Source: Candidatus Coatesiibacteriota bacterium (GTDB taxonomy: Bacteria; RBG-13-66-14; B26-G2; JAUVZD01). From it: 64,000 nucleotides of DNA. The position numbers and the translations under genes were made by a program. Under the pieces are notes generated by a model. It saw only the letters and a list, made by a program, of their open reading frames with translations, made no database searches and was not told where the DNA came from. Position 1 is the stretch's first letter. Every line of letters starts with the position of its first letter. The stretch lies in contig JAUVZD010000011.1 of assembly GCA_030602715.1 (NCBI GenBank), positions 47,961 through 111,960 of the forward strand, in the 5' to 3' direction. Shown piece by piece: positions 1-64,000 of the stretch.

Positions 1-47
1 TCTAATGCATGCATATCTTATCTCCAAGAAAAAAGGAGGTAAAAAAC

Positions 48-329
48 ATGAGAATCAACAAACTCGCTTTTTGGGTAGTTTTCACAGCGTTATTCTTGCT
101 GATGGGAATGACCACCAATCAAGCAATCGCCGAGGATGACGATCTAGTGTGGGTGGACGAGGATGGAACCATCTGGATTAATGACAACTTTGATGGAGTT
201 GACCCCGACGATGATATCAACGACTATCACAACTGGATAGCCTTTCCAGATGACTACGATGATATTGAAATTCCGCCAGTTCCGGAGGTTACCGTCATAG
301 ATGATACAGAAGCGGAGGACTCAGAATAG
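48..329 (+). CDS. small acidic secreted protein, unknown function
   Basis: 93 residues. The ATG at 48 follows a strong AAAGGAGG site, so it is preferred over the upstream in-frame ATG at 9. An N-terminal basic stretch and hydrophobic core ending near AIA form a clear signal peptide. The mature part is extremely Asp/Glu-rich, with one WVDEDGTIWI segment and runs of Asp; it could bind divalent cations, but that is inference. No family is recognised. It lies upstream of, and points toward, the minus-strand hicBA locus. Confidence 0.6.
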   Translation: MRINKLAFWVVFTALFLLMGMTTNQAIAEDDDLVWVDEDGTIWINDNFDGVDPDDDINDYHNWIAFPDDYDDIEIPPVPEVTVIDDTEAEDSE

Positions 330-350
330 ATTTTATCAGTAAAAACAAAC

Positions 351-375
351 CCCCAGCCCTGCACTCAGGCTGGGG
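351..375 (-). terminator. rho-independent terminator of the hicBA locus (possibly bidirectional)
   Basis: Arms CCCCAGCC and GGCTGGGG enclose a 9-nt loop. Read on the minus strand the hairpin is followed by a T-rich tract. The same arms recur at 768-792 on the other side of hicBA. Confidence 0.7.
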
Positions 376-396
376 TGAACTATCTTAGAAATCAGG

Positions 397-507
397 TCAG
401 CTCTTCTCTCTTAAGCGTTCTCCATCTGTCTGATGGTCAACCTAATAACCAAACTTCTTCAATGCTCTCACCAATCTATTGCCGGATATTATTGGAAGCT
501 TTGTCAA
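397..507 (-). pseudogene. hicA: hicA-like toxin remnant
   Basis: Immediately after the hicB stop, the minus strand reads LTKLPIISGNRLVRALKKFG from a TTG at 507. This is the N-terminus expected of a HicA mRNA interferase (consensus of the type TKLP.ISG..L..AL.K.G). A TAG at 442-444 interrupts it. The frame resumes with VDHQTDGERLREKS and ends at a TGA at 397-399. The segment with the catalytic His (the GSH motif) and the C-terminal half are missing. HicA toxins are about 60-80 residues, so this copy cannot be functional. Confidence 0.75.
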
Positions 508-514
508 GAGCTAC

Positions 515-721
515 TTATACCTCAACAATGGCTTCATTTATCGGTGGAGGAATTGGCTCACCGTGTTTTTCCAGGCTCTCTATATAACCCTTTATTGCAT
601 CCTGGATATTTTCCAGAGCTTTCTGGTATGTATCACCCTGGGATACACAACCCGGCAGAACTGGACACTCTGCGATGAAGACCCCGTCTTCACCTTGCTC
701 AATTATCACCCGATATTTCAT
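515..721 (-). CDS. hicB: HicB-family antitoxin
   Basis: 68 residues from the ATG at 721, giving the typical HicB start MKYRVIIEQ. The body has the RNase H-like HicB core (GVFIAECPVLPGCVSQGDTY, then ALENIQDAIKGYIE). There is no C-terminal DNA-binding domain, so this is the short HicB form. HicB normally binds and neutralises HicA; here the hicA copy downstream is broken. A TATAAT box at 729-734 lies only 8 nt before the ATG and there is no Shine-Dalgarno site, so the transcript is probably leaderless. An in-frame ATG at 748 would lie upstream of that promoter and is less likely. Confidence 0.8.
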   Translation of the reverse strand: MKYRVIIEQGEDGVFIAECPVLPGCVSQGDTYQKALENIQDAIKGYIESLEKHGEPIPPPINEAIVEV

Positions 722-767
722 ACTAATTATTATATCAAAAATGCGCATAAAAAACCAAACAAAAAAG

Positions 768-792
768 CCCCAGCCCTATCAAAAGGCTGGGG
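768..792 (-). terminator. rho-independent terminator of pckA
   Basis: CCCCAGCC / GGCTGGGG arms with a 9-nt loop, 30 bp past the pckA stop, followed on the minus strand by CTTTTTTG. Its arms are identical to the hairpin at 351-375. Confidence 0.85.
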
Positions 793-821
793 TTGACAAT
801 TCACTTGTTGATACAGACGTT

Positions 822-2585
822 TTACCCGCAGACCGCCTCCATTATCTCCGGCTCCAGATTGAATTTCTCCAGGAAAGCCCTGCGCTCCTCCTTCATCTTC
901 GCCACCCAGGCGTTATATTCGTCCAGCCTGCCCTCCTTCTCAAAGAACCGTCGGGGCTCAAGTATCTCAGCGGGGACTTTTTTTAGCAGTTCGGCATTTT
1001 CCGGCGCATCCGGATCGGCAATCTCATAGCCGAAGTCGGGGTCCTTCTTCCAGACGATCTTGCCGGCGAGCATCGCCTCCAGCATTGCCGAGGAGTGGCG
1101 AATCTTCACCTTGAGCGCACGCCCCTCCTGCTCGGCTCGGGCGTCGCCGCCGATATATCCGGTGTTCATAATCCACAAGTCCACATCCTTCAACGTCTCC
1201 GCCAGCTTGCTGAAGCGCTCCGCCTGAAGTCCCATAGTTTGGGGGAAGAAGGGTTGAGTGAAAGGCGAGCGTGTCTTACCCCGCTCTTTGCCGGCTGCGG
1301 AGGTCTTGGAGGTCTCCCCCAGCATGAAATAGCCCGCCGCCTGCTCAGGACATACGAAGCGGGCTATGCCCGGCGTTGCCGCATCATCCCCCTCATCACG
1401 ATTGAGGATGCCCATAGACCCCACCGGTGGAAGGTGCTGGGGGTCGGCGGCGTCCTTGATGGCGGACATGGGGATGATGGAGCGACCGTTCTCGGTCCAC
1501 ATCACGAAATCCCAGCCGTCGGCGGGGATACCCAGCTCGTCCACCACCTCCTCAAACTTCACCTCACCCTTGATATATTTATCCACATTCTCAGCTTGTG
1601 CTCCGGTCTCTATCAATATATCCCGCCACCGCTCCACATCTTGAGGTGAAAGTTCCTTTTTGGAGAAATCGTAGATGCCGTCGGGATTGATGAAGTTGTT
1701 CTCCAGCCAGGCGCTGGGATCTATAGTGCCACGGTAGATGGTCGGCTCCGCCTTCTCGGTCAGCCCGAAGGTCTTGGCGAAACACCCGTTCTCGGTAACG
1801 GTTACCTGTCCCCCTTCCCAGAGGCAGACCATATCATCCTGAGACGGCTTGGTCAGCTTACCCTGTTTGCTGAAGGTGGTGGTGGTCTTGCCGGTGCCGG
1901 AGAGTCCCATAATGGTCATGGTGACCGGCGGCTCATCCCCAATCTTCACAATCTTCGCCCCGGCGTGCATCACCAGTCCCCCTTGGCGATAGACATATTC
2001 ATTCAGCATACGCAGGGCGCCCTTCTTGGACTCGCCGAAATAGTCGGAGCCGATGACATAGGTAACGAAATTCTCCAAATCCACCAGCATAGCCACCTTG
2101 CCGGGCATATCCACAGGGATACATCCAGCGGTAAATACCAGCTGAAAGAGAGGTTCAAACGGTTTTGCTAACTGCTCCGGACTCTCCACCCGTTCCCGGG
2201 GGAAGGTGAGGGTCTTCTGCATACCGGCCAGGTTCGCCGATTCAAGGGAATAATACCATCTGACCGGGTAGGCAAAATCACCCAGACCCAAATAAGTTTC
2301 AATAGCTATCAGCTTTCCACTATCCTCAATATACTTCTTCTGGAACTGGATGAGCTCCTCCGCCTTTGCCGGGTCTATGGTCTCGCTGGAATACCTGCCC
2401 GCTTGGGATTCATCCGCTATGATATAAGTATACTGCGCCTTACGGGCTTTGAAGCGGGTTATCTTATCCAGGTTGTTATAGGCTGAGGTCAACACCGAGG
2501 GGACATGCTTGAGGGTCAACTCACGGAGCTCCTCTTGACTGGGGTTGGTGATCACCTCAACATTGAAGGAAAGTTCTTTAGCCAT
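822..2585 (-). CDS. pckA: phosphoenolpyruvate carboxykinase (ATP type)
   Basis: 587 residues. It interconverts oxaloacetate + ATP and PEP + CO2 + ADP. The P-loop GLSGTGKTTT near residue 228 is the ATP-class kinase-1a motif (GTP enzymes have a Cys-containing loop). GSDYFGESKKGALRMLNEY precedes it, as in ATP-type enzymes. A C-terminal TSKTSAAGKERGKT stretch corresponds to the conserved segment near the adenine site. The protein is somewhat longer than the usual 530-540 residues and is a divergent member. Start: the ATG at 2585 has AAGGAG 5 nt upstream; the in-frame GTG at 2591 overlaps that site. It has its own promoter and terminator. With ppdK nearby it feeds the C3/C4 node. Confidence 0.93.
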   Translation of the reverse strand: MAKELSFNVEVITNPSQEELRELTLKHVPSVLTSAYNNLDKITRFKARKAQYTYIIADESQAGRYSSETIDPAKAEELIQFQKKYIEDSGKLIAIETYLGLGDFAYPVRWYYSLESANLAGMQKTLTFPRERVESPEQLAKPFEPLFQLVFTAGCIPVDMPGKVAMLVDLENFVTYVIGSDYFGESKKGALRMLNEYVYRQGGLVMHAGAKIVKIGDEPPVTMTIMGLSGTGKTTTTFSKQGKLTKPSQDDMVCLWEGGQVTVTENGCFAKTFGLTEKAEPTIYRGTIDPSAWLENNFINPDGIYDFSKKELSPQDVERWRDILIETGAQAENVDKYIKGEVKFEEVVDELGIPADGWDFVMWTENGRSIIPMSAIKDAADPQHLPPVGSMGILNRDEGDDAATPGIARFVCPEQAAGYFMLGETSKTSAAGKERGKTRSPFTQPFFPQTMGLQAERFSKLAETLKDVDLWIMNTGYIGGDARAEQEGRALKVKIRHSSAMLEAMLAGKIVWKKDPDFGYEIADPDAPENAELLKKVPAEILEPRRFFEKEGRLDEYNAWVAKMKEERRAFLEKFNLEPEIMEAVCG

Positions 2586-2636
2586 CTCCACTCCTTAGGG
2601 ACGGGATAAAGCTTGTGAAAAAATGTTCAAGAATAT

Positions 2637-2665
2637 ATTGTATCAACAAAAAACCCCCATGTCAA
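2637..2665 (-). promoter_or_regulatory. promoter of pckA
   Basis: TTGACA, 17-bp spacer, TACAAT on the minus strand, about 50 bp before the start codon; near-consensus housekeeping promoter. Confidence 0.8.
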
Positions 2666-2738
2666 AGGAAATCGTTAGGGTTTTCCTCAAAATTTACCGG
2701 AAATTCAGGTTAATCAATTTTGATTGGCCCAATCCCCC

Positions 2739-3491
2739 TTACTCACCCTCCCAGCCCCGTGCCTTAACCACACCCCGCCAGAAGCCCTTGCGCAAAAAGT
2801 GGTTATCGTCCACATCTATCATCTGATAGAACATAGGCATATTCATGGTAAACGCCATCTCACAGGGGGGTAGATAACTGCGCATAGCCATATCGGAGGA
2901 GCCCAAGACCGCCCGGGGTTTATCCGGGTCGGCGTAGTTCACGAACGGATCAAGCAGAGAACAGCCGGAGCCCATAGTGGCTATGACCACATCGTCGGCG
3001 GGGTCAACGGTATAATAGTGCGCCCCGGTTATTAACGGCGCCAGCCGATCCGGGTCGGCAAAGAGGGTTACAGAAGTCATCCTGTCGGTATGCTCCACCC
3101 GAAAGGGACCCAAAAGGGTGTATTTTTCCCGGGGTCGGCGTCGTTTGGCGTCGTCCATCATCTCCTCTACAAGCTCCCTGCTCGCTTTGAGCCCCTCATC
3201 ACCATAGAGAAAATCAACGAAATCCTCCCGGTTGAGATGAGGCTCTGCCCCGCAGAGGTAGCGCCCTCCACCCCCACAGCCGGACCGCTCCTTGGTAAGA
3301 ACCAGGGTCCTATCTTTCTCCCAGGCGGGGTAGAAGGAGAAGACACAGGCATGACCCTCCTCTGGAGGATATACCACAGGTTCAAAGGGCTCCACCTCAT
3401 CTGCATCATACAAGGCAACAATCGGTCGGTCATAGTGGAGAAGCCCGAGGAATTCTTTCAGCCTGTCCTGCACCTCTTTTGCATCCATCAT
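2739..3491 (-). CDS. DUF169 family protein
   Basis: 250 residues, cytoplasmic, no signal peptide. The features match the DUF169 family: an N-terminal helix-rich part (LKEFLGLLHYDRPIVALY), a Cys/Gly-rich loop SGCGGGGRYLCG near residue 70, and the later motif ATMGSGCSLLDPF. The conserved cysteines suggest a metal or cofactor site; the biochemical role is not established in the family. It is followed by a short gap and pckA; the upstream neighbour is an EamA permease. Start chosen from GGGGAGAGG next to tandem ATGs. Confidence 0.8.
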   Translation of the reverse strand: MMDAKEVQDRLKEFLGLLHYDRPIVALYDADEVEPFEPVVYPPEEGHACVFSFYPAWEKDRTLVLTKERSGCGGGGRYLCGAEPHLNREDFVDFLYGDEGLKASRELVEEMMDDAKRRRPREKYTLLGPFRVEHTDRMTSVTLFADPDRLAPLITGAHYYTVDPADDVVIATMGSGCSLLDPFVNYADPDKPRAVLGSSDMAMRSYLPPCEMAFTMNMPMFYQMIDVDDNHFLRKGFWRGVVKARGWEGE

Positions 3492-3550
3492 CCTCTCCCC
3501 TTATTTTCAGTTGGGTTAACTTTTAGCCTATATTACTCAAACCAATCACT

Positions 3551-4426
3551 CTAACCCCGTAAGCCGATTACCAACACTCCTGAAGCGATGATACACGCTC
3601 CCAAGATGCGCCACAATATCGGTCGTTCTCTATAGAAGATAACCCCCATGGTGGCGCCGAAGGCTATGCTTACCTCCCGCACCCCGCTCACATAAGCCAG
3701 GGGGGCTAAGGTCATCGCCCACAACGAGAAGATATAACTGAAGGGGAAAACAACCCCCCCGGCGATCACCTGCTTCCAGGACACTCTAATTTCATTTAGA
3801 ATAAATTTCCTGCGAAAGATCAAGATAAAAGGCGTAAGGATGAGGAAAGTCGCCATTATCAGAAAATACATGTAGTGATAAGGTGGAAGGTAGGCTATTC
3901 CGATCTTATCAACAGAGTAAAAACCCCAAAGGGTTAAACCCACTCCAACGGACAGAAGAACTGTGCGCAGATTCACCGGGCGGGGATTGTTCCTTCCCCG
4001 GCGCATCAACATGAACACCCCCAGCACCACCACAGCAATGCCTAAAGTTCCCCACAAGGAGGGGAACTCCTTGAACAGGACTGTGGAAAATAAAGCGGTA
4101 AATACTATCCCTGAGCCCCGAGCGATGGGATAAGCCAAGGAGATATCACCGTAGGTATAAGCGGAGGTGAGCAGGAAAAAATATACAGCGTGGATGCAAC
4201 CGGTGGCTAGAAGGAAACCCCAGGCGGGCCAAGCCAGGTCGGAAATGTCAAAGGTTATGACGACCGGAATGGTATAGACCACCACCATAAAGCCGACCAC
4301 CAGCCACAGCGTTACCAGCTTATCCTCGCCGCCCTTGACGAAGAAGTTCCACAGAGCGTGGGTCAAAGCGGCGCAGATTATGAGGATGAAGGGCAGGAAG
4401 GGCATAAGTTGCCAAGATAGTAGCAT
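3551..4426 (-). CDS. EamA-family (DMT superfamily) permease
   Basis: 291 residues with about ten hydrophobic helices in two homologous halves, as in EamA/RhaT-type drug/metabolite transporters. The second half carries the characteristic FSYIFSLWAMTLAPLAYVSG and IAFGATMGVIFYRERP segments. The substrate cannot be told from sequence. An ATG at 4405 (MPFLPF) is an alternative start. It probably shares a transcript with the DUF169 gene downstream (59-bp gap). Confidence 0.85.
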   Translation of the reverse strand: MLLSWQLMPFLPFILIICAALTHALWNFFVKGGEDKLVTLWLVVGFMVVVYTIPVVITFDISDLAWPAWGFLLATGCIHAVYFFLLTSAYTYGDISLAYPIARGSGIVFTALFSTVLFKEFPSLWGTLGIAVVVLGVFMLMRRGRNNPRPVNLRTVLLSVGVGLTLWGFYSVDKIGIAYLPPYHYMYFLIMATFLILTPFILIFRRKFILNEIRVSWKQVIAGGVVFPFSYIFSLWAMTLAPLAYVSGVREVSIAFGATMGVIFYRERPILWRILGACIIASGVLVIGLRG

Positions 4427-4502
4427 AAATCTTAAGAGACGAGAGCCTTTTTGTTTCCTCTACAAAAAGGATTATCCGCTGATATTAAACTAAAAAATTT
4501 GA

Positions 4503-4527
4503 AACCAGGGGCATTGAACCCCTGGTT
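4503..4527 (-). terminator. rho-independent terminator of ppdK
   Basis: Arms AACCAGGGG / CCCCTGGTT around a short loop, followed on the minus strand by TCAAATTTTTT; 36 bp past the ppdK stop. Confidence 0.85.
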
Positions 4528-4562
4528 AATATCGGAGCGGTTCAAGAGACTTGCTCAATCTA

Positions 4563-7310
4563 TTACTTCTTTTCCTTCTTCCTCTCCTCCTCCTTCTTCT
4601 GCTCCCTCTCCTCAAGCACCGCCTGGGCGGCGGCAAGACGGGCGATGGGTACCCGATAGGGGGAACAGGAGACATAATCCAAGCCCAAGCGGTGGCAGAA
4701 CTTCACCGAATCCGGGTCTCCGCCGTGCTCACCGCAGATGCCCAACTTGATATCCTTTCGTTTTCCGCGCCCTTTCTGCACACAGATTTCCATCAACTGA
4801 CCTACCCCGTCAAAGTCTATGGTCTGGAAGGGGTCCCGTCTGAGGATGCCTTTGGAAGTATAATAAGCCAGGAACTTTCCGGCGTCGTCACGGGAGAAGC
4901 CGAAAGCGGTCTGGGTCAAGTCGTTGGTGCCGAAGGAGAAGAACTCCGCCACCTCGGCGATCTGGTCGGCGACCAAAGCGGCTCGGGGAAGCTCTATCAT
5001 AGTCCCTATCTTATACTCCAGCCGCACGCCCTGCTCCTCAAAGACCTTCTCCGCCACATCGCGCACCACCTCAGCTTGAAGCTCAAGCTCTTTGGCGATG
5101 CCCACCAAAGGAATCATTATCTCCGGCTTGACCTCTTTCCCCTCTTTGGACACCGCACAGGCTGCCTCCAGGATGGCTCGGGCTTGCATGGCGGTTATCT
5201 GGGGATAGACCACCCCTAAACGACAACCACGATGACCGAGCATGGGATTGGTTTCCGCCAAGCTCTCAACCTTGAATTTCAACTCCTCGTTGCTTACCCC
5301 CATCTTCTTCGCCAAATCCACTATCTCGTGCTCATCATCCGGCAAAAACTCGTGCAGGGGCGGGTCAAGGGTTCTGATGGTAACCGGAAGCCCCTCCATA
5401 ACCCGAAAGATACCCACAAAGTCCTCCCTCTGCATGGGCAGAATCTTAGCCAGAGCTTGCTCCCGTCCGGATGGGCTGTCGGCAAGAATCATCTCCCGCA
5501 CCGCATCAATGCGGTCCCCCTCAAAGAACATATGCTCGGTGCGACACAGCCCTATTCCCTCGGCGCCCAGCATGCGGGCAACATACGATTGATCGGGCTG
5601 GTCGGCGTTGGTAAAGACCCCCAACCGACGATACTCGTCCGACCAACTCATTATCTTATCAAAGAGCTGATAGGTGGGAGAATCCTCCGGCTTCATGTCC
5701 TTCTCTATCAACACACGAATGACATCCGAGGGCTGGGTGGGTAGCTCCCCTAGGATGACCTCGCCGGTTGAACCATCAAGGGAGATGAAGTCCCGGTCCT
5801 TGATGACGGTATCGTTGACGGTGATGGTGCGCTCCTGATAATCAATGTTCAGTTCATCACAACCAGCCACGCAGACGATACCCATCTGGCGGGCGACCAG
5901 CGCTGCGTGACTGGTCATCCCCCCTCGGCTGGTCAAGATGCCCTCAGCGACGGACATCCCCCGGATATCCTCCGGGCTGGTCTCCATGCGCACCAGAATT
6001 ACCGGCTCACCCTCACCGGCACGCTCCTCAGCCTCCTCCGGGAAGAAGCAGACCCGCCCGGAAGCGGCTCCCGGTCCGGCGTTCAATCCATGAGCAACCA
6101 CCCTACCCTCTTTTACCGCCTTCCTTTTCGCCTCCTGGTCAAAGATGGGACGGAGCAGTTGATTGAGTTGGTCCGGCTCCAGGCGCATCAAGGCTTGCTC
6201 TTTGGAGATCAACCCCTCCTCAACCATATCCACCGCTATCTTGATTGCCGCCAGACCGGTCCGTTTTCCCGCTCGGGTCTGTAACATCCACAGCTTGCCG
6301 TGCTCAAAGGTAAACTCCACATCCTGGACATCTTTGTAGTGCTCCTCTAATTTGTGGCGTATCCCATCCAGCTCTTTATATATCTTGGGCATCTCCTTTT
6401 CCAGGTCGGAGATGGGATGGGGATTGCGGATGCCGGCGACTACATCCTCGCCCTGGGCATCTATCAGATACTCGCCGAAGAAACTGTTCTCTCCAGTTGC
6501 CGGGTCACGGGTAAAAGCCACCCCGGTTCCGCTCTCCTCGCCGGTGTTGCCGAAAACCATAGCCTGCACATTAACCGCCGTGCCCCAGTCGTCGGGGATG
6601 TAATTCAACTGGCGGTAAGCGATAGCCCGGGGGTTATCCCAGGAGCTGAATACCGCATCTATAGCCCCCCAGAGCTGGTCGGAGGGGTTGTCGGGAAAGT
6701 CCAGACCCAACCGTTCTTTAATCATCCCCTTAAATCGGCGCACCAGCTCCTTGAGGTCCTCGGTGGTCAGGTCTATATCCTGCTCCACACCCTTTTCAGC
6801 CTTCATCTCCTCAATTATAGCCTCAAAGGGGTCGGTCTCTTCTTTGCTCTCCGGCCTTAAGTCCATGACTACATCGCCATACATCTGCACAAAACGGCGA
6901 TAACTGTCCCAGGCGGCACGGGGATTGTCCATGGAATCAGCCAAACCCCCTACCGTCTCGTCGTTTAAGCCGATGTTCAACACCGTATCCATCATACCGG
7001 GCATGGAGACCCGAGCCCCGGAACGAACCGAGACCAGCAGTGGGTTAGCCTTATCCCCGAAGCCCCGCCCCATGACCTTCTCCAATTTAGCCAGAGCCTC
7101 CTCCACCTGCTTCTTCATCCCCTGCGGGTATTTCTTGTTTCTATAGAAATACACGCAGGCTTCCGTGGTTATGGTGAAGCCGGGAGGGACGGGGATACCG
7201 ATGACAGCCATCTCCGCCAGGTTACTTCCCTTTCCTCCCAGTAAGTTGCGCAACTCTTTAGACCCTTCGGCCAAATCTCCGCTGAAGAAATAGACATGTT
7301 TGTCTGCCAT
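4563..7310 (-). CDS. ppdK: pyruvate, phosphate dikinase
   Basis: 915 residues. It catalyses ATP + Pi + pyruvate to AMP + PPi + PEP, reversibly, in the cytosol. An N-terminal ATP-grasp domain ([10 protein letters not shown] at about 27) is followed by the phosphohistidine domain with [15 protein letters not shown] (catalytic His near 464) and the C-terminal PEP-binding barrel ending in CGEHGGDP (catalytic Cys near 856). The C-terminus is a Lys/Glu tail. Start: the ATG at 7310 (MADKHVYFF) with GGGAGGA upstream matches the family; frame extends to 7391 without a better start. It is usually around 880 residues, so it is full length. Confidence 0.96.
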
Positions 7311-7371
7311 CAAAATCCTCCCAAAAGCACTGAAAATGACCTGAAATTTTTTCGGTTCTAGAATGTGAAGA

Positions 7372-7377
7372 ATTATA
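7372..7377 (-). promoter_or_regulatory. extended -10 promoter element of ppdK
   Basis: TGGTATAAT on the minus strand, 62 bp upstream of the ppdK ATG. No good -35 is seen at 17 bp, which fits an extended -10 promoter. Confidence 0.5.
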
Positions 7378-7429
7378 CCACATCTAAACAAGATTTTGTT
7401 CGCTTTTTCACAAAATTGCTCAGATTAAC

Positions 7430-8362
7430 TCACTCCTCCGCCAAAATCTCATAAAGACGAAGGAGTAAACCATAGCTCAAGCCCCACCAGCAGACCTGAA
7501 CCGCATCCTTCTCCAAGAAGCGCATAAACTCCTGCAAGACCAGCGTCCCGGCAAGTATGATCGCCGCCCGCTCCGGCTCAAATGGCATCCGCTCTCCACG
7601 CTCCTCTTGACCTAAAGGGGCTAATGCGGCGACGGTCCCGGCGACATCATCGGCGGTGAGCGACTCGCCGTGGATAGCGTCTCGTTCGTATTGCGCAAGT
7701 CCCAGCTTGAGGGCGATGAGCGCCACCGCCGTCCCCCCAACCACCACCAGCGGAACCGCCCCAACTTTCCTAAGCCATCCCCCTTCCTCCTCCTGTAACT
7801 GCTTGCGGATGTAATCCTGCAATCCGGACAGGTCATCGTTTGACGTCGGTGCCTCGGGGATGAACCTCTCGGTCAAGCGCAGTGAACCCAAAGGCAGTGA
7901 AACGGATTCTCGGATGACAGCCCCACTGCCCAGGCTCAATTGGGCGCTTCCGGCACCGATATCCAGGACAACCACATCGCCGGGAAGCTCCAAGCTGGTT
8001 GTAGCTGAGAGGAAGGAGAGCTCCGCCTCCTTTTGGGGGGTAATCAGGGCTATCCTCAGCCCAATCTGCTCATAGACCCTATCGCTGAAGTTCTGCCAGT
8101 TATCCGCCCGGCGGAGGAGCCCGGTGGCTACAGCCAAATAAGCCTCCACCTCAGCCTCATCCATCCTCCTGGAAAAATCCACCAAAGCGTCCAAGCCGTC
8201 TTTCAAAGCCTCGGGGGATAACTCCCCGCTCTCCTCCACTCCCTTGCCCAATCTGGTGGTGACCAGCGCCTCATCAATGATGACCGGCGGCTTCCCCTCC
8301 AGAACATCGGCGATAAGCAGAAGGGCGGAGTTTGAACCCACATCAACAGCAGACAGGCGCAC
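7430..8362 (-). CDS. Ppx/GppA-family phosphatase
   Basis: 310 residues, ASKHA fold. It starts MRLSAVDVGSNSALLLIADV, the family's phosphate-1 motif, followed by AVATGLLRRADN and VVLDIGAGSAQLSLG (phosphate-2). The family hydrolyses polyphosphate or pppGpp; at about 310 residues this is the short form without the C-terminal HD domain, so the substrate is open. The start lies 4 bp past the stop of the PHP gene, so the two are cotranscribed. Confidence 0.88.
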   Translation of the reverse strand: MRLSAVDVGSNSALLLIADVLEGKPPVIIDEALVTTRLGKGVEESGELSPEALKDGLDALVDFSRRMDEAEVEAYLAVATGLLRRADNWQNFSDRVYEQIGLRIALITPQKEAELSFLSATTSLELPGDVVVLDIGAGSAQLSLGSGAVIRESVSLPLGSLRLTERFIPEAPTSNDDLSGLQDYIRKQLQEEEGGWLRKVGAVPLVVVGGTAVALIALKLGLAQYERDAIHGESLTADDVAGTVAALAPLGQEERGERMPFEPERAAIILAGTLVLQEFMRFLEKDAVQVCWWGLSYGLLLRLYEILAEE

Positions 8363-8365
8363 CGC

Positions 8366-9256
8366 TCAACCCCCACGACCGATAGCCTGAAGCAATTCCT
8401 CAACTATCTTATATTTGCCCACTACATTCACCCCGATACGAATATTCGGCTTTATCCCGGGACCATGGAAGTCCGAGCCGGCTGAAGCGACCAGGTCCAG
8501 TCTCCGGGCAAGGTTGAAGAAGGCGTTTTGCATAGCTCCATCGTGATAGGTGGACCAGACCTCCAATCCCACCATACCGTGCTCCTTCAGTTCGGCGATC
8601 AACCCGGCGTCCTTGCTGGGGTCAAACTTCTCGCCGGGGTGAGCCAGAACCGGAGCCCCTCCAATCTCCCTCAGCAGTTCTATCGCCCCGGTGGTGGAAA
8701 TTCGTTCTACATGACAGTATGCCGGCTTCCCCTCCTGCAGGAAATCCTTGTCAAAGTAGTAATAGGGCTGTTCAGCGCGCTCTCCACCCTCACGATAGGG
8801 AAGTAGCCTGGCGTCGCGGTCGTTGGCGGGGTTGTTGATGATAGCCATTCCAAATATGGGACCGACCGGCACCTTACCCCTGGCGTATCTCGCCACATCC
8901 GAATCGGTGAAGACGAAGCCCAACTGGCGCAGTCTTTCCGCCCGTAGCTTTGCCTGCTTCCTCTTTGCCGAATCCAGCCTGGAGAGCTCCTCCACCAATC
9001 TCTCCTCAAAGGGATCCATAAAATATCCCAGAAGGTGAACCGTCCTCTCGCCGAGTCTGGTGGTCATCTCCACTCCGCATATCAGCTCCGGATTTGAGCC
9101 ACCGGGGGGCGTCTGGAGATATGCCTCGGTGGTGTCGTGGTCGGTGATGGAGACGGCGCACAGCCCGGCGGCGGAAGCCAATTGCAGAAGCTCGGCGGGA
9201 GGGACCTCGCCGTCGCTGGAGACCGAACTATGTAAATGTAGGTCTACGAGCTCCAT
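8366..9256 (-). CDS. PHP-domain metal-dependent phosphoesterase
   Basis: 296 residues from the ATG at 9256, MELVDLHLHSSVSSDGEV. Metal-ligand motifs of the PHP family are present: DLHLHS, then SITDHDT, then HPGEKF, then AGSDFHGPG. Related proteins include 3',5'-nucleoside bisphosphate phosphatases; the substrate here is unproven. In-frame ATGs at 9322 and further upstream are rejected because the promoter -10 (9321-9326) overlaps the 9322 codon. First gene of a two-gene operon with the Ppx/GppA protein. Confidence 0.85.
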   Translation of the reverse strand: MELVDLHLHSSVSSDGEVPPAELLQLASAAGLCAVSITDHDTTEAYLQTPPGGSNPELICGVEMTTRLGERTVHLLGYFMDPFEERLVEELSRLDSAKRKQAKLRAERLRQLGFVFTDSDVARYARGKVPVGPIFGMAIINNPANDRDARLLPYREGGERAEQPYYYFDKDFLQEGKPAYCHVERISTTGAIELLREIGGAPVLAHPGEKFDPSKDAGLIAELKEHGMVGLEVWSTYHDGAMQNAFFNLARRLDLVASAGSDFHGPGIKPNIRIGVNVVGKYKIVEELLQAIGRGG

Positions 9257-9320
9257 TAGAATATCTGAAACTTGTAAATGTTTGTCATCATCAAGGGATA
9301 ATGTAATTATTATTCTTGCC

Positions 9321-9349
9321 ATTTTACCACCAACTTGCCACCGTGTCAA
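9321..9349 (-). promoter_or_regulatory. promoter of the PHP-ppx operon
   Basis: TTGACA, 17 bp, TAAAAT on the minus strand. Its position places the transcript start downstream of the ATG at 9322 and supports the start at 9256. Confidence 0.75.
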
Positions 9350-9531
9350 GATTTTAGATTGTGGCAAGCAACAGTATTCGGTAGCCGACCTCCGGCTTCA
9401 GCTCATCGTTAGCGGTCTATGGCTGAGACCGGGATTCTGCTCAGGGAGATTTCCATCTATAGAATAAGCTAAAAGTAGCAGTTCCAATCTTCATCATCTA
9501 CCACACCCTCCAGCTTTCCCCGCCTACCAAT

Positions 9532-9560
9532 TTGCCTTTTCCCCCATTTCGGGTTATACT
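9532..9560 (+). promoter_or_regulatory. promoter of the DUF6599-like/DUF362/polyferredoxin cluster
   Basis: TTGCCT, 17 bp, TATACT. The roughly 400-bp gap 9257-9664 holds this and the divergent promoter at 9321-9349. The sequence between them, 9350-9530, has no ORF or recognised RNA. Confidence 0.6.
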
Positions 9561-9664
9561 AATGAGGGAAATTTTAACCGCATCCTTATGCCCCCAACAC
9601 CTTAAATAGTAACCGGCAGCCCGATTATGAACACTACTACCTTCGCCACCCCGCAGGGGTGAGC

Positions 9665-10162
9665 ATGCTTACATCCGCCAGAACCTGCAAAGCAAAAAGA
9701 CTCCCGGTCGCAGGTGTATTTGCAGGTCTACTCATCATCTGTCTCGCTGTAGTGCCGGCACAGGGAGGTTTTTTGTCCTTCCCTGATGAACTGGTCGGCT
9801 ACGAAAAAGAGGAGACAGAGAGGTTCTATCCGGGGGAGGAAGGTCTCTGGGAATATCTAAACGGCGGAGCCAACCGGTTCATTGATGCGGGGGCTACAGC
9901 TCTAGCCGTCGCCTACTATCAGAAGGGGGAGGACGAGTTCTCTCTGGTAATACTCTCCTGCGCTGATGGGGGGCGCCAGGTTCTGGAAAGCGTCTATGAG
10001 GACTACAGCACCGACGGGCTCGGAGAGGGAAGTCTTATCGGTGAGGGCTCCATCGTCTTCTGCCGGGGGACATATCTGGTCATGCTGACCGCCTACAGCG
10101 ACGGTTCCCGAAGGGAGCTGACCGTTGTGGCTGAAAGAGTTGATGAACTGCTCTTCAGATAA
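9665..10162 (+). CDS. secreted protein resembling DUF6599
   Basis: 165 residues. It has a long signal sequence (VAGVFAGLLIICLAVVPAQG), then LPDELVGYEKEE-like and GEEGLWEYLNGGANRFIDAG segments. This matches the layout I associate with DUF6599 proteins (hydrophobic/aromatic opening followed by a Y-x-N-G-A segment), from memory. Function is unknown. An in-frame GTG at 9659 is an alternative start; GGGGTGAG precedes the ATG. First gene of the cluster with the DUF362 protein (46 bp downstream) and the polyferredoxin, so it probably belongs to the same envelope redox module. Confidence 0.6.
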   Translation: MLTSARTCKAKRLPVAGVFAGLLIICLAVVPAQGGFLSFPDELVGYEKEETERFYPGEEGLWEYLNGGANRFIDAGATALAVAYYQKGEDEFSLVILSCADGGRQVLESVYEDYSTDGLGEGSLIGEGSIVFCRGTYLVMLTAYSDGSRRELTVVAERVDELLFR

Positions 10163-10208
10163 TAGAATTCAACCTCCAATATTCATTTGAGGGATAAAGG
10201 AGGGAAAG

Positions 10209-11192
10209 ATGGGAAATTTCGTAAACGGCTACCTCTACGATTTCAACTGGAAGCAGTCTCGCAGGGATTTTCTGAAGACCCTGGGCACCGCCGGCATAGG
10301 AGCACTCTGCGGCGGTCTTTTAGGCTGTAAGAGGGGGGATTCTTCCGGTGAGGTGATAACCGTTGAGGAACCCAAGACGGGGGAGCTGACCGAGGGGCTG
10401 GTGGTGGTTACCGGGCGGGATTACCGGGCCATGGTTCGTCGGGGCTTGGAGGCAATGGGGGGACTCTCCAATCTGGTGCATGAGGGCGATGTGGTGGTAG
10501 TCAAACCCAACATCGCCTGGGACCGCACTGAAGAGCAGGCGGCAAACACCCACCCCGAGGTGGTCGCCGAGCTGGTCAAGCAGTGTGTCGCCTGTCGGGC
10601 GGAGAAGGTGCGGGTCTTTGACTACCCCTGCAACGACGCCCGCAGAACCTATGTGCGAAGCGGTATCGCCTCCGCCGCCGAAGCCGAGGGAGCTTCCGTC
10701 TCCTTCATAGACGAGGAGCGTTTTGTGGAGGTGGCAATTCCTGGAGGCGTCGCCCTGGATAGCTTCCTCTACTACCAGGACTGCATGGACGCCAATGTGA
10801 TTATAAATGTCCCCATTGCCAAGGACCACAGCCTTACCAAACTGACCCTGGGCTTCAAGAACCTGATGGGGGTGATCGGCGGAAACCGGGGAAAGTGGCA
10901 CAGCGGTATAGGGGAGAAGCTGGTGGACTTGTGGACCGTGGTGCGCCCCCAACTGACGGTGATAGACGCCACCCGCATCCTTGTAGCCAACGGACCTACC
11001 GGCGGAGACCTGGCAGATGTTAAAATAATGAATACCATTATCCTCTCCACCGACCCGGTAGCTGTTGATGCCCACGCCGCCACCCTCTTCAACATAGACC
11101 CGGAGGACATCTACTGCATCAAAGAGGGCTACCAGCGGGGGCTGGGGGAGATTGACCTCACCAAAGTCAACATTGAGCGGATAGCGGTCTAA
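10209..11192 (+). CDS. DUF362 family protein with Tat signal
   Basis: 327 residues. The N-terminus carries a twin-arginine motif, SRRDFLKTLGTAGIGALCGG, ending LLGC, so it is exported folded and perhaps lipidated. The DUF362 core follows (VVVKPNIAWDRTEEQAANTHP; INVPIAKDHSLTKLTLGFKN; DATRILVANGPTGG). DUF362 proteins are commonly encoded with 4Fe-4S proteins and are thought to bind a cofactor or an iron-sulfur cluster. Strong AAAGGAGGG site before the ATG. It sits directly upstream (12 bp) of the membrane polyferredoxin, its likely redox partner. Confidence 0.85.
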   Translation: MGNFVNGYLYDFNWKQSRRDFLKTLGTAGIGALCGGLLGCKRGDSSGEVITVEEPKTGELTEGLVVVTGRDYRAMVRRGLEAMGGLSNLVHEGDVVVVKPNIAWDRTEEQAANTHPEVVAELVKQCVACRAEKVRVFDYPCNDARRTYVRSGIASAAEAEGASVSFIDEERFVEVAIPGGVALDSFLYYQDCMDANVIINVPIAKDHSLTKLTLGFKNLMGVIGGNRGKWHSGIGEKLVDLWTVVRPQLTVIDATRILVANGPTGGDLADVKIMNTIILSTDPVAVDAHAATLFNIDPEDIYCIKEGYQRGLGEIDLTKVNIERIAV

Positions 11193-11204
11193 CGGGGTCT
11201 CACC

Positions 11205-12788
11205 TTGACCGGAAAAACCAAGCCCAAAGGCAACAAGATGTGCCTCATCTGGCTGCGCCGCTTAACCCAGCTTTTCAGCCTGGCTTTCTTTCTCTATCTC
11301 ATCGGTCGCAACAGCTACCCCCTGGACTTTCCCATCCCCCCAGAGCTCTTCTCCCGCCTCTCGCCGCTTACCGCACTCACCGCCTCCATCTCCGCCCGCA
11401 GTCTGCTCACCCCCTTCTGGCCGGCGCTGTTCATCCTGGTCTCCGCCCTCATCCTGGGTAGAGCCTTCTGCGGCTGGGTCTGCCCCCTGGGCAGCACCAT
11501 TGACATAACCGACAAACTCCTCCCCGGATGCAAGGAGAAGCCCGGCGATAAGCCCTCCCCCGCCTCTCGGGTAAAATATCTCATCCTCATCGGGGGAATC
11601 TCCGCCTCCCTCCTGGGGGTGCAACTGGTGGGCTACCTGGACCCGCTGAGCATAGCCCCCCGCTCCTACATCATGGGCATACTCGCCCCCCTGGAGCTCC
11701 TCACCCGATGGCTGCTTTCGGTAGCAAAGGGCGTTGGGTGGCTCTCCCCCATCGCAAGTCCGCTATCCTCCTTCGCCAACAAACATATCTTCTCCTTCCT
11801 TGCGCCCAACTTCCCCCACTGGTATGTCCACACCCTGGTGATATTGGGAATAGCCCTCCTGGCTCTGTGGCGCAGGCGGGGATTCTGCCGTATGCTCTGT
11901 CCCCTGGGGGCGCTTCTGGGAACGGTCTCCCGACTCGCCCCAATGGGTCGGACGGTGGATGCGGAGAGGTGCAAGGATTGCGGCACCTGCCCGGCTGAGT
12001 GCAAGATGGGGGCTATTGCCGGGGACGGGGTGGGGACCTTCGGCGGGGAGTGCATCCTCTGCCTGAACTGCCGTAGTAGCTGTCGCTTGGATGCGGTCCA
12101 TTTCAATTTTGCCAGCCCCTTCATCCGCAGGAAGGAGGAGCAGGAACTTGCCTCCGCAGGACCCAGTAGAAGAGCCTTCATCGCCAGTATCGGCACCGGG
12201 CTGGTCCTTGCCGCCCCCAGAGCTCTTGGAGCGGACCTGTTCCTCCCCAAAAAGAAGAACAACGCGCCCCTCCGTCCCCCGGGAGCACTCCCCGAGGAGC
12301 GATTTCTGGGCGCCTGCATCCGCTGCGGTCAATGTATGCGAGTCTGTCCCACCTGGGGACTTCAGCCCACCCTTCTGGAGGCTGGCTTGGCGGGGATGTT
12401 CTCCCCCCGGTTGGTGCCCCGCATCGGCTACTGTGAGTATAATTGCAACCTGTGCGGGCGGGTCTGCTCCAGCGGGGCTATTCGGGAACTGCCCCTGGAG
12501 GAGAAGCAGATATTCGTAATCGGTTTGGCGGTGATAGACCGCAACCGCTGCCTTCCCTGGGCGAAGAACGAGGAGTGTCTGGTCTGCGAGGAGGTCTGCC
12601 CGGTTCCGCAAAAGGCTATCGTCCTCAAGGGCGGGGGTAAGAGAAAGGGAAAGGGCGGTAAGAGAGTGGCAAGACCGGTGGTTGTTGGGGACCTGTGCAT
12701 CGGCTGTGGGATTTGCGAGAACCGCTGTCCGCTGGAGGGAAAGTCGGCTATCGTTGTGGAGGTGGGAATGGTGGGGGGTGATTCGTAA
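11205..12788 (+). CDS. membrane polyferredoxin (NapH/MauN-like 4Fe-4S protein)
   Basis: 527 residues. The N-terminal half has about five membrane helices and two CxxxCP loops, GRAFCGWVCPLG and CRMLCPLGALLG, as in NapH/RnfB-associated quinol-type electron carriers. Ferredoxin clusters follow (CKDCGTCPAECKMG; CILCLNCRSSC). Then comes an internal Tat-like segment SRRAFIASIGTGLVLAAP near residue 320. After it are four more Cys groups (CIRCGQCMRVCP, CEYNCNLCGRVC, CLVCEEVCP, CIGCGICENRCP). TTG start at 11205 after ACGGGGT; an ATG at 11239 is out of frame and was not used. It probably moves electrons between the membrane and the DUF362 protein. Confidence 0.85.
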   Translation: MTGKTKPKGNKMCLIWLRRLTQLFSLAFFLYLIGRNSYPLDFPIPPELFSRLSPLTALTASISARSLLTPFWPALFILVSALILGRAFCGWVCPLGSTIDITDKLLPGCKEKPGDKPSPASRVKYLILIGGISASLLGVQLVGYLDPLSIAPRSYIMGILAPLELLTRWLLSVAKGVGWLSPIASPLSSFANKHIFSFLAPNFPHWYVHTLVILGIALLALWRRRGFCRMLCPLGALLGTVSRLAPMGRTVDAERCKDCGTCPAECKMGAIAGDGVGTFGGECILCLNCRSSCRLDAVHFNFASPFIRRKEEQELASAGPSRRAFIASIGTGLVLAAPRALGADLFLPKKKNNAPLRPPGALPEERFLGACIRCGQCMRVCPTWGLQPTLLEAGLAGMFSPRLVPRIGYCEYNCNLCGRVCSSGAIRELPLEEKQIFVIGLAVIDRNRCLPWAKNEECLVCEEVCPVPQKAIVLKGGGKRKGKGGKRVARPVVVGDLCIGCGICENRCPLEGKSAIVVEVGMVGGDS

Positions 12789-12794
12789 CTACCT

Positions 12795-13829
12795 CTACTT
12801 CACATCATCCGTTGACCCAAAAGCCTCCACGGAGGGCGCAAACAGAGCCTTCACCTTACCCACGCTGATGGGCTGGATGCTGCCGATTGGATCACGACTG
12901 AGTATAGTCCCATTATCTCCAACTGCCCAAACATATTCACCCCATCTTGCAACACCATGTAAATCAAAATATACGGGACAATCTTCTATCTCCCAGCTTT
13001 GACCACCATCATAGCTAAACAGGATTGTCCCATTAGCTCCGACGCAAAATAAAGCCCAAGCGGGGCCTTGTATAGAGAATAAGTCCTCAGTTGTAGGAGT
13101 ATCCACCACATTCCAGCTAGCTCCGTCCCAAAGAATTATAGTCCCTGCCGCACCGCAAGCAACTGTTAAGTCGAAGTAGTCGTTAACATAGACACCATAT
13201 AAATCTTCAGTAGTAGGGGAAGATGGATATAGGCTCCATACCCCGTCCTCATAGTCTATAATTGTTCCTCCTGCACCTACAGCCCAGGTGCTGTTGGGAT
13301 TGTCATGGTCTCCGCATACAGAATAGAGGTCCTGACTAGTTGGAGATGATTCATAAAGTTCCCACTCTGGGGGGTCTTCGTCAGCGAAGATGATAGTTCC
13401 ATCCTCGCCTACAACGAAACCCACCTCGTTGTCATTTCTGGATATAGAAATTGAGTAAAGGTCTTTTGTTGTAGGTGAGTTATCGAATGTCCAAGAATGT
13501 TCTGAATAACAGATGATTATCCCTGATGTTCCAACTACATATTCATTAAACCAACCATAGCACTCTCCATACAAGTCTTCCGATGTTGGCGGGGAAATAT
13601 CTTGCCATTCAGGATCGTAATCAGAACATAGTGGATACAAACATTCCAGAACTACCCCATTATCTCCGACGGCAAAAACCCCTCCAATGTCAATAAAATT
13701 CAAATCCTCTTCGGTTAGGTCGTGTTCATAGACCCACCAGTAATCTGAAAAAGCTGGCGATGATAGGAGAACCCCGGACACAAAAAAGAGCACCATTAAT
13801 GTAGGTGCGAAGATAGAAAGCGCCTTCAC
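12795..13829 (-). CDS. secreted beta-propeller protein with seven repeats
   Basis: 344 residues. GTG start at 13829 with AAGGAGG upstream; the longer frame starts with a TTG whose codons overlap that site. Signal peptide core LMVLFFVSGVLLSSPAF. Seven repeats of about 40-45 residues follow, each with a [ST]PT[ST].DLY-type opening and a closing (F/W)AVG..GTI(I/L) strand pair; the first and last are degenerate. Such repeats build a YCF48/BNR-like seven-bladed propeller. Likely extracytoplasmic binding or scaffolding; the ligand is unknown. Confidence 0.8.
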   Translation of the reverse strand: MKALSIFAPTLMVLFFVSGVLLSSPAFSDYWWVYEHDLTEEDLNFIDIGGVFAVGDNGVVLECLYPLCSDYDPEWQDISPPTSEDLYGECYGWFNEYVVGTSGIIICYSEHSWTFDNSPTTKDLYSISISRNDNEVGFVVGEDGTIIFADEDPPEWELYESSPTSQDLYSVCGDHDNPNSTWAVGAGGTIIDYEDGVWSLYPSSPTTEDLYGVYVNDYFDLTVACGAAGTIILWDGASWNVVDTPTTEDLFSIQGPAWALFCVGANGTILFSYDGGQSWEIEDCPVYFDLHGVARWGEYVWAVGDNGTILSRDPIGSIQPISVGKVKALFAPSVEAFGSTDDVK

Positions 13830-13893
13830 CTTGTCCTCCTTTATCAATAATTGATTGGATATTAACTTTTATAATGACATTGAAATCGCATGA

Positions 13894-13921
13894 ATCATAA
13901 CACAATTCCAGCCTGCGTCAA
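13894..13921 (-). promoter_or_regulatory. promoter of the beta-propeller gene
   Basis: TTGACG, 16 bp, TATGAT on the minus strand, about 65 bp upstream of the GTG start. Confidence 0.65.
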
Positions 13922-13970
13922 GAAAAAAAATGCATATATTTTGGGGTTTTTTCCTTCTTTCGCAAATCCC

Positions 13971-14480
13971 CTACCCTCCCCCACTCAACCGCGCATACAA
14001 CTCCCCCTCCAGCTCCTTGATTATCTCCTCGTCGCTCTCTATGTCCTCCAAAAGGCGCACCGCCCGCTCCCCCTGGGCGTAGTCGCCCATCCCCACATAG
14101 TCGGCTATGGCTCGGATGAAGGCCTGGTAGCGCTCAAAGTTGCGCCCCTGCCGTTTCAATATCTCCGCAAAGAGCCGGTCATCACAATCCGGGATGATGG
14201 AAAGCCTTCCGTAAAGCTCCTCCACCAGCAGGGCAATTTCCTCCATCTCCTCCATGAACTCGGCGGGCTCCATCTCCCCCCCCTCAGCCGCCGTCTGAAG
14301 CCCCTCAGCCTCCACCATATAGCCCTGCAATATGGTCTCCAGGGTCTTGGCCTCTATCCAGCTCTCCAGAATATCCGCCTCCACTCCACCGACAGCCCGA
14401 CCGGCGCTAAGCGAGAGAAGGGCGAGGAGAGCGAGGGAGACTATTATTGTCCATCTGGTAAGGTTCTTTTCCCTATGCAT
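13971..14480 (-). CDS. secreted alpha-helical protein, unknown
   Basis: 169 residues from the ATG at 14480 (MHREKNLTRW), with GGAAGGTGA before it. A signal anchor (IIVSLALLALLSLSAGRAVG) is followed by an almost wholly helical, Glu-rich domain. No family recognised. Predicted periplasmic. A longer frame to 14513 exists without a better start. Confidence 0.6.
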   Translation of the reverse strand: MHREKNLTRWTIIVSLALLALLSLSAGRAVGGVEADILESWIEAKTLETILQGYMVEAEGLQTAAEGGEMEPAEFMEEMEEIALLVEELYGRLSIIPDCDDRLFAEILKRQGRNFERYQAFIRAIADYVGMGDYAQGERAVRLLEDIESDEEIIKELEGELYARLSGGG

Positions 14481-14580
14481 TGTCACCTTCCCGGAGAAAT
14501 CATCCGGCGTCATTATATCATAAAAGTTCCCCCTTCATTTCCCCAAGCAGTCCCATCCGCCGACCAAAACTCAATTTTCC

Positions 14581-14610
14581 TTGCCTGCTTGCGAACTCTT
14601 ATGTTATAAT
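14581..14610 (+). promoter_or_regulatory. promoter of the MBL-fold hydrolase gene
   Basis: TTGCCT, 18 bp, TATAAT; 55 bp before the ATG at 14666. Confidence 0.65.
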
Positions 14611-14665
14611 TTTCACCAATTTCCCCCTCCAACATACTTCCCATCAGCAACAGGAGGATTCATAT

Positions 14666-15328
14666 ATGAAAATCAAATGGTATGGACATTCCGCCTGGGG
14701 CATCACCTCCGCCGACGGAACCACCATCATCACCGACCCCTACGAAGCCGGCTCCTACGACGGTGCGGTGGGCTACGCCCCCATAAGCGACTCCGCCGAT
14801 GTCATCCTCGCCACTCACGAGCATCCGGACCACTACGGCGTGGGTGCAATCCCCGGCAACCCGGAGGTATTCCTGGGCGCAGGCAAATACAGATTCAACC
14901 AGTATGAATTTGAGGCGCTGGCCAGCTTCCACGACGAAAGCGGGGGCAGCGAGCGGGGTCCCAACGCCATCTTCCTCTTTGAGGTGGATGGGGTCAAGAT
15001 GGCTCACCTGGGCGACCAGGGCATCTATCCCCCCGAGGAGATTATGGAGAAGTTAAAGGGCGTGGAGGTGGTCTTCATCCCCACAGGCGGTCATTTCACC
15101 ATTGACGCCCAGACTGCGGTGAAGATAATTGACGCCTTAGCCCCCAGGGTGGTCTTCCCCATGCACTACAAGACCGATGTGCTGGGCTTTCCCATCGCCC
15201 CGATGGACGATTTCGTCAAGCTCTTCGGTGAGGATAGGGTCAAGCGCTTTGACGATTGCCAACTGGAGCTTACCAAGGAGACCCTGCCGGAAAAGACCGA
15301 GGCTTGGGTCTGCAGTTACGCAAAATAA
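14666..15328 (+). CDS. metallo-beta-lactamase-fold hydrolase (UPF0173-like)
   Basis: 220 residues. MKIKWYGHSAWGI is the standard UPF0173 opening. The metal-binding motif THEHPDHYG is near residue 50, with further ligands in GDQG, GGHFTI and PMHYKTD. Such proteins are annotated as metal-dependent hydrolases of undefined substrate. ATG chosen by CAGGAGGA 8 nt upstream. It is followed at 40 bp by the fumarase alpha gene in the same direction. Confidence 0.9.
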   Translation: MKIKWYGHSAWGITSADGTTIITDPYEAGSYDGAVGYAPISDSADVILATHEHPDHYGVGAIPGNPEVFLGAGKYRFNQYEFEALASFHDESGGSERGPNAIFLFEVDGVKMAHLGDQGIYPPEEIMEKLKGVEVVFIPTGGHFTIDAQTAVKIIDALAPRVVFPMHYKTDVLGFPIAPMDDFVKLFGEDRVKRFDDCQLELTKETLPEKTEAWVCSYAK

Positions 15329-15368
15329 CCCCAATTTCAAATAGGCACTTTAAGAAAGGAGATTTCAA

Positions 15369-16208
15369 GTGCGCGTTATCAAGGCTGAGGAGTTAACTCC
15401 GATAATCAAGAAACTGTGTATGGACTCCAACTACTTCCTGGACGACGACCTCATCAATGTCCTCAAGAAGGCGGTGGATGAAGAGGATTCCCCGGCGGGC
15501 AAGGAGGTTCTGGAGAAGATTCTGGAGAACGCCGAGATTGCCGCCCGTGATGAGGTAGCCGCCTGCCAGGACACCGGCTTTACCGTTGTATTCATGGACA
15601 TCGGCGAGGATGTCTTCTTTGAGGGAAGCATCAACGAAGCCATAAACGAGGGCGTCCGCCAGGGCTACACCGATGGCTATCTGCGCAAGTCCATTCTGGA
15701 CGATGCCCTGCGGCGCAAAAACACCGGCGACAACACCCCGGCGATAATCCACATCCGGGAGGTGCCCGGCGACAAGGTGCACATCACCATAGCGCCCAAG
15801 GGCGGCGGCGCCGAGAACATGTCCACGGTCAAGATGCTCTCTCCGGCGGCTGGCGAGGACGGCGTGGTGCAGGCGGTGGTGGACCAGGTCTCCCAGGCGG
15901 GAGCCAACCCCTGCCCGCCGGTCATAGTCGGCGTGGGGCTGGGAGGAACATTTGAGATGGCGGCTCTCAACGCCAAGCGAGCCCTGCTTCGTCCCCTGGG
16001 CACCTTCAGCGACGATGAGGAGACCGCCCGCATAGAGAAGCGTATGCTCACCGAGATAAACAAGCTGGGCATCGGTCCTCAGGGCTTCGGCGGGCGGGTG
16101 ACCTGCCTGGGCGTCTTCATTGAGCGCTATCCCTGCCACATCGCCTCCCTTTCGTGCGGGATAAACATCAACTGCCACTCCTCCCGCCACAAGGAAGCGG
16201 TGCTGTAA
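15369..16208 (+). CDS. class I fumarate hydratase / tartrate dehydratase-type, alpha subunit
   Basis: 279 residues, GTG start with AAAGGAG. It is the N-terminal half of an oxygen-sensitive 4Fe-4S hydro-lyase: cluster Cys in ACQDTGFTVVF near 60, IHIREVPGDKVHITIAPKGGG, MSTVKMLSPAAGEDG, and the C-terminal Cys-rich CLGVFIERYPCHIASLSCG. It interconverts fumarate and malate together with a beta subunit. The beta gene normally follows at once; here tRNA genes follow and no beta subunit is in the window. Confidence 0.9.
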   Translation: MRVIKAEELTPIIKKLCMDSNYFLDDDLINVLKKAVDEEDSPAGKEVLEKILENAEIAARDEVAACQDTGFTVVFMDIGEDVFFEGSINEAINEGVRQGYTDGYLRKSILDDALRRKNTGDNTPAIIHIREVPGDKVHITIAPKGGGAENMSTVKMLSPAAGEDGVVQAVVDQVSQAGANPCPPVIVGVGLGGTFEMAALNAKRALLRPLGTFSDDEETARIEKRMLTEINKLGIGPQGFGGRVTCLGVFIERYPCHIASLSCGININCHSSRHKEAVL

Positions 16209-16267
16209 GGGGTTCAACGGCGGAGTTTGCGCAAAGGGAGAACAAGCCGTCAAGTTCCGCTTTTCCC

Positions 16268-16296
16268 TTGACCGAGGGCGGGAATCCTGGTAGAAT
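16268..16296 (+). promoter_or_regulatory. promoter of the tRNA-Met/tRNA-Val transcript
   Basis: TTGACC, 17 bp, TAGAAT; 23 bp upstream of the first tRNA. Confidence 0.75.
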
Positions 16297-16318
16297 ATTT
16301 ATTTGGCGGGATAAATAA

Positions 16319-16391
16319 GGGCCCATAGCTCAGCTGGCAGAGCTACCGGCTCATAACCGGTTGGTCTCAGGTTCGAATCCTGATGGGCCCA
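16319..16391 (+). tRNA. tRNA-Met (CAT)
   Basis: 73 nt. The acceptor arms GGGCCCA / TGGGCCC pair fully, and the anticodon stem ACCGG/CCGGT holds loop CTCATAA. The paired first base argues against the initiator. A tRNA-Ile with modified CAU anticodon cannot be excluded. The 3' CCA is not encoded. Confidence 0.9.
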
Positions 16392-16414
16392 AAGTGATAA
16401 AAGTTTGGCATTTA

Positions 16415-16487
16415 GGGCGGATAGCTCAGTCGGTAGAGCGCTGCTTTCACAGAGCAGAAGTCGCAGGTTCGAGCCCTGTTCCGCCCA
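16415..16487 (+). tRNA. tRNA-Val (CAC)
   Basis: 73 nt. Acceptor GGGCGGA / TCCGCCC, anticodon stem CTGCT/AGCAG, loop TTCACAG giving anticodon CAC. CCA not encoded. Its last 38 nt are duplicated exactly at 17314-17351, a typical integration signature at a tRNA gene. Confidence 0.9.
16450..16487 (+). repeat. direct repeat copy 1 (3' half of tRNA-Val; attL-like)
   Basis: Identical over 38 nt to 17314-17351. It starts in the anticodon loop and ends at the discriminator base, the part of a tRNA usually used as an attachment site. Confidence 0.85.
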
Positions 16488-16596
16488 TTATTTATGGTAT
16501 ATGCTAATAGCTTTTATTCTGGGTAAGTTTGTGGGGGTAAGTAATTGTGCTGAATGAGATAGGAATAAAAGCGGGATGGTTTTTTGGGGAGACAAA

Positions 16597-16890
16597 ATGA
16601 AAACTCTAAACGGAATACAATCACTACTCAGTAAACATAAGCGGGAAATCGCCGAAAAATATAAAGTAAAGGATATTGGAGTATTCGGTTCCTTTGTGCA
16701 TAACAGGCAGAAGATGGGAAGCGATATTGACCTGCTGGTGGATTTTAAGGAGACAATAGATTTTTTTGAATTTCTAGAACTGGAGGAATATCTCAGCGAA
16801 CTTCTGGAGATAAAAGTGGACCTAGTAATGAAATCCACCCTCAAACCGAAAATAGGAGAACGGATACTAAGCGAGGTCATCTATGTCTGA
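16597..16890 (+). CDS. mntA: MntA-type nucleotidyltransferase antitoxin
   Basis: 97 residues, minimal nucleotidyltransferase. Motif GVFGSFVHNRQKMGSDIDLL holds the GSF...D.D active site. MntA antitoxins AMPylate a Tyr of their partner HepT and so silence it. The ATG at 16597 is preferred to one at 16576 because the family starts near here. It overlaps hepT by 8 bp. It lies inside the islet between the two tRNA-Val repeats. Confidence 0.85.
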   Translation: MKTLNGIQSLLSKHKREIAEKYKVKDIGVFGSFVHNRQKMGSDIDLLVDFKETIDFFEFLELEEYLSELLEIKVDLVMKSTLKPKIGERILSEVIYV

Positions 16891-17241
16891 TGACAGGACT
16901 AATATAGACTATGTCCGAGATATTGTGGATGAACTGCACAGAATATTGAAATTTACCAAGAAAAAATCCTACGAAAGTTTCAGCAAAGATGACAAGACCA
17001 TCTATGCGGTTATCCACTCCTTTGAGATAATCGGCGAAGCGGCTAAAAAGATACCTCAGAACATAACAGGTAAATTCCTGATATCCCCTGGAAGAGGATG
17101 TCCGGTATGAGAGACAAGTTAATCCATGAATACTTCGGGGTGGATATTAAAACTCTGTGGAAGACAATCCAGAAAAGAGTGCCGGAGACAATCCCATTAG
17201 CGGAAAAGCTGCTTCAGGAACTGGAAAGGAAAGACGATTAG
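16883..17241 (+). pseudogene. hepT: hepT-like HEPN toxin, frameshifted
   Basis: The first frame (16883-17110) gives the HepT N-terminal half, including FEIIGEAAKKIPQNI, then runs out of family at about 17072. The other frame continues IPDIPWKRMSGMRDKLIHEY to a stop at 17241. That part holds the RNase motif R-x4-H-x-Y (RDKLIHEY). A single missing base in the A-run near 17072-17074 explains the break. Intact HepT is about 110-140 residues, so the toxin would be truncated before its active site unless frameshifting or sequencing error intervenes. Confidence 0.85.
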
Positions 17242-17313
17242 AAAATTATAAATATGCTAAGAATTCACTGTATTTGAAAATTTTTTAGACCTTTCATATT
17301 TTCCCCGCTTTTT

Positions 17314-17351
17314 CAGAGCAGAAGTCGCAGGTTCGAGCCCTGTTCCGCCCA
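17314..17351 (+). repeat. direct repeat copy 2 (tRNA-Val 3' end; attR-like)
   Basis: Exact 38-nt copy of 16450-16487, with no tRNA 5' half. The bases just upstream (GCTTTTT against GCTTTCA) also partly match. It marks the right edge of the 864-bp islet with mntA-hepT. Confidence 0.85.
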
Positions 17352-17367
17352 ATGGTTTATGTAAAAA

Positions 17368-18477
17368 ATGATCTTTAGAAAAAACATAATCGTGTTTTTT
17401 CTGGTGGGTATATCACCGCTGTTTCTATTCTGTGACTATGAAACCCAACCAAAATCACCAACCAACCCACTGGGGGCAAAGAACATAACCGCAGGCAATG
17501 GCTTAAATGAAGGACCCGTGCATTTCAGCTATGATGGTTCAATTATGTATTACACAACACAAGAATACATCTATGACCATTATACCTGGCTTTGGCAGTA
17601 TGCAGGCGACCCAGAACTCCATTTCTGGCATCTAGAATATGAGGATTATGTAACCGCTGGACAGTTCCCACATCTTTCCGCAGATAATCAATATGTGGCT
17701 TACTCTGGGATAGATTGGGGTGGCTTGTATCAAGATGTATATAAATTTGATGCCATGAATCCCGCAGAGCATACCCCCCTAACCAACCTGCCCTGGATCT
17801 ACCAAGCCTTTGCCAGATACTGGCTACATGACAGCGATTATCTTCTCTGCCTCTCAGACAAAGACCGCGCCGAACCCCACGGGCTTTCCAACCCGGAGAT
17901 ATATCTCCTGCATAAAGATGGGGATACACCCGAAAACCCCATGATTCGCCTAACCTGGACAGAGGAATACGAATGCCCACATCAACCGTTAATAAGCCCC
18001 GACGACCAATGGGTTTACTACTGGCACTATCACTGCTTCTATCCCAACGAGCACTCCGACCTGTGGAAGGTCAAAACCGACGGCAGCGGTGAAAGGTATC
18101 AGATAGATTTTCCGGACACCTATGGTGTAGTGCGTATCAATGATATATCCCCCGATGGGCGTTGGTTGGCTCTACATCGTTCTCTAGATGAAGATGAGTG
18201 GGCTACTCAGTGGCAGATCTGCTACATTCCAGTTGAGGGCGGTGAACCAAGAATGTTCTTTGAACCGGTTAGCTATTACTTCGGAAAAGTTGCTTTTGTC
18301 CCCGGCTACGACCTTATCGCCTTCGTCTCGGACTTAGACCACCCCGGCGGTGAGACGGACATCTATGTCTATCCCTTCAATCCGGATGATGAGACCGGGG
18401 CACTGGATTTTGCCGAAATGGATAGATTCCAGTTGGATTTCAATCCGTGGAACTTCTTTGGGAATATTACAATCTAA
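17368..18477 (+). CDS. TolB-like beta-propeller lipoprotein
   Basis: 369 residues. Signal peptide with lipobox SPLFLFCDYE (Cys near 22). Repeated PD40/WD40-like blades follow (HFSYDGSIMYYTT, PHLSADNQYVAYSG, PLISPDDQWVYYWHY, NDISPDGRWLALHR), as in TolB-type six-bladed propellers. Probably on the outer face of a membrane. The start lies 16 bp after the right tRNA repeat, so the islet probably inserted upstream of this gene. No strong ribosome site is seen. Confidence 0.75.
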   Translation: MIFRKNIIVFFLVGISPLFLFCDYETQPKSPTNPLGAKNITAGNGLNEGPVHFSYDGSIMYYTTQEYIYDHYTWLWQYAGDPELHFWHLEYEDYVTAGQFPHLSADNQYVAYSGIDWGGLYQDVYKFDAMNPAEHTPLTNLPWIYQAFARYWLHDSDYLLCLSDKDRAEPHGLSNPEIYLLHKDGDTPENPMIRLTWTEEYECPHQPLISPDDQWVYYWHYHCFYPNEHSDLWKVKTDGSGERYQIDFPDTYGVVRINDISPDGRWLALHRSLDEDEWATQWQICYIPVEGGEPRMFFEPVSYYFGKVAFVPGYDLIAFVSDLDHPGGETDIYVYPFNPDDETGALDFAEMDRFQLDFNPWNFFGNITI

Positions 18478-18500
18478 ACACCTCCAAGCACCAGAAATTT

Positions 18501-18530
18501 ACCTCCATCCTCTTTTTTGAGGATGGAGGT
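18501..18530 (+). terminator. rho-independent terminator of the TolB-like gene
   Basis: Perfect 12-bp arms ACCTCCATCCTC / GAGGATGGAGGT with a T6 loop, followed by TTTCTTATGTTT. Confidence 0.85.
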
Positions 18531-18554
18531 TTCTTATGTTTAAAAAAATATCGC

Positions 18555-18583
18555 TTGGAAGACTTTGCCTGTTGTGATAATAT
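18555..18583 (+). promoter_or_regulatory. promoter of the 18627 membrane protein gene
   Basis: TTGGAA, 17 bp, TAATAT. Confidence 0.5.
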
Positions 18584-18626
18584 CCCTACAATCATAACCA
18601 CCATTTGAAAAGCGAGGTCGGTCAAT

Positions 18627-19109
18627 ATGACCAAATCTCTCTACCTGCGCATCCTCTGTATTATCGGCTTCCTACTATTCCTTCTTGTCTTCGTCGCCCA
18701 GCTCCTGCTCATCTTCCTCCCCAACTGGAAATATACCGCCCTGCTGTGGGTGGATGTGGCTACGGAGAACATACAGGAGCTTCTCAATGTGGTCGTCTAT
18801 CTGGAGTGCTTCGTAATCGTTCCCATGATACTTATCGGCCTGGTCATGCTCTTCTTCGGCAGTTCCCGGGGGGCGTGGATGGTCCTGCAGGGCACCATCA
18901 TGGTCGCCTTCCTGGACTTCATCGTGCACCTGCTGGTGCTGGGCGGATTCCAGCACATCAATAACTGGCTCAATTTCTGGCTGGCTATGGCGCCCTACAT
19001 CATCTGGTATATCCTGATGTGGATAGAACTGGGGAGAAAGCGCCGCCTCCTGCTGGCAAGCCCCCAGGGGGTGATCTCCGCCCTGGAGGAGATGCCCAGG
19101 AGTGAGTGA
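18627..19109 (+). CDS. four-helix integral membrane protein, unknown
   Basis: 160 residues with four clear hydrophobic helices (around residues 7-30, 52-75, 85-105 and 115-133) and a short polar C-terminus. No family recognised. Single-gene unit with its own promoter and terminator. ATG at 18627; GAGGTCGG lies upstream. Confidence 0.65.
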   Translation: MTKSLYLRILCIIGFLLFLLVFVAQLLLIFLPNWKYTALLWVDVATENIQELLNVVVYLECFVIVPMILIGLVMLFFGSSRGAWMVLQGTIMVAFLDFIVHLLVLGGFQHINNWLNFWLAMAPYIIWYILMWIELGRKRRLLLASPQGVISALEEMPRSE

Positions 19110-19140
19110 GGAAAATAGCCAGAAGATATAGACATTATAA

Positions 19141-19160
19141 AGCCCCCAGAGATGGGGGCT
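19141..19160 (+). terminator. rho-independent terminator
   Basis: AGCCCCC / GGGGGCT arms followed by TTTTTCT, 31 bp after the membrane protein stop. Confidence 0.85.
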
Positions 19161-19210
19161 TTTTCTATTGTTGGCGTCTTTCGGAAAGCCTAACGGCGGA
19201 CCCCCCTTAA

Positions 19211-20158
19211 TCACACTACAAAGTTAAACAGATAGCCAGTGAGGATGATGCTGACGGTCAAGATGCCTGCGAATATCAAAATCAGGCGTGTCTTCATCAC
19301 CTGCCGTAAGATGATGAACTCCGGCAGGGAGAGGGCGGTAACCGCCATAAGGAAAGCCAGGGCGGTCCCCAGAGGGAGCCCCTTTTCCAAAAGGGCGGTC
19401 ACTATAGGTATGGCACCGGCGGCACCGGCGTAGAGGGGGACGCCCAGGAGCACCGCCGTTGGAACTCCCCAGAGGGTGGACTGTGAGGAGAAGCGCAGGA
19501 TTATATCCCCGGGGATGTATCCATGGATGAAGGCACCGACAGCGATGCCGATGACGATAAAGAGCCAGATCCTCTTGAGAATATCCCGGGTATAAGCCAC
19601 AGCATAACGAAGGCGTTCCCGCTGACTCCACTGCTTTTCTTCCACCTCACCAAAGTGAATATTACGAACATGGTCCTGCAAGAATCTATCCGGGCGCAGC
19701 CAGCCGATGACCAACCCTGAGACGACAGCCACGACAAGACCGGTACCAAGATAAATCAAAGCCACCTTCCAGCCGACAAGCGCGATTAGCAATATTAGAG
19801 CTACCTCGTTCACCATCGGGGCGCTGACCAGGAAGGAGAAGGTGACCCCCAAGGGGACGCCGGCTTCAATGAAGCCGATGAACAGCGGTATCGCAGAGCA
19901 GGTGCAGAAGGGGGTGGCTACGCCTATCCCGGCGGCGAAGATATTGCCGACGACCGGAAGTTTTTGGGAGAGGAATCGCCGCACCCTTTGCGGGGGCAGG
20001 TAACTGCGCACATAGCTGACCATAAAGATGACCACCAACATCATGAAGAAAATCTTCATGGTGTCCCAGATGAAGAAGTTCAACGCCTCCCCCAGACGGT
20101 TCTCCGGCGAAAGCCCGATCAACTCATAGACCAACCAGTCGGCGATGGGTTTGAACAA
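19211..20158 (-). CDS. permease of the ArsP / YraQ (UPF0718) family
   Basis: 315 residues, about eight membrane helices. It has the diagnostic Cys loop ATPFCTCSAIPLFIGFIEAG near residue 80 and the matching FLVSAPMVNEVALILL; a second half repeats the fold (YAGAAGAIPIVTALLEKG). ArsP members export trivalent organoarsenicals; others are unassigned. TTG start with AAAGGGA upstream. Third gene of the arsR-thioredoxin-permease operon, 11 bp after the thioredoxin-like gene, so regulation by ArsR and a metalloid role are likely. Confidence 0.85.
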   Translation of the reverse strand: MFKPIADWLVYELIGLSPENRLGEALNFFIWDTMKIFFMMLVVIFMVSYVRSYLPPQRVRRFLSQKLPVVGNIFAAGIGVATPFCTCSAIPLFIGFIEAGVPLGVTFSFLVSAPMVNEVALILLIALVGWKVALIYLGTGLVVAVVSGLVIGWLRPDRFLQDHVRNIHFGEVEEKQWSQRERLRYAVAYTRDILKRIWLFIVIGIAVGAFIHGYIPGDIILRFSSQSTLWGVPTAVLLGVPLYAGAAGAIPIVTALLEKGLPLGTALAFLMAVTALSLPEFIILRQVMKTRLILIFAGILTVSIILTGYLFNFVV

Positions 20159-20169
20159 AATAGTTCCCT

Positions 20170-20424
20170 TTAGTCTTGGCTGGCGAGGGCGTTTACGATC
20201 AGGGTGGTCAAACGGGCTTTATCGGGCACGGTGCCGTCGGAATGGACCAGCTTCCCGTCAATAACCACACCGGGGGTCATGGGGGCGCCGTAAGAGGCAA
20301 TCTTCTTTATATCGGTGACCTTGACCACTTCGGCATCCAAAGCCATCTCGGAGACAATCTGTTTTGTGGTCTTTTCCACTTGATTGCATTTGGGACAGCC
20401 CATTCCCAGTATCTCAATCTTCAT
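20170..20424 (-). CDS. thioredoxin-like small redox protein (CPKC)
   Basis: 84 residues: MKIEILGMGCPKCNQVEKTT carries the CxxC near residue 10, and APMTPGVVIDGKLV supplies the cis-Pro loop. It belongs to the small thioredoxin-fold family found next to ArsR and UPF0718 permeases. It may reduce or pass on the permease substrate or its partner cysteines. AAAGGGG site before the ATG. Confidence 0.85.
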   Translation of the reverse strand: MKIEILGMGCPKCNQVEKTTKQIVSEMALDAEVVKVTDIKKIASYGAPMTPGVVIDGKLVHSDGTVPDKARLTTLIVNALASQD

Positions 20425-20464
20425 AGCTAAATACCCCTTTTAAGGATAAGTGAATCGTCTCCAC

Positions 20465-20824
20465 TTAGGAAGCATCTCGCCCGGACCTGGCGGAACAGCA
20501 ACCGCTGGCAAGCCTCTCATTCAACCTCTCCCGGTCCTCAATTATGAGCTTATCTTCGGCAATTTGAGCCAGTATCGCCGATATGGTACCCATAAACTCT
20601 GCATTTGACTTATCAATAGAATAATGCACCCATCTCTCCACCCGTTTGGCGCAGACTATCCCCGCGTGGCGCAAGACCGCACAGTGGCGAGAGACCGTCG
20701 GCTGGGAGAGCCCCAGGACGGCGACCAGGTCGCAGACGCAGAGAGGTCCGTCGCTGAGCAGAGAGAGGATTCGCAGACGAGTGGGGTTGGCGCAAGCTTG
20801 AAGCATTTGGATGATTTTTTCCAT
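20465..20824 (-). CDS. arsR: ArsR-family metalloregulator
   Basis: 119 residues, winged helix. It has ANPTRLRILSLLSDGPLCVCDL, with the CxC metal site of ArsR repressors in helix alpha-3, the recognition helix LSQPTVSRHCAVLRHAGIV, and a C-terminal SGCCSARSG that may add ligands. It represses at a site overlapping its own promoter (20865-20883). It leads the minus-strand operon with the thioredoxin-like protein and permease. A truncated paralogue lies at 22571-22690. Confidence 0.92.
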   Translation of the reverse strand: MEKIIQMLQACANPTRLRILSLLSDGPLCVCDLVAVLGLSQPTVSRHCAVLRHAGIVCAKRVERWVHYSIDKSNAEFMGTISAILAQIAEDKLIIEDRERLNERLASGCCSARSGRDAS

Positions 20825-20864
20825 TCTTTTTCTTGACTTTTTGAAGCATATTGGTTATGATTTC

Positions 20865-20914
20865 ATATTCACATATGTGCATAATAGTATATCATAAAGT
20901 CCTTAGAATATCAA
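20865..20914 (-). promoter_or_regulatory. arsR promoter and operator
   Basis: On the minus strand TTGATA (20909-20914), 17 bp, TATACT (20886-20891). Just downstream at 20865-20883 is ATATTCACATATGTGCATA (plus-strand reading) with the inner palindrome CACATATGTG. The same 19-mer with one change lies before the truncated arsR at 22724-22742. Confidence 0.75.
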
Positions 20915-21023
20915 GAAAAACCCATACTATAAGTAGTGGAGAGTTCTTATGAGTTAAACATCGCTATAAGCAATAAAAAACAACTGCAAACAAATTACTT
21001 TTGGAATCAAAAGGAGCTTTAAG

Positions 21024-21611
21024 ATGAAAATCAAAACAGCCTTCTCTATTATTCTTGCCGTTTTTCTCGTTGCCAGTCTCACTTATTTGATCTATAGAGA
21101 AATCGACCAGCGTAAGGAAAAATCCAATATAACCAGCAAAGACCACATTGCCAACGAACCCAATTGGGATATAAATAATGACATTATTGAAAAAGCGAGT
21201 GATAATATGTCAAATGATAATGAAGCTAACAATGACAATTCATCACAAAAACCAATAGAAAACAACTTCAAAGTGGTCACTTATTTATTTCATAAAACTC
21301 ACCGCTGTCCAAGCTGTAATACAATTGAAGATCTTACCACAAAGACCCTTAATAAATATTTTTCGGCTGAACTCCAAAAGAAGGAGCTGGAATTTATTTC
21401 TATAAATGTTGACGAACCACAGAACAGACATTACATAGAAGACTATCAGTTATTCACTATCTCCCTGGTAATTGCACTTTATGATGGTAATAGGGAGGAA
21501 AAATGGCAGAATTTGGACAAGGTGTGGGTCTATCTGAACGATCAAGAGAAATTTAGCCAGTATATTATGACCAGCATCAAAAGCTATCTTTCCGAATCAG
21601 GGATAGAATAA
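21024..21611 (+). CDS. arsF: ArsF-family thioredoxin-fold protein, membrane anchored
   Basis: 195 residues. N-terminal membrane anchor (residues 5-25), an Asn/Asp-rich linker, then a thioredoxin-like domain with THRCPSCNTIEDLTTKTL (CxxC near 95) and INVDEPQNRHYIEDYQLFT. These segments match proteins annotated as nitrophenyl compound nitroreductase subunit ArsF, from arsEFG-type clusters acting on aromatic arsenicals (family knowledge recalled, not searched). AAAGGAG site. The ATG of the ArsG-like gene follows its stop codon directly. Codon use is clearly AT-richer than the surrounding genes. Confidence 0.75.
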   Translation: MKIKTAFSIILAVFLVASLTYLIYREIDQRKEKSNITSKDHIANEPNWDINNDIIEKASDNMSNDNEANNDNSSQKPIENNFKVVTYLFHKTHRCPSCNTIEDLTTKTLNKYFSAELQKKELEFISINVDEPQNRHYIEDYQLFTISLVIALYDGNREEKWQNLDKVWVYLNDQEKFSQYIMTSIKSYLSESGIE

Positions 21612-22292
21612 ATGCTTCTGTTTTTTGCCACTGCTCTCTGGTTAGGAATACTAACCTCTATTAGTCCATGCCCCTTAGCCTCCAATATTGCTGCCGTCTC
21701 TTATACTTCACTACGGCTAAATAGACGCTTTCAGGCACTTTTCTATGCATTAGTCTATACTTTGGGAAGAAGTATAACTTATATAGGAATTGGCTTTCTA
21801 ATCATCAAAACCCTGATAACTATTCCTACTATCTCTCAATTCCTGCAACTATATATCAATAAGATACTGGGGTTACTATTAGTTGTGACCGGTATGCTTT
21901 TGTTGGACCTTATCAAACTTAAAATGCCCAGGCTATCTCCTTCAGAAAAAATGCAGGTCAAATTTGACCGTCTGGGTATTATCGGCTCGTTTTTCCTGGG
22001 TATTCTTTTTGCTTTGGCTTTCTGCCCGGTCTCGGCAGCTTTGTATTTTGGAAGTCTTATCCCCCTTGCTCTACAGTCCAATTCAAGAATTATAATGCCT
22101 TTATTATATGGGATAGGGACTAGTTTTCCTGTTTTGTTTTTCTCATTGGTGGTCGCTATATGGTCACAATATGCCAGTAATATATACAAGAAATTAATTA
22201 GAATAGAGTTCTATTTACGCAGGATAACCGGTGTTATATTTATTCTGGTGGGAGCTTATTACATTCTGGCTTATGTTTTTGAAATTTTTTGA
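21612..22292 (+). CDS. arsG: ArsG-family (DsbD/CcdA-like) membrane transporter
   Basis: 226 residues, six to seven membrane helices. Two paired motifs are typical of the LysE/DsbD-like fold: ILTSISPCPLASNIAAVSY near residue 20 and LFALAFCPVSAALYFGS near residue 140. It matches ArsG-type efflux permeases encoded after ArsF. The likely role is electron transfer or efflux for an arsenical. It starts immediately after the arsF stop, so translation is coupled. Confidence 0.75.
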   Translation: MLLFFATALWLGILTSISPCPLASNIAAVSYTSLRLNRRFQALFYALVYTLGRSITYIGIGFLIIKTLITIPTISQFLQLYINKILGLLLVVTGMLLLDLIKLKMPRLSPSEKMQVKFDRLGIIGSFFLGILFALAFCPVSAALYFGSLIPLALQSNSRIIMPLLYGIGTSFPVLFFSLVVAIWSQYASNIYKKLIRIEFYLRRITGVIFILVGAYYILAYVFEIF

Positions 22293-22306
22293 GTGAGAGG
22301 AAAAAA

Positions 22307-22546
22307 ATGAAGATTACTGTTGCCGGACCAGGATGCCCACGGTGTAAACAGACAAAAGAGAATTTGATTAAAGCCTGTAAAGAGCTAGGAATAGAGGCGG
22401 AAATTGTATTTATTAACAATGTATTTGAATATATGAAAATGGGAGTCCGAACGACTCCAGCAGTTCTCATTGATAATAAGATTGTTGTATCTGGTTTTTC
22501 ACCCAGTGTGAGTCAATTGAAGAAGTTTTTATCCACCGAATTATAA
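22307..22546 (+). CDS. thioredoxin-like small redox protein (CPRC)
   Basis: 79 residues, MKITVAGPGCPRCKQTKENL, with CxxC near residue 10 and RTTPAVLIDNKIV as the cis-Pro loop. Paralogue of the protein at 20170-20424. The ATG at 22307 has GAGAGG upstream; a TTG at 22289 overlaps the arsG end and is less likely. Last gene of the arsF-arsG-trx unit. Confidence 0.85.
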   Translation: MKITVAGPGCPRCKQTKENLIKACKELGIEAEIVFINNVFEYMKMGVRTTPAVLIDNKIVVSGFSPSVSQLKKFLSTEL

Positions 22547-22570
22547 TAAACCTTCCTTTCAATATGGTCT

Positions 22571-22690
22571 TTATCCCTTCCCTCCGGCCCCCAGGTCACA
22601 GACGCAGAGAGGTCCGTCGGAAAGCAGGGCTAAGATGCGCAGCCTGGTCGCATCCGCACACGCCCGCAACATATTGACGACATTATCCAT
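22571..22690 (-). pseudogene. truncated arsR paralogue
   Basis: 39 residues from the ATG at 22690. It reads MDNVVNMLRACADATRLRIL, then ALLSDGPLCVCDL, then diverges (GAGGKG) and stops at 22571. It matches the first 33 or so residues of the arsR at 20465-20824, then loses the recognition helix and dimer region. The 20-mer agacgcagagaggtccgtcg occurs in both copies. Promoter and operator are still present upstream. Confidence 0.85.
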
Positions 22691-22723
22691 AGGATAATAC
22701 CTCAGTTAATTCAGGTATGCTTA

Positions 22724-22767
22724 TATGCACATATATGAATATAACACATCACGGATAAGAAAGTCAA
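22724..22767 (-). promoter_or_regulatory. promoter and ArsR-type operator before the truncated arsR
   Basis: Minus strand: TTGACT (22762-22767), 18 bp, TATATT (22738-22743), then the operator ATATTCATATATGTGCATA at 22724-22742, differing by one base from that at 20865-20883. Confidence 0.65.
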
Positions 22768-22812
22768 GGGATTTCGGGTGGATTATAAAGATAATTACCC
22801 TCAGGTTTTCAC

Positions 22813-22841
22813 TTGATTTAACTGGCTTCCTGTGATAAATT
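22813..22841 (+). promoter_or_regulatory. promoter of the four-gene membrane operon
   Basis: TTGATT, 17 bp, TAAATT, about 80 bp before the ATG at 22921. Confidence 0.5.
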
Positions 22842-22920
22842 TATAGATAAATAGTAAATGGGTGGCTACTCAACCGTCCAGGTGTCATCAATAGTTTTTA
22901 ACCTAAGGAGTGGTGGAGGT

Positions 22921-24180
22921 ATGCCGAAAAGAAAGGGAGGAATCCCTACCCTGACAAGTAAAGCGCCCACAGCCGGTCTTCTTTCGGTGATGGTCGCTTT
23001 ATTTGTTTTCTCTCTAGTGCCGACTGTTACCTGGGGACAGCCGGCTCCCAGACCCCCAACAAATCTCCAGGGAGAGGACTTCCCCCTTGATGACGGAAGA
23101 CGCATTCAACTCACCTGGGCTCTCTCCCCGGATGACAGAGAAGGGGGCTTGGTAGAGGAATACATCCTCCTGCGCAGTACCAAAGAGGAAGGACCCTACA
23201 CAGAGCTTCCCTACAGCATCCCTCTGGGTTCGGATAGCTATGTAGATTCCGGCGAGGTGGATGAAAACGGGGTAACCGTAGTGGAAGAGCCGAGAAACAA
23301 CATAAAATTCTACTACAAAATCATAGCCCTGGGAAAGGGAGGCGTGCGCAGTGAGGAATGCTTGATTGATGGGCCGGTTGTGGCTACTCGCCAGTGGTTC
23401 CACCCCGGACGAGTAAACATGCTGGTGGCAAGCATCGTCCTCTCCCTGCTCATCCTCTTCTTCATCTGGCAGGCGTCCCTGGGTAAGGAGTTGTACATCC
23501 GTCCCCTCGCCGGACTGGAAGCGGTTCAGGAAGCCATCGGTCGCGCCACCGAGATGGGAAAACCGGTGCTCTTTATCCCCGGCATTATGGACATGGATGA
23601 CATCCAGACCATCGCCGGAGTGACCATCCTGGGCCGGGTAGCTCGTATGGTAGCGGAGTATGACGCTGATATCCTGGTGCCCTGCTCCCGTTCATTGGTC
23701 ATGACCATCGCTTCGGAGGTGGTGCGGGAGGCTTACCTGGACGCCGGCCGTCCAGATGCCTTTAAGCCGGACAACATCCGCTATCTGACCGACGACCAGT
23801 TCGGATATGTCGCCGGCGTGGACGGTATTATGCTCCGTGAGCGACCGGCGGCAAACTTCTACCTGGGCACCTTCTACGCCGAATCCCTGATCCTTGCCGA
23901 GACCGGCGCCTCCGTGGGAGCCATTCAGATAGCGGGAACTGCCATGCCCAGCCAGCTTCCCTTCTTCGTCGCCGCCTGCGACTATACGCTGATAGGCGAG
24001 GAACTCTTCGCCGCCAGCGCCTATCTCTCCAAGGAGCCCAAGCAGTTGGGCAGTCTGGTGGGGCAGGACTGGGGAAAGTTAATCTTTCTCCTCTTCATCA
24101 TCATCGGCTCCATCATAGCCATCTTCAACCAGCTCAATCCGGACCTGATCAGCATCAAGTCCTGGTTTGAGATACAATAG
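22921..24180 (+). CDS. FN3-containing membrane protein (DUF6754-like), gene 1 of the operon
   Basis: 419 residues. The order is: signal peptide (LLSVMVALFVFSLVPTVTWG); a fibronectin-III-like domain (PTNLQGEDFPLDDGRRIQLT, WALSPDD, EEYILLRSTKEEGPY, YYKIIALGKGG); a membrane helix (MLVASIVLSLLILFFIW); a roughly 190-residue alpha/beta domain opening GKPVLFIPGIMDM; a final helix (LIFLLFIIIGSIIAIF). I associate this layout with DUF6754 proteins from candidate-phylum genomes, from memory. Function unknown. ATG at 22921 with GGAGGT directly upstream. Three membrane proteins follow in the same direction with gaps of 17-42 bp. Confidence 0.65.
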   Translation: MPKRKGGIPTLTSKAPTAGLLSVMVALFVFSLVPTVTWGQPAPRPPTNLQGEDFPLDDGRRIQLTWALSPDDREGGLVEEYILLRSTKEEGPYTELPYSIPLGSDSYVDSGEVDENGVTVVEEPRNNIKFYYKIIALGKGGVRSEECLIDGPVVATRQWFHPGRVNMLVASIVLSLLILFFIWQASLGKELYIRPLAGLEAVQEAIGRATEMGKPVLFIPGIMDMDDIQTIAGVTILGRVARMVAEYDADILVPCSRSLVMTIASEVVREAYLDAGRPDAFKPDNIRYLTDDQFGYVAGVDGIMLRERPAANFYLGTFYAESLILAETGASVGAIQIAGTAMPSQLPFFVAACDYTLIGEELFAASAYLSKEPKQLGSLVGQDWGKLIFLLFIIIGSIIAIFNQLNPDLISIKSWFEIQ

Positions 24181-24197
24181 AAGGGGGGAGGAGAAAA

Positions 24198-24818
24198 GTG
24201 AAAAAACAGTTTCCCCTAGCCATTGTATTTATCGCCGGCATGATCTTCATCGTGCAGTTCTTCTCCCCGGCATTCACCCCCATTCAAGAGCGCTTCACTC
24301 ATTGGTATATCGTCGTAGCTGTCTTCGCCTTCGTTTTGGGCTTAGCCAACCTGACCAGACTCAATCTGCAGAAAATTCATCGCCAACAGGAGGGCTGGAT
24401 TTACAGCATACCCCTGCTCATTGGTCTGGCGGGAATGGCTCTCTGCTCGTTCATCTTCGGCATTGAAGAAGGACCCTTCGTATGGCTATTTAACAACATG
24501 ATGCTTCCCATGTCTGCGACCATGTTCTCTCTCCTTGCCTTCTTCGTGGCTTCCGCTTCGTATCGCGCCTTCCGTGCCCGCCACAAGGAAGCGGTTATGC
24601 TATTGGTCGCTGCGGTCATCGTCATGCTGGGTCAGGTCCCCATCGGCTCCGCCGGCTTCATGGAACATCTGAGGCTCTCCGATATCACCCAGTGGATTAT
24701 GGCTTATCCCAATATGGCCGGTCAGCGGGCAATTATGATCGGCGCCGCCCTGGGGGTGGTGGCTATCTCCTTGCGCATCCTTCTGGGCATTGAACGTGCC
24801 TATCTAGGTGAGGATTAA
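24198..24818 (+). CDS. integral membrane protein, gene 2 of the operon
   Basis: 206 residues, about six helices, GTG start with GGGAGGAGA. Loops are short, with basic clusters (SASYRAFRARHKEA) facing the cytoplasm. No family recognised. It begins 17 bp after the FN3 protein. Confidence 0.7.
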   Translation: MKKQFPLAIVFIAGMIFIVQFFSPAFTPIQERFTHWYIVVAVFAFVLGLANLTRLNLQKIHRQQEGWIYSIPLLIGLAGMALCSFIFGIEEGPFVWLFNNMMLPMSATMFSLLAFFVASASYRAFRARHKEAVMLLVAAVIVMLGQVPIGSAGFMEHLRLSDITQWIMAYPNMAGQRAIMIGAALGVVAISLRILLGIERAYLGED

Positions 24819-24854
24819 TCCCCTATCCTAAGGTAAAAACGAAAGGGAAAAACA

Positions 24855-25751
24855 ATGGGACTCGTAAAGACTATGTCCAGCTTAGATAGGCGGATTATCT
24901 TCCTAGTCGTCGCCCTGGCGGTAATCATCCCCCTGCTTTTACCCATCGGTCTGCCTATTAAACCTACCGCTCCGGTTAAAGCGTTTTATGATTCCACAGA
25001 GTTGATACCCGAGGGCTCTTATGTGCTTATCTCCTTTGATTACGACCCCGCCACCATGCCCGAGCTTCAGCCCATGGCTATCTCCCTGCTCTATCACTGT
25101 TTCAGCAAAAAATTGAAGGTGGTAATGATGGCCCTCTGGCCCCAGGGTCCTCAGATGGCTGACCTGGCTATGGAGGTGGTCAACCAACAACTGCAAGCTG
25201 AGGGCAAACCCCTGCCGGAATATGGTAAAGACTATGTGAACCTGGGATACAAATCCGGGGGTGGTTTGGTGATTATCGGTCTTGCCACCAACTTCGGCGC
25301 CATCTTTCCCCTGGACACCAACGGAATTCGTATCTCAGAACTTCCGCTCATGGACAAAGTAAAATCCGCCCACGATCTGCAAGCGGTGTTCTCCCTCTCC
25401 GCCGGAGACCCGGGCATCCCCGCATGGGTTATGGTCAGCCGTATGGCTGGTTATCCCACACCGCCCCAGCCGGGTGAGACCGATATCACCGGTAAGATGT
25501 TAATCCTAGGTGGTGCCACCGCAGTCTCCGCCCCACAATTCTACCCCTATCTCAACACCAACCAGATGCAGGGGCTTCTGGGGGGAATGCGCGGTGCCGC
25601 CGACTACGAGACGCTACTCGCATTACCCGGCACAGCGAGTGAGGGTATGGACCCTCAATCTATCGCCCACTTGGTAATCGTGATATTCATCATCATGGCA
25701 AATATATTCTTCTTCCTGGAGAAACGCCAGGAAGAGAGGAAAGCAACCTAA
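24855..25751 (+). CDS. two-helix membrane protein with central alpha/beta domain, gene 3 of the operon
   Basis: 298 residues. N-terminal helix IIFLVVALAVIIPLLLPIG and C-terminal helix IAHLVIVIFIIMANIFFF bracket a roughly 230-residue domain. That domain has strand-loop-helix units (IPEGSYVLISFDYDPATMPE, KVVMMALWPQGPQ, SGGGLVIIGLATNFG, GKMLILGGATAVSAPQF), suggesting a Rossmann-like or periplasmic-binding fold. No catalytic motif recognised. AAAGGGA site. Confidence 0.7.
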   Translation: MGLVKTMSSLDRRIIFLVVALAVIIPLLLPIGLPIKPTAPVKAFYDSTELIPEGSYVLISFDYDPATMPELQPMAISLLYHCFSKKLKVVMMALWPQGPQMADLAMEVVNQQLQAEGKPLPEYGKDYVNLGYKSGGGLVIIGLATNFGAIFPLDTNGIRISELPLMDKVKSAHDLQAVFSLSAGDPGIPAWVMVSRMAGYPTPPQPGETDITGKMLILGGATAVSAPQFYPYLNTNQMQGLLGGMRGAADYETLLALPGTASEGMDPQSIAHLVIVIFIIMANIFFFLEKRQEERKAT

Positions 25752-25793
25752 CTCCCCCCGGGGGAGAGACCCTTTACGGAGAGGAATTAAAAA

Positions 25794-26501
25794 ATGGAAA
25801 TCGCAAATATACCCTTCTGGGATTTCTTTGGAGTGTGGGTTGCAGCCCTCCTGACCCTGTTTATCTTTTCCTTTCTTTATAAGGACAACCCATTCTACAA
25901 GTTCGCCGAGCACCTCTTTGTGGGCATATCCGCCGGCTACTTTGTCGGTTACTACTACTATAACGTGCTCTTGCCCAACTTCTGGGAGCCCTTCTACTAC
26001 CAGGGGCGTTATGAGTATCTCATCGCCGTAATCCTGGGAATTACCATCCTTTTCCGCCTCTCCCGCAAGCAGGCTTGGGTGAGCAGATTTGGCTTCGCCT
26101 TCGTCATCGGCTGTGGTGCAGGCATCAACTTCATCGCCTACCTCCAATCCAACGCCCTGGCACAGATATACGGCACCATCACTCCACTGGTCAGTCTGGT
26201 ATCCGGAGAGGGGGGCATCCTGGTTGACTGGAAAAACACCGTCTTCAACCTGGTGGCGATTATCGGGGTATGCTCCGCCCTGACCTACTTCTACTTCTCC
26301 AAACCCCACAAAGGTTTTTTGGGGGGTGTGGCTCGTCTGGGCATCTGGTTCCTGATGATCTCCTTCGGAGCCTCCTTCGGTTACACTGTCATGGCTCGTA
26401 TCTCCCTGCTCATCGGGCGAATGCATTTCCTCATCTTTGACTGGATAGAGACGACAATAAATGTAATCAATGGAAACATCGCCATAGGGTCCACTTTCTG
26501 A
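25794..26501 (+). CDS. integral membrane protein, gene 4 of the operon
   Basis: 235 residues, six to seven helices, rich in aromatic residues (GYFVGYYYYNVLLPNFWEPF). No family recognised. A strong GC hairpin terminator follows 60 bp later and closes the operon. Confidence 0.7.
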   Translation: MEIANIPFWDFFGVWVAALLTLFIFSFLYKDNPFYKFAEHLFVGISAGYFVGYYYYNVLLPNFWEPFYYQGRYEYLIAVILGITILFRLSRKQAWVSRFGFAFVIGCGAGINFIAYLQSNALAQIYGTITPLVSLVSGEGGILVDWKNTVFNLVAIIGVCSALTYFYFSKPHKGFLGGVARLGIWFLMISFGASFGYTVMARISLLIGRMHFLIFDWIETTINVINGNIAIGSTF

Positions 26502-26560
26502 GTAAGGTGTCTCAGTAAACCAGCGCCCATAGGTCTTCGTTAAGAACATAATACAATAAA

Positions 26561-26590
26561 AATCCCCCCCCGCTCTGCGGGGGGGGGATT
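26561..26590 (+). terminator. rho-independent terminator of the four-gene operon
   Basis: AATCCCCCCCCGC / GCGGGGGGGGGATT arms with a 3-nt loop and TTTTTT after. It can also serve the minus-strand lipoprotein gene (26635). Confidence 0.85.
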
Positions 26591-26634
26591 TTTTCACAAT
26601 CAAATAACGGTTGAATCCTGCTTGCCGTTATCGC

Positions 26635-27117
26635 CTATTGGATATTTAAAAGCTCCTCCTCCTCCGCCGTTGGGGCGGTCAAGTCTATCTTCCAGACACC
26701 GCCCTCCACTACTAAATTATATACCTCATTTTCCGTGGGGTTCTCACTGCCGTCCACCATATACATCACCCCGGAGATTACCACTCGTGCTCTATCTCCC
26801 TCTATCTTCTGGTCAAGGACGGTATACTCCACCAACTTCACCTTATTGGCGAAATCGTAGAAGTTCTCCTTTGATTCCGGGGTGGAGAGCTGTATCTTAC
26901 TGGTGGAGTTATAACAGTTCAGGGCATCGTAATAATTCTTCTCCTCCAGGGCGTTAAAGTATTTGCGAACGGTTACTTGGGGCTCATCTATGGGCTCCTC
27001 TTTCCCCTCCTGCTCGCTCGCCGCCTTCTCCTGCTTCTTACAGCCCAAGGAGAGGAGTAGCAGACACGTCAGAAGAAGGATTGTGGAGAAGAGTAAAATT
27101 CTGCTGATAGCTGACAT
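26635..27117 (-). CDS. NTF2-like lipoprotein
   Basis: 160 residues. ATG at 27117 spaced 6 nt from CGGAGG; an in-frame ATG at 27123 abuts that site. Lipobox LLSLGCKKQE. The domain begins PQVTVRKYFNALEEKNYYDA, an NTF2/SnoaL-type cone fold ending with VYNLVVEGGVWKIDL. It is one of five intact relatives in this window (see 59967-62218), all with Cys-Lys-Lys or similar after the lipobox. Role unknown. Confidence 0.75.
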   Translation of the reverse strand: MSAISRILLFSTILLLTCLLLLSLGCKKQEKAASEQEGKEEPIDEPQVTVRKYFNALEEKNYYDALNCYNSTSKIQLSTPESKENFYDFANKVKLVEYTVLDQKIEGDRARVVISGVMYMVDGSENPTENEVYNLVVEGGVWKIDLTAPTAEEEELLNIQ

Positions 27118-27130
27118 ATCCATCCTCCGT

Positions 27131-27309
27131 CTATGCTTCACTGTTTGCTGAGGAAGAGTCGTTCTCCTGCACCGCCTTGAAATATCTATCCAGCGTCTCC
27201 CTGACGCTTACCTCCTCCGCCGGGGCTTCAGAAATTACCGCCGATTGAAAAGGCATCGCCAGGATACAGACCAAAATAGCACGAAAGAAAGCCTCCCCTT
27301 CGTAGCCAT
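27131..27309 (-). pseudogene. broken NTF2-like lipoprotein gene
   Basis: An ATG at 27309 with GAGGAG reads MATKGRLSFVL, a signal-peptide start. One frame over continues ILVCILAMPFQSAVISEAPA, then VRETLDRYFKAVQEND, the start of an NTF2-like domain, and stops at 27131 after about 20 residues of it. It appears to be both frameshifted and 3'-truncated, next to an intact relative. Confidence 0.5.
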
Positions 27310-27351
27310 CTCCTCTTGCTTCCAATTTGATTTCCCAACAGCAGAAATATC

Positions 27352-27948
27352 TTAAACCTCGGTTCTGCCCAGAAGAGCCCTAGCCAAGGTTACAGAATCA
27401 GCATACTCCAGATCACCACCTACCGGCAGACCACTGGCAAGACGGGTTACCTTCACCCCCAAAGGCTTCATAAGCTTGGAAATGTATAATGTGGTAGCGT
27501 CGCCCTCCACACTGGGATTGACGGCGATGATAACCTCTTCAACATCTTTTGCCCGCTTAACCAGCTCATTGACGGTCAAATCCTCCGGACCCACTCCGTC
27601 CAGGGGGGAGATGATGCCTCCCAGCACATGATAGAGACCCCCATATTCCCCCGAACGCTCAATGGAGATGACCGCCGCCGCATCCTCAACCACACATATG
27701 ATGGAGCGGTCCCGGGATTGGTCAGCACAGATGTCACAGCACTCATCCTCCGACAGGTTTCCGCAGTGGGGGCATGGGTGAACATGTCTGCGGGACTCCA
27801 CCATCTTAGCCGCCAACTCCTCCACCCGCTCAAGCGGCTGACGGATAAGATAAAGTGCCAACCTCTGAGCGCTTCTGCGCCCGATGCCCGGCAGGCGGGA
27901 GAGCTCGTCTATCAGCTCAGCCAATTTTCCACGATAATCGGTAGCCAT
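27352..27948 (-). CDS. recR: recombination protein RecR
   Basis: 198 residues, standard length. Helix-hairpin-helix LSRLPGIGRRSAQRLALYL, zinc finger CPHCGNLSEDECCDIC, Toprim domain opening SIICVVEDAAAV with YHVLGGIISPLDGVGPEDL, and the Walker-like tail. It acts with RecO/RecF in loading RecA at gaps. No dnaX or YbaB neighbour is seen here, although those are common partners. Confidence 0.96.
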   Translation of the reverse strand: MATDYRGKLAELIDELSRLPGIGRRSAQRLALYLIRQPLERVEELAAKMVESRRHVHPCPHCGNLSEDECCDICADQSRDRSIICVVEDAAAVISIERSGEYGGLYHVLGGIISPLDGVGPEDLTVNELVKRAKDVEEVIIAVNPSVEGDATTLYISKLMKPLGVKVTRLASGLPVGGDLEYADSVTLARALLGRTEV

Positions 27949-28120
27949 GACGGTATGCCCCTCAAGATAGATATGATGATAAATAAATTGGAATGGATTG
28001 TCAAGGAGGGAGAAGTCGTGCGGTCGTGCACGGGAGCCTAAGACCTCAAAGATAACTCAATCACTTCACAAGGATTTTAATCGGTGGGGACCCATCTCAT
28101 AGCTTCCCGATAAAAAAAGA

Positions 28121-28145
28121 GGAGCGTTGTTCGCCACAACACTCC
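28121..28145 (-). terminator. rho-independent terminator of the TPR gene
   Basis: Arms GGAGTGTTGT / ACAACGCTCC (minus strand, one mismatch) followed by TCTTTTTTTATC; 28 bp past the stop at 28173. Confidence 0.85.
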
Positions 28146-28172
28146 CGAAAGCGTCGCACCTTTCACCTCAGT

Positions 28173-29507
28173 CTATCCTTGTCCGTCTTTCATCCGCTCG
28201 GTCAGTTCGCGCAGGCGCTGTTTCACATCCAGGTAATCAACATCCACAGCATATATCTCCCGCAGTTGGTTGAGCATCCCCTCAATGTTACCCAGGTTCT
28301 CATGAGCCCGAGCCAGGTTGTAGCGCAAGCCCAAATGTTCCTCCTCTCGGCCGGGGGTGGAAAGCCCACGCTCATACTCCTTGATGGCTAACTCCACCTC
28401 ACCCCGTTCCATAAAACACAACCCCAGCATATTACAGCTCCTCACTCGCAGGCGAGGGTCTCGGCTGGCAACCTGCAGTTCCTTTATCGCCTCATCAAAC
28501 ATATCCATCTCCAGATACGCCAAGCCCAGATCATAATGCGTTTTGGGGTCCTCCAGACTACGGGGCAAGCTATCCTCAACGTGACCCAACTCCTCCAAAA
28601 TGGAGTCCAGACTGGCCATAACCTCCTCACTCATCTCTCTGCGGAAATCGGATGAGGTCCTCCCGGGAGAGTAGCCGGGAGCGGGCGCGGACTGGACAGA
28701 AACCCGGGTGGGGACGGAGCCCAACTGGGTCATGCGGGCTTTTGCCAGTTCGTGGGCTGGGTCCAGCTCTGTAATCTTCTGGAAACAGGCGACAGCCTTC
28801 TCCTCTATTCCCCGCTGGGAGAGCACCTCCCCCAACAGGAAGAGCTCCTCCAGAAGCTCTCGCCGTTTTCTTGCCAGGGAAAGGAACTCCAGGCGCTTCT
28901 TGCGGGCGGAGATGGAATCGGGGCGAATCCGCAGGATATACTCATACTGGCGGGCGGAACGGTCATAATCCCCACTCTCGGCGTAGGCTTGCCCGGCACG
29001 GATGAATGAGTCCAGCGCCTCCCCCAGCGAGTTGCGCCGCTGATATATCTCACCCAGCCGTTCGTAAGCCAGGGCGGTCTCCTTGCCAATCTCAATGATG
29101 CGCTGGTATTCGCTAACTGCCCGCTGGGTACGCTCCGCCTTCAGATACAGTTCCGCCAGCTCGTAGCGCAGGGTCACCTCCTCTGGCAGCTTATCCAGGA
29201 AGAATTTACAGATTTTGATTGCCGAATCCATCAACCCCTGTTCGGCATAAAGACTGGCTACGGAGGCATATTCCTGTCCCGCTTTTTTGGTCTCCCCCAA
29301 CTGGAAATACATATCCGCCAAAGTGTGCCGAGCGTTGGAAGGCAGGGGTGAGAGGGCGTCAGCGGTCTCGTAATAGGCTATCGCCTCTTCCTGCTCACCG
29401 CTCTGCCAGAGGATATCGCCATAGCGGATATACTCCTGGCTGGCTAGCTCCAGATGACCGTTAGCCTCGTATTCAAGTGCCCTGGCTAATATCTCTTCAG
29501 CCTTCAT
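28173..29507 (-). CDS. tetratricopeptide-repeat protein
   Basis: 444 residues, cytoplasmic. About nine or ten TPR units (for example AIAYYETADALSPLPSNARH, ALAYERLGEIYQRRNSLGEA, THYDLGLAYLEMDMFDEAIK) in two blocks, split by a Ser/Pro-rich linker around 270-300. Protein-protein scaffold; partner unknown. ATG at 29507; a TTG two codons earlier also opens the frame. Confidence 0.85.
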   Translation of the reverse strand: MKAEEILARALEYEANGHLELASQEYIRYGDILWQSGEQEEAIAYYETADALSPLPSNARHTLADMYFQLGETKKAGQEYASVASLYAEQGLMDSAIKICKFFLDKLPEEVTLRYELAELYLKAERTQRAVSEYQRIIEIGKETALAYERLGEIYQRRNSLGEALDSFIRAGQAYAESGDYDRSARQYEYILRIRPDSISARKKRLEFLSLARKRRELLEELFLLGEVLSQRGIEEKAVACFQKITELDPAHELAKARMTQLGSVPTRVSVQSAPAPGYSPGRTSSDFRREMSEEVMASLDSILEELGHVEDSLPRSLEDPKTHYDLGLAYLEMDMFDEAIKELQVASRDPRLRVRSCNMLGLCFMERGEVELAIKEYERGLSTPGREEEHLGLRYNLARAHENLGNIEGMLNQLREIYAVDVDYLDVKQRLRELTERMKDGQG

Positions 29508-29545
29508 ATCCAATCAAAGGGATGTTTTTCCAGAAAAATAGCATA

Positions 29546-30310
29546 TCACAAAAGCCTGATGTCTCCATCAAAAAAGGAAGGCACTGCCTGTGTAGAATCT
29601 AACATAGCGGCAAACTCCAAATCCGCTGCAAGCCCCAAAGAGCTCAAGTGTCGTCCATGTTTGCTTCCCATAAGCATGGAAAGTATATCCTTTCCGTAAA
29701 CTCCGTAGAGTTTCACCGCCACCTCAGCGCTCTCAGATAACTCCATCGGCACTCCAACCTTCAGATAATCGCTTGCCAGCTGCGCAGTCAATGCACCACA
29801 GCAGACCGCATCTTCAATGCAGAACCGCCCCAGTTTGCCACTGCAGAGCATTATCACTTCCCCGTCGGGCGCACCGTCACCCAAGCCGAGGATCCTTTGG
29901 GTCACCGCCCTCAAATTGTTGAAGCAAGCCAGAAGAACGGTATTCGCCCCAACTGTGGTGTTCAGTGCCCGTGTGCCGTTGGTGGTGGAGAAGATTAGGG
30001 TCCGTCCGGCGACCCTTTCAGCGGTGTACTCCCGGGGGCTGTTGCCCATATGGAAGCCGTCTACGATTAATCCACCCCGTTCACCGCAGAGCAGAGCATC
30101 GGACAGCTTCCCTGCCCTGTTGAAGGCATCCTGGACATCCTCAGCCGGTATGACCCGTTCGGCTCCACTGGCAAATGCAGTGGTGATGGTGGTGGTTGCT
30201 CTGAGAACATCCACCACCACAACCAACCTACCAGCAAAATCTATTCTATACTCCTCTCGCCCCCTCTCTACCTCATCCGGGGAGAGGACCACATCTATTT
30301 TGACCGTCAT
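29546..30310 (-). CDS. comB: 2-phosphosulfolactate phosphatase-like protein (ComB)
   Basis: 254 residues. It has VVVVDVLRATTTITTAFASG, LLCGERGGLIVDGFHMGNSP and IFSTTNGTRAL, all characteristic of ComB. In methanogens ComB makes sulfolactate for coenzyme M; in bacteria it is widespread with less certain substrates. Mg-dependent, cytosolic. Stands alone between the TPR protein and the metal ATPase. Confidence 0.9.
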   Translation of the reverse strand: MTVKIDVVLSPDEVERGREEYRIDFAGRLVVVVDVLRATTTITTAFASGAERVIPAEDVQDAFNRAGKLSDALLCGERGGLIVDGFHMGNSPREYTAERVAGRTLIFSTTNGTRALNTTVGANTVLLACFNNLRAVTQRILGLGDGAPDGEVIMLCSGKLGRFCIEDAVCCGALTAQLASDYLKVGVPMELSESAEVAVKLYGVYGKDILSMLMGSKHGRHLSSLGLAADLEFAAMLDSTQAVPSFFDGDIRLL

Positions 30311-30391
30311 TACGATTGTATCTATCTACTTCCTTAAGTGAATATATATTATAGCAGAGTTTTATAGGAAAGGCAAGGGGGAAAGAGAGGA

Positions 30392-32497
30392 TTATATCCT
30401 GCGCAAGCACCTCATCCCATTAAATATGACTACGATACTGGCTCCCATATCGGCGAACACCGCCATCCACAGGGTTGCCAGTCCGAAAACCGCAAGCGCC
30501 AGAAAGACAGCTTTTATGGAGAGAGCCAGAACGACATTTTGAACAACGATGCGCATGGTCTTCCGGGAGAGATTTAGAAGGGCGGGAAGCTTCCTTAAGT
30601 CATCCCCCATCAGGGCTACATCGGCATTCTCTATAGCCGCATCGGAGCCGACTGCACCCATAGCCACCCCCACATCTGCAACTACCAGAGCGGGCGCGTC
30701 ATTGACTCCGTCCCCGACCATCATCACCGCACCGATGCGCTCACCAAGCTCTTGCACCACCTCAGCCTTGGCTTGGGGAAGGAGTCCGGACCAAACCTGG
30801 TCCATTTCCGCCTGGCGGGCAAATTCCTCTGCGGTCACCTCATTATCTCCGGTTAACATAACCAGATGTCTTATTCCCATCCGCCTAAGCTCCTCAACGC
30901 TCTCCTTTGCTTCATCCCGCAAGCGGTCGTCAAAAGCGATGATCCCCACAACCCCTGCAGAGTTTGCCAGAAGCACGGCGGTCTTGTAACCCGCTATCTG
31001 TCGCTCCAGTTCGTCGTGTATCTTGTGGTCGCACCAGCCCCACTCCTCCACCATCAGATGGTTGCCGAGGATGTAACGCCGTCCCTCCACCACTCCCACC
31101 ACACCTCTTCCGGGAACGGCCTTAAAGGAATCGGCTGGCAGGGGGGATATGCCCTGTCGCTGGGAGTATGTGCGGATAGCCCGTGCCAGGTGGTGTTCGG
31201 AGCCCACCTCCAACGAGACGGCTATGGTAAGGAGTTCTTCCTTGGGAAAGGAGTTATGGGGTATGACAGCCGATACCTGGAGCCGACCCACCGTCAAGGT
31301 GCCGGTCTTGTCCAGGGCGACGACTGCGGTTTTACGTATCTGCTCCAGATGAATTCCACCTTTAATAAGCACACCACTGCGAGCGGCGGCGGTCAGAGCG
31401 GATATGATGGTTACCGGGGTGGAGATGACCAGAGCGCAAGGACAGGAGATGACCAGAAGCACCAGAGCACGATAGACCCAGGTGAGCCACCCGGCGCCGA
31501 GGAGAAGGGGAGGTATTATGGCAACCATTGCTGCGGAAGCGACCACCAACGGCGTGTAATAAGCGGCGAAGCGGTCAATGAAACGATGAACTTTGGCTCT
31601 TCTGGTGCGAGCCTCCTCCACCAGGTGGACGATTCTTGCCAGGGTGGTATCCCGATAACCGGCGGTGACCCGCACGGTGAGGGCTCCCTCTCCGTTCATG
31701 GTTCCGGCAAAGACCTCATCATCCGCTTCCTTCAAAACGGGGATGGATTCGCCGGTAATGGTGCTCTGGTCAACATGAGATCGCCCTTCCAGGATAATCC
31801 CATCCAGAGGTATGCGCTCCCCCTCCCGGATGAGAATCTCCCCACCCAAAGCCACCCCCTCCACTGGCACTTCAACAACTGAGTTATCGGAAATCAAATT
31901 AGCCATCGGTGGTGAAAGCTCGGTAAGTTTCTCCACCGCCCGACGCACCCGCCCCATGGTATAGCCCTCTATCAACTCAGCCAGTGAGAAGAGGAAGATG
32001 ACCACCGCAGCCTCACTCCACTCCCCGATTATCGCCGCTCCCAGAACCGCCACGGTCATCAGGAAGTTCATATCCAGCCTACGGCTCAGGAGAGTGCGCA
32101 GACCCTGATATGCAATCCGATACCCCCCCAGAAGAATCGCCGCCGTCAGCAGGGGGACAAGAACATATAAGGGGAAGCCGAGAAAGTCCAGGACGGTGCC
32201 GGTGACCGCTAAAAAACCGCTTAAGGTGGTGGTGATGAGCTTGGCGGGGAGCTTGCGCCCTTCATTTGGTTCAATTCTGGGTGGATAACCCTCGCCTGCC
32301 AAAAGATCAGCCAGTCTCTGTGGGTCGGTCAGCTCGGGGTGATAGTGGATGATGATGGTGGAAGAAACCAGGTCAATATCGGCACCGACTATCCCCTCCT
32401 TACTTTGAATGGACGAAACCAGCTTGGAGGCACAACTGGGGCAGTCCATTGTTGGCAGAAGGAACTTTATCTTTGCACTGGATTGGCTCTCAACCAT
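30392..32497 (-). CDS. heavy-metal P1B-type ATPase (Zn/Cd/Pb class)
   Basis: 701 residues. N-terminal metal-binding domain with MDCPSCASKL near 15, A-domain TGES, membrane motif SCPCALVIS near 350, phosphorylation motif DKTGTLT near 395, HP-type nucleotide-binding region and GDGVNDAPAL near 598. CPC followed by this helix 8 context points to Zn/Cd/Pb export. ATG at 32497 preferred over the upstream frame. Two small paralogous membrane proteins lie directly upstream (32570-33473); the 72-bp gap to the nearer one allows cotranscription. Confidence 0.92.
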   Translation of the reverse strand: MVESQSSAKIKFLLPTMDCPSCASKLVSSIQSKEGIVGADIDLVSSTIIIHYHPELTDPQRLADLLAGEGYPPRIEPNEGRKLPAKLITTTLSGFLAVTGTVLDFLGFPLYVLVPLLTAAILLGGYRIAYQGLRTLLSRRLDMNFLMTVAVLGAAIIGEWSEAAVVIFLFSLAELIEGYTMGRVRRAVEKLTELSPPMANLISDNSVVEVPVEGVALGGEILIREGERIPLDGIILEGRSHVDQSTITGESIPVLKEADDEVFAGTMNGEGALTVRVTAGYRDTTLARIVHLVEEARTRRAKVHRFIDRFAAYYTPLVVASAAMVAIIPPLLLGAGWLTWVYRALVLLVISCPCALVISTPVTIISALTAAARSGVLIKGGIHLEQIRKTAVVALDKTGTLTVGRLQVSAVIPHNSFPKEELLTIAVSLEVGSEHHLARAIRTYSQRQGISPLPADSFKAVPGRGVVGVVEGRRYILGNHLMVEEWGWCDHKIHDELERQIAGYKTAVLLANSAGVVGIIAFDDRLRDEAKESVEELRRMGIRHLVMLTGDNEVTAEEFARQAEMDQVWSGLLPQAKAEVVQELGERIGAVMMVGDGVNDAPALVVADVGVAMGAVGSDAAIENADVALMGDDLRKLPALLNLSRKTMRIVVQNVVLALSIKAVFLALAVFGLATLWMAVFADMGASIVVIFNGMRCLRRI

Positions 32498-32569
32498 TAT
32501 CGCAAAAAACCCTCCCAAAAACCCCAGGTTTTATCCAGGGGAGGATGAGGAATACTGTGCTCCGTCGGA

Positions 32570-32926
32570 CTATTCTCCCTCGGGACCGTAGCCTGGCTTA
32601 TAGCCCTTCTCCTGCTTATAACCGATGGGAGTTCCCTCCTCGTTGGTCTCCACCCCCATCAGGTCTTCAATGTAATCCCCCTTCTTTCCCTCAGGAATCC
32701 TCAGCATCTCCGAGGATACTGTAACCTCCTGGGATGAATGTTCATCCTCACCCACCAGGTCAAAGATGATAAAGGAGAGAGCAGAAACCAGGGAGATACC
32801 CACGATGAACCACGCACCTATCTTTGCCAGCGCAAGCTCAACGCCCTTCAGCTTATCAAACTTGGTGAGCAGTAACAAACCCACAGCCATGGAGATGAGG
32901 AAGAGGAAGACGGGAATATAGAACAT
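32570..32926 (-). CDS. small two-helix membrane protein, paralogue A
   Basis: 118 residues from the ATG at 32926 (GGAGGAGAG upstream). FYIPVFLFLISMAVGLLLLT and AKIGAWFIVGISLVSALSFI are the two helices, with LLTK-x2-x-LKG between. They match paralogue B at 33069-33473 almost position by position. The C-terminal tail is Glu/Lys/Gly-rich and unlike B. Function unknown; location suggests a link to the metal ATPase. Confidence 0.65.
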   Translation of the reverse strand: MFYIPVFLFLISMAVGLLLLTKFDKLKGVELALAKIGAWFIVGISLVSALSFIIFDLVGEDEHSSQEVTVSSEMLRIPEGKKGDYIEDLMGVETNEEGTPIGYKQEKGYKPGYGPEGE

Positions 32927-33016
32927 AGCTCTCCTCCCGGTTCTGTCCTTAGCCAATTTACCCCAATAATACAAACCGAAAGCACACTATTCAATCACAA
33001 TAGGTCACCAAAAAAA

Positions 33017-33044
33017 TGCTTCCAGATTCCCACATCTGGAAGCA
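33017..33044 (-). terminator. rho-independent terminator of paralogue B
   Basis: Perfect TGCTTCCAGA / TCTGGAAGCA arms with TTTTTT following on the minus strand. It separates paralogue B from paralogue A, so A has its own promoter. Confidence 0.85.
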
Positions 33045-33068
33045 CTCCTTGCAGGGAAAAATCCCCCA

Positions 33069-33473
33069 CTACTTAACCTCTCCGGATTCCTTACCCACAG
33101 GTGGGGCTTCTTTCTCCCCCTCAATCATTCCCGCCGGCGGCTCTTCCAAGCCCATATGCTCCCCCATATGTTCCTGCATATGTTCATGCATGTAGTAATA
33201 TTCCCCCTCCTCACCCATCATCATCGGGCCAAACATACCAGATTTTGTCCCCATATGACCAGGTCCAAACATTGAGCCGCAGGGGGGACCACCCGGATAA
33301 ACCATCCCGAAGATTATGAACAGGATTACGGCGATGAAGGAGAGAACAATAATTATCCAGGCCCCGATGCGAGAGAGCATCCGGTCAGCGCCTTTGAGGG
33401 CTTCCAGCTTGGTCAAGAGCCAGATACCCACCGCCATGGATATCATGAAAAAGAAGATCGGTATGAAAAACAT
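33069..33473 (-). CDS. small two-helix membrane protein with His/Met-rich tail, paralogue B
   Basis: 134 residues, ATG with GAGGAGGTG. The same two helices as paralogue A, then a tail with GPPCGSMFGPGHMG, MFGPMMMGEEGEYYYMHEHM and repeated EHM units. Met/His-rich tails often bind Cu, Ag or Ni. Next to the metal P-type ATPase this suggests metal handling, which is inference. Confidence 0.65.
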   Translation of the reverse strand: MFFIPIFFFMISMAVGIWLLTKLEALKGADRMLSRIGAWIIIVLSFIAVILFIIFGMVYPGGPPCGSMFGPGHMGTKSGMFGPMMMGEEGEYYYMHEHMQEHMGEHMGLEEPPAGMIEGEKEAPPVGKESGEVK

Positions 33474-33574
33474 GCTTCACCTCCTCTGAGAACGACTATT
33501 GACATCTATATATTATCATAAATAAAACCGATTTACCAGACAAATAGTTCCGCCAATTTGAATCCTCCAATTGG

Positions 33575-33603
33575 TTGCACTCGCCACACCCTTTTGATAT
33601 ACT
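33575..33603 (+). promoter_or_regulatory. promoter of the glycosyltransferase gene
   Basis: TTGCAC, 17 bp, TATACT; 30 bp before the ATG. Confidence 0.6.
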
Positions 33604-33632
33604 AACAGGAAGGAAAAACCTCCCATCGCCCT

Positions 33633-34709
33633 ATGATACCCCCATCCAAAGACCCAACCATTCCCATTGACCTCTCCAGAATTGAGCGAGCTCTGCTCAT
33701 CCAGACCGCCTACCTTGGCGATCTGGTGCGCACAACCCCCTTGATCCAGACCCTGAGCCGGGCTCTGCCCGGAGGCTCGGTTGATGTGCTGGTCATTCCC
33801 CAGACCGCTGAGGCAATCAAGGGACTTGCCGAGGTGGGGGAGGTCCTCATCTACGACAAGCGCAGGAGATTGGGTCAGTTTCCTCAAAGCGCCCAACTGT
33901 GGCGAAAACTAAAGGAAAAAAGATACCAATTGGTGGTCTGCCCCCATCTCTCTCTGCGCTCGGCGCTGGTGGCTTCGGCAAGCAGAGCCCGCTGGCGTGT
34001 TAGCTTTGCCGAGAGCAACGCTCCCTACCTTTTCACTCACCTGGTCCCTTATGACCCCAATATCCACATCGTGGAACGCTATCTAGCCCTGGCAAAGGCA
34101 CTGGCTGCGGGAGAGATTGTTCCCGACCTGCATCTTCGGGCTACAGCGGAGGCTAAAGCCTTTGCGGAACGGTCGTTGAGGGAAATAAAAAGTCGGGGGC
34201 GGGGTCTGCTCGCCGTCTTCTGCGGCTCGGTTTGGCCCACCAAGCGGTATCCCGCTGAGATGATGGCTTTGGCGGTGCAGGAGACAGCCTCCCGGTTGGA
34301 CTTCGGGGCGGTCTTGCTGGGGACAGAGGATGAGCGGAAACTGGCAAAGGAGGTGGAAAGAGGGCTCAAGATAGCCAACATCAACCTAGCCGGCGAAACC
34401 AACCTCTCTCAATTGAAGGGGGTGGTGGAATCCTGTGACCTCTGCCTTGCCAACGACAGCGGGGGCTTGCACCTGGCTCTCGCTCTAGGGGTGCCCACAG
34501 TGGGCGTTTACGGTCCCACTCTACCCAGCCAGGGGATCGGTCCCTGGGGAGAGCACGGTCGGGCGGTCTTTGCCGATGTGGAATGCTCCCCCTGCGGAAC
34601 CCACGGGGGAAAGTCCTGCCCCAGGGGGGATTTTGCGTGTATGAAGGATATCAGCCCCTCCGAGGTGGCGGACGCACTGATAGATTTGCATCGGAAAGGG
34701 CGGCGGTAA
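33633..34709 (+). CDS. glycosyltransferase family 9 (heptosyltransferase-like)
   Basis: 358 residues, GT-B fold. ALLIQTAYLGDLVRTTPLIQ opens the acceptor domain. GLLAVFCGSVWPTKRYPAEM and LANDSGGLHLALALGVPTVG, then GPT, are the donor-side motifs of ADP-heptose:LPS heptosyltransferases (WaaC/WaaF type). This supports an LPS-type outer membrane. Acts at the inner face of the cytoplasmic membrane. A CGxxHGGKSCPRGDFACM loop near the C-terminus may carry cysteines as in several WaaF homologues. Confidence 0.88.
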   Translation: MIPPSKDPTIPIDLSRIERALLIQTAYLGDLVRTTPLIQTLSRALPGGSVDVLVIPQTAEAIKGLAEVGEVLIYDKRRRLGQFPQSAQLWRKLKEKRYQLVVCPHLSLRSALVASASRARWRVSFAESNAPYLFTHLVPYDPNIHIVERYLALAKALAAGEIVPDLHLRATAEAKAFAERSLREIKSRGRGLLAVFCGSVWPTKRYPAEMMALAVQETASRLDFGAVLLGTEDERKLAKEVERGLKIANINLAGETNLSQLKGVVESCDLCLANDSGGLHLALALGVPTVGVYGPTLPSQGIGPWGEHGRAVFADVECSPCGTHGGKSCPRGDFACMKDISPSEVADALIDLHRKGRR

Positions 34710-34733
34710 AATCCATCCCATAGAATTTTTTAC

Positions 34734-34762
34734 TTGACTTACGATTGTTTTATGAGTATCAT
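34734..34762 (+). promoter_or_regulatory. promoter of the DivIVA-domain gene
   Basis: TTGACT, 17 bp, TATCAT; 53 bp before the ATG. Confidence 0.65.
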
Positions 34763-34815
34763 ATTTAAGATAAAAAATTGGAGAACATATCTTTTGCCAC
34801 CTTAAATGAGTTGGG

Positions 34816-35283
34816 ATGAAGATAACCCCCCAGGACATCCATAAACAAGAATTTAAGACCGGTATGCGCGGCTACGATAAGGACGAGGTAGATGCTTTTT
34901 TGCAGATGATAGCCGAGCAGTTGGAGGAGACTTTGAACGATAACGCCGGTCTACATGATAGAGTAAAAGAGCTGGAAGTGAAGACTGGGGAATATCATAA
35001 GCTGGAGCGGAATCTGGAGGAGACTCTACTCGCCGCTCAGAAGGTCACCGAGCAGATGAAGGGGAATACGGAAAAGGAAGCGCAGGTGATACTGAAGGAG
35101 GCGGAGTTAAAAGCGGAGAAGATCATCGCCGAAGCCAGTAAGGAATCAGAGCGCTACCGCCAGGAGATAACCGCCCTCCGCTCCCAGCGAGACCAGATGC
35201 TCGCTCAATTCAAGGCTATCCTGGAACAAAACTACCGTTTTCTAAAGGCGATCACCGACAACACAGAACCTAAAAAAGAATAG
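34816..35283 (+). CDS. DivIVA-domain coiled-coil protein
   Basis: 155 residues. The N-terminus, KITPQDIHKQEFKTGMRGYD, then KDEVDAFL, is the DivIVA/GpsB lipid-binding domain. A long heptad coiled coil follows (residues 35-140). DivIVA proteins bind curved membrane and organise growth or division. In other bacteria the gene lies beside yggT and yggU; here a yggU-type DUF167 gene follows about 840 bp downstream, with a lipoprotein gene in between. Confidence 0.85.
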   Translation: MKITPQDIHKQEFKTGMRGYDKDEVDAFLQMIAEQLEETLNDNAGLHDRVKELEVKTGEYHKLERNLEETLLAAQKVTEQMKGNTEKEAQVILKEAELKAEKIIAEASKESERYRQEITALRSQRDQMLAQFKAILEQNYRFLKAITDNTEPKKE

Positions 35284-35376
35284 TCACCTTTGCCTTTTAA
35301 CCAGCTTCATTATAGTTGGTTTTCAATAGTAACGCTGAAGAATATCTCAGCAATCTAAACAAAAGGAGGATTTTTG

Positions 35377-36111
35377 ATGGCACGGAGAACAGCCATACTA
35401 CTTTCCCTTGTAGCCCTTGGTCTGCTTCTGTTTGGCTGCGTAAACTACGAGCAGACTCTGAAGATGCAGCCCACCGGCGCCGGGGAAGCGGAGATTTACT
35501 ACTGGTTCCAGCCGGGTAGTTTCAGCATGGACCCGACTGCTGCGCCTCCCTCCACCGAGGCGGACATCAAGAGCGTGTATGAGCAGGGGGGAATGAAGGT
35601 TGGCAACATCAAAGTAGAATCCAAGACAGAGAAGGACGCCGAGGGCAACCCCGTGGAGTGGACACATGTCAAGTTCGATCTCAACTTTGACAATGCAAGT
35701 TCGCTTGCTCTGGTCGGCTTGGGCGACCTGGGAGAAGTAACTGAAGTCAAGTGGGAAGAAACCCCAGACGGCTATACCTTCACTGAGGATATAATTCCCA
35801 GCCCTGACTTCGCCGATCAGTTGGGAATGACCGAATACCACATCACCTTTGCGGTGAACATGCCCGGCAAGATTTTGAGCGCCAGCGACCCCGGAAAGAT
35901 TGACGGCAGCAAAGTAACCTGGAGTTGGGATCTGGATTCCTACTCCAAGCTGGGTGCAGAGTTCACTATGACCTGCACCAGTGCCAAAGCCGGTGCTGAA
36001 GTAGCCGGCGGTATGGGTGTCTGGCTGTGGGTCATTATCGGTATCGTTGTGGTCATCATCATAATCGTCATCATCATCATCGTGGCGGTAGCTGGAAAGA
36101 AGAAAAAGTAA
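35377..36111 (+). CDS. LppM-like lipoprotein with C-terminal membrane helix
   Basis: 244 residues. ATG at 35377 with AAAGGAGGA. Lipobox GLLLFGCVNYEQTLKM. The domain VNYEQTLKMQPTGAGEAEI, ITFAVNMPGKILSASDPGKI and WSWDLDSYSKLGAEFTM resembles the LppM family (Cys-anchored beta domain). It ends in one very hydrophobic Ile/Val helix plus a KKKK tail. Close paralogue at 36710-37306, which lacks the C-terminal helix. Confidence 0.75.
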   Translation: MARRTAILLSLVALGLLLFGCVNYEQTLKMQPTGAGEAEIYYWFQPGSFSMDPTAAPPSTEADIKSVYEQGGMKVGNIKVESKTEKDAEGNPVEWTHVKFDLNFDNASSLALVGLGDLGEVTEVKWEETPDGYTFTEDIIPSPDFADQLGMTEYHITFAVNMPGKILSASDPGKIDGSKVTWSWDLDSYSKLGAEFTMTCTSAKAGAEVAGGMGVWLWVIIGIVVVIIIIVIIIIVAVAGKKKK

Positions 36112-36126
36112 TCCCACCGATTTACC

Positions 36127-36432
36127 ATGACCCTCGGGGATGAGCAAGACGAAGCTGTGATAGCGTTGCGGGTAAAACCCCGGGCAAGCACCACCCGAAT
36201 AATCGGTAAGACTAAAAGTAAACTTGGGGCGGCGGTCTCTATGGAGATAGCCGCCCCTCCTGTATCCGGTCGGGCTAACAAAGAACTGCTTCGCTTCCTT
36301 TCCAAGACCCTGGGCGTCTCCCCCAGCGACATTACCATCATCTCCGGTCACTCAGCCCGGGACAAACTGGTCCGCATCCGGGGGCTCTCCCAGAACAAAG
36401 TCTTTAGCCTGCTCTTTGCGGAAAAAAGGTGA
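36127..36432 (+). CDS. DUF167 / UPF0235 (YggU-like) protein
   Basis: 101 residues, usual family length. VIALRVKPRASTTRIIGKTK, ISIEIAAPPVSGRANKEL-type segment and LGVSPSDITIISGHSARDK are diagnostic. Function unassigned. Commonly linked to divIVA/yggT. Starts 15 bp after the LppM-like gene with no clear ribosome site, so it may be translated by coupling. Confidence 0.88.
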   Translation: MTLGDEQDEAVIALRVKPRASTTRIIGKTKSKLGAAVSMEIAAPPVSGRANKELLRFLSKTLGVSPSDITIISGHSARDKLVRIRGLSQNKVFSLLFAEKR

Positions 36433-36539
36433 GTCTGGCGCAAAGCCAGAGAACCTTTCCCCGAAGAAACCTCAATCGGGTCAGTTTTTCTTTCTCCGCT
36501 TGCCCTTATATGTTAAACTGTTTCCCCATCAACATCGTC

Positions 36540-36669
36540 TCCCAGTTGGCGAATCTGGTTCCGGGTCGCCATCGGCGGTGCGGTGCTGGCATTGATTGTA
36601 GTGGTTGTTATCCTTCTGATAGTAGTAGTTAGAAGAAGGAAGAGGGAAAGCCCCAGGGGAGGTAAATAG
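36540..36669 (+). pseudogene. detached C-terminal helix of an LppM-like gene
   Basis: An open frame without a start reads WRIWFRVAIGGAVLALIVVV, then VILLIVVVRRRKRE and a stop at 36667-36669. It is the same kind of hydrophobic helix plus basic tail that ends the protein at 35377-36111. It lies upstream of the paralogue (36710) that lacks this tail. The rest of the gap 36433-36709 shows nothing else. Confidence 0.5.
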
Positions 36670-36709
36670 CACAGGTTGATTTTAACGATTTAGCCAAAGG
36701 ACGGTCAAA

Positions 36710-37306
36710 ATGAATCCCAGAACAGCACTCCTACTTTCAATTCTGGTCTCCTTCCCGCTTCTATTCGGGTGTATAAACTACAAGCAGACCCTGAAAATGA
36801 ATGAAGACGGTAGCGGGGAGGCCTACATTCACTATTGGTATGTCGCCACAAACTTCACAGATGCCGAGGCTGAACCCCCGCCATCAACAGAGAGTGAAAT
36901 CCTACAGGAGTTTGAAAAAGGGGGAGTGGAGATAAACCAGATCCGGGTGGTGGTAAGGCAGGAGAAGGTTTCTGAAGGCGAACTTTTGGAGTGGACCCAT
37001 GTCTATTTCACCGTCTATTTTGATGATGTATCCCAGTTCGCAGAGACCACCATCGGGGATGTAAAGGAGTGTAAATGGACTGAGACTGAGCTGGGCTATA
37101 CCCTCACCGAAACCATCGCTCCCACTATCGGCTTTGCAGGCATGACCGACTATTTCATCACCTTTGCGGTGAATATGCCCGGCAAGATTGTAGATGCCAG
37201 CTACCCGGGAAAGACGGACGAAAATCGGGTTGAGTGGGTCTGGGACTCAGACACCTACTCCAGTCTCGGCGCTGAATATACCATGTCCTGCACCAGTGAG
37301 AAATAA
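36710..37306 (+). CDS. LppM-like lipoprotein, paralogue without membrane tail
   Basis: 198 residues. Lipobox SFPLLFGCINYKQTLKM. It aligns along its length with 35377-36111 (ITFAVNMPGKIVDASYPGKT; YSSLGAEYTMSCTSEK), stopping where the other continues into a membrane helix. Probably an envelope protein; function unknown. No strong ribosome site; GGACGGTCAAA precedes the ATG. Confidence 0.7.
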   Translation: MNPRTALLLSILVSFPLLFGCINYKQTLKMNEDGSGEAYIHYWYVATNFTDAEAEPPPSTESEILQEFEKGGVEINQIRVVVRQEKVSEGELLEWTHVYFTVYFDDVSQFAETTIGDVKECKWTETELGYTLTETIAPTIGFAGMTDYFITFAVNMPGKIVDASYPGKTDENRVEWVWDSDTYSSLGAEYTMSCTSEK

Positions 37307-37346
37307 CCTGTACCTCCTGCCGGAGCACTTAAGAACTAAAAATGTT

Positions 37347-37784
37347 ATGGAAAAAAACGAGGTCAGTCCTCTGGTTATCTATCAGACCTGGACGGGAAAA
37401 ACTGAGTTGATGCGCCTGACCATCTCCCACGAACTGGTGGCTCAAGTTACCCACAAAAGCGAGGGCGCTGACCCCTGGTCCCAGGAAAAGGAAGCGAAAC
37501 TAAACCAGGAACAGATAGACACACTCCGCAAATCGCTCATAGACTACCGCTTCTTTGACAGGGTAAGAACCACCTGCCAGCGTATGTTTGAGGACTGTCG
37601 GGAGAGATTCCTTTACTTGTGGGACGGTGACGGTGGCTGGTGCTTGGGCTGTGAGCTTGAGGAGTGGGCTGATGACGACGAAGCCATATTCAACTTAATG
37701 GATGCCCTCTGCGCTCTGGTGTGGCGAGACGAGGAGGATGAAAAAGCAAACCGGACCAGTCTTAAAAATAGTGATTTTATGTGA
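37347..37784 (+). CDS. hypothetical acidic protein
   Basis: 145 residues from the ATG at 37347; the open frame extends back into the preceding lipoprotein gene, so the start is uncertain. No signal peptide. Residues such as LVIYQTWTGKTELMRLTISH and LRKSLIDYRFFDRVRTTCQ suggest a small alpha/beta fold, and the C-terminus is very acidic. Family not recognised. Confidence 0.5.
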   Translation: MEKNEVSPLVIYQTWTGKTELMRLTISHELVAQVTHKSEGADPWSQEKEAKLNQEQIDTLRKSLIDYRFFDRVRTTCQRMFEDCRERFLYLWDGDGGWCLGCELEEWADDDEAIFNLMDALCALVWRDEEDEKANRTSLKNSDFM

Positions 37785-37802
37785 TTTTTATCACAAAAAA
37801 CC

Positions 37803-37831
37803 TTGAAATTACATAAGCCAAGATGTATAAT
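37803..37831 (+). promoter_or_regulatory. promoter of the POR operon
   Basis: TTGAAA, 17 bp, TATAAT; 77 bp before the first gene. Confidence 0.75.
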
Positions 37832-37907
37832 AATTTTCTTTTCCTCTTCCCTTTAATGGTTTTCTATACACTGGCAATCAACTTCAATTCTAAAAGGAGT
37901 GGGGCAC

Positions 37908-38465
37908 TTGATTGAGATTCGCTTCCACGGTCGCGGCGGACAGGGAGCGGCTATGGCTTCCTCAATTATGGCTGATGCCATCTTCCGCATGGGCAAGGAG
38001 GTGCAGTCCTTCCCCATGTTTGGGGTTGAACGCCGTGGCGCCCCGGTCGCCTCCTTCATCCGCATTGACGACAAACCCATCTGGGTTCGCTGTGAAGTCT
38101 ATGAACCGGACCATGTGGTAGTCCTGGACCCCACATTAATCCAAGCGGTAGATGTAACCTCCGGATTGAGCAAGGGGGGCATCCTTCTGGTCAACTCCGA
38201 CCTCCCGCCGGAGGAACTGAAAATTAAGGGCGACTATAAGATAATCACCTTTGACGGTAACGGCGTGGCTGTGGAATTCGGCTTGGGCTCAAAGGCTCAG
38301 CCCATCGCCAACACGGTGATGATGGGGGCTTTCGCCAAAGCCTTTGGAGAGATAGACATTGACAAGCTCTACGAATGCATCATGGATGCTTTCCCATCCC
38401 ATCTGGCAAAGAAGAACGCCGACGCTGCCAAGAGAGCCTACGAACTAGCCCCCACGCCCGATTGA
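37908..38465 (+). CDS. porG: pyruvate:ferredoxin oxidoreductase, gamma subunit
   Basis: 185 residues. TTG start at 37908 spaced 8 nt from AAAGGAG, giving the family opening IEIRFHGRGGQGAAMASSIM. FPMFGVERRGAPVASFIRID follows. Gene order gamma-delta-alpha-beta is that of four-subunit POR as in Thermotoga and archaea. Role: CoA-linked part of pyruvate + CoA + oxidised ferredoxin to acetyl-CoA + CO2 + reduced ferredoxin. VOR or KOR specificity cannot be fully excluded. Confidence 0.88.
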   Translation: MIEIRFHGRGGQGAAMASSIMADAIFRMGKEVQSFPMFGVERRGAPVASFIRIDDKPIWVRCEVYEPDHVVVLDPTLIQAVDVTSGLSKGGILLVNSDLPPEELKIKGDYKIITFDGNGVAVEFGLGSKAQPIANTVMMGAFAKAFGEIDIDKLYECIMDAFPSHLAKKNADAAKRAYELAPTPD

Positions 38466-38509
38466 TATGGCAGGGAACCATTTGAACCTAGAAAGGAGAA
38501 CGCCGGGTG

Positions 38510-38800
38510 ATGGCTGAAAAATATGAGATAAAGATCAGCGGGGCAAAGGATATGCCCCCAATGGCTGCCTCCCTGGGAAAGATGCTGGTCAACAAGACGG
38601 GAAGCTGGCGCAACATCCGCCCCCTGGTCATCCCCGAGAAGTGCAACGGATGCTCTCTGTGCTGGAAATTCTGCCCGGACTTCTGCATCAATATAGACGG
38701 TGATTATCCGATAATTAACTACGATTACTGCAAGGGCTGTGGCGTCTGTGCCCACGAATGTCCCACCGAGGCTATAGTTATGGAGGAGGAGATAAAATGA
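38510..38800 (+). CDS. porD: pyruvate:ferredoxin oxidoreductase, delta (ferredoxin) subunit
   Basis: 96 residues. Two 4Fe-4S motifs, CNGCSLCWKFCPDFC and CKGCGVCAHECPTEA, pass electrons out to ferredoxin. ATG at 38510 after AAAGGAG; a GTG lies one codon before. Its stop overlaps the alpha start (ATGA). Confidence 0.92.
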   Translation: MAEKYEIKISGAKDMPPMAASLGKMLVNKTGSWRNIRPLVIPEKCNGCSLCWKFCPDFCINIDGDYPIINYDYCKGCGVCAHECPTEAIVMEEEIK

Positions 38801-39942
38801 GAAAGGTGATAACCGGCAACCACACCGTCTCCTACGCCGCCAAGATAACACGCTCCGAGGTGGTTGCCGCCTATCCCATCACCCCGCAGACCCAGGTGGT
38901 GGAGAAGATATCCAGCTTCTGCGCCGACGGGGAGATGGACGCCATCTTCATCAAGGTGGAGAGCGAGCACTCCGCCTGCGCCGCCTGTATCGGAGCCTCA
39001 GCGGCTGGCGCCAGAGCCTTCACCGCCACCTCCTCCCAGGGATTGGCTCTGATGCACGAGATGCTCCACTGGGCGGCAAACGCTCGCACACCCATAGTCA
39101 TCGCCAACATCAACAGAGCCATGGGACCACCGTGGAGCATCTGGACCGACCAGAACGATTCCCTCTCCCAGCGGGACACCGGCTGGATACACTATTATTG
39201 CGAGGGAAACCAGGATGTGCTGGATTCCATCATCCAAGCCTTCAAGGTATCGGAGACGGTCTCCGTCCCCTCGCTGGTCATTCTGGATGCCTTCTTCCTC
39301 TCCCATACCTCGGAGCCGGTGGACCTGCGCGACCAAAAGCTGGTGGATAAGTTCCTGCCCAAATATGAAGCCAAGTGGAAACTGGACCCCAAAGACCCCC
39401 ATACCTATGGCGGATTGACCGGCCCGGACCGCTACTACGAACTCCGATATAATTTACAGAAGGACTTTTTACGCGTGGAGAAGGTGATGGACAAGGTGCA
39501 CCAGGAGTTCAAAGAGCTCTTTGGCAGGGAATACGGGCGGGTGGAACCCTTCATGGCAGATGATGCGGAGATACTTCTGGTGGTCTCGGGAACCATCTCC
39601 TCCACCGCCAAACAGGCGGTGGTGGACGCCCGGGAGGCGGGCTTAAAGCTCGGCTCCCTCAAAATCCGTGTATTCCGCCCCTTCCCCTTTGACCTGGTGA
39701 AGAAATATCTTAAGGGGAAGAAGGCGATAGCGGTCATAGACCGTAACTACTCCTTCGGCGGTGAGGGCATCTTCTACTCCGAGGTTAAGTCAGCTATGTA
39801 TGATGAGCCCCATCTACCTATCTACTCCTACATCGCCGGTCTCGGTGGTCGGGATGTGGCGGTAAAGGATATTTTAGCCATCGCTAATCTTGCCAAGGAA
39901 GGCAAATGCGACCATCCCACCTGGTGGGGGGTAAAACTATGA
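38797..39942 (+). CDS. porA: pyruvate:ferredoxin oxidoreductase, alpha subunit
   Basis: 381 residues. TGNHTVSYAAKITRSEVVAA, then YPITPQTQVVEKI, is the standard alpha opening (pyrimidine-binding domain); VESEHSACAACIGASAAGAR and TATSSQGLALMHEML follow. Overlaps delta and beta by 4 bp each, so all are translationally coupled. Confidence 0.94.
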   Translation: MRKVITGNHTVSYAAKITRSEVVAAYPITPQTQVVEKISSFCADGEMDAIFIKVESEHSACAACIGASAAGARAFTATSSQGLALMHEMLHWAANARTPIVIANINRAMGPPWSIWTDQNDSLSQRDTGWIHYYCEGNQDVLDSIIQAFKVSETVSVPSLVILDAFFLSHTSEPVDLRDQKLVDKFLPKYEAKWKLDPKDPHTYGGLTGPDRYYELRYNLQKDFLRVEKVMDKVHQEFKELFGREYGRVEPFMADDAEILLVVSGTISSTAKQAVVDAREAGLKLGSLKIRVFRPFPFDLVKKYLKGKKAIAVIDRNYSFGGEGIFYSEVKSAMYDEPHLPIYSYIAGLGGRDVAVKDILAIANLAKEGKCDHPTWWGVKL

Positions 39943-40898
39943 AGACGACCATTCCCAAAGAGGAGTTAGTTTATAGTGGACACCTTGCCTGTCAAGGGTG
40001 TGGCGCCACTCTGGCGATGCGCTACACCCTCAAGGCTCTAGGTCAGAACACAGTCTATTCCGTCCCGGCTTGTTGCTGGTCGGTCATTGACGGTCCTTTC
40101 CCCTATACCTCCCTGCAGATTCCTCTGTTTCACACCGCCTTTGAAACCGCCGCCTCTATGGCTAGCGGTATCCAGGCCGGTTTTGCAATCCGGGGAAAGG
40201 GAGATATAAATGTCGTCGCCTGGGCAGGGGACGGGGGAACGGTGGATATCGGCATCCAGGCTCTCTCTGGTATGGTGGAGCGGGGGGATAATGTCCTGTA
40301 TATCTGCTACGACAACGAGGCTTACATGAACACCGGCATCCAGCGCTCCGGCTCCACCCCGGTCGGTGCCTGGACCACCACCACCCCACCTCCCCACTTC
40401 AAGAAGTCACCCAAGAAGGACATGGTGGCTATTATGGTGGCTCACCACATTCCCTACACCGCCACCGGCAACATCGCCTATCCCGAGGATTGGATTAAGA
40501 AGGTAAACAAGGCAAAGGAGATTGTGGGTCCGAAGTATTTGCAGATTTTAGCCTCCTGTCCTCCGGGCTGGAAGCACTCCAGCGAGATATCCATTGAGGT
40601 GGTTCGCCTGGCGACATCCACCCGCAAGTGGCCCCTCTATGAGGTGGAGAACGGCAATTACAAGTTCACCCGTATGACCCGCAAGTTTGTGCCGGTCTCC
40701 GAGTTTCTAAAGTTACAGGGGCGCTTCCGCCACCTGACCGAGGAGGAGATAGATGTCATCCAGCTGCTGGTGGAGGAACATTGGGCGGACCTGTGTGCCA
40801 AGGCGGGGATAGAGAACCAGTTCGCCGACAAACTGGAGGGATACACCGAGAAAGTCAAGAAGCATCATCCCCAATGGTTCCACATTGAAGAGGATTAG
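39939..40898 (+). CDS. porB: pyruvate:ferredoxin oxidoreductase, beta subunit
   Basis: 319 residues. It binds thiamine diphosphate at WAGDGGTVDIGIQALSGMVE through YDNEAYMNTG, and carries cluster cysteines in HLACQGCGATLAMRY and PACCWSVIDG. Completes the POR complex. Overlaps alpha by ATGA. Confidence 0.95.
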   Translation: MKTTIPKEELVYSGHLACQGCGATLAMRYTLKALGQNTVYSVPACCWSVIDGPFPYTSLQIPLFHTAFETAASMASGIQAGFAIRGKGDINVVAWAGDGGTVDIGIQALSGMVERGDNVLYICYDNEAYMNTGIQRSGSTPVGAWTTTTPPPHFKKSPKKDMVAIMVAHHIPYTATGNIAYPEDWIKKVNKAKEIVGPKYLQILASCPPGWKHSSEISIEVVRLATSTRKWPLYEVENGNYKFTRMTRKFVPVSEFLKLQGRFRHLTEEEIDVIQLLVEEHWADLCAKAGIENQFADKLEGYTEKVKKHHPQWFHIEED

Positions 40899-40942
40899 GA
40901 AACCTAAGAATCAAAAAAACCCACTCACAAGGAGAGGAATAG

Positions 40943-41215
40943 ATGAAAAAACTGACAGTCTCCCTGACGGCAGTTCTCTTGATCGTCGCCTTTTCAGTAA
41001 TTTGGGCTTCTGCTCACTGCGGTCACTGTGGTGATGAAGCGGAAGCTTGTTGTTATGCCACCGGAACTTACAACTGCGCCGACGACTGCAACTGCTGTAA
41101 CCACTGCGACTGTGTGGACGACGACAAGGACGGCATATGCGACAACTGTGGTATGGAGTTCTGTGTAAACGGCGGTGAATGCCAAGGTTACTGCGAAAGC
41201 GACCAGAGCGAGTAA
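40943..41215 (+). CDS. small cysteine-rich secreted protein
   Basis: 90 residues, AAGGAGAGG site. Signal peptide LTVSLTAVLLIVAFSVIWASA; the mature region of about 66 residues holds 15 cysteines, mostly in CxxC or CC pairs (HCGHCGD, CNCCNHCDC). It also has an EF-hand-like loop DDDKDGICDNCG. Likely a disulfide-bonded or metal-binding exported peptide. Family unknown. Confidence 0.75.
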   Translation: MKKLTVSLTAVLLIVAFSVIWASAHCGHCGDEAEACCYATGTYNCADDCNCCNHCDCVDDDKDGICDNCGMEFCVNGGECQGYCESDQSE

Positions 41216-41243
41216 CATTATCCTCTTATATAGTCCTAAAAAA

Positions 41244-41265
41244 AGCCCGGCACATCCGCCGGGCT
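41244..41265 (+). terminator. rho-independent terminator of the Cys-rich gene
   Basis: AGCCCGGC / GCCGGGCT arms with CTTTG after; A-rich on the other side, so it may act both ways. Confidence 0.8.
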
Positions 41266-41292
41266 CTTTGAATTTAGATAAAATTATCCCCC

Positions 41293-42036
41293 CTACTCAA
41301 ACTCGCCGGGCACGAACAGCTCCTCATCCAACTGGGGCGCAACCCGCACATTGTTCACCATTATCCGGTTGACCACTACCCCCTCTTGGGTTGTAATCCA
41401 TAACTGAGGAAGCAGGAAACCACCCTCAACCTCGGTAAACCGGGAGAGTTGAGTATCCAAGGTGTTGCCGGCATCATCCCTAGTTATCAGCCTCACCACC
41501 GACCAGCTGTCCACATCCAGCCACAGTTGTGGGGAGTCTTCGGATGGGTCGGAGACGCCGATGATGGCTAGATTCTGCCCCTGAAAGTCAAGGGAAGTAT
41601 AGACCATGGTATCTATCTCCGCCCGTTCCAGAATATCCCTAAGTGAGGTCGCATCCAGAGCACCGGCGTCAAACAACAGCCTGTGCAAGAGGGGCACCGC
41701 ACTCTCCGTCTCCATATCCGGCTCGCCGTAGCGCACACCATCCACATCCACCAGAAACTGAACCTCATCCCCCCACTCTATCTGGTAATGACGTTTTGTA
41801 CCTTGAGCGAAGAGGGTAATGTAGAGAAATCCAGCCCCCTCGCCGGTCTCTGAATCATAAAGGTCCTCGGTGGCGCTGACGATGATAGCAGGGCAGGGTT
41901 CGGCGGAATCCAAAAAGCTGCTTAGGACATCGGAGGCGGAATCAGCAAAGACTCGCTCAGGGGAGAGGACGAATGACGAGAGAATGAGCGCAAGAGCCAG
42001 CACCACTGCGATATATTTTCTTTCCACATCAACCAT
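41293..42036 (-). CDS. secreted LolA-like protein
   Basis: 247 residues, ATG at 42036 with TTGGAGGTGG. Signal peptide ending VFADS. The body is a long series of beta strands with YLTLF-type edges, LWLDVDSWSVVRLITRDDAG and FTEVEGGFLLPQLWITTQEG. This is the pattern of LolA/outer-membrane lipoprotein-sorting folds. Assignment is by fold only. Confidence 0.6.
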   Translation of the reverse strand: MVDVERKYIAVVLALALILSSFVLSPERVFADSASDVLSSFLDSAEPCPAIIVSATEDLYDSETGEGAGFLYITLFAQGTKRHYQIEWGDEVQFLVDVDGVRYGEPDMETESAVPLLHRLLFDAGALDATSLRDILERAEIDTMVYTSLDFQGQNLAIIGVSDPSEDSPQLWLDVDSWSVVRLITRDDAGNTLDTQLSRFTEVEGGFLLPQLWITTQEGVVVNRIMVNNVRVAPQLDEELFVPGEFE

Positions 42037-42088
42037 AATCACCACCTCCAAAGAATCATCCCGCTCAACCGGCGGTCTACTGCTAATC

Positions 42089-42553
42089 TCAGGGCGGGCA
42101 ATCCCTCACCTCCACCTGGCGAGTAAATAGCGCCCCATCTCCCTCCACAATTACATCGTAGAAACCCTCCTCCAGGTCAAAGATGCGCACCACCTCGCCG
42201 TAATTGACAGTAACTGAGAGGGGGTCGGCATCGGGGTTGTTGCCCATAATGGGATTTATCATAATAGTGCTGTCCTCAATTTTATATTCATAGGGTATCT
42301 CCACAATTTTGAAGAGCGAGCTGGGCAGAGTCCCATACATAATTATTACCAGTACATCTCCCAAATTGATGCAGGTGGGAACCTCCACCTCGGATACCGG
42401 AGCCGGTCGGCGAATGCCGATAAACTCATCGCTCTCCCCCTCCTCAACGACGACCCCAGCCTCAACAGCGGTGAGGGCGGAGACGGGAACGATCATCATC
42501 ACCAGCGGCAATACGATAGTCGGGAGAAATTTCTTTCCTTTCGGGAAACACAT
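42089..42553 (-). CDS. secreted beta-rich protein, unknown
   Basis: 154 residues. Signal peptide (LPTIVLPLVMMIVPVSALTA). The mature part looks like a single beta-sandwich (NYGEVVRIFDLEEGFYDVIV). Two cysteines (PTCINL; VRDCPP) could form a disulfide. Family not recognised. Probably cotranscribed with the LolA-like gene 52 bp downstream. Confidence 0.6.
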   Translation of the reverse strand: MCFPKGKKFLPTIVLPLVMMIVPVSALTAVEAGVVVEEGESDEFIGIRRPAPVSEVEVPTCINLGDVLVIIMYGTLPSSLFKIVEIPYEYKIEDSTIMINPIMGNNPDADPLSVTVNYGEVVRIFDLEEGFYDVIVEGDGALFTRQVEVRDCPP

Positions 42554-42630
42554 AGTCTCTAATTTGGGTATCTACGAAACAAGTGGCTGACAATCCAGCC
42601 ACAACAGAGAGGTTCGTATTAATACAGGGC

Positions 42631-43149
42631 TCAATCCCAAACGGTTACTTCGTCAAGGCGCCGCCTGCCACGGTCGGCGGGATCCTTTGCTGGATATCCC
42701 AGAGGGATTATTGCCACAGGACGCTCGTTGCGGGAAAGCGACAGAGCCCGACTGCAAGCCTCCTCGTCAAAAGCCCCCACCCAGCAAGTACCCAACCCCA
42801 TGTCCACCGCGGTAAGCAGTATGTGTTCAGTGAGAGCGGCGGTGTCCTGTATGCTGTATAGTTCCAACCCCCGCTGTCCGTATGTTGATAGGGTTCGTTC
42901 TTTGTCTATACAGACCACCAAAGCCACCGGCGCCTGGGCGATAAAAGACTGACCGTGGGCTGCTTCGGTCAGTAAATTTCGCGACTCTGGTTTGCGCACC
43001 ACATGGATTATCCAGGGTTGGACATTCCCCGCCGAGGGTGCCCGAATAGCCAGTTCCAAAATAGCCCGAACGGTGGAATCATCAACGGGCTTATCCTCGT
43101 GGAAGTGACGGACGCTTTTTCGCTTTTTGATGGTTTCCTTCAGCTCCAT
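42631..43149 (-). CDS. nitroreductase-family protein
   Basis: 172 residues, FMN-dependent fold. IKKRKSVRHFHEDKPVDDST is the opening; RAPSAGNVQPWIIHVV and MGLGTCWVGAF are the FMN/NADPH-side motifs. Typical short single-domain member. Reduces nitro compounds or flavin-type substrates; natural substrate unknown. Confidence 0.9.
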   Translation of the reverse strand: MELKETIKKRKSVRHFHEDKPVDDSTVRAILELAIRAPSAGNVQPWIIHVVRKPESRNLLTEAAHGQSFIAQAPVALVVCIDKERTLSTYGQRGLELYSIQDTAALTEHILLTAVDMGLGTCWVGAFDEEACSRALSLSRNERPVAIIPLGYPAKDPADRGRRRLDEVTVWD

Positions 43150-43167
43150 AGGCTTCCTGAATAGATA

Positions 43168-43650
43168 TTATGAATCCCCCAGCTCATCAAAATCCTCGGG
43201 CTTCAATTCTTCAATGAACTCCTTGAACTGTTTTTCCCTCTCCTCTTCAGTAAGACTGTCATCCTCCAACCACTGGCCGCTGGCAAGCACATGCTCCTCC
43301 ACAAAGATGGGACAGCCAGCTCGCAGGGCGACAGCGATGGCATCAGAGGGGCGGGCATCAATCTTGGCGGTCATCCCCTCAATGGAGATCTTTATCTCTG
43401 CGAAATAGGTGCCCTCCTTCAGGTTGTTGATGACCACCTGAGTTACCTTTGCCCCCAAACCACCGATGATAAGCTTAATGAGGTCATGTGTCATCGGTCG
43501 GGAGGTGTGCACTCCCTCAAGTTCCATCAGAATAGCGTTAGCCTCAAAGGCACCTATCCAGATGGGTAATATTCGCTTCTCCTCCAGATCCCGCAGAATT
43601 ACCATCGGTTGGTTGCTTTTGGAATCAAAGGTTACCCCGGCTACTTTCAT
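43168..43650 (-). CDS. bifunctional nuclease (DUF151) family protein
   Basis: 160 residues from the ATG at 43650 (GGAGAGG upstream). It has MVILRDLEEKRILPIWIGAF and DARPSDAIAVALRAGCPIFV, diagnostic of the BFN/DUF151 domain. The C-terminus is an acidic UVR-like tail (LTEEEREKQFKEFIEELKPE). The frame extends upstream to 43743 beyond the promoter. Confidence 0.9.
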   Translation of the reverse strand: MKVAGVTFDSKSNQPMVILRDLEEKRILPIWIGAFEANAILMELEGVHTSRPMTHDLIKLIIGGLGAKVTQVVINNLKEGTYFAEIKISIEGMTAKIDARPSDAIAVALRAGCPIFVEEHVLASGQWLEDDSLTEEEREKQFKEFIEELKPEDFDELGDS

Positions 43651-43715
43651 CCTCTCCACGCCCTGCTCACCTCCTTTCAGTCTGTACAGATTTTTTCTAC
43701 CATAGAGGCACTCTA

Positions 43716-43743
43716 AATATAACATAAAAACACCCCAAGTCAA
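43716..43743 (-). promoter_or_regulatory. promoter of the BFN gene
   Basis: TTGACT, 16 bp, TATATT on the minus strand, 66 bp before the ATG at 43650. Confidence 0.65.
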
Positions 43744-43791
43744 ATGTTTTACCGCCCAATCAGTTCGGCTTTTGAATCGGCTACCGAATCT

Positions 43792-44862
43792 CTATTTCTC
43801 CTCATCCGCCACTAAAAGCTCCTCCGCCCCTACAGAATAGTGGGCGATAAGCTCCCCGCCCTCCTCAGTATAGATGATGACCTCGGTATCGGCAAGCTGG
43901 TCTATGAGCGCTATACCTTCGCTTACGCCCAAGACGAAGACGGCGGTTGTCAGGGCATCAGCCAGGGTGGCTGTGGGGGCGATGACCGTGGTGCTGATCA
44001 CCCAGCGAGCCGGAAGACCGGTGCGGGGGTCTATTATATGACTGTAGCGCTCATCATCAACCTCAAAGTAACTTTCGTAGTCGCCGGAGGTAGCCACACC
44101 ACAGCCTCCGGTCAGTGCAAGCTCCGCCAGGGTCTTTTCCGGGTCCCGGGGGTCGGCGATTGCCACCAACCAGGGATCACCGGAGGGCTTACGACCACGA
44201 ATTGAAATATCGCCACCTATGTCCACCATAACCCCCTTCACCGAGTAATAAATTCCATCGCAAGCCAAATCTGCAGCGTAGCCCTTGGCAATCGCTCCCA
44301 GGTCTATGTTCATCCCTGAAGGAAGAAAGACCACTCCCCCCTCCTCATCAAGCAGAATCTTATCAAAACCGACCAGAGGGAGCAGTTTTTCCAGTTCCTC
44401 GTCGGTCAGTGAGTGGGGCTTGCTCTCCTCCCCGGTTGTGGGGTGATAATTAAAGCCGTAGGCAAAGACCAGAGGCGCAACGGTCGGGTCAAACGCTCCT
44501 CCCGTCAACTCGTAAGCCTCCCTGGACTTGACCAGTATGTCCATCAAGGTATAGGAGACGGTGTAACCTCCATCGGCTCCCGCCGATTGATTCAGAGCAT
44601 AAAGCTCACTCTCCTGGCGAAAGGCGGCGGCAATATCCGCCACATCCTCAATAGCCTCCAGAGTCCTGTTGTAGAAGTATTGAGAATCGGCTTCCTCATC
44701 ATACGGATAGATGGTGATGTTGACCTCTGTGCCCATCATGTGGGTGGTGCCGGATATGAATGCGTATCGCTTCTTCCCGCAGGAGGATACCGTCAGGGAA
44801 AGGACCAAGACGATAAGGACGACCGCTATTCCCACACTCCAAAATCCAATCTTTAACCTCAT
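43792..44862 (-). CDS. apbE: FAD:protein FMN transferase ApbE (lipoprotein)
   Basis: 356 residues. Signal peptide with lipobox LTVSSCGKKR. MGTEVNITIY, AFDPTVAPLV, NIDLGAIAKGYAADLA and the C-terminal TLADALTTAVFVLG match ApbE, which attaches FMN to Thr of Rnf/Nqr-type subunits in the periplasm using Mg and FAD. Its presence implies a flavinylated redox partner, none of which is obvious here except possibly the 9.6-12.8 kb cluster. Confidence 0.94.
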   Translation of the reverse strand: MRLKIGFWSVGIAVVLIVLVLSLTVSSCGKKRYAFISGTTHMMGTEVNITIYPYDEEADSQYFYNRTLEAIEDVADIAAAFRQESELYALNQSAGADGGYTVSYTLMDILVKSREAYELTGGAFDPTVAPLVFAYGFNYHPTTGEESKPHSLTDEELEKLLPLVGFDKILLDEEGGVVFLPSGMNIDLGAIAKGYAADLACDGIYYSVKGVMVDIGGDISIRGRKPSGDPWLVAIADPRDPEKTLAELALTGGCGVATSGDYESYFEVDDERYSHIIDPRTGLPARWVISTTVIAPTATLADALTTAVFVLGVSEGIALIDQLADTEVIIYTEEGGELIAHYSVGAEELLVADEEK

Positions 44863-45001
44863 CTCTTACCCCTTTGCAAATCCACTGTTAAAAGAGAATA
44901 ACGCCAAATAAATATAACACACCAAACCGAAGATGAAAAGCATTGCCCCGATGACCCTTATATGCTACTTTTGGTTGAGAATATTTGTGCGGGGAGACGA
45001 T

Positions 45002-45514
45002 GTGGCTGGAATCATAACCGGCAGACGATTGAGGGAGCTGGTCTTTGAGCGGACCCCCCCATTGGTGGAGGGGGCAGGTGAGGCGCACATTCAGCCCAAC
45101 GGGGTGGAGCTCTCCATAAAGCGAGTTCTTTCAATAAAAGGTGCAGGATTCCTGGGCAAGGAGGACAAAGACCGCCAGGTAGCCCCCACCGAGGAGCTAA
45201 CGCCCGACGGTGAGGGCTGGTGGCAGCTTGCCGGTGGAGTCTATCGTCTGGTGCTCGCCGAGGTGGTGCACATACCCCGAAATATCTGCGCCATCGCCCG
45301 TCCCCGCTCAAGTCTCACCCGCTGTGGGGTCAGCCTGGGCACCGCGCTGTGGGATTCAGGCTACGAGGGACGGAGTGAGGTGCTCTGCGTGGTGCACAAC
45401 GATGCCGGCTTTCGCCTGCAGAGGGGAGCTAGAGTGCTTCAACTCATCTTCTTTGAGCTGGACGAAGAGGTGGAAGAGGGCTACAGTGGAAAGTTCCAGG
45501 GGGAGAATGTGTGA
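45002..45514 (+). CDS. dCTP deaminase / dUTPase family (Dcd) protein
   Basis: 170 residues. GTG at 45002 is preceded by GGGGAGA. IQPNGVELSI, RPRSSLTRCGVSLGTALWDS and RGARVLQLIFFEL are the conserved trimer-forming motifs of Dcd-like enzymes. Whether it deaminates dCTP, hydrolyses dUTP or does both cannot be told. Frame open back to 44933 without a good start. Confidence 0.82.
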   Translation: MAGIITGRRLRELVFERTPPLVEGAGEAHIQPNGVELSIKRVLSIKGAGFLGKEDKDRQVAPTEELTPDGEGWWQLAGGVYRLVLAEVVHIPRNICAIARPRSSLTRCGVSLGTALWDSGYEGRSEVLCVVHNDAGFRLQRGARVLQLIFFELDEEVEEGYSGKFQGENV

Positions 45515-45546
45515 TGGGGGGGGGATAGATTCAGTCCGGAAAAAAG

Positions 45547-45572
45547 TTGGGGAGACTTTTTTGTCTCCCCAA
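45547..45572 (+). terminator. bidirectional rho-independent terminator
   Basis: Arms TTGGGGAGAC / GTCTCCCCAA with a T6 loop between the convergent Dcd and YugP genes; A/T runs on both sides. Confidence 0.8.
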
Positions 45573-45605
45573 AAATTTCATCCTGAATGTTAAACTACTC
45601 CCCCC

Positions 45606-46289
45606 CTACCTCCTGGACAACAGTATCATCCTGAGTAACCACACCAGCGCCGCCAGGGCTGAGGCTACATAAGTCCATGCTGCCGCGGAGAGGACCTTCT
45701 TGGCTGATGAAATCTCCCCCTCCTGCAGGATTCCTCCACTGCGCAGTTGCTCTATCGCCCGCCGGGAGGCGTCAAGCTCCACCGGCAGGGTGATGAGGGT
45801 GAAGAAGACCGCAAAGCTGTATAGGAAGATGCCCACCTTGATGAGGAAGCCCCACTGGAAGATGAGCCCACCTATGAGCAGGGGAATGAAAAGATAGGAC
45901 CCGAAGGCGGCTAAGGGGTAGATGGCGTTACGCACTTTAAGGGCAAGGTAGCCGGTGGCGTGCTGGATGGCGTGTCCGCACTCGTGGGCGGCGACGCCGA
46001 CGGCGGAGAGAGAGGGTGAGCTATACACCGACTGGGAGAGGCGCAGGACCTTCTTGCGGGGGTCGTAGTGGTCGCTCAGATTGCCACCTACCTGCTCCAC
46101 CTTGACATCGGCTATTCCGTTCCGCTCAAGAATCTCCTCGGCGACCTCAGAGCCCCTTATCTGGCTATAGCTGGCGACTCTTGAGTATTTGTTGAAGGTG
46201 GAGCGCACCTTCCAGGAAGCCCACATCCCCAGCAATATGGCCGGGATTAGAAGTAACCAGGTCCAGTCGTAGAAGAGACCGTAATACAT
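45606..46289 (-). CDS. membrane zinc metallopeptidase (YugP-like)
   Basis: 227 residues. Zinc motif VAAHECGHAIQHATGY near residue 105. Membrane helices lie at residues 8-25, about 135-160 and near 205-222. The N-terminal part matches the YugP/Zn-peptidase-2 family. Acts in or at the cytoplasmic membrane; substrates unknown. Confidence 0.9.
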   Translation of the reverse strand: MYYGLFYDWTWLLLIPAILLGMWASWKVRSTFNKYSRVASYSQIRGSEVAEEILERNGIADVKVEQVGGNLSDHYDPRKKVLRLSQSVYSSPSLSAVGVAAHECGHAIQHATGYLALKVRNAIYPLAAFGSYLFIPLLIGGLIFQWGFLIKVGIFLYSFAVFFTLITLPVELDASRRAIEQLRSGGILQEGEISSAKKVLSAAAWTYVASALAALVWLLRMILLSRR

Positions 46290-46606
46290 CTTCGGAACTA
46301 TCGCCTAAAATACGGTAGGGTTTAACACAACAATGTTATTGCAATTTTATTGGCGAGGTGAAACACCTTACCAATCTCTAAAATCATCTCAGTATATTCG
46401 CTTTTATCGTCATCTTTTTCTATTCCCCTCTCATATTCTATTCCACCTCTCATCTCCCTCATCTTTCACCAATAAATAATGATATAGGGCAAAGATACTT
46501 ATTCTTGCCCCATAGCACTAAATTATAAATATGGGTTCAGTCACTTTCTCTATTCAAGTCTTCCCCCTGGTCTTCCTCTCTCCCTCCGTACTCACTCTAA
46601 TGATTA
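46290..46606 (+). other. AT-rich intergenic region without recognised features
   Basis: 317 bp of clearly lower GC than the flanks, with no ORF of note, RNA or convincing hairpin. It marks the left edge of the AT-rich islet that runs to about 49.5 kb. Confidence 0.5.
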
Positions 46607-47494
46607 CTATGTAGCTTCTTCAACCAAAATCGTTTTTCCTAATTTTCTCGTCCACTCATCATTAAAATGTTTGTGGAGTTTTTTCGAATTTGCAACTAAA
46701 GAGACATATCTATTGAGTAGGGGATCACGTTCCACGTCCCTGTCTTTGACTAGAATTATGTCATAAATCTCAGAATGAACTAAAAAATGACTCCCTATGG
46801 ACACATCGGTATCTTCAACTATCTCCATCCTTTTGCTACGAATACCAGCATGAGCGCATAAGCGGACTAATCTTGTAAGTGCTTCGTCATTAGCCATGGA
46901 CAGACCAGAGGAGTGAATAATGTTCAATTCATGTTCACCTGCTAATGAGATATAGTAGGGAACTAATCTACTTTCAAGTTTCAGAGTAGTCTCATAGCTA
47001 GCTTCACCTCGAGTAAGGCGAAACTCACCTTTAATAACCTTTTCTTCATAACTAGCAGCTTTCTCAAGTATGAACAAAATGCCATAGAAAAGAAGGTCGC
47101 CGGAGAACTCCTGTATTTCATGGAATGAATGTTTTATGTCAAAGAGCCTACTAAGGTCAATAAGTCGTACCCAAGCATCATCCTCTAGCTCCAGGTTCTC
47201 AGGTAAACAACAAGCTACTTGCAAATATTCTTTTTCTTCTCGAAGGTTTTTCCAAAAATCAGCATAAATAGTACTCTGGGCAATTTTCTTCTTAACATAT
47301 GGTAAGTATTCACGAGAGTAGTGCTCAAAGAATGCTCTTCTAAGGTCATGGTTCTTCATTAATGGCTTTTTCCAAATATTAAAGAACCCATCCATTAATC
47401 CGATTCCCCTCGCAAGCTGAAGTTGGAAAGTAAGCATTTCAAGGTCATCAACATCTAGTGTTTCTTCGTGTAAAGATGATTGAGAAGGTACCAT
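46607..47494 (-). CDS. unknown protein paired with a polyol-dehydrogenase-like gene
   Basis: 295 residues, cytoplasmic. GGGAGG site. Mixed helices, with no catalytic motif I recognise. Segments: LEMLTFQLQLARGIGLMDGF; LSMANDEALTRLVRLCAHAG; SEIYDIILVKDRDVERDPLL; a C-terminal FNDEWTRKLGKT resembling the effector-domain end of some regulators. It lies 86 bp downstream of the dehydrogenase-like gene in the same transcript. Base composition is AT-rich compared with most of the window, suggesting transfer. Confidence 0.6.
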   Translation of the reverse strand: MVPSQSSLHEETLDVDDLEMLTFQLQLARGIGLMDGFFNIWKKPLMKNHDLRRAFFEHYSREYLPYVKKKIAQSTIYADFWKNLREEKEYLQVACCLPENLELEDDAWVRLIDLSRLFDIKHSFHEIQEFSGDLLFYGILFILEKAASYEEKVIKGEFRLTRGEASYETTLKLESRLVPYYISLAGEHELNIIHSSGLSMANDEALTRLVRLCAHAGIRSKRMEIVEDTDVSIGSHFLVHSEIYDIILVKDRDVERDPLLNRYVSLVANSKKLHKHFNDEWTRKLGKTILVEEAT

Positions 47495-47580
47495 CTTTAA
47501 TCCTCCCTATCTTTTAGCTAAGATACTTTTAATGTTCATCTGGGTTAACAGATTCATTGCTACAGGAAAAAGTAGAAATC

Positions 47581-48975
47581 CTAAAATGACAAATTTGAAC
47601 GGTCCTCAGGCTTATTAGGCTCAAGATATGTTGTTAAATTTTTTACATCAAAAGCCGTATTTATAACATAGCTTTGAAACTGATTAAAAAGCAAATGCAT
47701 GATTTTATGCGATGTAAAGTATTTTAGAGCCAACATTGGTGCGGCAAACCCAATGAGCTGATTTGAGGCTTTTTTAAACCACTCTGTCGTATTACCGTAA
47801 GAAGGGATATTCTCTCTAAAAGGTTCTTCCAACCGCTCTACAATTTTGTCAATTATTTTAATTATCGTTCCCCAATCATGATATGTTTTATCCCGTTGCT
47901 CAGATATATCTACATTCTTAGATTCATATACTAAATCTTTAAGTACTCGAGAAACATCATCGGACAAACTCTCGTTAGATATCCGTTGAAGATTTACACG
48001 AATCCGATCCCTCTCACTACCTTTGAAATAGTTATATCTTTCTAAGGCTCTAACTGCACAATCTTCAAAATGTTTATAATGACTGGATTTCTCTACCAAT
48101 GAACCTAAAAAAGATAGTTTATGATTAATCCCAATCCTGTGACCAAAAATAATTAAAGAATTTCCACAAAGCCAATAGTGTAATCCATTGAGTCCTAACA
48201 TTTTCATCTTCTCCCAAGCACTGTATTCCTCTTGCTTGACAAATAAAGCTGTTTTATCAGGACTCCTATATTCACCTCCAAATTGCATTATTTCATCAAT
48301 ATTTCCATATCCATCATCCTTTAATATTAGAGAAAAATAGTCTTCAGTATTTACAATGCCTTCTTTAGGTTCAATCCCATCGGGAGTTTTTTCTTCCTCA
48401 CTTAACATCTCTAAAATCGATATTCTATCTACTATGGCATCATAAAAAAACATTTTTTTAATATCAATATCTTTCAATTTTTCTTGCATTTTCCGTTTTA
48501 ATTCTCTGGTCGTTATATCTTTGCCATTCTCTAGTGCTATTATATGTATCGGCTTCACCCATAACGATTCATGTTTTTTCAAAAATTCAATTATAGTTTC
48601 CGCAGCACTTTCAATATTTGCTGTTCGTACTGAGGTAGCGATAATTATTTGGTTGAAATCATCAAAATTGATTTTGCCACTCAAATACTCAAATCGTTTA
48701 TCACTTGAATCGTACAAAGCCCCAAAATCCAGTGTAACCCCATATTCTTCCTTACTACCATTATCCGTACACATTCTAATAAAATACTCATTACTACTCT
48801 CTTCAAATATTCTACGAAGCTTTCCACCTTTCCCAGTTCCGCTTCCACTATCTGTTCTAGCTATAACTAAACTTCTATAAATATGACCCTTCTCTTCCAC
48901 TAACTGTTTTAAAACAGGTATGGCAAAAGCTTGACCAAACTGACCAAAACCTATTTGGATATGCAAAATATCCAT
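47581..48975 (-). CDS. mannitol-1-phosphate dehydrogenase-like (polyol dehydrogenase fold) protein
   Basis: 464 residues. The N-terminal Rossmann loop reads IGFGQFGQAF. Downstream IIATSVRTANIESA, HIIALENGKDIT and FFYDAIVDRISI line up with the VTTAVG, IACEN and DSAVDRI stretches of MtlD. MLGLNGLHYWLCG corresponds to the LNTGHAITAYLG segment. An insertion near residues 35-110 and the lack of strict active-site signatures make it divergent. AAGGAGGG site. Catalysis is unproven. No PTS or sugar genes are nearby. Confidence 0.55.
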   Translation of the reverse strand: MDILHIQIGFGQFGQAFAIPVLKQLVEEKGHIYRSLVIARTDSGSGTGKGGKLRRIFEESSNEYFIRMCTDNGSKEEYGVTLDFGALYDSSDKRFEYLSGKINFDDFNQIIIATSVRTANIESAAETIIEFLKKHESLWVKPIHIIALENGKDITTRELKRKMQEKLKDIDIKKMFFYDAIVDRISILEMLSEEEKTPDGIEPKEGIVNTEDYFSLILKDDGYGNIDEIMQFGGEYRSPDKTALFVKQEEYSAWEKMKMLGLNGLHYWLCGNSLIIFGHRIGINHKLSFLGSLVEKSSHYKHFEDCAVRALERYNYFKGSERDRIRVNLQRISNESLSDDVSRVLKDLVYESKNVDISEQRDKTYHDWGTIIKIIDKIVERLEEPFRENIPSYGNTTEWFKKASNQLIGFAAPMLALKYFTSHKIMHLLFNQFQSYVINTAFDVKNLTTYLEPNKPEDRSNLSF

Positions 48976-49034
48976 AATAAGACCCTCCTTATATTCTTCA
49001 TTTCTTGCAATTTAAATTAGTCCATTCTACAACT

Positions 49035-49063
49035 ATAATAATAATTTTCAAATCTCAAGTCAA
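49035..49063 (-). promoter_or_regulatory. promoter of the polyol-dehydrogenase-like operon
   Basis: TTGACT, 17 bp, TATTAT on the minus strand, about 60 bp before the ATG at 48975. Confidence 0.7.
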
Positions 49064-49139
49064 GGAAAAAATTCATGCCTTTTCATAATATTCTTTCAGA
49101 ATTATCCCCCCAAATACTACTATAATCTTTCACCACAGT

Positions 49140-49387
49140 TTATCCCCTAAAAACCGAATCAGCATCAATTCCAAGAACTAAAACCGGAATATCTATATCA
49201 GCCACTCTCCGTTGCTCCAAATCCCACACAAACTGTTTAAAACATTGTACCCCCGTGGACATATCATCCGTGAGAATTCGAAAGAATAATCAAATAACGA
49301 TTCCAACACTGCTTGCTTCAACACAAGGTCAAAAGCCCTATATTCATCACGATTGTTGAATCTAAAGCAAAACTCATTGACATAGTG
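49140..49387 (-). pseudogene. remnant of an IS1595-type transposase joined to another frame
   Basis: 49274-49387 on the minus strand reads HYVNEFCFRFNNRDEYRAFD, then LVLKQAVLESLF, the conserved C-terminal end of ISXO2/IS1595 transposases (Y..EF.FR.N.R). At 49274 a second frame takes over: LTDDMSTGVQCFKQFVWDLE, then DIDIPVLVLGIDADSVFRG, stop at 49140-49142. This looks like coding sequence of unknown origin. No inverted repeats or full transposase are present. The remainder of 48976-49487 is AT-rich and empty apart from the promoter at 49035-49063. Confidence 0.45.
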
Positions 49388-49487
49388 TTATAATATATTA
49401 TAACATAAATTAAAGATATTTTCAATACAAAACACTACAGTATCTTAGGAGATAATTCCAATACATCTTACACCACCTGCAAATTTC

Positions 49488-50147
49488 CTACAAAAAATCA
49501 ACACCGGCATGGAAGAGAAAGAACTGAGCGTCCATCGGAGGCATTCCCAAAACCTCGGTATCTATCTCGTTGGTTCCCGCACCCTTGGCATAGAAGTAGC
49601 GCAAGCCCATCGTGGCGCTCAATAGCTTACCCGGTAGAAGGGTAACCCCCACATCAATGCCGAAACCATGGTTGTAGTTAATCCGCGATTGGTCGGTATA
49701 TCCAGGTATGAATGGCATGGGTATGCCAGCCAATTTCACCCCCCGAAGGAAGAAATAATATCCCCCCATTATGTAAGGTGTGGCCAGTTTCTTGGGCAGC
49801 AAGTTCACCTTAACTCCCCCACCAAGAATCCACATATTGCTTCTGACATCCGAGACGTCATACCCCTGTAACACCTCCGGCGGTACAAAGGCCTGGATGT
49901 ATCTTATCAATGTTTCATCCTTACCAAGGTCGCAGTAACCCACCTCTATCGGCACCAAAGCCACATGGCCTACGAGCACGAACTCCAGGGAGAACATCGT
50001 CGCCATCCCCCCACTGTAGCGGTCCTCTGCCCAATAACCGAAGGGCTTAAAATAACTGAAGCTGGGGTTAATTATGGCAGAAACAGACCCCACAAGAATC
50101 AGCAGGAGGGCTATCGCCAATATTATCACCTTTCTATAATTCATCAT
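49488..50147 (-). CDS. secreted or outer-membrane beta-barrel-like protein
   Basis: 219 residues. Signal peptide (VIILAIALLLILVGSVSA). Alternating strands with Gly/Tyr turns (YIMGGYYFFLRGVKLAG; GIDVGVTLLPGKLLSATMGL, then RYFYAKG) end in FFLFHAGVDFL, a terminal Phe/Leu strand typical of outer-membrane barrels. GAAAGG site. ATG at 50147 or 50144. Start overlaps the end of the preceding gene. Confidence 0.65.
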   Translation of the reverse strand: MMNYRKVIILAIALLLILVGSVSAIINPSFSYFKPFGYWAEDRYSGGMATMFSLEFVLVGHVALVPIEVGYCDLGKDETLIRYIQAFVPPEVLQGYDVSDVRSNMWILGGGVKVNLLPKKLATPYIMGGYYFFLRGVKLAGIPMPFIPGYTDQSRINYNHGFGIDVGVTLLPGKLLSATMGLRYFYAKGAGTNEIDTEVLGMPPMDAQFFLFHAGVDFL

Positions 50148-50511
50148 TATCACCTTTCTGCCCTTCTGACATTGACCGATTGCTCAAATTCTGCCTTATT
50201 TTAGGCTTCTCCCTGAGGGGCACCTCACCCGTTTCATGGATGCGGTAAAGGACCCACTCGCTTCCTTTCGGCGTTGACAGGTTTCGGTATAACTCCAGGG
50301 TCTCACCGCCTTCAGTCATCAGCAGGTAGTAGTTGCGGTTGTGGCGCATGCGCCAGTTGTGGCTGGGCATCGGCACCCTGCCGAAGCCATAGTCGCGCCA
50401 TTGGGCTACCAGCTCCAGAGGGTGGTAGCGCTGAGAACCAAGGACAACCGCCTCAGGGACCTTCCCCGAAGCGTTCAGTTCCACGGTTACTTTCTTACTC
50501 ACAAAACGCAT
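50134..50511 (-). CDS. small conserved protein (DUF6504-like)
   Basis: 125 residues. VSKKVTVELNASGKVPEAVV, WRDYGFG and NRNYYLLMTEGGETLELYRN form a small beta fold I associate with DUF6504, from memory. The C-terminal 25 residues are charged and overlap the start of the next gene by 14 bp. ATG at 50511. Confidence 0.55.
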   Translation of the reverse strand: MRFVSKKVTVELNASGKVPEAVVLGSQRYHPLELVAQWRDYGFGRVPMPSHNWRMRHNRNYYLLMTEGGETLELYRNLSTPKGSEWVLYRIHETGEVPLREKPKIRQNLSNRSMSEGQKGDNDEL

Positions 50512-50565
50512 CTTCACTGCAAAAGGTTTCTTGGAGGGGAAACAATATAAGTTATCATTTTTTCA

Positions 50566-51294
50566 TTAATGTGTCAAGGCATAGACAACGATATTGGTCC
50601 CCATCTGAAACGCCTCTTCCCTTTTTTCCGGTGGGTCGTTATGCACCTCCGGGGCTTCCCAGCCGTCGGATAGGTCGGTATTGTAGCTATAGAATAGTGC
50701 CAGGCGCCCCTCAACGAACATGCCGTATCCCTTGGGGGGACCACCGTGGTGTTCGTGAATCTTGGGCAGACCGTCGGGAAGGTCGTAGAAGATGTGGTAG
50801 ATGGGATGCGTTTTGGGAAGCTCCATCAGGCAGTCGTCGCCGAAGATGCGTATAAGCTCAGGGCGCAGAAACTCATCCAGACCGTAGTTGTCATCGGCGT
50901 GGATGAAGCCCCCCCGCAGAAGGTATTCCTTCAATATTAGCGCTTCGGTTTCGCTGAAGGTGATGCGCCCGTGCCCGGTGATATGCAGTAAAGGATAATC
51001 AAAGAGCTGGGGGTCGGTGAGACTCACCACCTCCTCCTCCTGCAGGTCTGCCATAGGCAAGCCGGTGCGTAGCGCCACCTCCCGCATCAGGTTCGGCAGG
51101 GAGGTGGGATTGGCATACCAGTCTCCCCCGCCCTCATATCTCAGCTTGGCGATTACTATCTCCTCGCCCGAGCCGATGGTGGAGAGGTCATAGTCCGCCC
51201 CCACCCCTTGGGGAAAGACACAGAAAATAATCAAGGAGAGGACTGCTATGAAAATTAATACAATCTTGGACCCACCTGTCCTGCGTTTTGACAA
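50566..51294 (-). CDS. DUF4159 domain secreted protein
   Basis: 242 residues. TTG start with GAGGA. Signal anchor IVLIFIAVLSLIIFCVFPQG. The domain has EIVIAKLRYEGGGDWYANPT, LLHITGHGRITFSETEALIL and LLRGGFIHADDNYG, matching DUF4159 (class-I glutamine-amidotransferase-like fold; role unknown). Probably periplasmic. Confidence 0.82.
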   Translation of the reverse strand: MSKRRTGGSKIVLIFIAVLSLIIFCVFPQGVGADYDLSTIGSGEEIVIAKLRYEGGGDWYANPTSLPNLMREVALRTGLPMADLQEEEVVSLTDPQLFDYPLLHITGHGRITFSETEALILKEYLLRGGFIHADDNYGLDEFLRPELIRIFGDDCLMELPKTHPIYHIFYDLPDGLPKIHEHHGGPPKGYGMFVEGRLALFYSYNTDLSDGWEAPEVHNDPPEKREEAFQMGTNIVVYALTH

Positions 51295-51319
51295 TAGTCA
51301 TTCCTCGCAGTTAAAAACT

Positions 51320-52417
51320 CTAATCCGGCTCCAAACCCCACAGCATGTTGGCGATCTTTGCCACCACAAAGCCATCGCTTACCAGTTGGTAATGGTCTAT
51401 ATCATAGGCGATGACCTCACCCTCAAAGGAAGGGATGTCTCCGAAGGGACCGACCGCGCTCTCAACGGTCACCACCCCATCGCCGAAATCAAGCGCCGGG
51501 TTGTTGAAGAAGTCCTCATAGGCGGTGCCATAAATTATAAAATAGGGCGGAAACCCTAGCTTGGTTGACACCTCTTTATACCTGTCATTTGAATACTCAA
51601 TAAACTCACTTCCCAGCGACTGCTCAACGAGAGCGACTGTGGTTGCATAACCATCCCCGGGGGCATTGATGCCATAGTTGGGAGTTCCCAGGAGGAATAC
51701 CCCGGCAACATCATCGTTATAAGACAACCCCCTCACATATTCCGGTTTAATCTGGTGGTGAAAGGAGGCAAAAACACCCCATTTTGGCGGGAAGATGTAG
51801 TTGTCCATTATCCGGGGGTCGGATTCCACATAGTAACGCACAACCAATCCCCCCTGGCTGTGCCCGATGAGGACCACCTGCTCTGCATCAAATTTGTCCT
51901 TGGTCCATTCTATGATTTCGGAAAGCTCAACCGCACACTCCTCCAGAGGGCGGACGGCGGAGTCGGGGCTGGTGTAGGTTACTACATCAAAGCCCAAGTC
52001 AACCAGGCTTTGAGCCAGACCGGAACGAATTATCCTCTCCTCTCGCTCATAGATGGAGTATGGGAAAAGGGTCACCTTGCCGCAGAAACGCCACAGATAA
52101 TCGTCGGCGGCAGCGGTGCCGTGAAGAATGATTACCGGCGGATAGGTGGAATCCTGTCGGGCATACTTGATCTTTATCCCATAGTCACCCTGCAAGCCGT
52201 CAATTCCCACATGTTCGGTGCGATAGTCACCAAAGAGCTCCCACTGCCCCCATCCATTCATAGTGGCGGAACGGTAACTGATCAGGCTTATGAAGGAGAA
52301 TATGGTGAGGGCGACCACAGGGAAGATCTGGAAGAACAAAGTCCCGGGGCTGGCAAGATACTTGAGGAAGGTTGAGAACCTGCCCACGCAACAGCACCTT
52401 ATCTTTCTATTATTCAT
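51320..52417 (-). CDS. alpha/beta hydrolase, lipase-like, membrane anchored
   Basis: 365 residues. One N-terminal helix (TLFFQIFPVVALTIFSFISL). Oxyanion region PPVIILHGTAAADDYLWRFC, nucleophile elbow VVLIGHSQGGLVVRYY, late acid and His region YDIDHYQLVSDG. Typical of triacylglycerol-lipase/PGAP1-like esterases facing the periplasm. Substrate unknown. Confidence 0.82.
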   Translation of the reverse strand: MNNRKIRCCCVGRFSTFLKYLASPGTLFFQIFPVVALTIFSFISLISYRSATMNGWGQWELFGDYRTEHVGIDGLQGDYGIKIKYARQDSTYPPVIILHGTAAADDYLWRFCGKVTLFPYSIYEREERIIRSGLAQSLVDLGFDVVTYTSPDSAVRPLEECAVELSEIIEWTKDKFDAEQVVLIGHSQGGLVVRYYVESDPRIMDNYIFPPKWGVFASFHHQIKPEYVRGLSYNDDVAGVFLLGTPNYGINAPGDGYATTVALVEQSLGSEFIEYSNDRYKEVSTKLGFPPYFIIYGTAYEDFFNNPALDFGDGVVTVESAVGPFGDIPSFEGEVIAYDIDHYQLVSDGFVVAKIANMLWGLEPD

Positions 52418-52422
52418 CCGGG

Positions 52423-53118
52423 TTAAAATAACCAGAAGCAGAACAGGGCGACACCGACGCCCAAAAACGCTCCGGAAAGAACCTCCCGCCAGTTATGCTC
52501 TCCGGAGCCGATTCGGGACTGAGCTACAAGAAACGCTAAAATGAAGACCAGGGCGGTTATCAGGGAGTTCATAAATAGGACGGAGAGGAAGGTCCACACC
52601 GCAAAGGCTAAAGCCACATGACCGGAGGGCATTCCCCCCCGAAGCGGTGTTCCCTTGCCGAAGGCTGCTTTGGAGACCACCACAAAGATAACGGTGAGCA
52701 ATAAAGCCACAATAGCGACATGTCCGGGGTTCTGGTGCACCCGCACCAGGATGGTGAGCATGGGGGATTTGAGACGGGGGAAGAAGACCACATAGCCGAT
52801 GAAGACCGCGGTTGCAGTGGCGATGAAGACCGCTCCGGCGGCCATATCCTTGACCAGGCGAGCCAGGGGGTGATACCGTTCTACGATAAAATCCAGGGTG
52901 AGCTCCAGGGCGCTGTTGACCATCTCGGTTATCAGCACGATGCTGATGGCGACAATTACAATCAAGAGCTCCAGGCGGGAGATGGAAAGGAAAAGACTGG
53001 CGATAAGCACAAGAACCGCCACCCCGACATGTAGCTTCATATTGAACTGCGACCTTATGGCATAGATGAACCCTTCAATGGCGTCGTTAAAGCTCTGCCA
53101 TAGATTTCGCTTAGCCAT
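52423..53118 (-). CDS. diacylglycerol/undecaprenol kinase fused to PAP2 phosphatase
   Basis: 231 residues. The N-terminal half is DgkA-like (three helices; NDAIEGFIYAIRSQFNMKLH; VLITEMVNSALELTLDFIVE). The C-terminal half is a PAP2 domain (KGTPLRGGMPSGHVALAFAV; SRIGSGEHNWREVLSGAFLG with the His of motif 3). It is encoded after ybeY, as dgkA often is. Probably acts in undecaprenyl-phosphate supply. ATG at 53118 with GGGAGGGAG. Confidence 0.88.
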   Translation of the reverse strand: MAKRNLWQSFNDAIEGFIYAIRSQFNMKLHVGVAVLVLIASLFLSISRLELLIVIVAISIVLITEMVNSALELTLDFIVERYHPLARLVKDMAAGAVFIATATAVFIGYVVFFPRLKSPMLTILVRVHQNPGHVAIVALLLTVIFVVVSKAAFGKGTPLRGGMPSGHVALAFAVWTFLSVLFMNSLITALVFILAFLVAQSRIGSGEHNWREVLSGAFLGVGVALFCFWLF

Positions 53119-53151
53119 ACAGGCTCTCCCTCCCGAATACAACTATCGCCG

Positions 53152-53592
53152 TCACTTGCCCTCCTCCCAAAACTCCGCCAACAACCCCATAGCTTCAGCC
53201 ATCATAGCCTCCCTACGCTCATCGGAATCGTCCTTTCTGCCGGTCAGGTGGAGCAGTCCGTGGATTATGAGCATAGCCAGTTCCTTATCCTTTCCCCAGC
53301 CAGCCTCCGCCCCCTGCCGTTCTGCAACCTCCACCCCCACATAGACCTCACCGAAGACCCATTCCCCCACTGCGGGCTTCCTTGCATCTATGTTAAAGGC
53401 GATGCAGTCCGTGCTGTTACTGCTGCCCAGATACTCTGAGTTGAGAGCGGTCATGTGAGCGTCGTCAGTCAGCACGATGTTGACCGAGGCGTCGGGGTGA
53501 ATAGACAGGCGGTCCGCGACCTGTAAAGCAAGTTCTTCCAGGCGGGGGTCCACTTTCTCCGTGCTTAGAGCATTATGTATGTAAACCGCCAT
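53152..53592 (-). CDS. ybeY: endoribonuclease YbeY
   Basis: 146 residues. LTDDAHMTALNSEYLGSSNS, TDCIAF and MLIIHGLLHLTGRKDDSDER are YbeY motifs. The zinc signature is normally HGxLHLxGxDH; the last His is Asp here. Functions in rRNA maturation. Sits in the standard phoH - HD-7TM - ybeY - dgkA order. Confidence 0.92.
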   Translation of the reverse strand: MAVYIHNALSTEKVDPRLEELALQVADRLSIHPDASVNIVLTDDAHMTALNSEYLGSSNSTDCIAFNIDARKPAVGEWVFGEVYVGVEVAERQGAEAGWGKDKELAMLIIHGLLHLTGRKDDSDERREAMMAEAMGLLAEFWEEGK

Positions 53593-53645
53593 CTCAAAGA
53601 ACTCTCAGCTTCCAGAAGATTCAAGCTCCCATCCGTTCAACCATC

Positions 53646-55898
53646 TTACTCTTTGGGAGGTATCACCGGTTGGGTGGGGAGGGGAACCTCGGGGAGCAGC
53701 GGCGGGGCCTCCTCAGAGGGATAGGAGACTCGGGAGTGGTATATCGCTGACAAATCCTTCGCCAGTCTCTCCACCACCAGGCGCATCTCCCTCAAGGTGA
53801 TATCACAGTTGTTGAACTGCCCATCCTCAATGCGGGTCTCTACTACGGTCCTGATCAAGTTGCGCAGGTTCGCCAGGTTGGGGTGGGTAAGAGAACGAGA
53901 GGCGGATTCGGCGGAATCGGCTATCATCAGTATCGCCGATTCTCTGCTAGAGGGCGTGGGTCCCTGATAACGATAGTCACCCTCATCCAGGCTCTTGTGC
54001 CTGTCGCTCTGCAGGGCTTTCTGATAGAAGAAGGATATCAGGCTGGTGCCGTGGTGCTCACCCACTATATCTATTATGACCACCGGCAGTTTGTAAGAGG
54101 TGGCGATGGTCACCCCTTCCTTAATATGACCCGAAATTATCAGGCTGGACATGTGGGGAGTTATGGAATCGTGGGGTTTAACATCGTCGCTCTGATTCTC
54201 CACAAAGTACTCCGGGTTGTTCATCTTTCCGATGTCGTGATAATACCCGCCCACCCGGCAAAGGAGACCGTTGGCTCCGATGGCGTCCGCCGCCGATGCG
54301 GCTAGATTGCCGACAACAATTGAATGGTGATAGGTGCCCACCGCCTCGGCAGCCAGTTTTCGTAACAAAGGGTGGTTCAGGTTGGAAAGCTCCAACAACT
54401 TGATATTGCTGACCAGACCGGAGAAGTGTTCAAACAAAGGCAGGGCCATGGTCGCCAGAAGCACACTGCCCAACGCCCCCGCTAATCCCCAAGCGCAGGT
54501 ATAAAGAATTTGCCCCCAGGAAGCCAGTTCAACCAACTCTATGCCCAAAATTACCACCACATTCGCCACACTAACTGCAATTGCCGCTTTTATAAGGTCC
54601 ATACGTTGACGGGCGGAGGTCAAGGTGATAGCCCCCACGGAAGCCCCCACCAAACTGACCAGGGCGACATTTATATCCAGACCGGTGATGATCCCCCCGG
54701 CAAAGCCCAGGAAAAGAGCCATGACCATGCCCATCTCCACTGAAAACAGCAATGTAATTAGGATTGAACCGACTGCCGCCGGGAAGAGCAGACCCGCCTC
54801 CGGCAGGCGGTCAACGAAGATGAAGATAAGCAGTCGGCCCACACCGGCGGTCAGCACCACAATTAGAGCCATAACCAGAAGCGAGCGCAGGCTATCGTAG
54901 ATTTGACGGAAGTTCTTATAGACATAGATGCCCAGAATGGCGATGATGGTGAGCATGAGGAAGGCTCGCCCCACCCAGAGCAGGAATATCCTGCCCGGGC
55001 TTGCGTATTCATACATGGCGGTAACCGCCGCCACCTGCTCGGCGGTGATACGCATGTGTTCCTCAACAATCTTCTCATCCTTAAGCACCCAAAAGGCTAT
55101 GGGGCCCAATTGGTCCTGTTTCTCCTGCACCCTCTGCTGAGTGAGCATCTTGTCCTCTACCAGGTTGGGACGGATCATCAACCGACATATGCCAGCCATT
55201 GCCTCTGCCAGATGGGGTTGGTCGGGATAGCGCTCCTGTGCCAACCGTTCAAGATAAACATCAATATTACTCGGGTCCACCAACTCATCCAAGGGAACCA
55301 GGGTCTCACCGCCCTCATCACCCATCAGGCTGACCCCCGCAACCCCGCGCTTCTCCAGTTCGGCGATATCCTCAATAATCCCCTCGTCCATCACTCGCTT
55401 GATGATACTGGTCACCGCAAGTTCCAACTGCTGGCGAACGGAGGTATCAAAGAGGGCTGAGGAGGAATCGGAAGAGAGGGTCAAGCCCATGCGCCGGGCT
55501 TGCTCGCTGGGATTTCCCCCTTTACTACTACTCTCCAACACACTGAAGAAGTCACCAACCTGGGAGAGGACTATCTCGGTGGTAAACTTATCTACATAGA
55601 AGACCGGGGCTACCTCTTTTTCGTTCCTTTCCCTCTCACTCTCAAGGGTCTCCTCGCTCTTGTAAACCGGGAACTTATAGGGGGCGATGATATCACTTTC
55701 GGCTATCTCGTCCTCCTGCACATCCATATGGCGAGTTACTCGCTCCGGGCTGGCAAAGAGCAAGAGGGCAATAGCCAAACCAACTGCCACCAGGATTCTC
55801 TGCACCCCGACATTATGGAGGATAAGATGACGCAAACGACGAATCGTCGTCTGTCCCCTTATCCTCTCCAAACGTCTTTTGACACCTCTCCTGGCCAT
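53646..55898 (-). CDS. 7TM-HD phosphohydrolase (PgpH/YqfF-like)
   Basis: 750 residues. N-terminal helix, a large extracytoplasmic 7TMR-HDED domain (residues 60-300), seven membrane helices (about 310-480), then an HD domain with YHHSIVVGNLAASAADAIGA, GGYYHDIGKMNNPEYFVENQ and IVGEHHGT. Relatives hydrolyse c-di-AMP. A Pro-rich tail ends it. Operon mate of phoH and ybeY. Confidence 0.92.
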   Translation of the reverse strand: MARRGVKRRLERIRGQTTIRRLRHLILHNVGVQRILVAVGLAIALLLFASPERVTRHMDVQEDEIAESDIIAPYKFPVYKSEETLESERERNEKEVAPVFYVDKFTTEIVLSQVGDFFSVLESSSKGGNPSEQARRMGLTLSSDSSSALFDTSVRQQLELAVTSIIKRVMDEGIIEDIAELEKRGVAGVSLMGDEGGETLVPLDELVDPSNIDVYLERLAQERYPDQPHLAEAMAGICRLMIRPNLVEDKMLTQQRVQEKQDQLGPIAFWVLKDEKIVEEHMRITAEQVAAVTAMYEYASPGRIFLLWVGRAFLMLTIIAILGIYVYKNFRQIYDSLRSLLVMALIVVLTAGVGRLLIFIFVDRLPEAGLLFPAAVGSILITLLFSVEMGMVMALFLGFAGGIITGLDINVALVSLVGASVGAITLTSARQRMDLIKAAIAVSVANVVVILGIELVELASWGQILYTCAWGLAGALGSVLLATMALPLFEHFSGLVSNIKLLELSNLNHPLLRKLAAEAVGTYHHSIVVGNLAASAADAIGANGLLCRVGGYYHDIGKMNNPEYFVENQSDDVKPHDSITPHMSSLIISGHIKEGVTIATSYKLPVVIIDIVGEHHGTSLISFFYQKALQSDRHKSLDEGDYRYQGPTPSSRESAILMIADSAESASRSLTHPNLANLRNLIRTVVETRIEDGQFNNCDITLREMRLVVERLAKDLSAIYHSRVSYPSEEAPPLLPEVPLPTQPVIPPKE

Positions 55899-55983
55899 GC
55901 TATTCCTTCAATTCACTTCCCTTCTCGCTGTTTTCCACATCGTCACCATCAGAGGTGGTTAGACCCTCACCCTTCACAGAAGG

Positions 55984-56988
55984 CTAGTCGCTCGTTTGTG
56001 GGGCTTCAGCTTTCCTGCGCTTGTTGGTCTCCCACTCCTCGTATGCGGCGACAATCTTTTGCACCAACCAATGGCGCACCACATCTTCCTCACCGAGATA
56101 GACAAAAGAAACACCGTCAATTTTTTTGAGAAATGACTGCACCACGATAAGACCGGAGGGCTTACCGCTGGGCAGGTCAACCTGAGTGATATCCCCGGTC
56201 ACCACCGACTTGGAGTTGAAACCCAGGCGAGTGAGGAACATCTTCATCTGCTCGGCGGTGGAGTTCTGAGCTTCATCCATTATGATGAAGGCATCATTCA
56301 AGGTGCGACCACGCATATAAGCCAGAGGGAGCATCTCAATGGAACCCCTCTCCACCGCACGCTGGATGCGGTCAAAACCCATCATATCGTTGAGAGCGTC
56401 GTAGAGGGGGCGCAGGAAAGGTGATATCTTCTCAGCAAGGTCGCCGGGTAGAAAGCCCAGTTTCTCGCCGGCTTCAAGGGCTGGACGGACCAAAACCAAA
56501 CGGTTGACATCGCCACGGGCTAGAGCACAGACAGCCATAGCCATAGCCAGGTAGGTCTTGCCGGTTCCGGCGGGACCTATGCAGAAAGTCAGGGTATTCT
56601 CTTTTATTGCTCGGATATAGCGTTTCTGACCTGGCGTTTTGGGACGAATGATGCGCCGCTTGAGGGGAACGGGGATAGAATCATAAAGGATCTCCGCCAT
56701 GGAGGAGTCATGTTCCGCAACCAAGACATTGATGGCGCTGGATATCTCCTCGGAATCAACCCAACCACGGTTCTTGGCAACGTCCAGGATATCCAGCAAG
56801 ATGGCATGAACCGGATCAACCTGCTCCTCCTCCCCCCGAATGATCAACTCCGTCCCTCGGGCGATCGTCTTGCAGTTAAAATGCTTCTCCAGCAGTTTGA
56901 GGTTTGTTTCGTCCTTACCGACTATATTGACGAACAGGTCCGTATCCTCGATGGATAGCCGGGCTTCAATCTTTCTACCTGTGGGCAT
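55984..56988 (-). CDS. phoH: PhoH-family ATPase
   Basis: 334 residues. N-terminal extension of about 120, then the PhoH core: Walker A IGPAGTGKTYLAMAMAVCAL near 138, Walker B NDAFIIMDEAQNSTAEQMKM near 237, and VVTGDITQVDLPSG. An NTPase of RNA-linked stress pathways, often with YbeY. The first gene of the block. Confidence 0.94.
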   Translation of the reverse strand: MPTGRKIEARLSIEDTDLFVNIVGKDETNLKLLEKHFNCKTIARGTELIIRGEEEQVDPVHAILLDILDVAKNRGWVDSEEISSAINVLVAEHDSSMAEILYDSIPVPLKRRIIRPKTPGQKRYIRAIKENTLTFCIGPAGTGKTYLAMAMAVCALARGDVNRLVLVRPALEAGEKLGFLPGDLAEKISPFLRPLYDALNDMMGFDRIQRAVERGSIEMLPLAYMRGRTLNDAFIIMDEAQNSTAEQMKMFLTRLGFNSKSVVTGDITQVDLPSGKPSGLIVVQSFLKKIDGVSFVYLGEEDVVRHWLVQKIVAAYEEWETNKRRKAEAPQTSD

Positions 56989-57148
56989 AAACCCCCATTC
57001 CCCTGTTTAATAGGTATTATAGCACGAATTTTGAAGGAATTATAAGAAAGTTGGCCTGATATGTAAAGGGGAAAGCCTGAGGATAAGCGAACAGCCACCC
57101 CAGAAGAGGCGGCTGTTTGAAGGATTTTCAGGTAAGTGCGAATGCTAT

Positions 57149-57628
57149 TTACGGACGAGGAATCTTCAGCTCCCAATAGGGATAGATGAGGTCGGGGTCC
57201 CAGATGAGGTCATCATTGGCGTGGTAAATGTCCGGCCAACGGGCGTAATTGCCCCAACCATATACTTCCGGATACTCAGCGAGTTTGGAGAGCCAATCCC
57301 CGGGCATGACAACATAAATGTCATAATCGGGTACTGCGCCGATATATCTTTCGTCGTCCGCATACAGACCCTTGTAAAAGTCCTGAATCTTGCGAATCTG
57401 CTTGATGCGGGTATCCAGCTCATTGTTCTCTGCGGTCAGCTCCTGGGTCATGCCCTCGTAGTTGCCGGCTTCGCTCAGAAATTGATCGGTGAGGGCTACA
57501 ATGTCCTTACCCTTGACTTCCTTCTCAAGGGCATCCCAATCTACTCCGGGATATGGATCAGCAGCGATAACCGACCCCGCAAAGGAGAGAACGAGCAGAC
57601 CCGCTAATATTACCAAGAATTTATTCAC
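57149..57628 (-). CDS. secreted LysM-domain protein
   Basis: 159 residues. Signal peptide LVILAGLLVLSFAGSVIAA; a helical part (residues 40-95) with coiled-coil character; a C-terminal LysM-type domain YVVMPGDWLSKLAEYPEVYG, then WPDIYHANDDLI and YPYWELKIPR. Likely peptidoglycan-binding. GTG start. The lipoprotein gene upstream is probably its partner (60-bp gap). Confidence 0.8.
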   Translation of the reverse strand: MNKFLVILAGLLVLSFAGSVIAADPYPGVDWDALEKEVKGKDIVALTDQFLSEAGNYEGMTQELTAENNELDTRIKQIRKIQDFYKGLYADDERYIGAVPDYDIYVVMPGDWLSKLAEYPEVYGWGNYARWPDIYHANDDLIWDPDLIYPYWELKIPRP

Positions 57629-57688
57629 TTAGTCTTTCACTCCCTTCTTATGAAATTTAATCAACGGTAAACTTCGAACGGACCTCTC

Positions 57689-58024
57689 TTACATCCAATC
57701 AAGCTTTTCCTCGGGGTCTTCCTTGCCGTGGAGTAAGGGGGTTATTAGGTCACCCCTCCTCTCCTCCTCTACGTTACGAGTTGCGTGAATCTCTGCGTGC
57801 TTCTCCTTGGCATTCTCCAAAGTCTTCAGCTCGCTGGCCAACTCGTCCTTATACTGCGCATTCAGGTCATCGGCATAAGCGTAAGCATCCTCCGCTTCCT
57901 GCTTCTTCACTTTAGCCTCGTAGTAGGCTACAAGCTCTTTACTGGGAGCACACCCGATAAAAACCAATGCCGAAGCTGCAAAAATAAAAGCCAAGGAAAA
58001 AGCTAATACTCTACGGGTAGTCAT
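57689..58024 (-). CDS. small coiled-coil lipoprotein
   Basis: 111 residues. Lipobox SALVFIGCAPSK. The rest is a heptad-type, charged helix (YEAKVKKQEAEDAYAYADDL). GGAGGTGAAAG before the ATG. Encoded directly upstream of the LysM protein; the two together look like an outer-membrane to peptidoglycan tether, which is inference. Confidence 0.7.
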   Translation of the reverse strand: MTTRRVLAFSLAFIFAASALVFIGCAPSKELVAYYEAKVKKQEAEDAYAYADDLNAQYKDELASELKTLENAKEKHAEIHATRNVEEERRGDLITPLLHGKEDPEEKLDWM

Positions 58025-58108
58025 CCTCTAACTTTCACCTCCTTCAAAAAAATGAAAATTCAAAAGATTGCTGAGGGACTATTTCTCTAAACTCCATTCT
58101 GTCCAAAA

Positions 58109-58137
58109 ATACTACAAAATTTTTCCGCTTATGTCAA
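58109..58137 (-). promoter_or_regulatory. promoter of the lipoprotein-LysM operon
   Basis: TTGACA, 17 bp, TAGTAT on the minus strand. The 58025-58351 gap holds this and the divergent hutH promoter. Confidence 0.75.
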
Positions 58138-58307
58138 GAAAAAAATTGGTGCTATCCAGCCTAAATTATCCCCCACCTCTCATACCTTTTCCTTATGAAT
58201 TCTAAGAAAGTCAAAAACCGATTTCAAACTGATAATTGCAAAAAACCTACAATTTTCCTTTTCCTTTTCCAAACAGTATACAAAAGATAATCCCTCTAGA
58301 TTCCCCC

Positions 58308-58335
58308 TGAAAATTATGTTAACCTCTGCTATAAA
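58308..58335 (+). promoter_or_regulatory. promoter of hutH
   Basis: CTGAAA, 16 bp, TATAAA; the -10 lies just before the ribosome site at about 58339-58346, giving a very short leader. Confidence 0.45.
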
Positions 58336-58351
58336 ATCAAGGAGGAACCCG

Positions 58352-59878
58352 TTGCCTGAAAATCTGATAGAAATAGACGGCACATCACTTACATTGGAGA
58401 AGCTGTATGCGGTCTCCTTCCAGGAGGCAAAAGTCGCCATCTCATCCCAAGCGATAAAGAAAGTAGCCCTGAGCCGAAAAACCCTGGAAAAACTAATAGC
58501 CGAAAATACGCCCATATACGGCGTAAACACCGGCATCGGGGAACTGGAATGCGTCCAGGTTGATGAACAGCTCCAAACCGAACTACAACGGCGCATCGTC
58601 CGTAGCCACGCCGCCGGGGTAGGTCCCCCAGCGTCCCAAGAGCATGTTCGGGGAACGATGCTGCTTAGAGCAAACTGCCTACTCAAAGGCTACTCCGGGG
58701 TCTCCCCCCAAATACCCGATCTGCTGGTGGATATGTTAAACGCCAAAATATATCCATTGGTCCCCGAGCAGGGCTCACTGGGGGCGTCCGGAGATCTAGC
58801 TCCCCTGGCTCACATTGCCCTGGCCGTCATCGGCGAGGGGGAAGTCATCTGCGAGGGACGCCTGCGACCGGCTGATGAAGCCCTGCGGGAGATAAACCTC
58901 TCCCCCATAACCCTCAGCCACAAGGACAGCCTGGCGCTCATCAACGGCTCCCAATTCTTTACCGCTCTGGGTGGATTGGAGACCTTCAGGGCGAAAAGAC
59001 TTCTCCGTCTGGCGATAGTCTCCTCCGCCCTGGCCTTAGAAGCCCTCCGTTCCCTGTTGGCTCCCTTTGACCGCAAAGTCCACGACCTGCGACCCTTCCC
59101 GGGGCAAGCCCGTGTCGCCCAGGAGATACTCCGCCTGGTTGAGGGAAGCAAAATATTGGAGAATCCTGTGGAAAAGGTGCAGGACGCCTACTCCCTGCGC
59201 TGTCTGCCCCAGGTGCTGGGTCCCACATATGACTCCCTGGACTACATCACCACCCAGATAGAGGTGGAGATGAACTCGGTGGTGGACAATCCCATCATCT
59301 TCCCGGATGATGGCAGCTACCTATCCGCCGGCAACTTTCACGGGCAGGCAATCGCTCTGGCTCTGGATTTTGCCGCAGTAGCCCTCTCCAGTGTGGGTAA
59401 CATCCTGGAACGGCACATCAACCGACTGCTCAACAAGAACCTATCCGCCGGTTTACCCCCCTTCCTGGTGAAGGAAGGAGGTCTCAACTCCGGCTTCATG
59501 TTGGCGCAATACACCGCCGCCGCCTTAACCAGCGAGAACAAGACCTTGTGCACTCCTGCCTGCGTGGATTCCATCCCCGTATCCGCCGACCAGGAGGACC
59601 ATGTCTCCATGGGACCCAACTCAGCCCACAAACTGCGCCGGCTGGTGGACAATCTGGAGGTCATCATCGCCATCTCCCTGCTCTGCGCCGCCCAAGGGGC
59701 TGACTTCCGGGAACCTGAGGGGCTGGGCAAGGGGACTGCGGTAGCCCACCGGCTCATCCGCTCGGCGGTGCCCCACTGGGAGGAGGATAGAGTCCTTTCC
59801 CGGGACATAGAGGCGGTGCGCAAACTGGTCGCCTCCGGCAAGTTGCTGGAAGAAGTGGAATCTGCTGTGGGATGGTAG
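58352..59878 (+). CDS. hutH: histidine ammonia-lyase
   Basis: 508 residues, usual length. TTG start chosen by AAGGAGGA 5-6 nt upstream. VNTGIGELECVQVD, QRRIVRSHAAGVG (Ser-His selectivity pair near 82-83, as in HAL rather than PAL/TAL), and GSLGASGDLAPLAHIALAV with the MIO tripeptide Ala-Ser-Gly near 145. Also NFHGQAIALALDFAA and QEDHVSMGPNSAHK. It converts histidine to urocanate + NH3. No other hut gene is in the window, so aromatic amino acid specificity should stay open. Confidence 0.93.
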   Translation: MPENLIEIDGTSLTLEKLYAVSFQEAKVAISSQAIKKVALSRKTLEKLIAENTPIYGVNTGIGELECVQVDEQLQTELQRRIVRSHAAGVGPPASQEHVRGTMLLRANCLLKGYSGVSPQIPDLLVDMLNAKIYPLVPEQGSLGASGDLAPLAHIALAVIGEGEVICEGRLRPADEALREINLSPITLSHKDSLALINGSQFFTALGGLETFRAKRLLRLAIVSSALALEALRSLLAPFDRKVHDLRPFPGQARVAQEILRLVEGSKILENPVEKVQDAYSLRCLPQVLGPTYDSLDYITTQIEVEMNSVVDNPIIFPDDGSYLSAGNFHGQAIALALDFAAVALSSVGNILERHINRLLNKNLSAGLPPFLVKEGGLNSGFMLAQYTAAALTSENKTLCTPACVDSIPVSADQEDHVSMGPNSAHKLRRLVDNLEVIIAISLLCAAQGADFREPEGLGKGTAVAHRLIRSAVPHWEEDRVLSRDIEAVRKLVASGKLLEEVESAVGW

Positions 59879-59900
59879 GACCATAGATTCCCGAAATATA

Positions 59901-59926
59901 AAAGCCGGCGGAAGTAAGCCGGCTTT
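59901..59926 (+). terminator. rho-independent terminator of hutH
   Basis: AAAGCCGGC / GCCGGCTTT arms, 22 bp past the stop; can also serve the convergent lipoprotein gene. Confidence 0.85.
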
Positions 59927-59966
59927 AATCTCTAGCCATTTATTTTCCTCATTTATTCCACTCATA

Positions 59967-60404
59967 CTATTCTTTCTGGGGTTTTTTGACCTCCTTCTGA
60001 GAAAGCTTCCAGACGCCGTCCTCCTTCTGGGCATAGATGGTATAGCCCTTCATCCCCTCGTCAATTCCCAAATCAGTCCCGAGCTTTCCCTTGGTCACCA
60101 GATGAAAATATGCCACCGCATAATTATCCTCAACCTCTATTGTGCCCAGCTCATACTCCCAGGTCTCATAGAGCCGGGGAACATCAACGATGTACAAACC
60201 TTGAGAATAGGTAATCACATCGGACTCCTCGGCGACCAAAAAGCTCTGCGCTTTGGTGGTGTCGCCCTCTTTGACAGCCGAGAGATAACCTTCCACCACC
60301 TGCCTGACGAGCTGTTCGTCGGATTTGGGAGCCTCGCATGATGTTATGGGAAGGATAAGGGACAAGACCACCGCAGCCAAAAGGGAGACAGTACATAGCC
60401 TCAT
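59967..60404 (-). CDS. NTF2-like lipoprotein (copy 1 of tandem set)
   Basis: 145 residues. Signal with lipobox LILPITSCEAP. Domain DEQLVRQVVEGYLSAVKEGD and a C-terminal KEDGVWKLSQKEV strand pair, an NTF2-like cone. The most divergent of the four tandem genes. Confidence 0.7.
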   Translation of the reverse strand: MRLCTVSLLAAVVLSLILPITSCEAPKSDEQLVRQVVEGYLSAVKEGDTTKAQSFLVAEESDVITYSQGLYIVDVPRLYETWEYELGTIEVEDNYAVAYFHLVTKGKLGTDLGIDEGMKGYTIYAQKEDGVWKLSQKEVKKPQKE

Positions 60405-60600
60405 AGCACACGAACCTCACTTTATGGGGATTTCAAGAATTATACCGAAAAATTATAACATAAACTACAGGCAAAATAAATGCAGAAAATTGAGCTCCCC
60501 AATTCCCCCCTTACAATATTTTTACTCATAGACAACAGATGAGATGATGAAGCAAATTTTGTCTCAAATGTGAAAACTTATGTTTTTCCCCAAAAAATCA

Positions 60601-60626
60601 GCCCCCCCCGCCTTGGCGGGGGGGGC
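60601..60626 (-). terminator. GC hairpin terminator, type 1
   Basis: Perfect GCCCCCCCCGCC / GGCGGGGGGGGC arms with TTTTTT following on the minus strand. Identical to 61214-61239. The rest of 60405-60661 is empty. Confidence 0.85.
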
Positions 60627-60661
60627 TTTGAGGAATAATCAAAGCGGACTCTTAACCTGCC

Positions 60662-61096
60662 TTACTTTTTGGGCTTAAAGACCATCTTCCAGGCATCCTC
60701 CACCTTGGTCAGCTCCACCATCCTGGGCTCCTCGGCCACGGCGCTGGCTTTGGTCACCTTTGCCATGAAGATGAGGGAAGCGGTATGGCCATCAATCCTG
60801 GCTTCCTTGTAGCTACACTCGTTGACCACATTCTTCTCCAGATCCGCAAGCCAAGCCTCCTCTTGGGCTTCATCAAATGCGGCAAGGCTCTCCTCGGTCA
60901 TAACAGCCTTGTAAGCGTCCACATCCTTGGTAATGAGAGCCTGGAAGTATTTCTCGGACACATCTTTGATGAGATTCTCATCGGAAGGCTCCTCCACCTC
61001 TGCGACCTCCTCTTCCACCACTGCCTCCTCTTTCTTACATCCGAAGAAAGCGACCAGCGCCAGGCAGAGGAAAAGGATTAGGATTAAGTGCTTCAT
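60662..61096 (-). CDS. NTF2-like lipoprotein (copy 2)
   Basis: 144 residues, ATG at 61096 with AAGGAGGA. LILFLCLALVAFFGCKKEEA gives the lipobox; ENLIKDVSEKYFQALITKDV, then DAYKAVM, opens the domain and VELTKVEDAWKMVFKPKK closes it. Signal peptide and lipobox nearly identical to copy 3, so a recent duplication. Confidence 0.75.
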   Translation of the reverse strand: MKHLILILFLCLALVAFFGCKKEEAVVEEEVAEVEEPSDENLIKDVSEKYFQALITKDVDAYKAVMTEESLAAFDEAQEEAWLADLEKNVVNECSYKEARIDGHTASLIFMAKVTKASAVAEEPRMVELTKVEDAWKMVFKPKK

Positions 61097-61213
61097 CACA
61101 TCCTCCTTGTTTATAGATTGTAATCTTAAGACCAACTATGAAACACCTCTATACTATACACCACACCAGCCCAATTGTAAAGAAATATCCAACATCTTGG
61201 ACTATATTCAAAA

Positions 61214-61239
61214 GCCCCCCCCGCCTTGGCGGGGGGGGC
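61214..61239 (-). terminator. GC hairpin terminator, identical copy
   Basis: Same 26-bp sequence as 60601-60626, followed by TTTTG on the minus strand; ends copy 3. Confidence 0.8.
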
Positions 61240-61263
61240 TGGGGATTAACTGAAAGATTAATC

Positions 61264-61701
61264 CTACATGAGCACCTTCCACTCATCACCCACTTTTACC
61301 AGCTCAAAGGAATCGTGGTCGGTCTCTTCCTCGGTTCCGCCCACCTCTATGAATTTCACTGTGAAGTCAACGGTGGCGGACTCACCCTCTACTTTCGAGC
61401 CGTCAATGAAAAAACCCAGCTTCTCAAATTCATTCATGGCTTCGGAAAAATCCTTCATCGCTTCTTCGCCAAACTCGGCGGCACTCTTCTCATCCAGCAA
61501 CGCTTTATAGGCATTAGCATCCGCATTCTTCAGAGCGTCAAAGAACTTATCAGCCACTTCTGCGATCAGCTCCTCATCGCTCTTCGGTTTCTCCTCAACC
61601 TCTCCGGTGGTAACCGCTTCTTCTGCTTCCTCGCCCTTCTTGCAGCCGAAGAAAGCTACAATCGTGAGGCAAAGGAAGAGGATTAACATCAGGTGTTTCA
61701 T
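61264..61701 (-). CDS. NTF2-like lipoprotein (copy 3)
   Basis: 145 residues, ATG at 61701 with AAAGGAGAG. LILFLCLTIVAFFGCKKGEE, then EELIAEVADKFFDALKNADA, NAYKALLDEKS, and SFELVKVGDEWKVLM. Closest to copy 2. Confidence 0.75.
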   Translation of the reverse strand: MKHLMLILFLCLTIVAFFGCKKGEEAEEAVTTGEVEEKPKSDEELIAEVADKFFDALKNADANAYKALLDEKSAAEFGEEAMKDFSEAMNEFEKLGFFIDGSKVEGESATVDFTVKFIEVGGTEEETDHDSFELVKVGDEWKVLM

Positions 61702-61747
61702 CAATCTCTCCTTTCTCATTTAGTTGGTTGGCTATTAGATAATCGCA

Positions 61748-62218
61748 TTAAAACGGCGCCACCAGGCGCCACTCGCCGTCCTCTTTGACGAACTCCATCT
61801 CATCATCGGTACTGCCCTCGGTCGCTAACTCGTCGCTGGTGACATAATTTATCTTAATTCCCACAGTAGCTCTATCTCCAGTAACGGTCACCCGGGTAAT
61901 CTCATAATTGAGATCCTTATAATCGTTCTCATATTTAGCCAGCGTCTTCTCCGTGGAGGGTCCTATCTTCTCCGCATCGGAGGAGGTGACTATTGATTTG
62001 TAGAGCTCCAAGTCATTACTCTTGGTGGCGTCAAAAAACTTGTTGGCTACTTCCTTGACCGCATTCTGTTCGGCAGCCTCCTCGGTCACCACGCCCTCGG
62101 GCTTCTTCTGGGTCTCCACCTCGCCTTCCACCCGCTCCCCCTCCTTCTTACAGGAGACCAGCGCAATCAATGGTGCGATCAACAGCAAGGACACCACCAA
62201 GACCATAACTCTGTTCAT
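61748..62218 (-). CDS. NTF2-like lipoprotein (copy 4)
   Basis: 156 residues from the ATG at 62218, with AAAGGAG 5 nt upstream; ATGs at 62221 and 62233 are in frame. Lipobox PLIALVSCKKEGE; AVKEVANKFFDATKSNDLEL, then YKSIV; ends EFVKEDGEWRLVAPF. Confidence 0.75.
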   Translation of the reverse strand: MNRVMVLVVSLLLIAPLIALVSCKKEGERVEGEVETQKKPEGVVTEEAAEQNAVKEVANKFFDATKSNDLELYKSIVTSSDAEKIGPSTEKTLAKYENDYKDLNYEITRVTVTGDRATVGIKINYVTSDELATEGSTDDEMEFVKEDGEWRLVAPF

Positions 62219-62330
62219 CATCTCTCCTTTCATCAGATTATATAGAGTTCAACATAGAAACATTATATCAAAAAACCAGGGGAATACGAAAAAAAGATTC
62301 TCCCTGTCCGGCATAAATCCCAAAATCCAC

Positions 62331-62359
62331 TTGCAAAATTCCCCCCTTTATGTTATAAA
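62331..62359 (+). promoter_or_regulatory. promoter of tRNA-Arg
   Basis: TTGCAA, 17 bp, TATAAA; 22 bp before the tRNA. Confidence 0.7.
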
Positions 62360-62381
62360 ATACTTGTAATAAGTTTTCGGT

Positions 62382-62458
62382 GCGCCCGTAGCTCAATTGG
62401 ATAGAGCGACGGACTACGGATCCGTAGGTTGGAGGTTCGACTCCTCTCGGGCGTACCA
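62382..62458 (+). tRNA. tRNA-Arg (ACG)
   Basis: 77 nt including an encoded CCA. Acceptor GCGCCCG / CGGGCGT (G1-U72 wobble), anticodon stem ACGGA/TCCGT with loop CTACGGA. The CCA is encoded here but not in the other two tRNAs. Confidence 0.9.
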
Positions 62459-62531
62459 TTCTTCTATACTTACTGCACTCATCCCCAAGTTGAAAACCTC
62501 GCCGACCTCACCCATCCCTCCCCCCGACCAT

Positions 62532-62987
62532 TCACATATCAAATAGAAGCCTGGCCCTAAACTTTCCCCCTGCCAGCTTGGTAAGCTCCATCTGGTGGTA
62601 GGTGAGCATCTTCACCTCCCCGCTGGAATAGTGCCGCTTCGCATCCACAAGCTCACCGAAGGCTCTCCCCCGCACCTTAAAACCCCCGTCATCACTCTCT
62701 ATCCTCACCTGAAAGGATGAGAAATACATCCCCCTGGTGGAATAAGCGAAGATCAGCTCCTTTAGCCAGGCTATAAGCAAGCTGAGCTCGTCCTCACCGC
62801 AAGCTTCTATCTCTATCGTCTCCTCCCCCTTCACCATCTGCCTGTCGCACATCAGGTCAAACATAGCCGCTCCGGCAGTGGCTAGCAGCGAGGCTAAGCC
62901 CTCCGCCTCCACCTCCATCAGTCCGTCAGCGGTGTGCTCTAAGATGGTTATCCGTCCAATGGTGGTTACACCATCCACCTCCATCAT
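62532..62987 (-). CDS. archease family protein
   Basis: 151 residues. ITILEHTADGLMEVEAEGLA, then SLLATAGAAMFDLM, and the C-terminal VDAKRHYSSGEVKMLTYHQM match archease, which activates the RtcB RNA ligase in tRNA splicing or RNA repair. No rtcB is in the window. Its ATG overlaps the exonuclease stop (ATGA), so they are cotranscribed. Confidence 0.9.
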   Translation of the reverse strand: MMEVDGVTTIGRITILEHTADGLMEVEAEGLASLLATAGAAMFDLMCDRQMVKGEETIEIEACGEDELSLLIAWLKELIFAYSTRGMYFSSFQVRIESDDGGFKVRGRAFGELVDAKRHYSSGEVKMLTYHQMELTKLAGGKFRARLLFDM

Positions 62988-63829
62988 TCCCCCTCCTCCT
63001 CGTGGGTGCTGTAACTCTTGATGCGGTTCAGCTTAAATGTGCGCTTCTGTTCCCTTAATTCGCAGTAGGCGATCAGAGACAGGTTGTCCCGGGTGTATCC
63101 CAAGGGGCGTATCAGGCGCCGGGTCACCTCCCCCTTGCCGTCCTCATATTCAATCAAAATCCTCTCTTTCCGCCTTATTGCATCCTCCACCAACGGGAGT
63201 TGGGGCTTTTCAATAGGTCGGGACAATTCTAAGAACTCAGCCAAGGTCTTATCCTGCAGATTCAAGACATCTATCAAACTGAGGAAGGCTTGTGCGGTCT
63301 GGCGAGCATCGCCGAGGGCTCTGTGGAAACTCTCCAGGAGAAGGTTAAGGTGTTCGCAGATGGTGGCAAGTTTGTAGTTGTCCAGATTTGGAAGCAGACG
63401 CCTGGCGATGTTTAGGAAATCCAGGACCGGGGCTTCAAGCTCCGGTTCCCTGAGACTGTTCATCCCCATCTGAAGGAAAGCCATATCAAAAGGGGCGTTC
63501 TGGATGAGGTAGGCACAGCCGTCGGTCAGAACCCGAAACTGGGAGATGACCTCTCCCAATGGCGGTGCATCAACCAACATCGCATCGTCTATACCGTGAA
63601 TCGCCAAAGCCTCGGCGGGCATGGGGGAGGATATCCTCACCAGGCTGGACCATTCCCCGCTCGCTGTAAGATTGCGGATGAAGACCACCGCCATCTCACA
63701 GATCTCATCTCCCGCCGCAGGGTCCAATCCGGTGGTCTCCAAGTCAATTACCGCAATGGTGACATCACCGATATGTTGCTTAAAAGAAAAATCGCCCACG
63801 GGGAGATTATAGACCAGCGGGAGGGACAA
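62984..63829 (-). CDS. DnaQ-like 3'-5' exonuclease with C-terminal WYL-like domain
   Basis: 281 residues. DEDDh exonuclease: VIDLETTGLDP (D, E), QNAPFDMAFL (D), HRALGDARQTAQ (H, D), residues 25-185. After a linker, IRRKERILIEYEDGKGEVTR, RLIRPLGY and CELREQKRTFKLNRIKS form a WYL-type ligand domain. Start uncertain: TTG at 63829 or GTG at 63799; neither has a good ribosome site. Confidence 0.8.
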   Translation of the reverse strand: MSLPLVYNLPVGDFSFKQHIGDVTIAVIDLETTGLDPAAGDEICEMAVVFIRNLTASGEWSSLVRISSPMPAEALAIHGIDDAMLVDAPPLGEVISQFRVLTDGCAYLIQNAPFDMAFLQMGMNSLREPELEAPVLDFLNIARRLLPNLDNYKLATICEHLNLLLESFHRALGDARQTAQAFLSLIDVLNLQDKTLAEFLELSRPIEKPQLPLVEDAIRRKERILIEYEDGKGEVTRRLIRPLGYTRDNLSLIAYCELREQKRTFKLNRIKSYSTHEEEGE

Positions 63830-63846
63830 ATCAAGGTAAATAAAAA

Positions 63847-63870
63847 GCCCCCCCGCCTTGGCGGGGGGGC
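63847..63870 (-). terminator. GC hairpin terminator, type 1 (one base pair shorter)
   Basis: GCCCCCCCGCC / GGCGGGGGGGC with TTTTTA on the minus strand. Same motif as 60601 and 61214. Confidence 0.85.
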
Positions 63871-63895
63871 TTCGTTGGTTAGTCTAAACCGATGG

Positions 63896-64000
63896 TTAAC
63901 GCACCACCACCATCTTGGAACTGGCATGGTAACTCTCAGCATCCAGACTGTAAATGTAAAGCCCGCTGCTAAACGGAACACCCCAGTCATCTACCACATC
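63896..64000 (-). CDS. 3' end of a secreted protein with FlgD-like C-terminal sorting domain (partial)
   Basis: 34 residues before the stop; the gene continues past the window edge. WGVPFSSGLYIYSLDAESYH, then ASSKMVVVR, is the FlgD-Ig/type IX-like C-terminal signature (G.Y.Y.L....F....KM.V.R). Proteins with this tail are exported to the surface in FCB-group bacteria. Confidence 0.75.
   Translation of the reverse strand, partial: DVVDDWGVPFSSGLYIYSLDAESYHASSKMVVVR

Follow-up and report, generated by a model that had tools for sequence, protein, structure and literature searches.

In the window, a 64,000-nt stretch of contig JAUVZD010000011.1 from a Candidatus Coatesiibacteriota genome, a tRNA-Val gene is followed by an islet of inserted DNA that carries an mntA-hepT toxin-antitoxin (TA) pair and ends in a second copy of the tRNA 3' end. 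We tentatively assign the islet to a widespread class of TA units that measure less than a kilobase and are framed by gene ends, for which additive recombination by the host is the most likely route of entry. TA pairs are frequent on chromosomes, where their distribution is patchy, and the way in which modules this small jump between chromosomes without mobility genes is a standing question. The pattern described here points to a way in which small TA modules move without enzymes of their own. Gene-end framing is more general than the tRNA-Val case, and it is the class, not the islet, that is the interesting part.

The target gene, tRNA-Val(CAC) at 16415 to 16487 on the forward strand, was found by ARAGORN to be intact beside the islet. 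Its 3' part, which starts at base 3 of the anticodon and includes the final base of the tRNA (16450 to 16487, forward strand), recurs at 17314 to 17351 on the same strand, with a start-to-start distance of 864 nt; the right copy is the displaced 3' end of the gene. The exact 38-bp duplication reported in the preliminary description was confirmed at 38/38 nt, and similarity extends leftward at 43 of 45 positions (16443 to 16487 versus 17307 to 17351). A chance origin of the repeat is excluded, because its 28-nt core, with up to 3 mismatches allowed, occurred twice in the window and not once in 100 shuffles, and because the 38-mer is found only twice in the 2.31-Mb genome (18 contigs), both times at this islet. 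The upstream neighbor, tRNA-Met (16319 to 16391, forward strand, ARAGORN), and the downstream neighbor, a gene for a PD40-repeat protein (17368 to 18477, forward strand), lie outside the islet. Among the 45 tRNA genes of the genome, tRNA-Val alone has a free exact copy of its 3' end nearby. A diverged 59-nt copy (88%) of the 3' part of tRNA-Asn lies about 3.2 kb away from that gene in the same genome (L053:11196-14449, contig C10), with a TPR/ATPase gene in between; this is a second, older tRNA-associated insert.

The insert between the repeat copies is 826 bp long (16488 to 17313, forward strand) and low in GC, at about 0.39 versus 0.50 to 0.67 in the genes upstream. Its first gene, mntA (16597 to 16890, forward strand), encodes a minimal nucleotidyltransferase antitoxin of 97 aa that matched PF01909 (NTP_transf_2) at an E value of 2.1e-15 and PADLOC PDC-S09 at 7e-31. 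The motifs GSX10DXD of MntA and RX4HXY of HepT have been described for the HepT/MntA system (PMC7641770), and the former is present here as GSFVHNRQKMGSDID. The hepT gene is split by a frameshift into a first part at 16883 to 17110 (forward strand; PF01934 positions 3 to 51, E value of 9e-10) and a second part in another frame at 17107 to 17241 (forward strand; PF01934 positions 86 to 119, E value of 3e-8), which holds the RX4HXY motif as RDKLIHEY; an intact HEPN toxin gene is therefore not present. The toxin is thus probably inactive, or the assembly is wrong at that spot. Besides the two genes, the islet contained no integrase, as had been described before, and no transposase-sized open reading frame (ORF); the frameshift in hepT is a correction to the earlier account. 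The likeness to the type VII TA system HepT/MntA lies in a PF01909 gene adjoining a PF01934 gene and in both motifs (PMC7641770); the differences are that the toxin gene is frameshifted here and that MntA scored 43.6 bits against the NCBIfam MntA model, below the equivalog cut-off of 60. The tRNA-Val islet itself is a decaying example of its class.

There is good support for an origin of the islet by insertion, from its foreign composition, from the displaced tRNA end at its far side, from the tRNA-Val loci of relatives, and from the empty sites of sister insertions. No free second copy of the tRNA end was present at the tRNA-Val(CAC) loci examined in islet-free relatives, the nearest of which belongs to the same order, and a contig search anchored on fumarase returned distant relatives only, none of which could serve as an empty tRNA-Val site. 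In 14 genomes of the phylum, neither a DNA-level relative of the whole 826-bp insert nor a related larger element was detected. An exact search with the 38-mer gave no match in IMG/VR viral contigs, and a search for MntA gave none in viral contigs and phages. One genome of the same class (G003) has two identical, whole tRNA-Val(CAC) genes at a distance of 1092 nt, each followed by similar sequence (L034, G003:C7); this is a different situation from that of the islet.

Two sister insertions have empty sites in related genomes, at genes that we take from their sequences to be sat and gcvH. Another genus of the class has mntA-hepT pairs behind sat in three of its genomes, where 54 to 111 nt of the sat 3' end are repeated. 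In a genome of the same genus without HepT (G006), the site is empty and sat stands directly before the same next gene. One of the three sat genomes also has a pair before gcvH, preceded by 58 nt that copy the 5' end of this gene, and two congeners (G002 and G004) have gcvH with neither gene-end copy nor TA pair. The truncated gcvH copy has lineage-specific bases in common with the intact gene, which suits a local duplication as well as a donor. At locus L186 (reverse strand 2360 to 5443, G003:C19), about 3 kb are inserted before gcvH relative to G004; this insert contains stacked units, in one of which a 252-aa ORF is preceded by a copy (161 nt, 75%) of the end of the upstream gene.

The same anatomy was found elsewhere in the genome of the islet. 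Two different mntA-hepT pairs stand in tandem behind an iron-sulfur/HdrB-like ORF, as units of 932 and 862 nt, and the 3' end of this ORF recurs after each pair (43 nt at 88% and 109 nt at 90%). A fourth pair follows another ORF, and the final 30 nt of that ORF recur with 87% identity. A DUF4258/DUF2283 pair, which is toxin-antitoxin-like, lies between two nucleotide-sugar genes (L070:14334-14914, contig C12), with a copy of the downstream gene's 5' end (42 nt, 95%) as its frame. The tRNA is not the special part: small-cargo inserts are framed by a copy of the end of an adjacent gene, and duplication of a tRNA 3' end alone is no proof of an integrase.

The preliminary description had taken the exact tRNA duplication as the mark of site-specific integration. 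The part of this claim that makes the islet inserted DNA was supported, but the specific claim of tRNA-directed, site-specific integration was not, since the same type of TA unit and repeat occurs at many unrelated protein genes, including those of the same genome. In addition, the genome's two tyrosine recombinases had XerC and XerD as their best NCBIfam matches, both below the equivalog cut-offs, and no serine recombinase or phage-type integrase was found in the genome. A tRNA-specific integrase and shrinkage of an island are both possible, and both explain less than additive integration of a TA unit.

HepT loci were drawn from 145 genomes, and a locus was scored as positive when a direct repeat of at least 40 bits tightly framed the pair. 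Such repeats were present at 7 of 15 mntA-hepT loci in the phylum, a count that overstates independence since the sat loci of three species probably stem from one event, and at 23 of 79 loci outside it. In the control, random intervals were placed in loci pooled from within the phylum and from unrelated genomes, and 9 of 1200 were positive, giving Fisher P values of 9e-11 for the phylum and 1e-22 for loci outside it. The count of 23/79 replaces 24/80 after removal of L247, an artefact that a short flank had produced. Four weak positives were counted, namely L225 with short-period repeats and L248, L255, and L272, whose repeats resemble dispersed elements more than gene ends; without these four, the proportion outside the phylum was 19/75, still far above the control. 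Two HepT positives (L271 and L281) are in single-contig genomes, which speaks against assembly error as the cause of the pattern. Outside the phylum, no repeat was detected at about 70% of the mntA-hepT loci. For ParE/RelE loci, scored in somewhat wider windows than in the HepT survey, 6 of 27 were positive and at least 4 of these were strong. Seven plasmids carried distant MntA homologues; at the loci of five of these plasmids, no strong flanking repeat and one weak match were found. At higBA and prlF-yhaV of Escherichia coli K-12, no flanking repeats were found. With the footprint at roughly one-third of mntA-hepT loci in many lineages, the question of TA mobility becomes directly testable: the footprint names the boundaries of insertion, provides empty alleles, and predicts that the toxin restrains recombination-dependent loss.

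Most repeats with a readable context were the 3' end of an upstream, co-directional gene; fewer came from the 5' end of a gene or, where the neighbor was convergent, from its 3' end. The inserts had a median size of 791 bp (quartiles, 714 to 877). With gene starts taken mechanically, the median distance was 60 nt from the left repeat to mntA and 27 nt from hepT to the right repeat. Repeat length varied across loci from 30 to 219 nt, and many repeats were >90% identical. In ten cases with an upstream gene, the homology stopped at the 3' end of the gene in all ten; similarity reached 23 to 206 nt into the gene, and the run of identity beyond the end was 0 to 9 nt, after which it was near background. 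This is the look of integration that regenerates a gene end, and it speaks against random target duplication. In a comparison meant to separate a donor origin of the gene end from self-duplication, the codon positions of the repeat differences were intermediate, with 83 of 161 at third positions and 65 synonymous versus 64 nonsynonymous codons. Among 26 units, no terminal motif common to the inserts rose above shuffles, and repeats of different loci had no cross-similarity, their target sequences being unrelated. Instead of the attC-type sites common to integron gene cassettes, the units have copies of gene ends that are unrelated between loci, and the conserved ends and transposase of a transposon or insertion sequence were not found. 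At one gene end, two different TA pairs were stacked, with hepT genes 46% (L183) and 45% (L185) identical, which shows that the gene end serves as an attachment sequence.

Shrinkage of a larger element to its addiction module, which had been offered as one origin of the islet, is a serious rival, though unlikely. A tyrosine-recombinase island at the gene end would have lost everything except the TA pair, leaving the remnant of a cis-mobilizable element (CIME) with attL and attR. The tRNA-Val repeat begins in the anticodon loop, a usual place of crossover, and the older insert at tRNA-Asn, about 3.2 kb in size, is in favor of such an island as well. IMEs and CIMEs are flanked by repeats of a gene end, regenerate the target gene, and undergo accretion at attR (PMC5704250), and partial loss of islands leaving HEPN/MNT or other TA pairs in Pseudomonas aeruginosa provides a precedent (PMC5481352). 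However, erosion should leave variable debris, whereas the roughly 30 loci are uniformly compact, as their median gaps indicate, although many of their repeats are young; the genome also lacks a phage-type integrase and a serine recombinase. Compactness and young repeats thus argue against shrinkage as the general route. Mobilization in trans of a compact element by the integrase of another element using the same gene end would account for the compactness, the gene-end homology, and the tandem accretion of different TA pairs, but a separate integrase would be needed for each of >20 unrelated gene ends in a setting where the genome has only XerC/XerD-like enzymes. The repeats have no core motif in common and the 38-mer is absent from IMG/VR contigs, and we consider this origin improbable.

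Illegitimate insertion with a long target duplication, by template switching in replication or repair of a staggered break, is also improbable. The insert would then have been kept by TA addiction and by the intact neighbor gene, in line with the lack of conserved ends, the wide range of repeat lengths, and the lineage-specific bases in the duplicated piece of gcvH. Random duplication would, however, overrun the gene 3' end as often as it stopped there, unlike the ten cases above, and two different pairs at one gene end would be unlikely. Random long target duplication was rejected as the first-choice route because homology stops at gene ends. The least probable explanation is a remnant of tandem tRNA-Val genes without insertion, or an assembly chimera. 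Tandem copies do occur in the phylum, as in G003, but at the islet the second copy comprises no more than the 3' half of the gene, the DNA in between is foreign and low in GC, and the pattern recurs at protein genes, including those of single-contig genomes.

Additive integration by the host is favored here because the search of the genome gave no serine recombinase and, among tyrosine recombinases, none but the two XerC/XerD-like proteins. For this route we infer a circular intermediate, host recombination, and retention by addiction. The incoming unit would consist of the TA pair and a copy of the gene end and would carry no recombinase of its own. Homologous recombination by the host, in a circular or some other additive form and with the gene end as its anchor, would add the unit without harm to the gene. 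The upstream gene would receive its complete 3' end from the unit, while the displaced native end would stay on the far side. Recombination between the repeats should then be able to remove the unit precisely, and the TA pair would select against such loss; in the tRNA-Val islet, with its frameshifted toxin gene, this brake on loss is probably gone. The model of additive integration gives no account of how a TA pair first couples to a new gene end. A broader reading, possible but doubtful, is that TA pairs form a broad recombinase-free mobile class that uses host gene ends as homology arms. Units would be looped out or transferred as TA pair plus gene end and would re-enter by host recombination at the same gene end in another genome, with tandem stacking and with loss punished by the toxin.

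Several features of the inserts are known from CIMEs, gene-end IMEs, and genomic islands, namely direct repeats at a gene 3' or 5' end, a regenerated gene, and tandem accretion (PMC5704250). The inserts described here differ in that they are sub-kilobase, have the TA pair as main or only cargo, and use >20 unrelated targets, with no integrase debris and no phage-type recombinase in the host genome. As reported previously, HEPN-MNT pairs are inserted in otherwise syntenic loci of Thermus and Deinococcus (Makarova et al. 2009; PMC2701414), which is similar to the present observations; the term "direct repeats" is absent from that paper, and no insertion mechanism was found in it. In the one literature library searched, no published description of gene-end duplications framing TA pairs was found.

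Cargo other than TA pairs was also observed with the same anatomy. In the genome of the islet, an insert with an HNH-endonuclease ORF and another ORF (L079:13626-16149, contig C9) is framed by a copy (171 nt, 92%) of sequence from the beginning of a helicase-like gene. Within the window, a 58-nt piece of an arsR-family gene at 20719 to 20776 recurs at 22585 to 22642 with 81% identity. The stretch between these fragments is low in GC (about 0.35) and holds a 195-aa ORF, a DsbD-like membrane protein, and a thioredoxin-like ORF, and it has the appearance of a further insert with a fragment of a gene as its frame.

Follow-up and report, generated by a model that had tools for sequence, protein, structure and literature searches.

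The locus described here raises the question of what is built by four consecutive membrane-protein genes to which no function has been assigned. They lie in a stretch of 64,000 nucleotides (the window) of contig JAUVZD010000011.1 from a Candidatus Coatesiibacteriota bacterium (assembly GCA_030602715.1), where they form a plus-strand cassette at positions 22921-26501 and are referred to as g1 to g4 in their order of occurrence (Table 1). An earlier description made from the letters alone (the sequence-only reading) had listed four intact genes with gaps of 17-42 bp, good ribosome sites throughout, one promoter-like site and one strong terminator. The open reading frames agree with the first point, as the gaps measure 17, 36 and 42 bp (g1/g2, g2/g3, g3/g4) and no internal stop was found in any of the four frames. 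The frame of g1 opens at an ATG at 22858, while the start preceded by AAGGAG is that at 22921. Good ribosome sites were found for g1, g2 and g4, but the site of g3 is weak (AAAGGG). The terminator was recovered as a hairpin that also reads as a minus-strand terminator for the convergent gene 27141-26635. The promoter, in contrast, did not hold up: no plus-strand sigma-70-like site was detected between 22546 and 22921, and promoter-like sites in the whole region are near chance (11 found versus 8.0 expected from shuffled sequence).

Table 1. Coordinates of the cassette genes and their terminator in the window; domain limits in brackets are residue numbers.
Feature	Position	Strand	Length	Description
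g1	22921..24180	+	419 aa	Signal peptide/N-terminal helix; FN3 (40-159); TM helix (162-186); DUF6754 (189-372); TM helix (373-405)
g2	24198..24818	+	206 aa	GTG start with GGAGGAG; six TM helices; conserved RAFRAR loop
g3	24855..25751	+	298 aa	TM helix (12-28); Rossmann-like alpha/beta domain, predicted outside (31-259); C-terminal TM helix (260-297)
g4	25794..26501	+	235 aa	Six TM helices; invariant E39 and R202
Bidirectional intrinsic terminator closing the cassette	26563..26587	.		Hairpin of 11 pairs, 10 of them GC, then TTTTTT

The likeness of g1 to DUF6754 suggested in the sequence-only reading proved to be correct. The protein matches PF20539, a domain of unknown function, with E = 9e-123 and 408.9 bits (cut-off 27) over profile positions 2-250 of 257 and is a clear, nearly full-length member of this family. 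An AlphaFold2 model based on a 51-sequence alignment (mean pLDDT 89.9, with a low-confidence N-terminus containing the signal helix) confirms the FN3 domain that the sequence-only reading had placed in g1: the corresponding residues adopt a beta-sandwich with a Z score of about 12 against many FN3 structures. The Pfam fn3 model gives no score on the window protein and matches in just 4 of 51 relatives, and PDB sequence profiles returned weak FN3 matches for g1 and nothing else. The domain make-up expected of the set was likewise found, with the order FN3, transmembrane (TM) helix, alpha/beta domain and TM helix in g1, six TM helices each in g2 and g4, and an alpha/beta domain between two TM helices in g3.

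In the same model, residues 196-369 of g1 superpose on the Sir2 structure 1s7g_D with Z 12.4 and an rmsd of 3.2 Å over 138 aligned residues (12% identity). The DUF6754 domain may thus belong to the Sir2-like class of Rossmann folds (DHS-like NAD/FAD-binding), an assignment that is a lead and not a proof, since it stands on a single row in a match list otherwise filled by FN3. Unlike in sirtuins, the motifs GAGxS, TQNxD and HG are absent (1, 0 and 0 of 51 rows), and no SIR2 Pfam match was obtained for g1 at E up to 1. Positive-inside charge averaged over the alignments predicts that the DUF6754 domain is cytosolic and that the FN3 domain and the g3 domain are outside. Across the family, 74% of the sequences carry the majority residue in the DUF6754 domain, compared with 28% in FN3. 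As FN3 is the least conserved part of g1 and is absent from some family members, it is a variable accessory and not part of the core. The proposal that it contacts an external partner agrees with its predicted location outside.

The other three proteins are membrane subunits without a family. Hydropathy and the positive-inside rule suggest that g2 probably has both termini inside and g4 both termini outside. No Pfam family scored above cut-off among 53 members of g2 or for g4, and in g3 any one family was found in at most 3 of 63 members, all such matches being weak; the remaining Pfam and NCBIfam output for g2-g4 is sub-cut-off noise, e.g. TMD0_ABC in 2 of 53 members. PDB sequence profiles gave nothing convincing for these three proteins, and profile comparisons of g1 with g3 and of g2 with g4 showed no relation. 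The AlphaFold2 model of g3 (pLDDT 95.8, pTM 0.91) finds its best structural match in one lobe of ribose-binding proteins, with a middling Z of 9.3 that is tied with other Rossmann folds, many of them SDR, and Foldseek returned no match at E < 0.001. Solute-binding proteins of the ribose-binding class are two-lobed and enclose a ligand cleft; the match of g3 is to a single lobe. The absence of a transporter or secretion signature, remarked on in the sequence-only reading, was confirmed, as no subunit matches a characterised transporter or secretion family in Pfam, NCBIfam or PADLOC.

Analysis of the neighbourhoods of 86 DUF6754 loci revealed that 79 carry g1-g2-g3-g4 in this order on one strand, four are truncated at the end of a contig and three depart from the pattern (one lacks g4, one has g1 in tandem and one lies on a messy contig). 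The ordered cassette is thus present in 79 of 82 uncut loci, with median gaps of 11, -1 and 3 bp, and one locus (L037) holds three cassettes in tandem. Since the gene order is kept in other genomes, the set is not a product of chance, and the four genes do stay together elsewhere as anticipated. Named sources of the cassette are Coatesbacteria, Stahlbacteria/WOR-3, Fermentibacteria, Riflebacteria, Planctomycetota and Bacillota bins; g1 of the window groups with Coatesbacteria (98/91).

The view that the four genes encode one multi-subunit membrane complex fits this conserved unit but appears to be incomplete, g1-g4 being just the membrane-bound half of a larger system that also has a MutL-type ASKHA protein, a protein with a barrel-sandwich domain and small partner proteins. 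Clustering of the neighbouring genes showed that three of them, termed c0, c1 and c2, recur beside the cassette across phyla. The c1 protein, of about 610 aa, is of the MutL/GlmL type (PF13941, E = 1e-124, 417 bits, cut-off 27), and its ATP-site (ASKHA phosphate) motifs DCGSTTTK, DIGGATTD and GSGG are conserved. What c1 has in common with MutL/GlmL, an accessory of methylaspartate mutase, is the complete family domain and the ATP-site motifs; it differs in carrying about 120 additional aa at the C-terminus, in its ties to membrane genes and in its scores against the NCBIfam GlmL and ornithine models, all of which are below cut-off (223.6 of 475 for GlmL, NF040745; 205 of 600; 171 of 204). Membership in this Pfam family would allow c1 to assist a B12-dependent mutase in the manner of GlmL, its linkage to membrane genes being incidental. 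We regard this as highly improbable because of the sub-cut-off scores and because DUF6754 is present in 78 of the 79 genomes that encode full-length c1; moreover, the recurrent neighbours of c1 across phyla are c0, c2, c12 and g1-g4, and no B12 mutase was seen among those neighbours that were annotated individually. To our knowledge, the activity of MutL/GlmL is unproven even in its known setting.

The c0 protein (about 375 aa) combines an N-terminal RnfC-type barrel-sandwich, a middle domain without an assigned family and a weak KOW/SH3-like C-terminus. RnfC_N matches were obtained in 12 of 24 c0 proteins and are weak (best E = 2e-5); by profile, the N-terminal fold is like that of RnfC/NqrA, but c0 is devoid of conserved Fe-S cysteines. 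Together with the NAD/FAD-class Rossmann domain suggested by the Sir2-like model of g1, these matches could point to a redox or electron-transfer complex with Rnf/Nqr-like logic. Such a role is very doubtful given the lack of conserved metal ligands: the sole Cys/His residues conserved at 90% in g1-g4 are C353 (g1), H272 (g3) and H172 (g4), c0 and c2 have none, and no membrane subunit contains a Cys/His set for Fe-S or haem. Moreover, no Fe-S or flavin family was matched, and barrel-sandwich domains also occur in carriers and adaptors.

The remaining partners are c2, a small protein of about 115 aa, and c12, a two-helix membrane protein with a weak YcxB/PH-like match that precedes c2 in many operons. 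PDB sequence profiles for c0, c1 and c2 gave nothing convincing. PF20539 (g1) and PF13941 (c1) are the only named families in the system, and for g2, g3, g4, c0 and c2 no Pfam family above cut-off holds across the members. The operon c12-c2-c1-c0-g1-g2-g3-g4 is found, whole or in part, in unrelated families, and all seven core HMMs match in 31 of 77 loci. In five genomes, c1 and c0 are fused into a single open reading frame of 949-1037 aa. The fused copies are diverged paralogues and thus lend indirect support to the idea that c1 and c0 work together.

Other neighbours, named by sequence reading as ABC transporter, ExbD-like and TonB-receptor-like genes, recur solely inside single phyla (Riflebacteria, Fermentibacteria). 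A conserved metabolic neighbour was rejected, as the candidate genes recur within single phyla only. A mobile or viral origin and a role in anti-phage defence were also considered and rejected: no relative was found in plasmid, phage or IMG/VR collections, and PADLOC gave 0 matches for the seven proteins.

The association of the partners with the cassette was further evaluated by whole-genome searches in 290 genomes with a completeness of at least 90%. DUF6754 is present in 85 of these, representing 60 families. Among these 85 genomes, 81 contain c0, 78 full-length c1, 76 c2 and 84 g4; among the 205 others, c0 was found in none, full-length c1 in one, c2 in the same single genome and g4 in 2 to 3. 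Fisher tests, with shared ancestry ignored, gave p between about 1e-61 and 1e-68. The c1 gene of the outsider (G264) lies near a contig end, and its DUF6754 may therefore be unassembled. Exceptions in the opposite direction are four DUF6754 genomes without c0 and c1 and three more without c1, one of which (G070) is a single-contig genome.

The copy numbers of the two halves of the system differ. In total, 41 of the 85 genomes carry 121 DUF6754 copies, in most cases together with a single full-length c0 and a single c1. The genome of the window is an example, with three cassettes (on contigs C17, C15 and C4) and one copy each of c0, c1 and c2. Here, c0 precedes the C15 cassette by about 4 kb, c2 and c1 are on C10, and the window cassette is solitary, the three partners being on other contigs. 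Between cassettes of the same genome, identity amounts to 44-78% in the cytosolic DUF6754 domain, 28-52% in the g3 ectodomain and 0-47% in FN3. A constant inner domain combined with diverged outer parts fits a shared cytosolic module that would serve interchangeable outer faces, although structural constraint instead of a shared partner could produce the same pattern of conservation in the cytosolic domain. The pattern would also suit a sensor or regulatory complex in which an outside ligand bound by FN3 or g3 is reported to cytosolic c0/c1, and the g3 ectodomain, which resembles a single lobe of sugar-binding proteins (Z 9.3), points the same way. We consider a sensory function quite unlikely, as no kinase, cyclase, transcription factor or receiver is found among the recurrent partners and the structural matches of g3 are middling and include many SDR folds.

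Strict gene order, strict co-occurrence, the c1-c0 fusions, the ATP-site motifs of c1 and the presence of a single c0, c1 and c2 alongside several cassettes lead us to propose that g1-g4 form one inner-membrane complex within a seven- to eight-component system, in which cytosolic c1 would act with c0 and c2 and the outer parts would be driven by this predicted ATP module. This proposal has, in our judgement, an even chance of being correct. In such a complex, the conserved cytosolic DUF6754 domain of every cassette would be the docking site for c1-c0, and ATP-dependent conformational changes would be relayed by g2 and g4 to the Rossmann-like domain of g3 and the variable FN3 domain on the outside. 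At the cell envelope, the complex may thereby serve to move, assemble or gate a substrate, and different cassettes may serve different outside partners through the same c0/c1 module. In group II ECF transporters, one shared energising module likewise serves several membrane modules. The resemblance is one of logic only, as the core set is without an ABC ATPase, T or S component and there is no sequence relation.

ASKHA folds are also found in PilM and in the cytosolic domain of GspL, where they act as scaffolds for the platforms of type IV pili or type II secretion. By analogy, c1 could be the cytosolic part of an assembly or secretion platform in which g1-g4 export or assemble a surface structure; an ASKHA protein accompanied by membrane proteins with domains predicted to point outwards (FN3 and that of g3), and one cytosolic module with several platforms, would be in keeping with this. 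A platform of this type nevertheless appears unlikely, since no secretion ATPase, pilin, prepilin peptidase or secretin was detected among the recurrent cassette neighbours and no Pfam secretion family scored above cut-off. Returning to the proposed ATP-driven inner-membrane complex, we suggest more tentatively that it could represent a new class of envelope machine, widespread in candidate and other phyla, in which one MutL-type ASKHA protein and a barrel-sandwich adaptor serve several interchangeable four-subunit complexes.

A literature search found no mention of DUF6754 or PF20539, and nothing relevant emerged for GlmL/MutL or for the host phyla. The system fits no known kind among those tested; an entry may exist in other catalogues, as COG, eggNOG and subscription papers were outside the scope of the search. 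A near-perfectly co-inherited system of seven to eight genes without an assigned function, which occurs in 85 of the 290 sampled genomes (60 families) and whose named hosts include several candidate phyla, represents a large gap in the knowledge of the bacterial envelope. If the proposed role is true, the MutL/GlmL family of ATPase-fold proteins would gain a function beyond B12 mutases, and PF20539, so far an orphan domain, would become the inner component of a defined complex amenable to purification and testing.

The minus-strand cluster near the four-gene membrane cassette in the window is ordinary. The plus-strand redox genes are located upstream of the cassette, and they do not belong to the recurrent cassette neighbours in other genomes.

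Coding features beside or within cassettes
Feature	Position	Strand	Basis or context
Permease, small thioredoxin-like protein and ArsR-type regulator, one cluster	window 19211-20824	-	translations read
Thioredoxin-like protein, CcdA/DsbD-like membrane protein and small redox protein	window 21024-22546	+	translations read
g2-g3 insert, helical protein, 191 aa	L080:8558-9133		C4 cassette of the window's genome
g2-g3 insert, 165-aa protein	L101:4593-5090

Both cassettes with an insert between g2 and g3 are of the short, FN3-less type. The helical insert protein is probably secreted, and the 165-aa one looks unrelated to it. Additional copies of g3, the outer Rossmann-like subunit, were observed downstream of the cassette at L089, L104, L105 and L107, in genomes of one family, with up to three at L104, as if the outer subunit had been multiplied.

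In the tree, the DUF6754 genes of contigs labelled ANME-2, Methylomirabilis and Erysipelotrichia (L038, L071 and L068) were placed within Fermentibacteria or Riflebacteria. The contigs look misbinned.

Single ORFs of 949-1037 aa joining the MutL-like c1 to the barrel-sandwich protein c0 were seen in five genomes (L111-L115), distant from DUF6754; these fusions are probably a separate paralogous system. On a Ca. Sabulitectum silens contig (L060), c1, c0, g3 and g4 are each split, a pattern that points to frameshifts from the assembly and not to genuine breaks. The single-contig, 5.0-Mb genome G070 (L118, L123) carries the cassette and the small protein c2, while c0 and c1 are both absent from it. 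G070 is a real exception to the pairing of the cassette with c0/c1, and it merits study.
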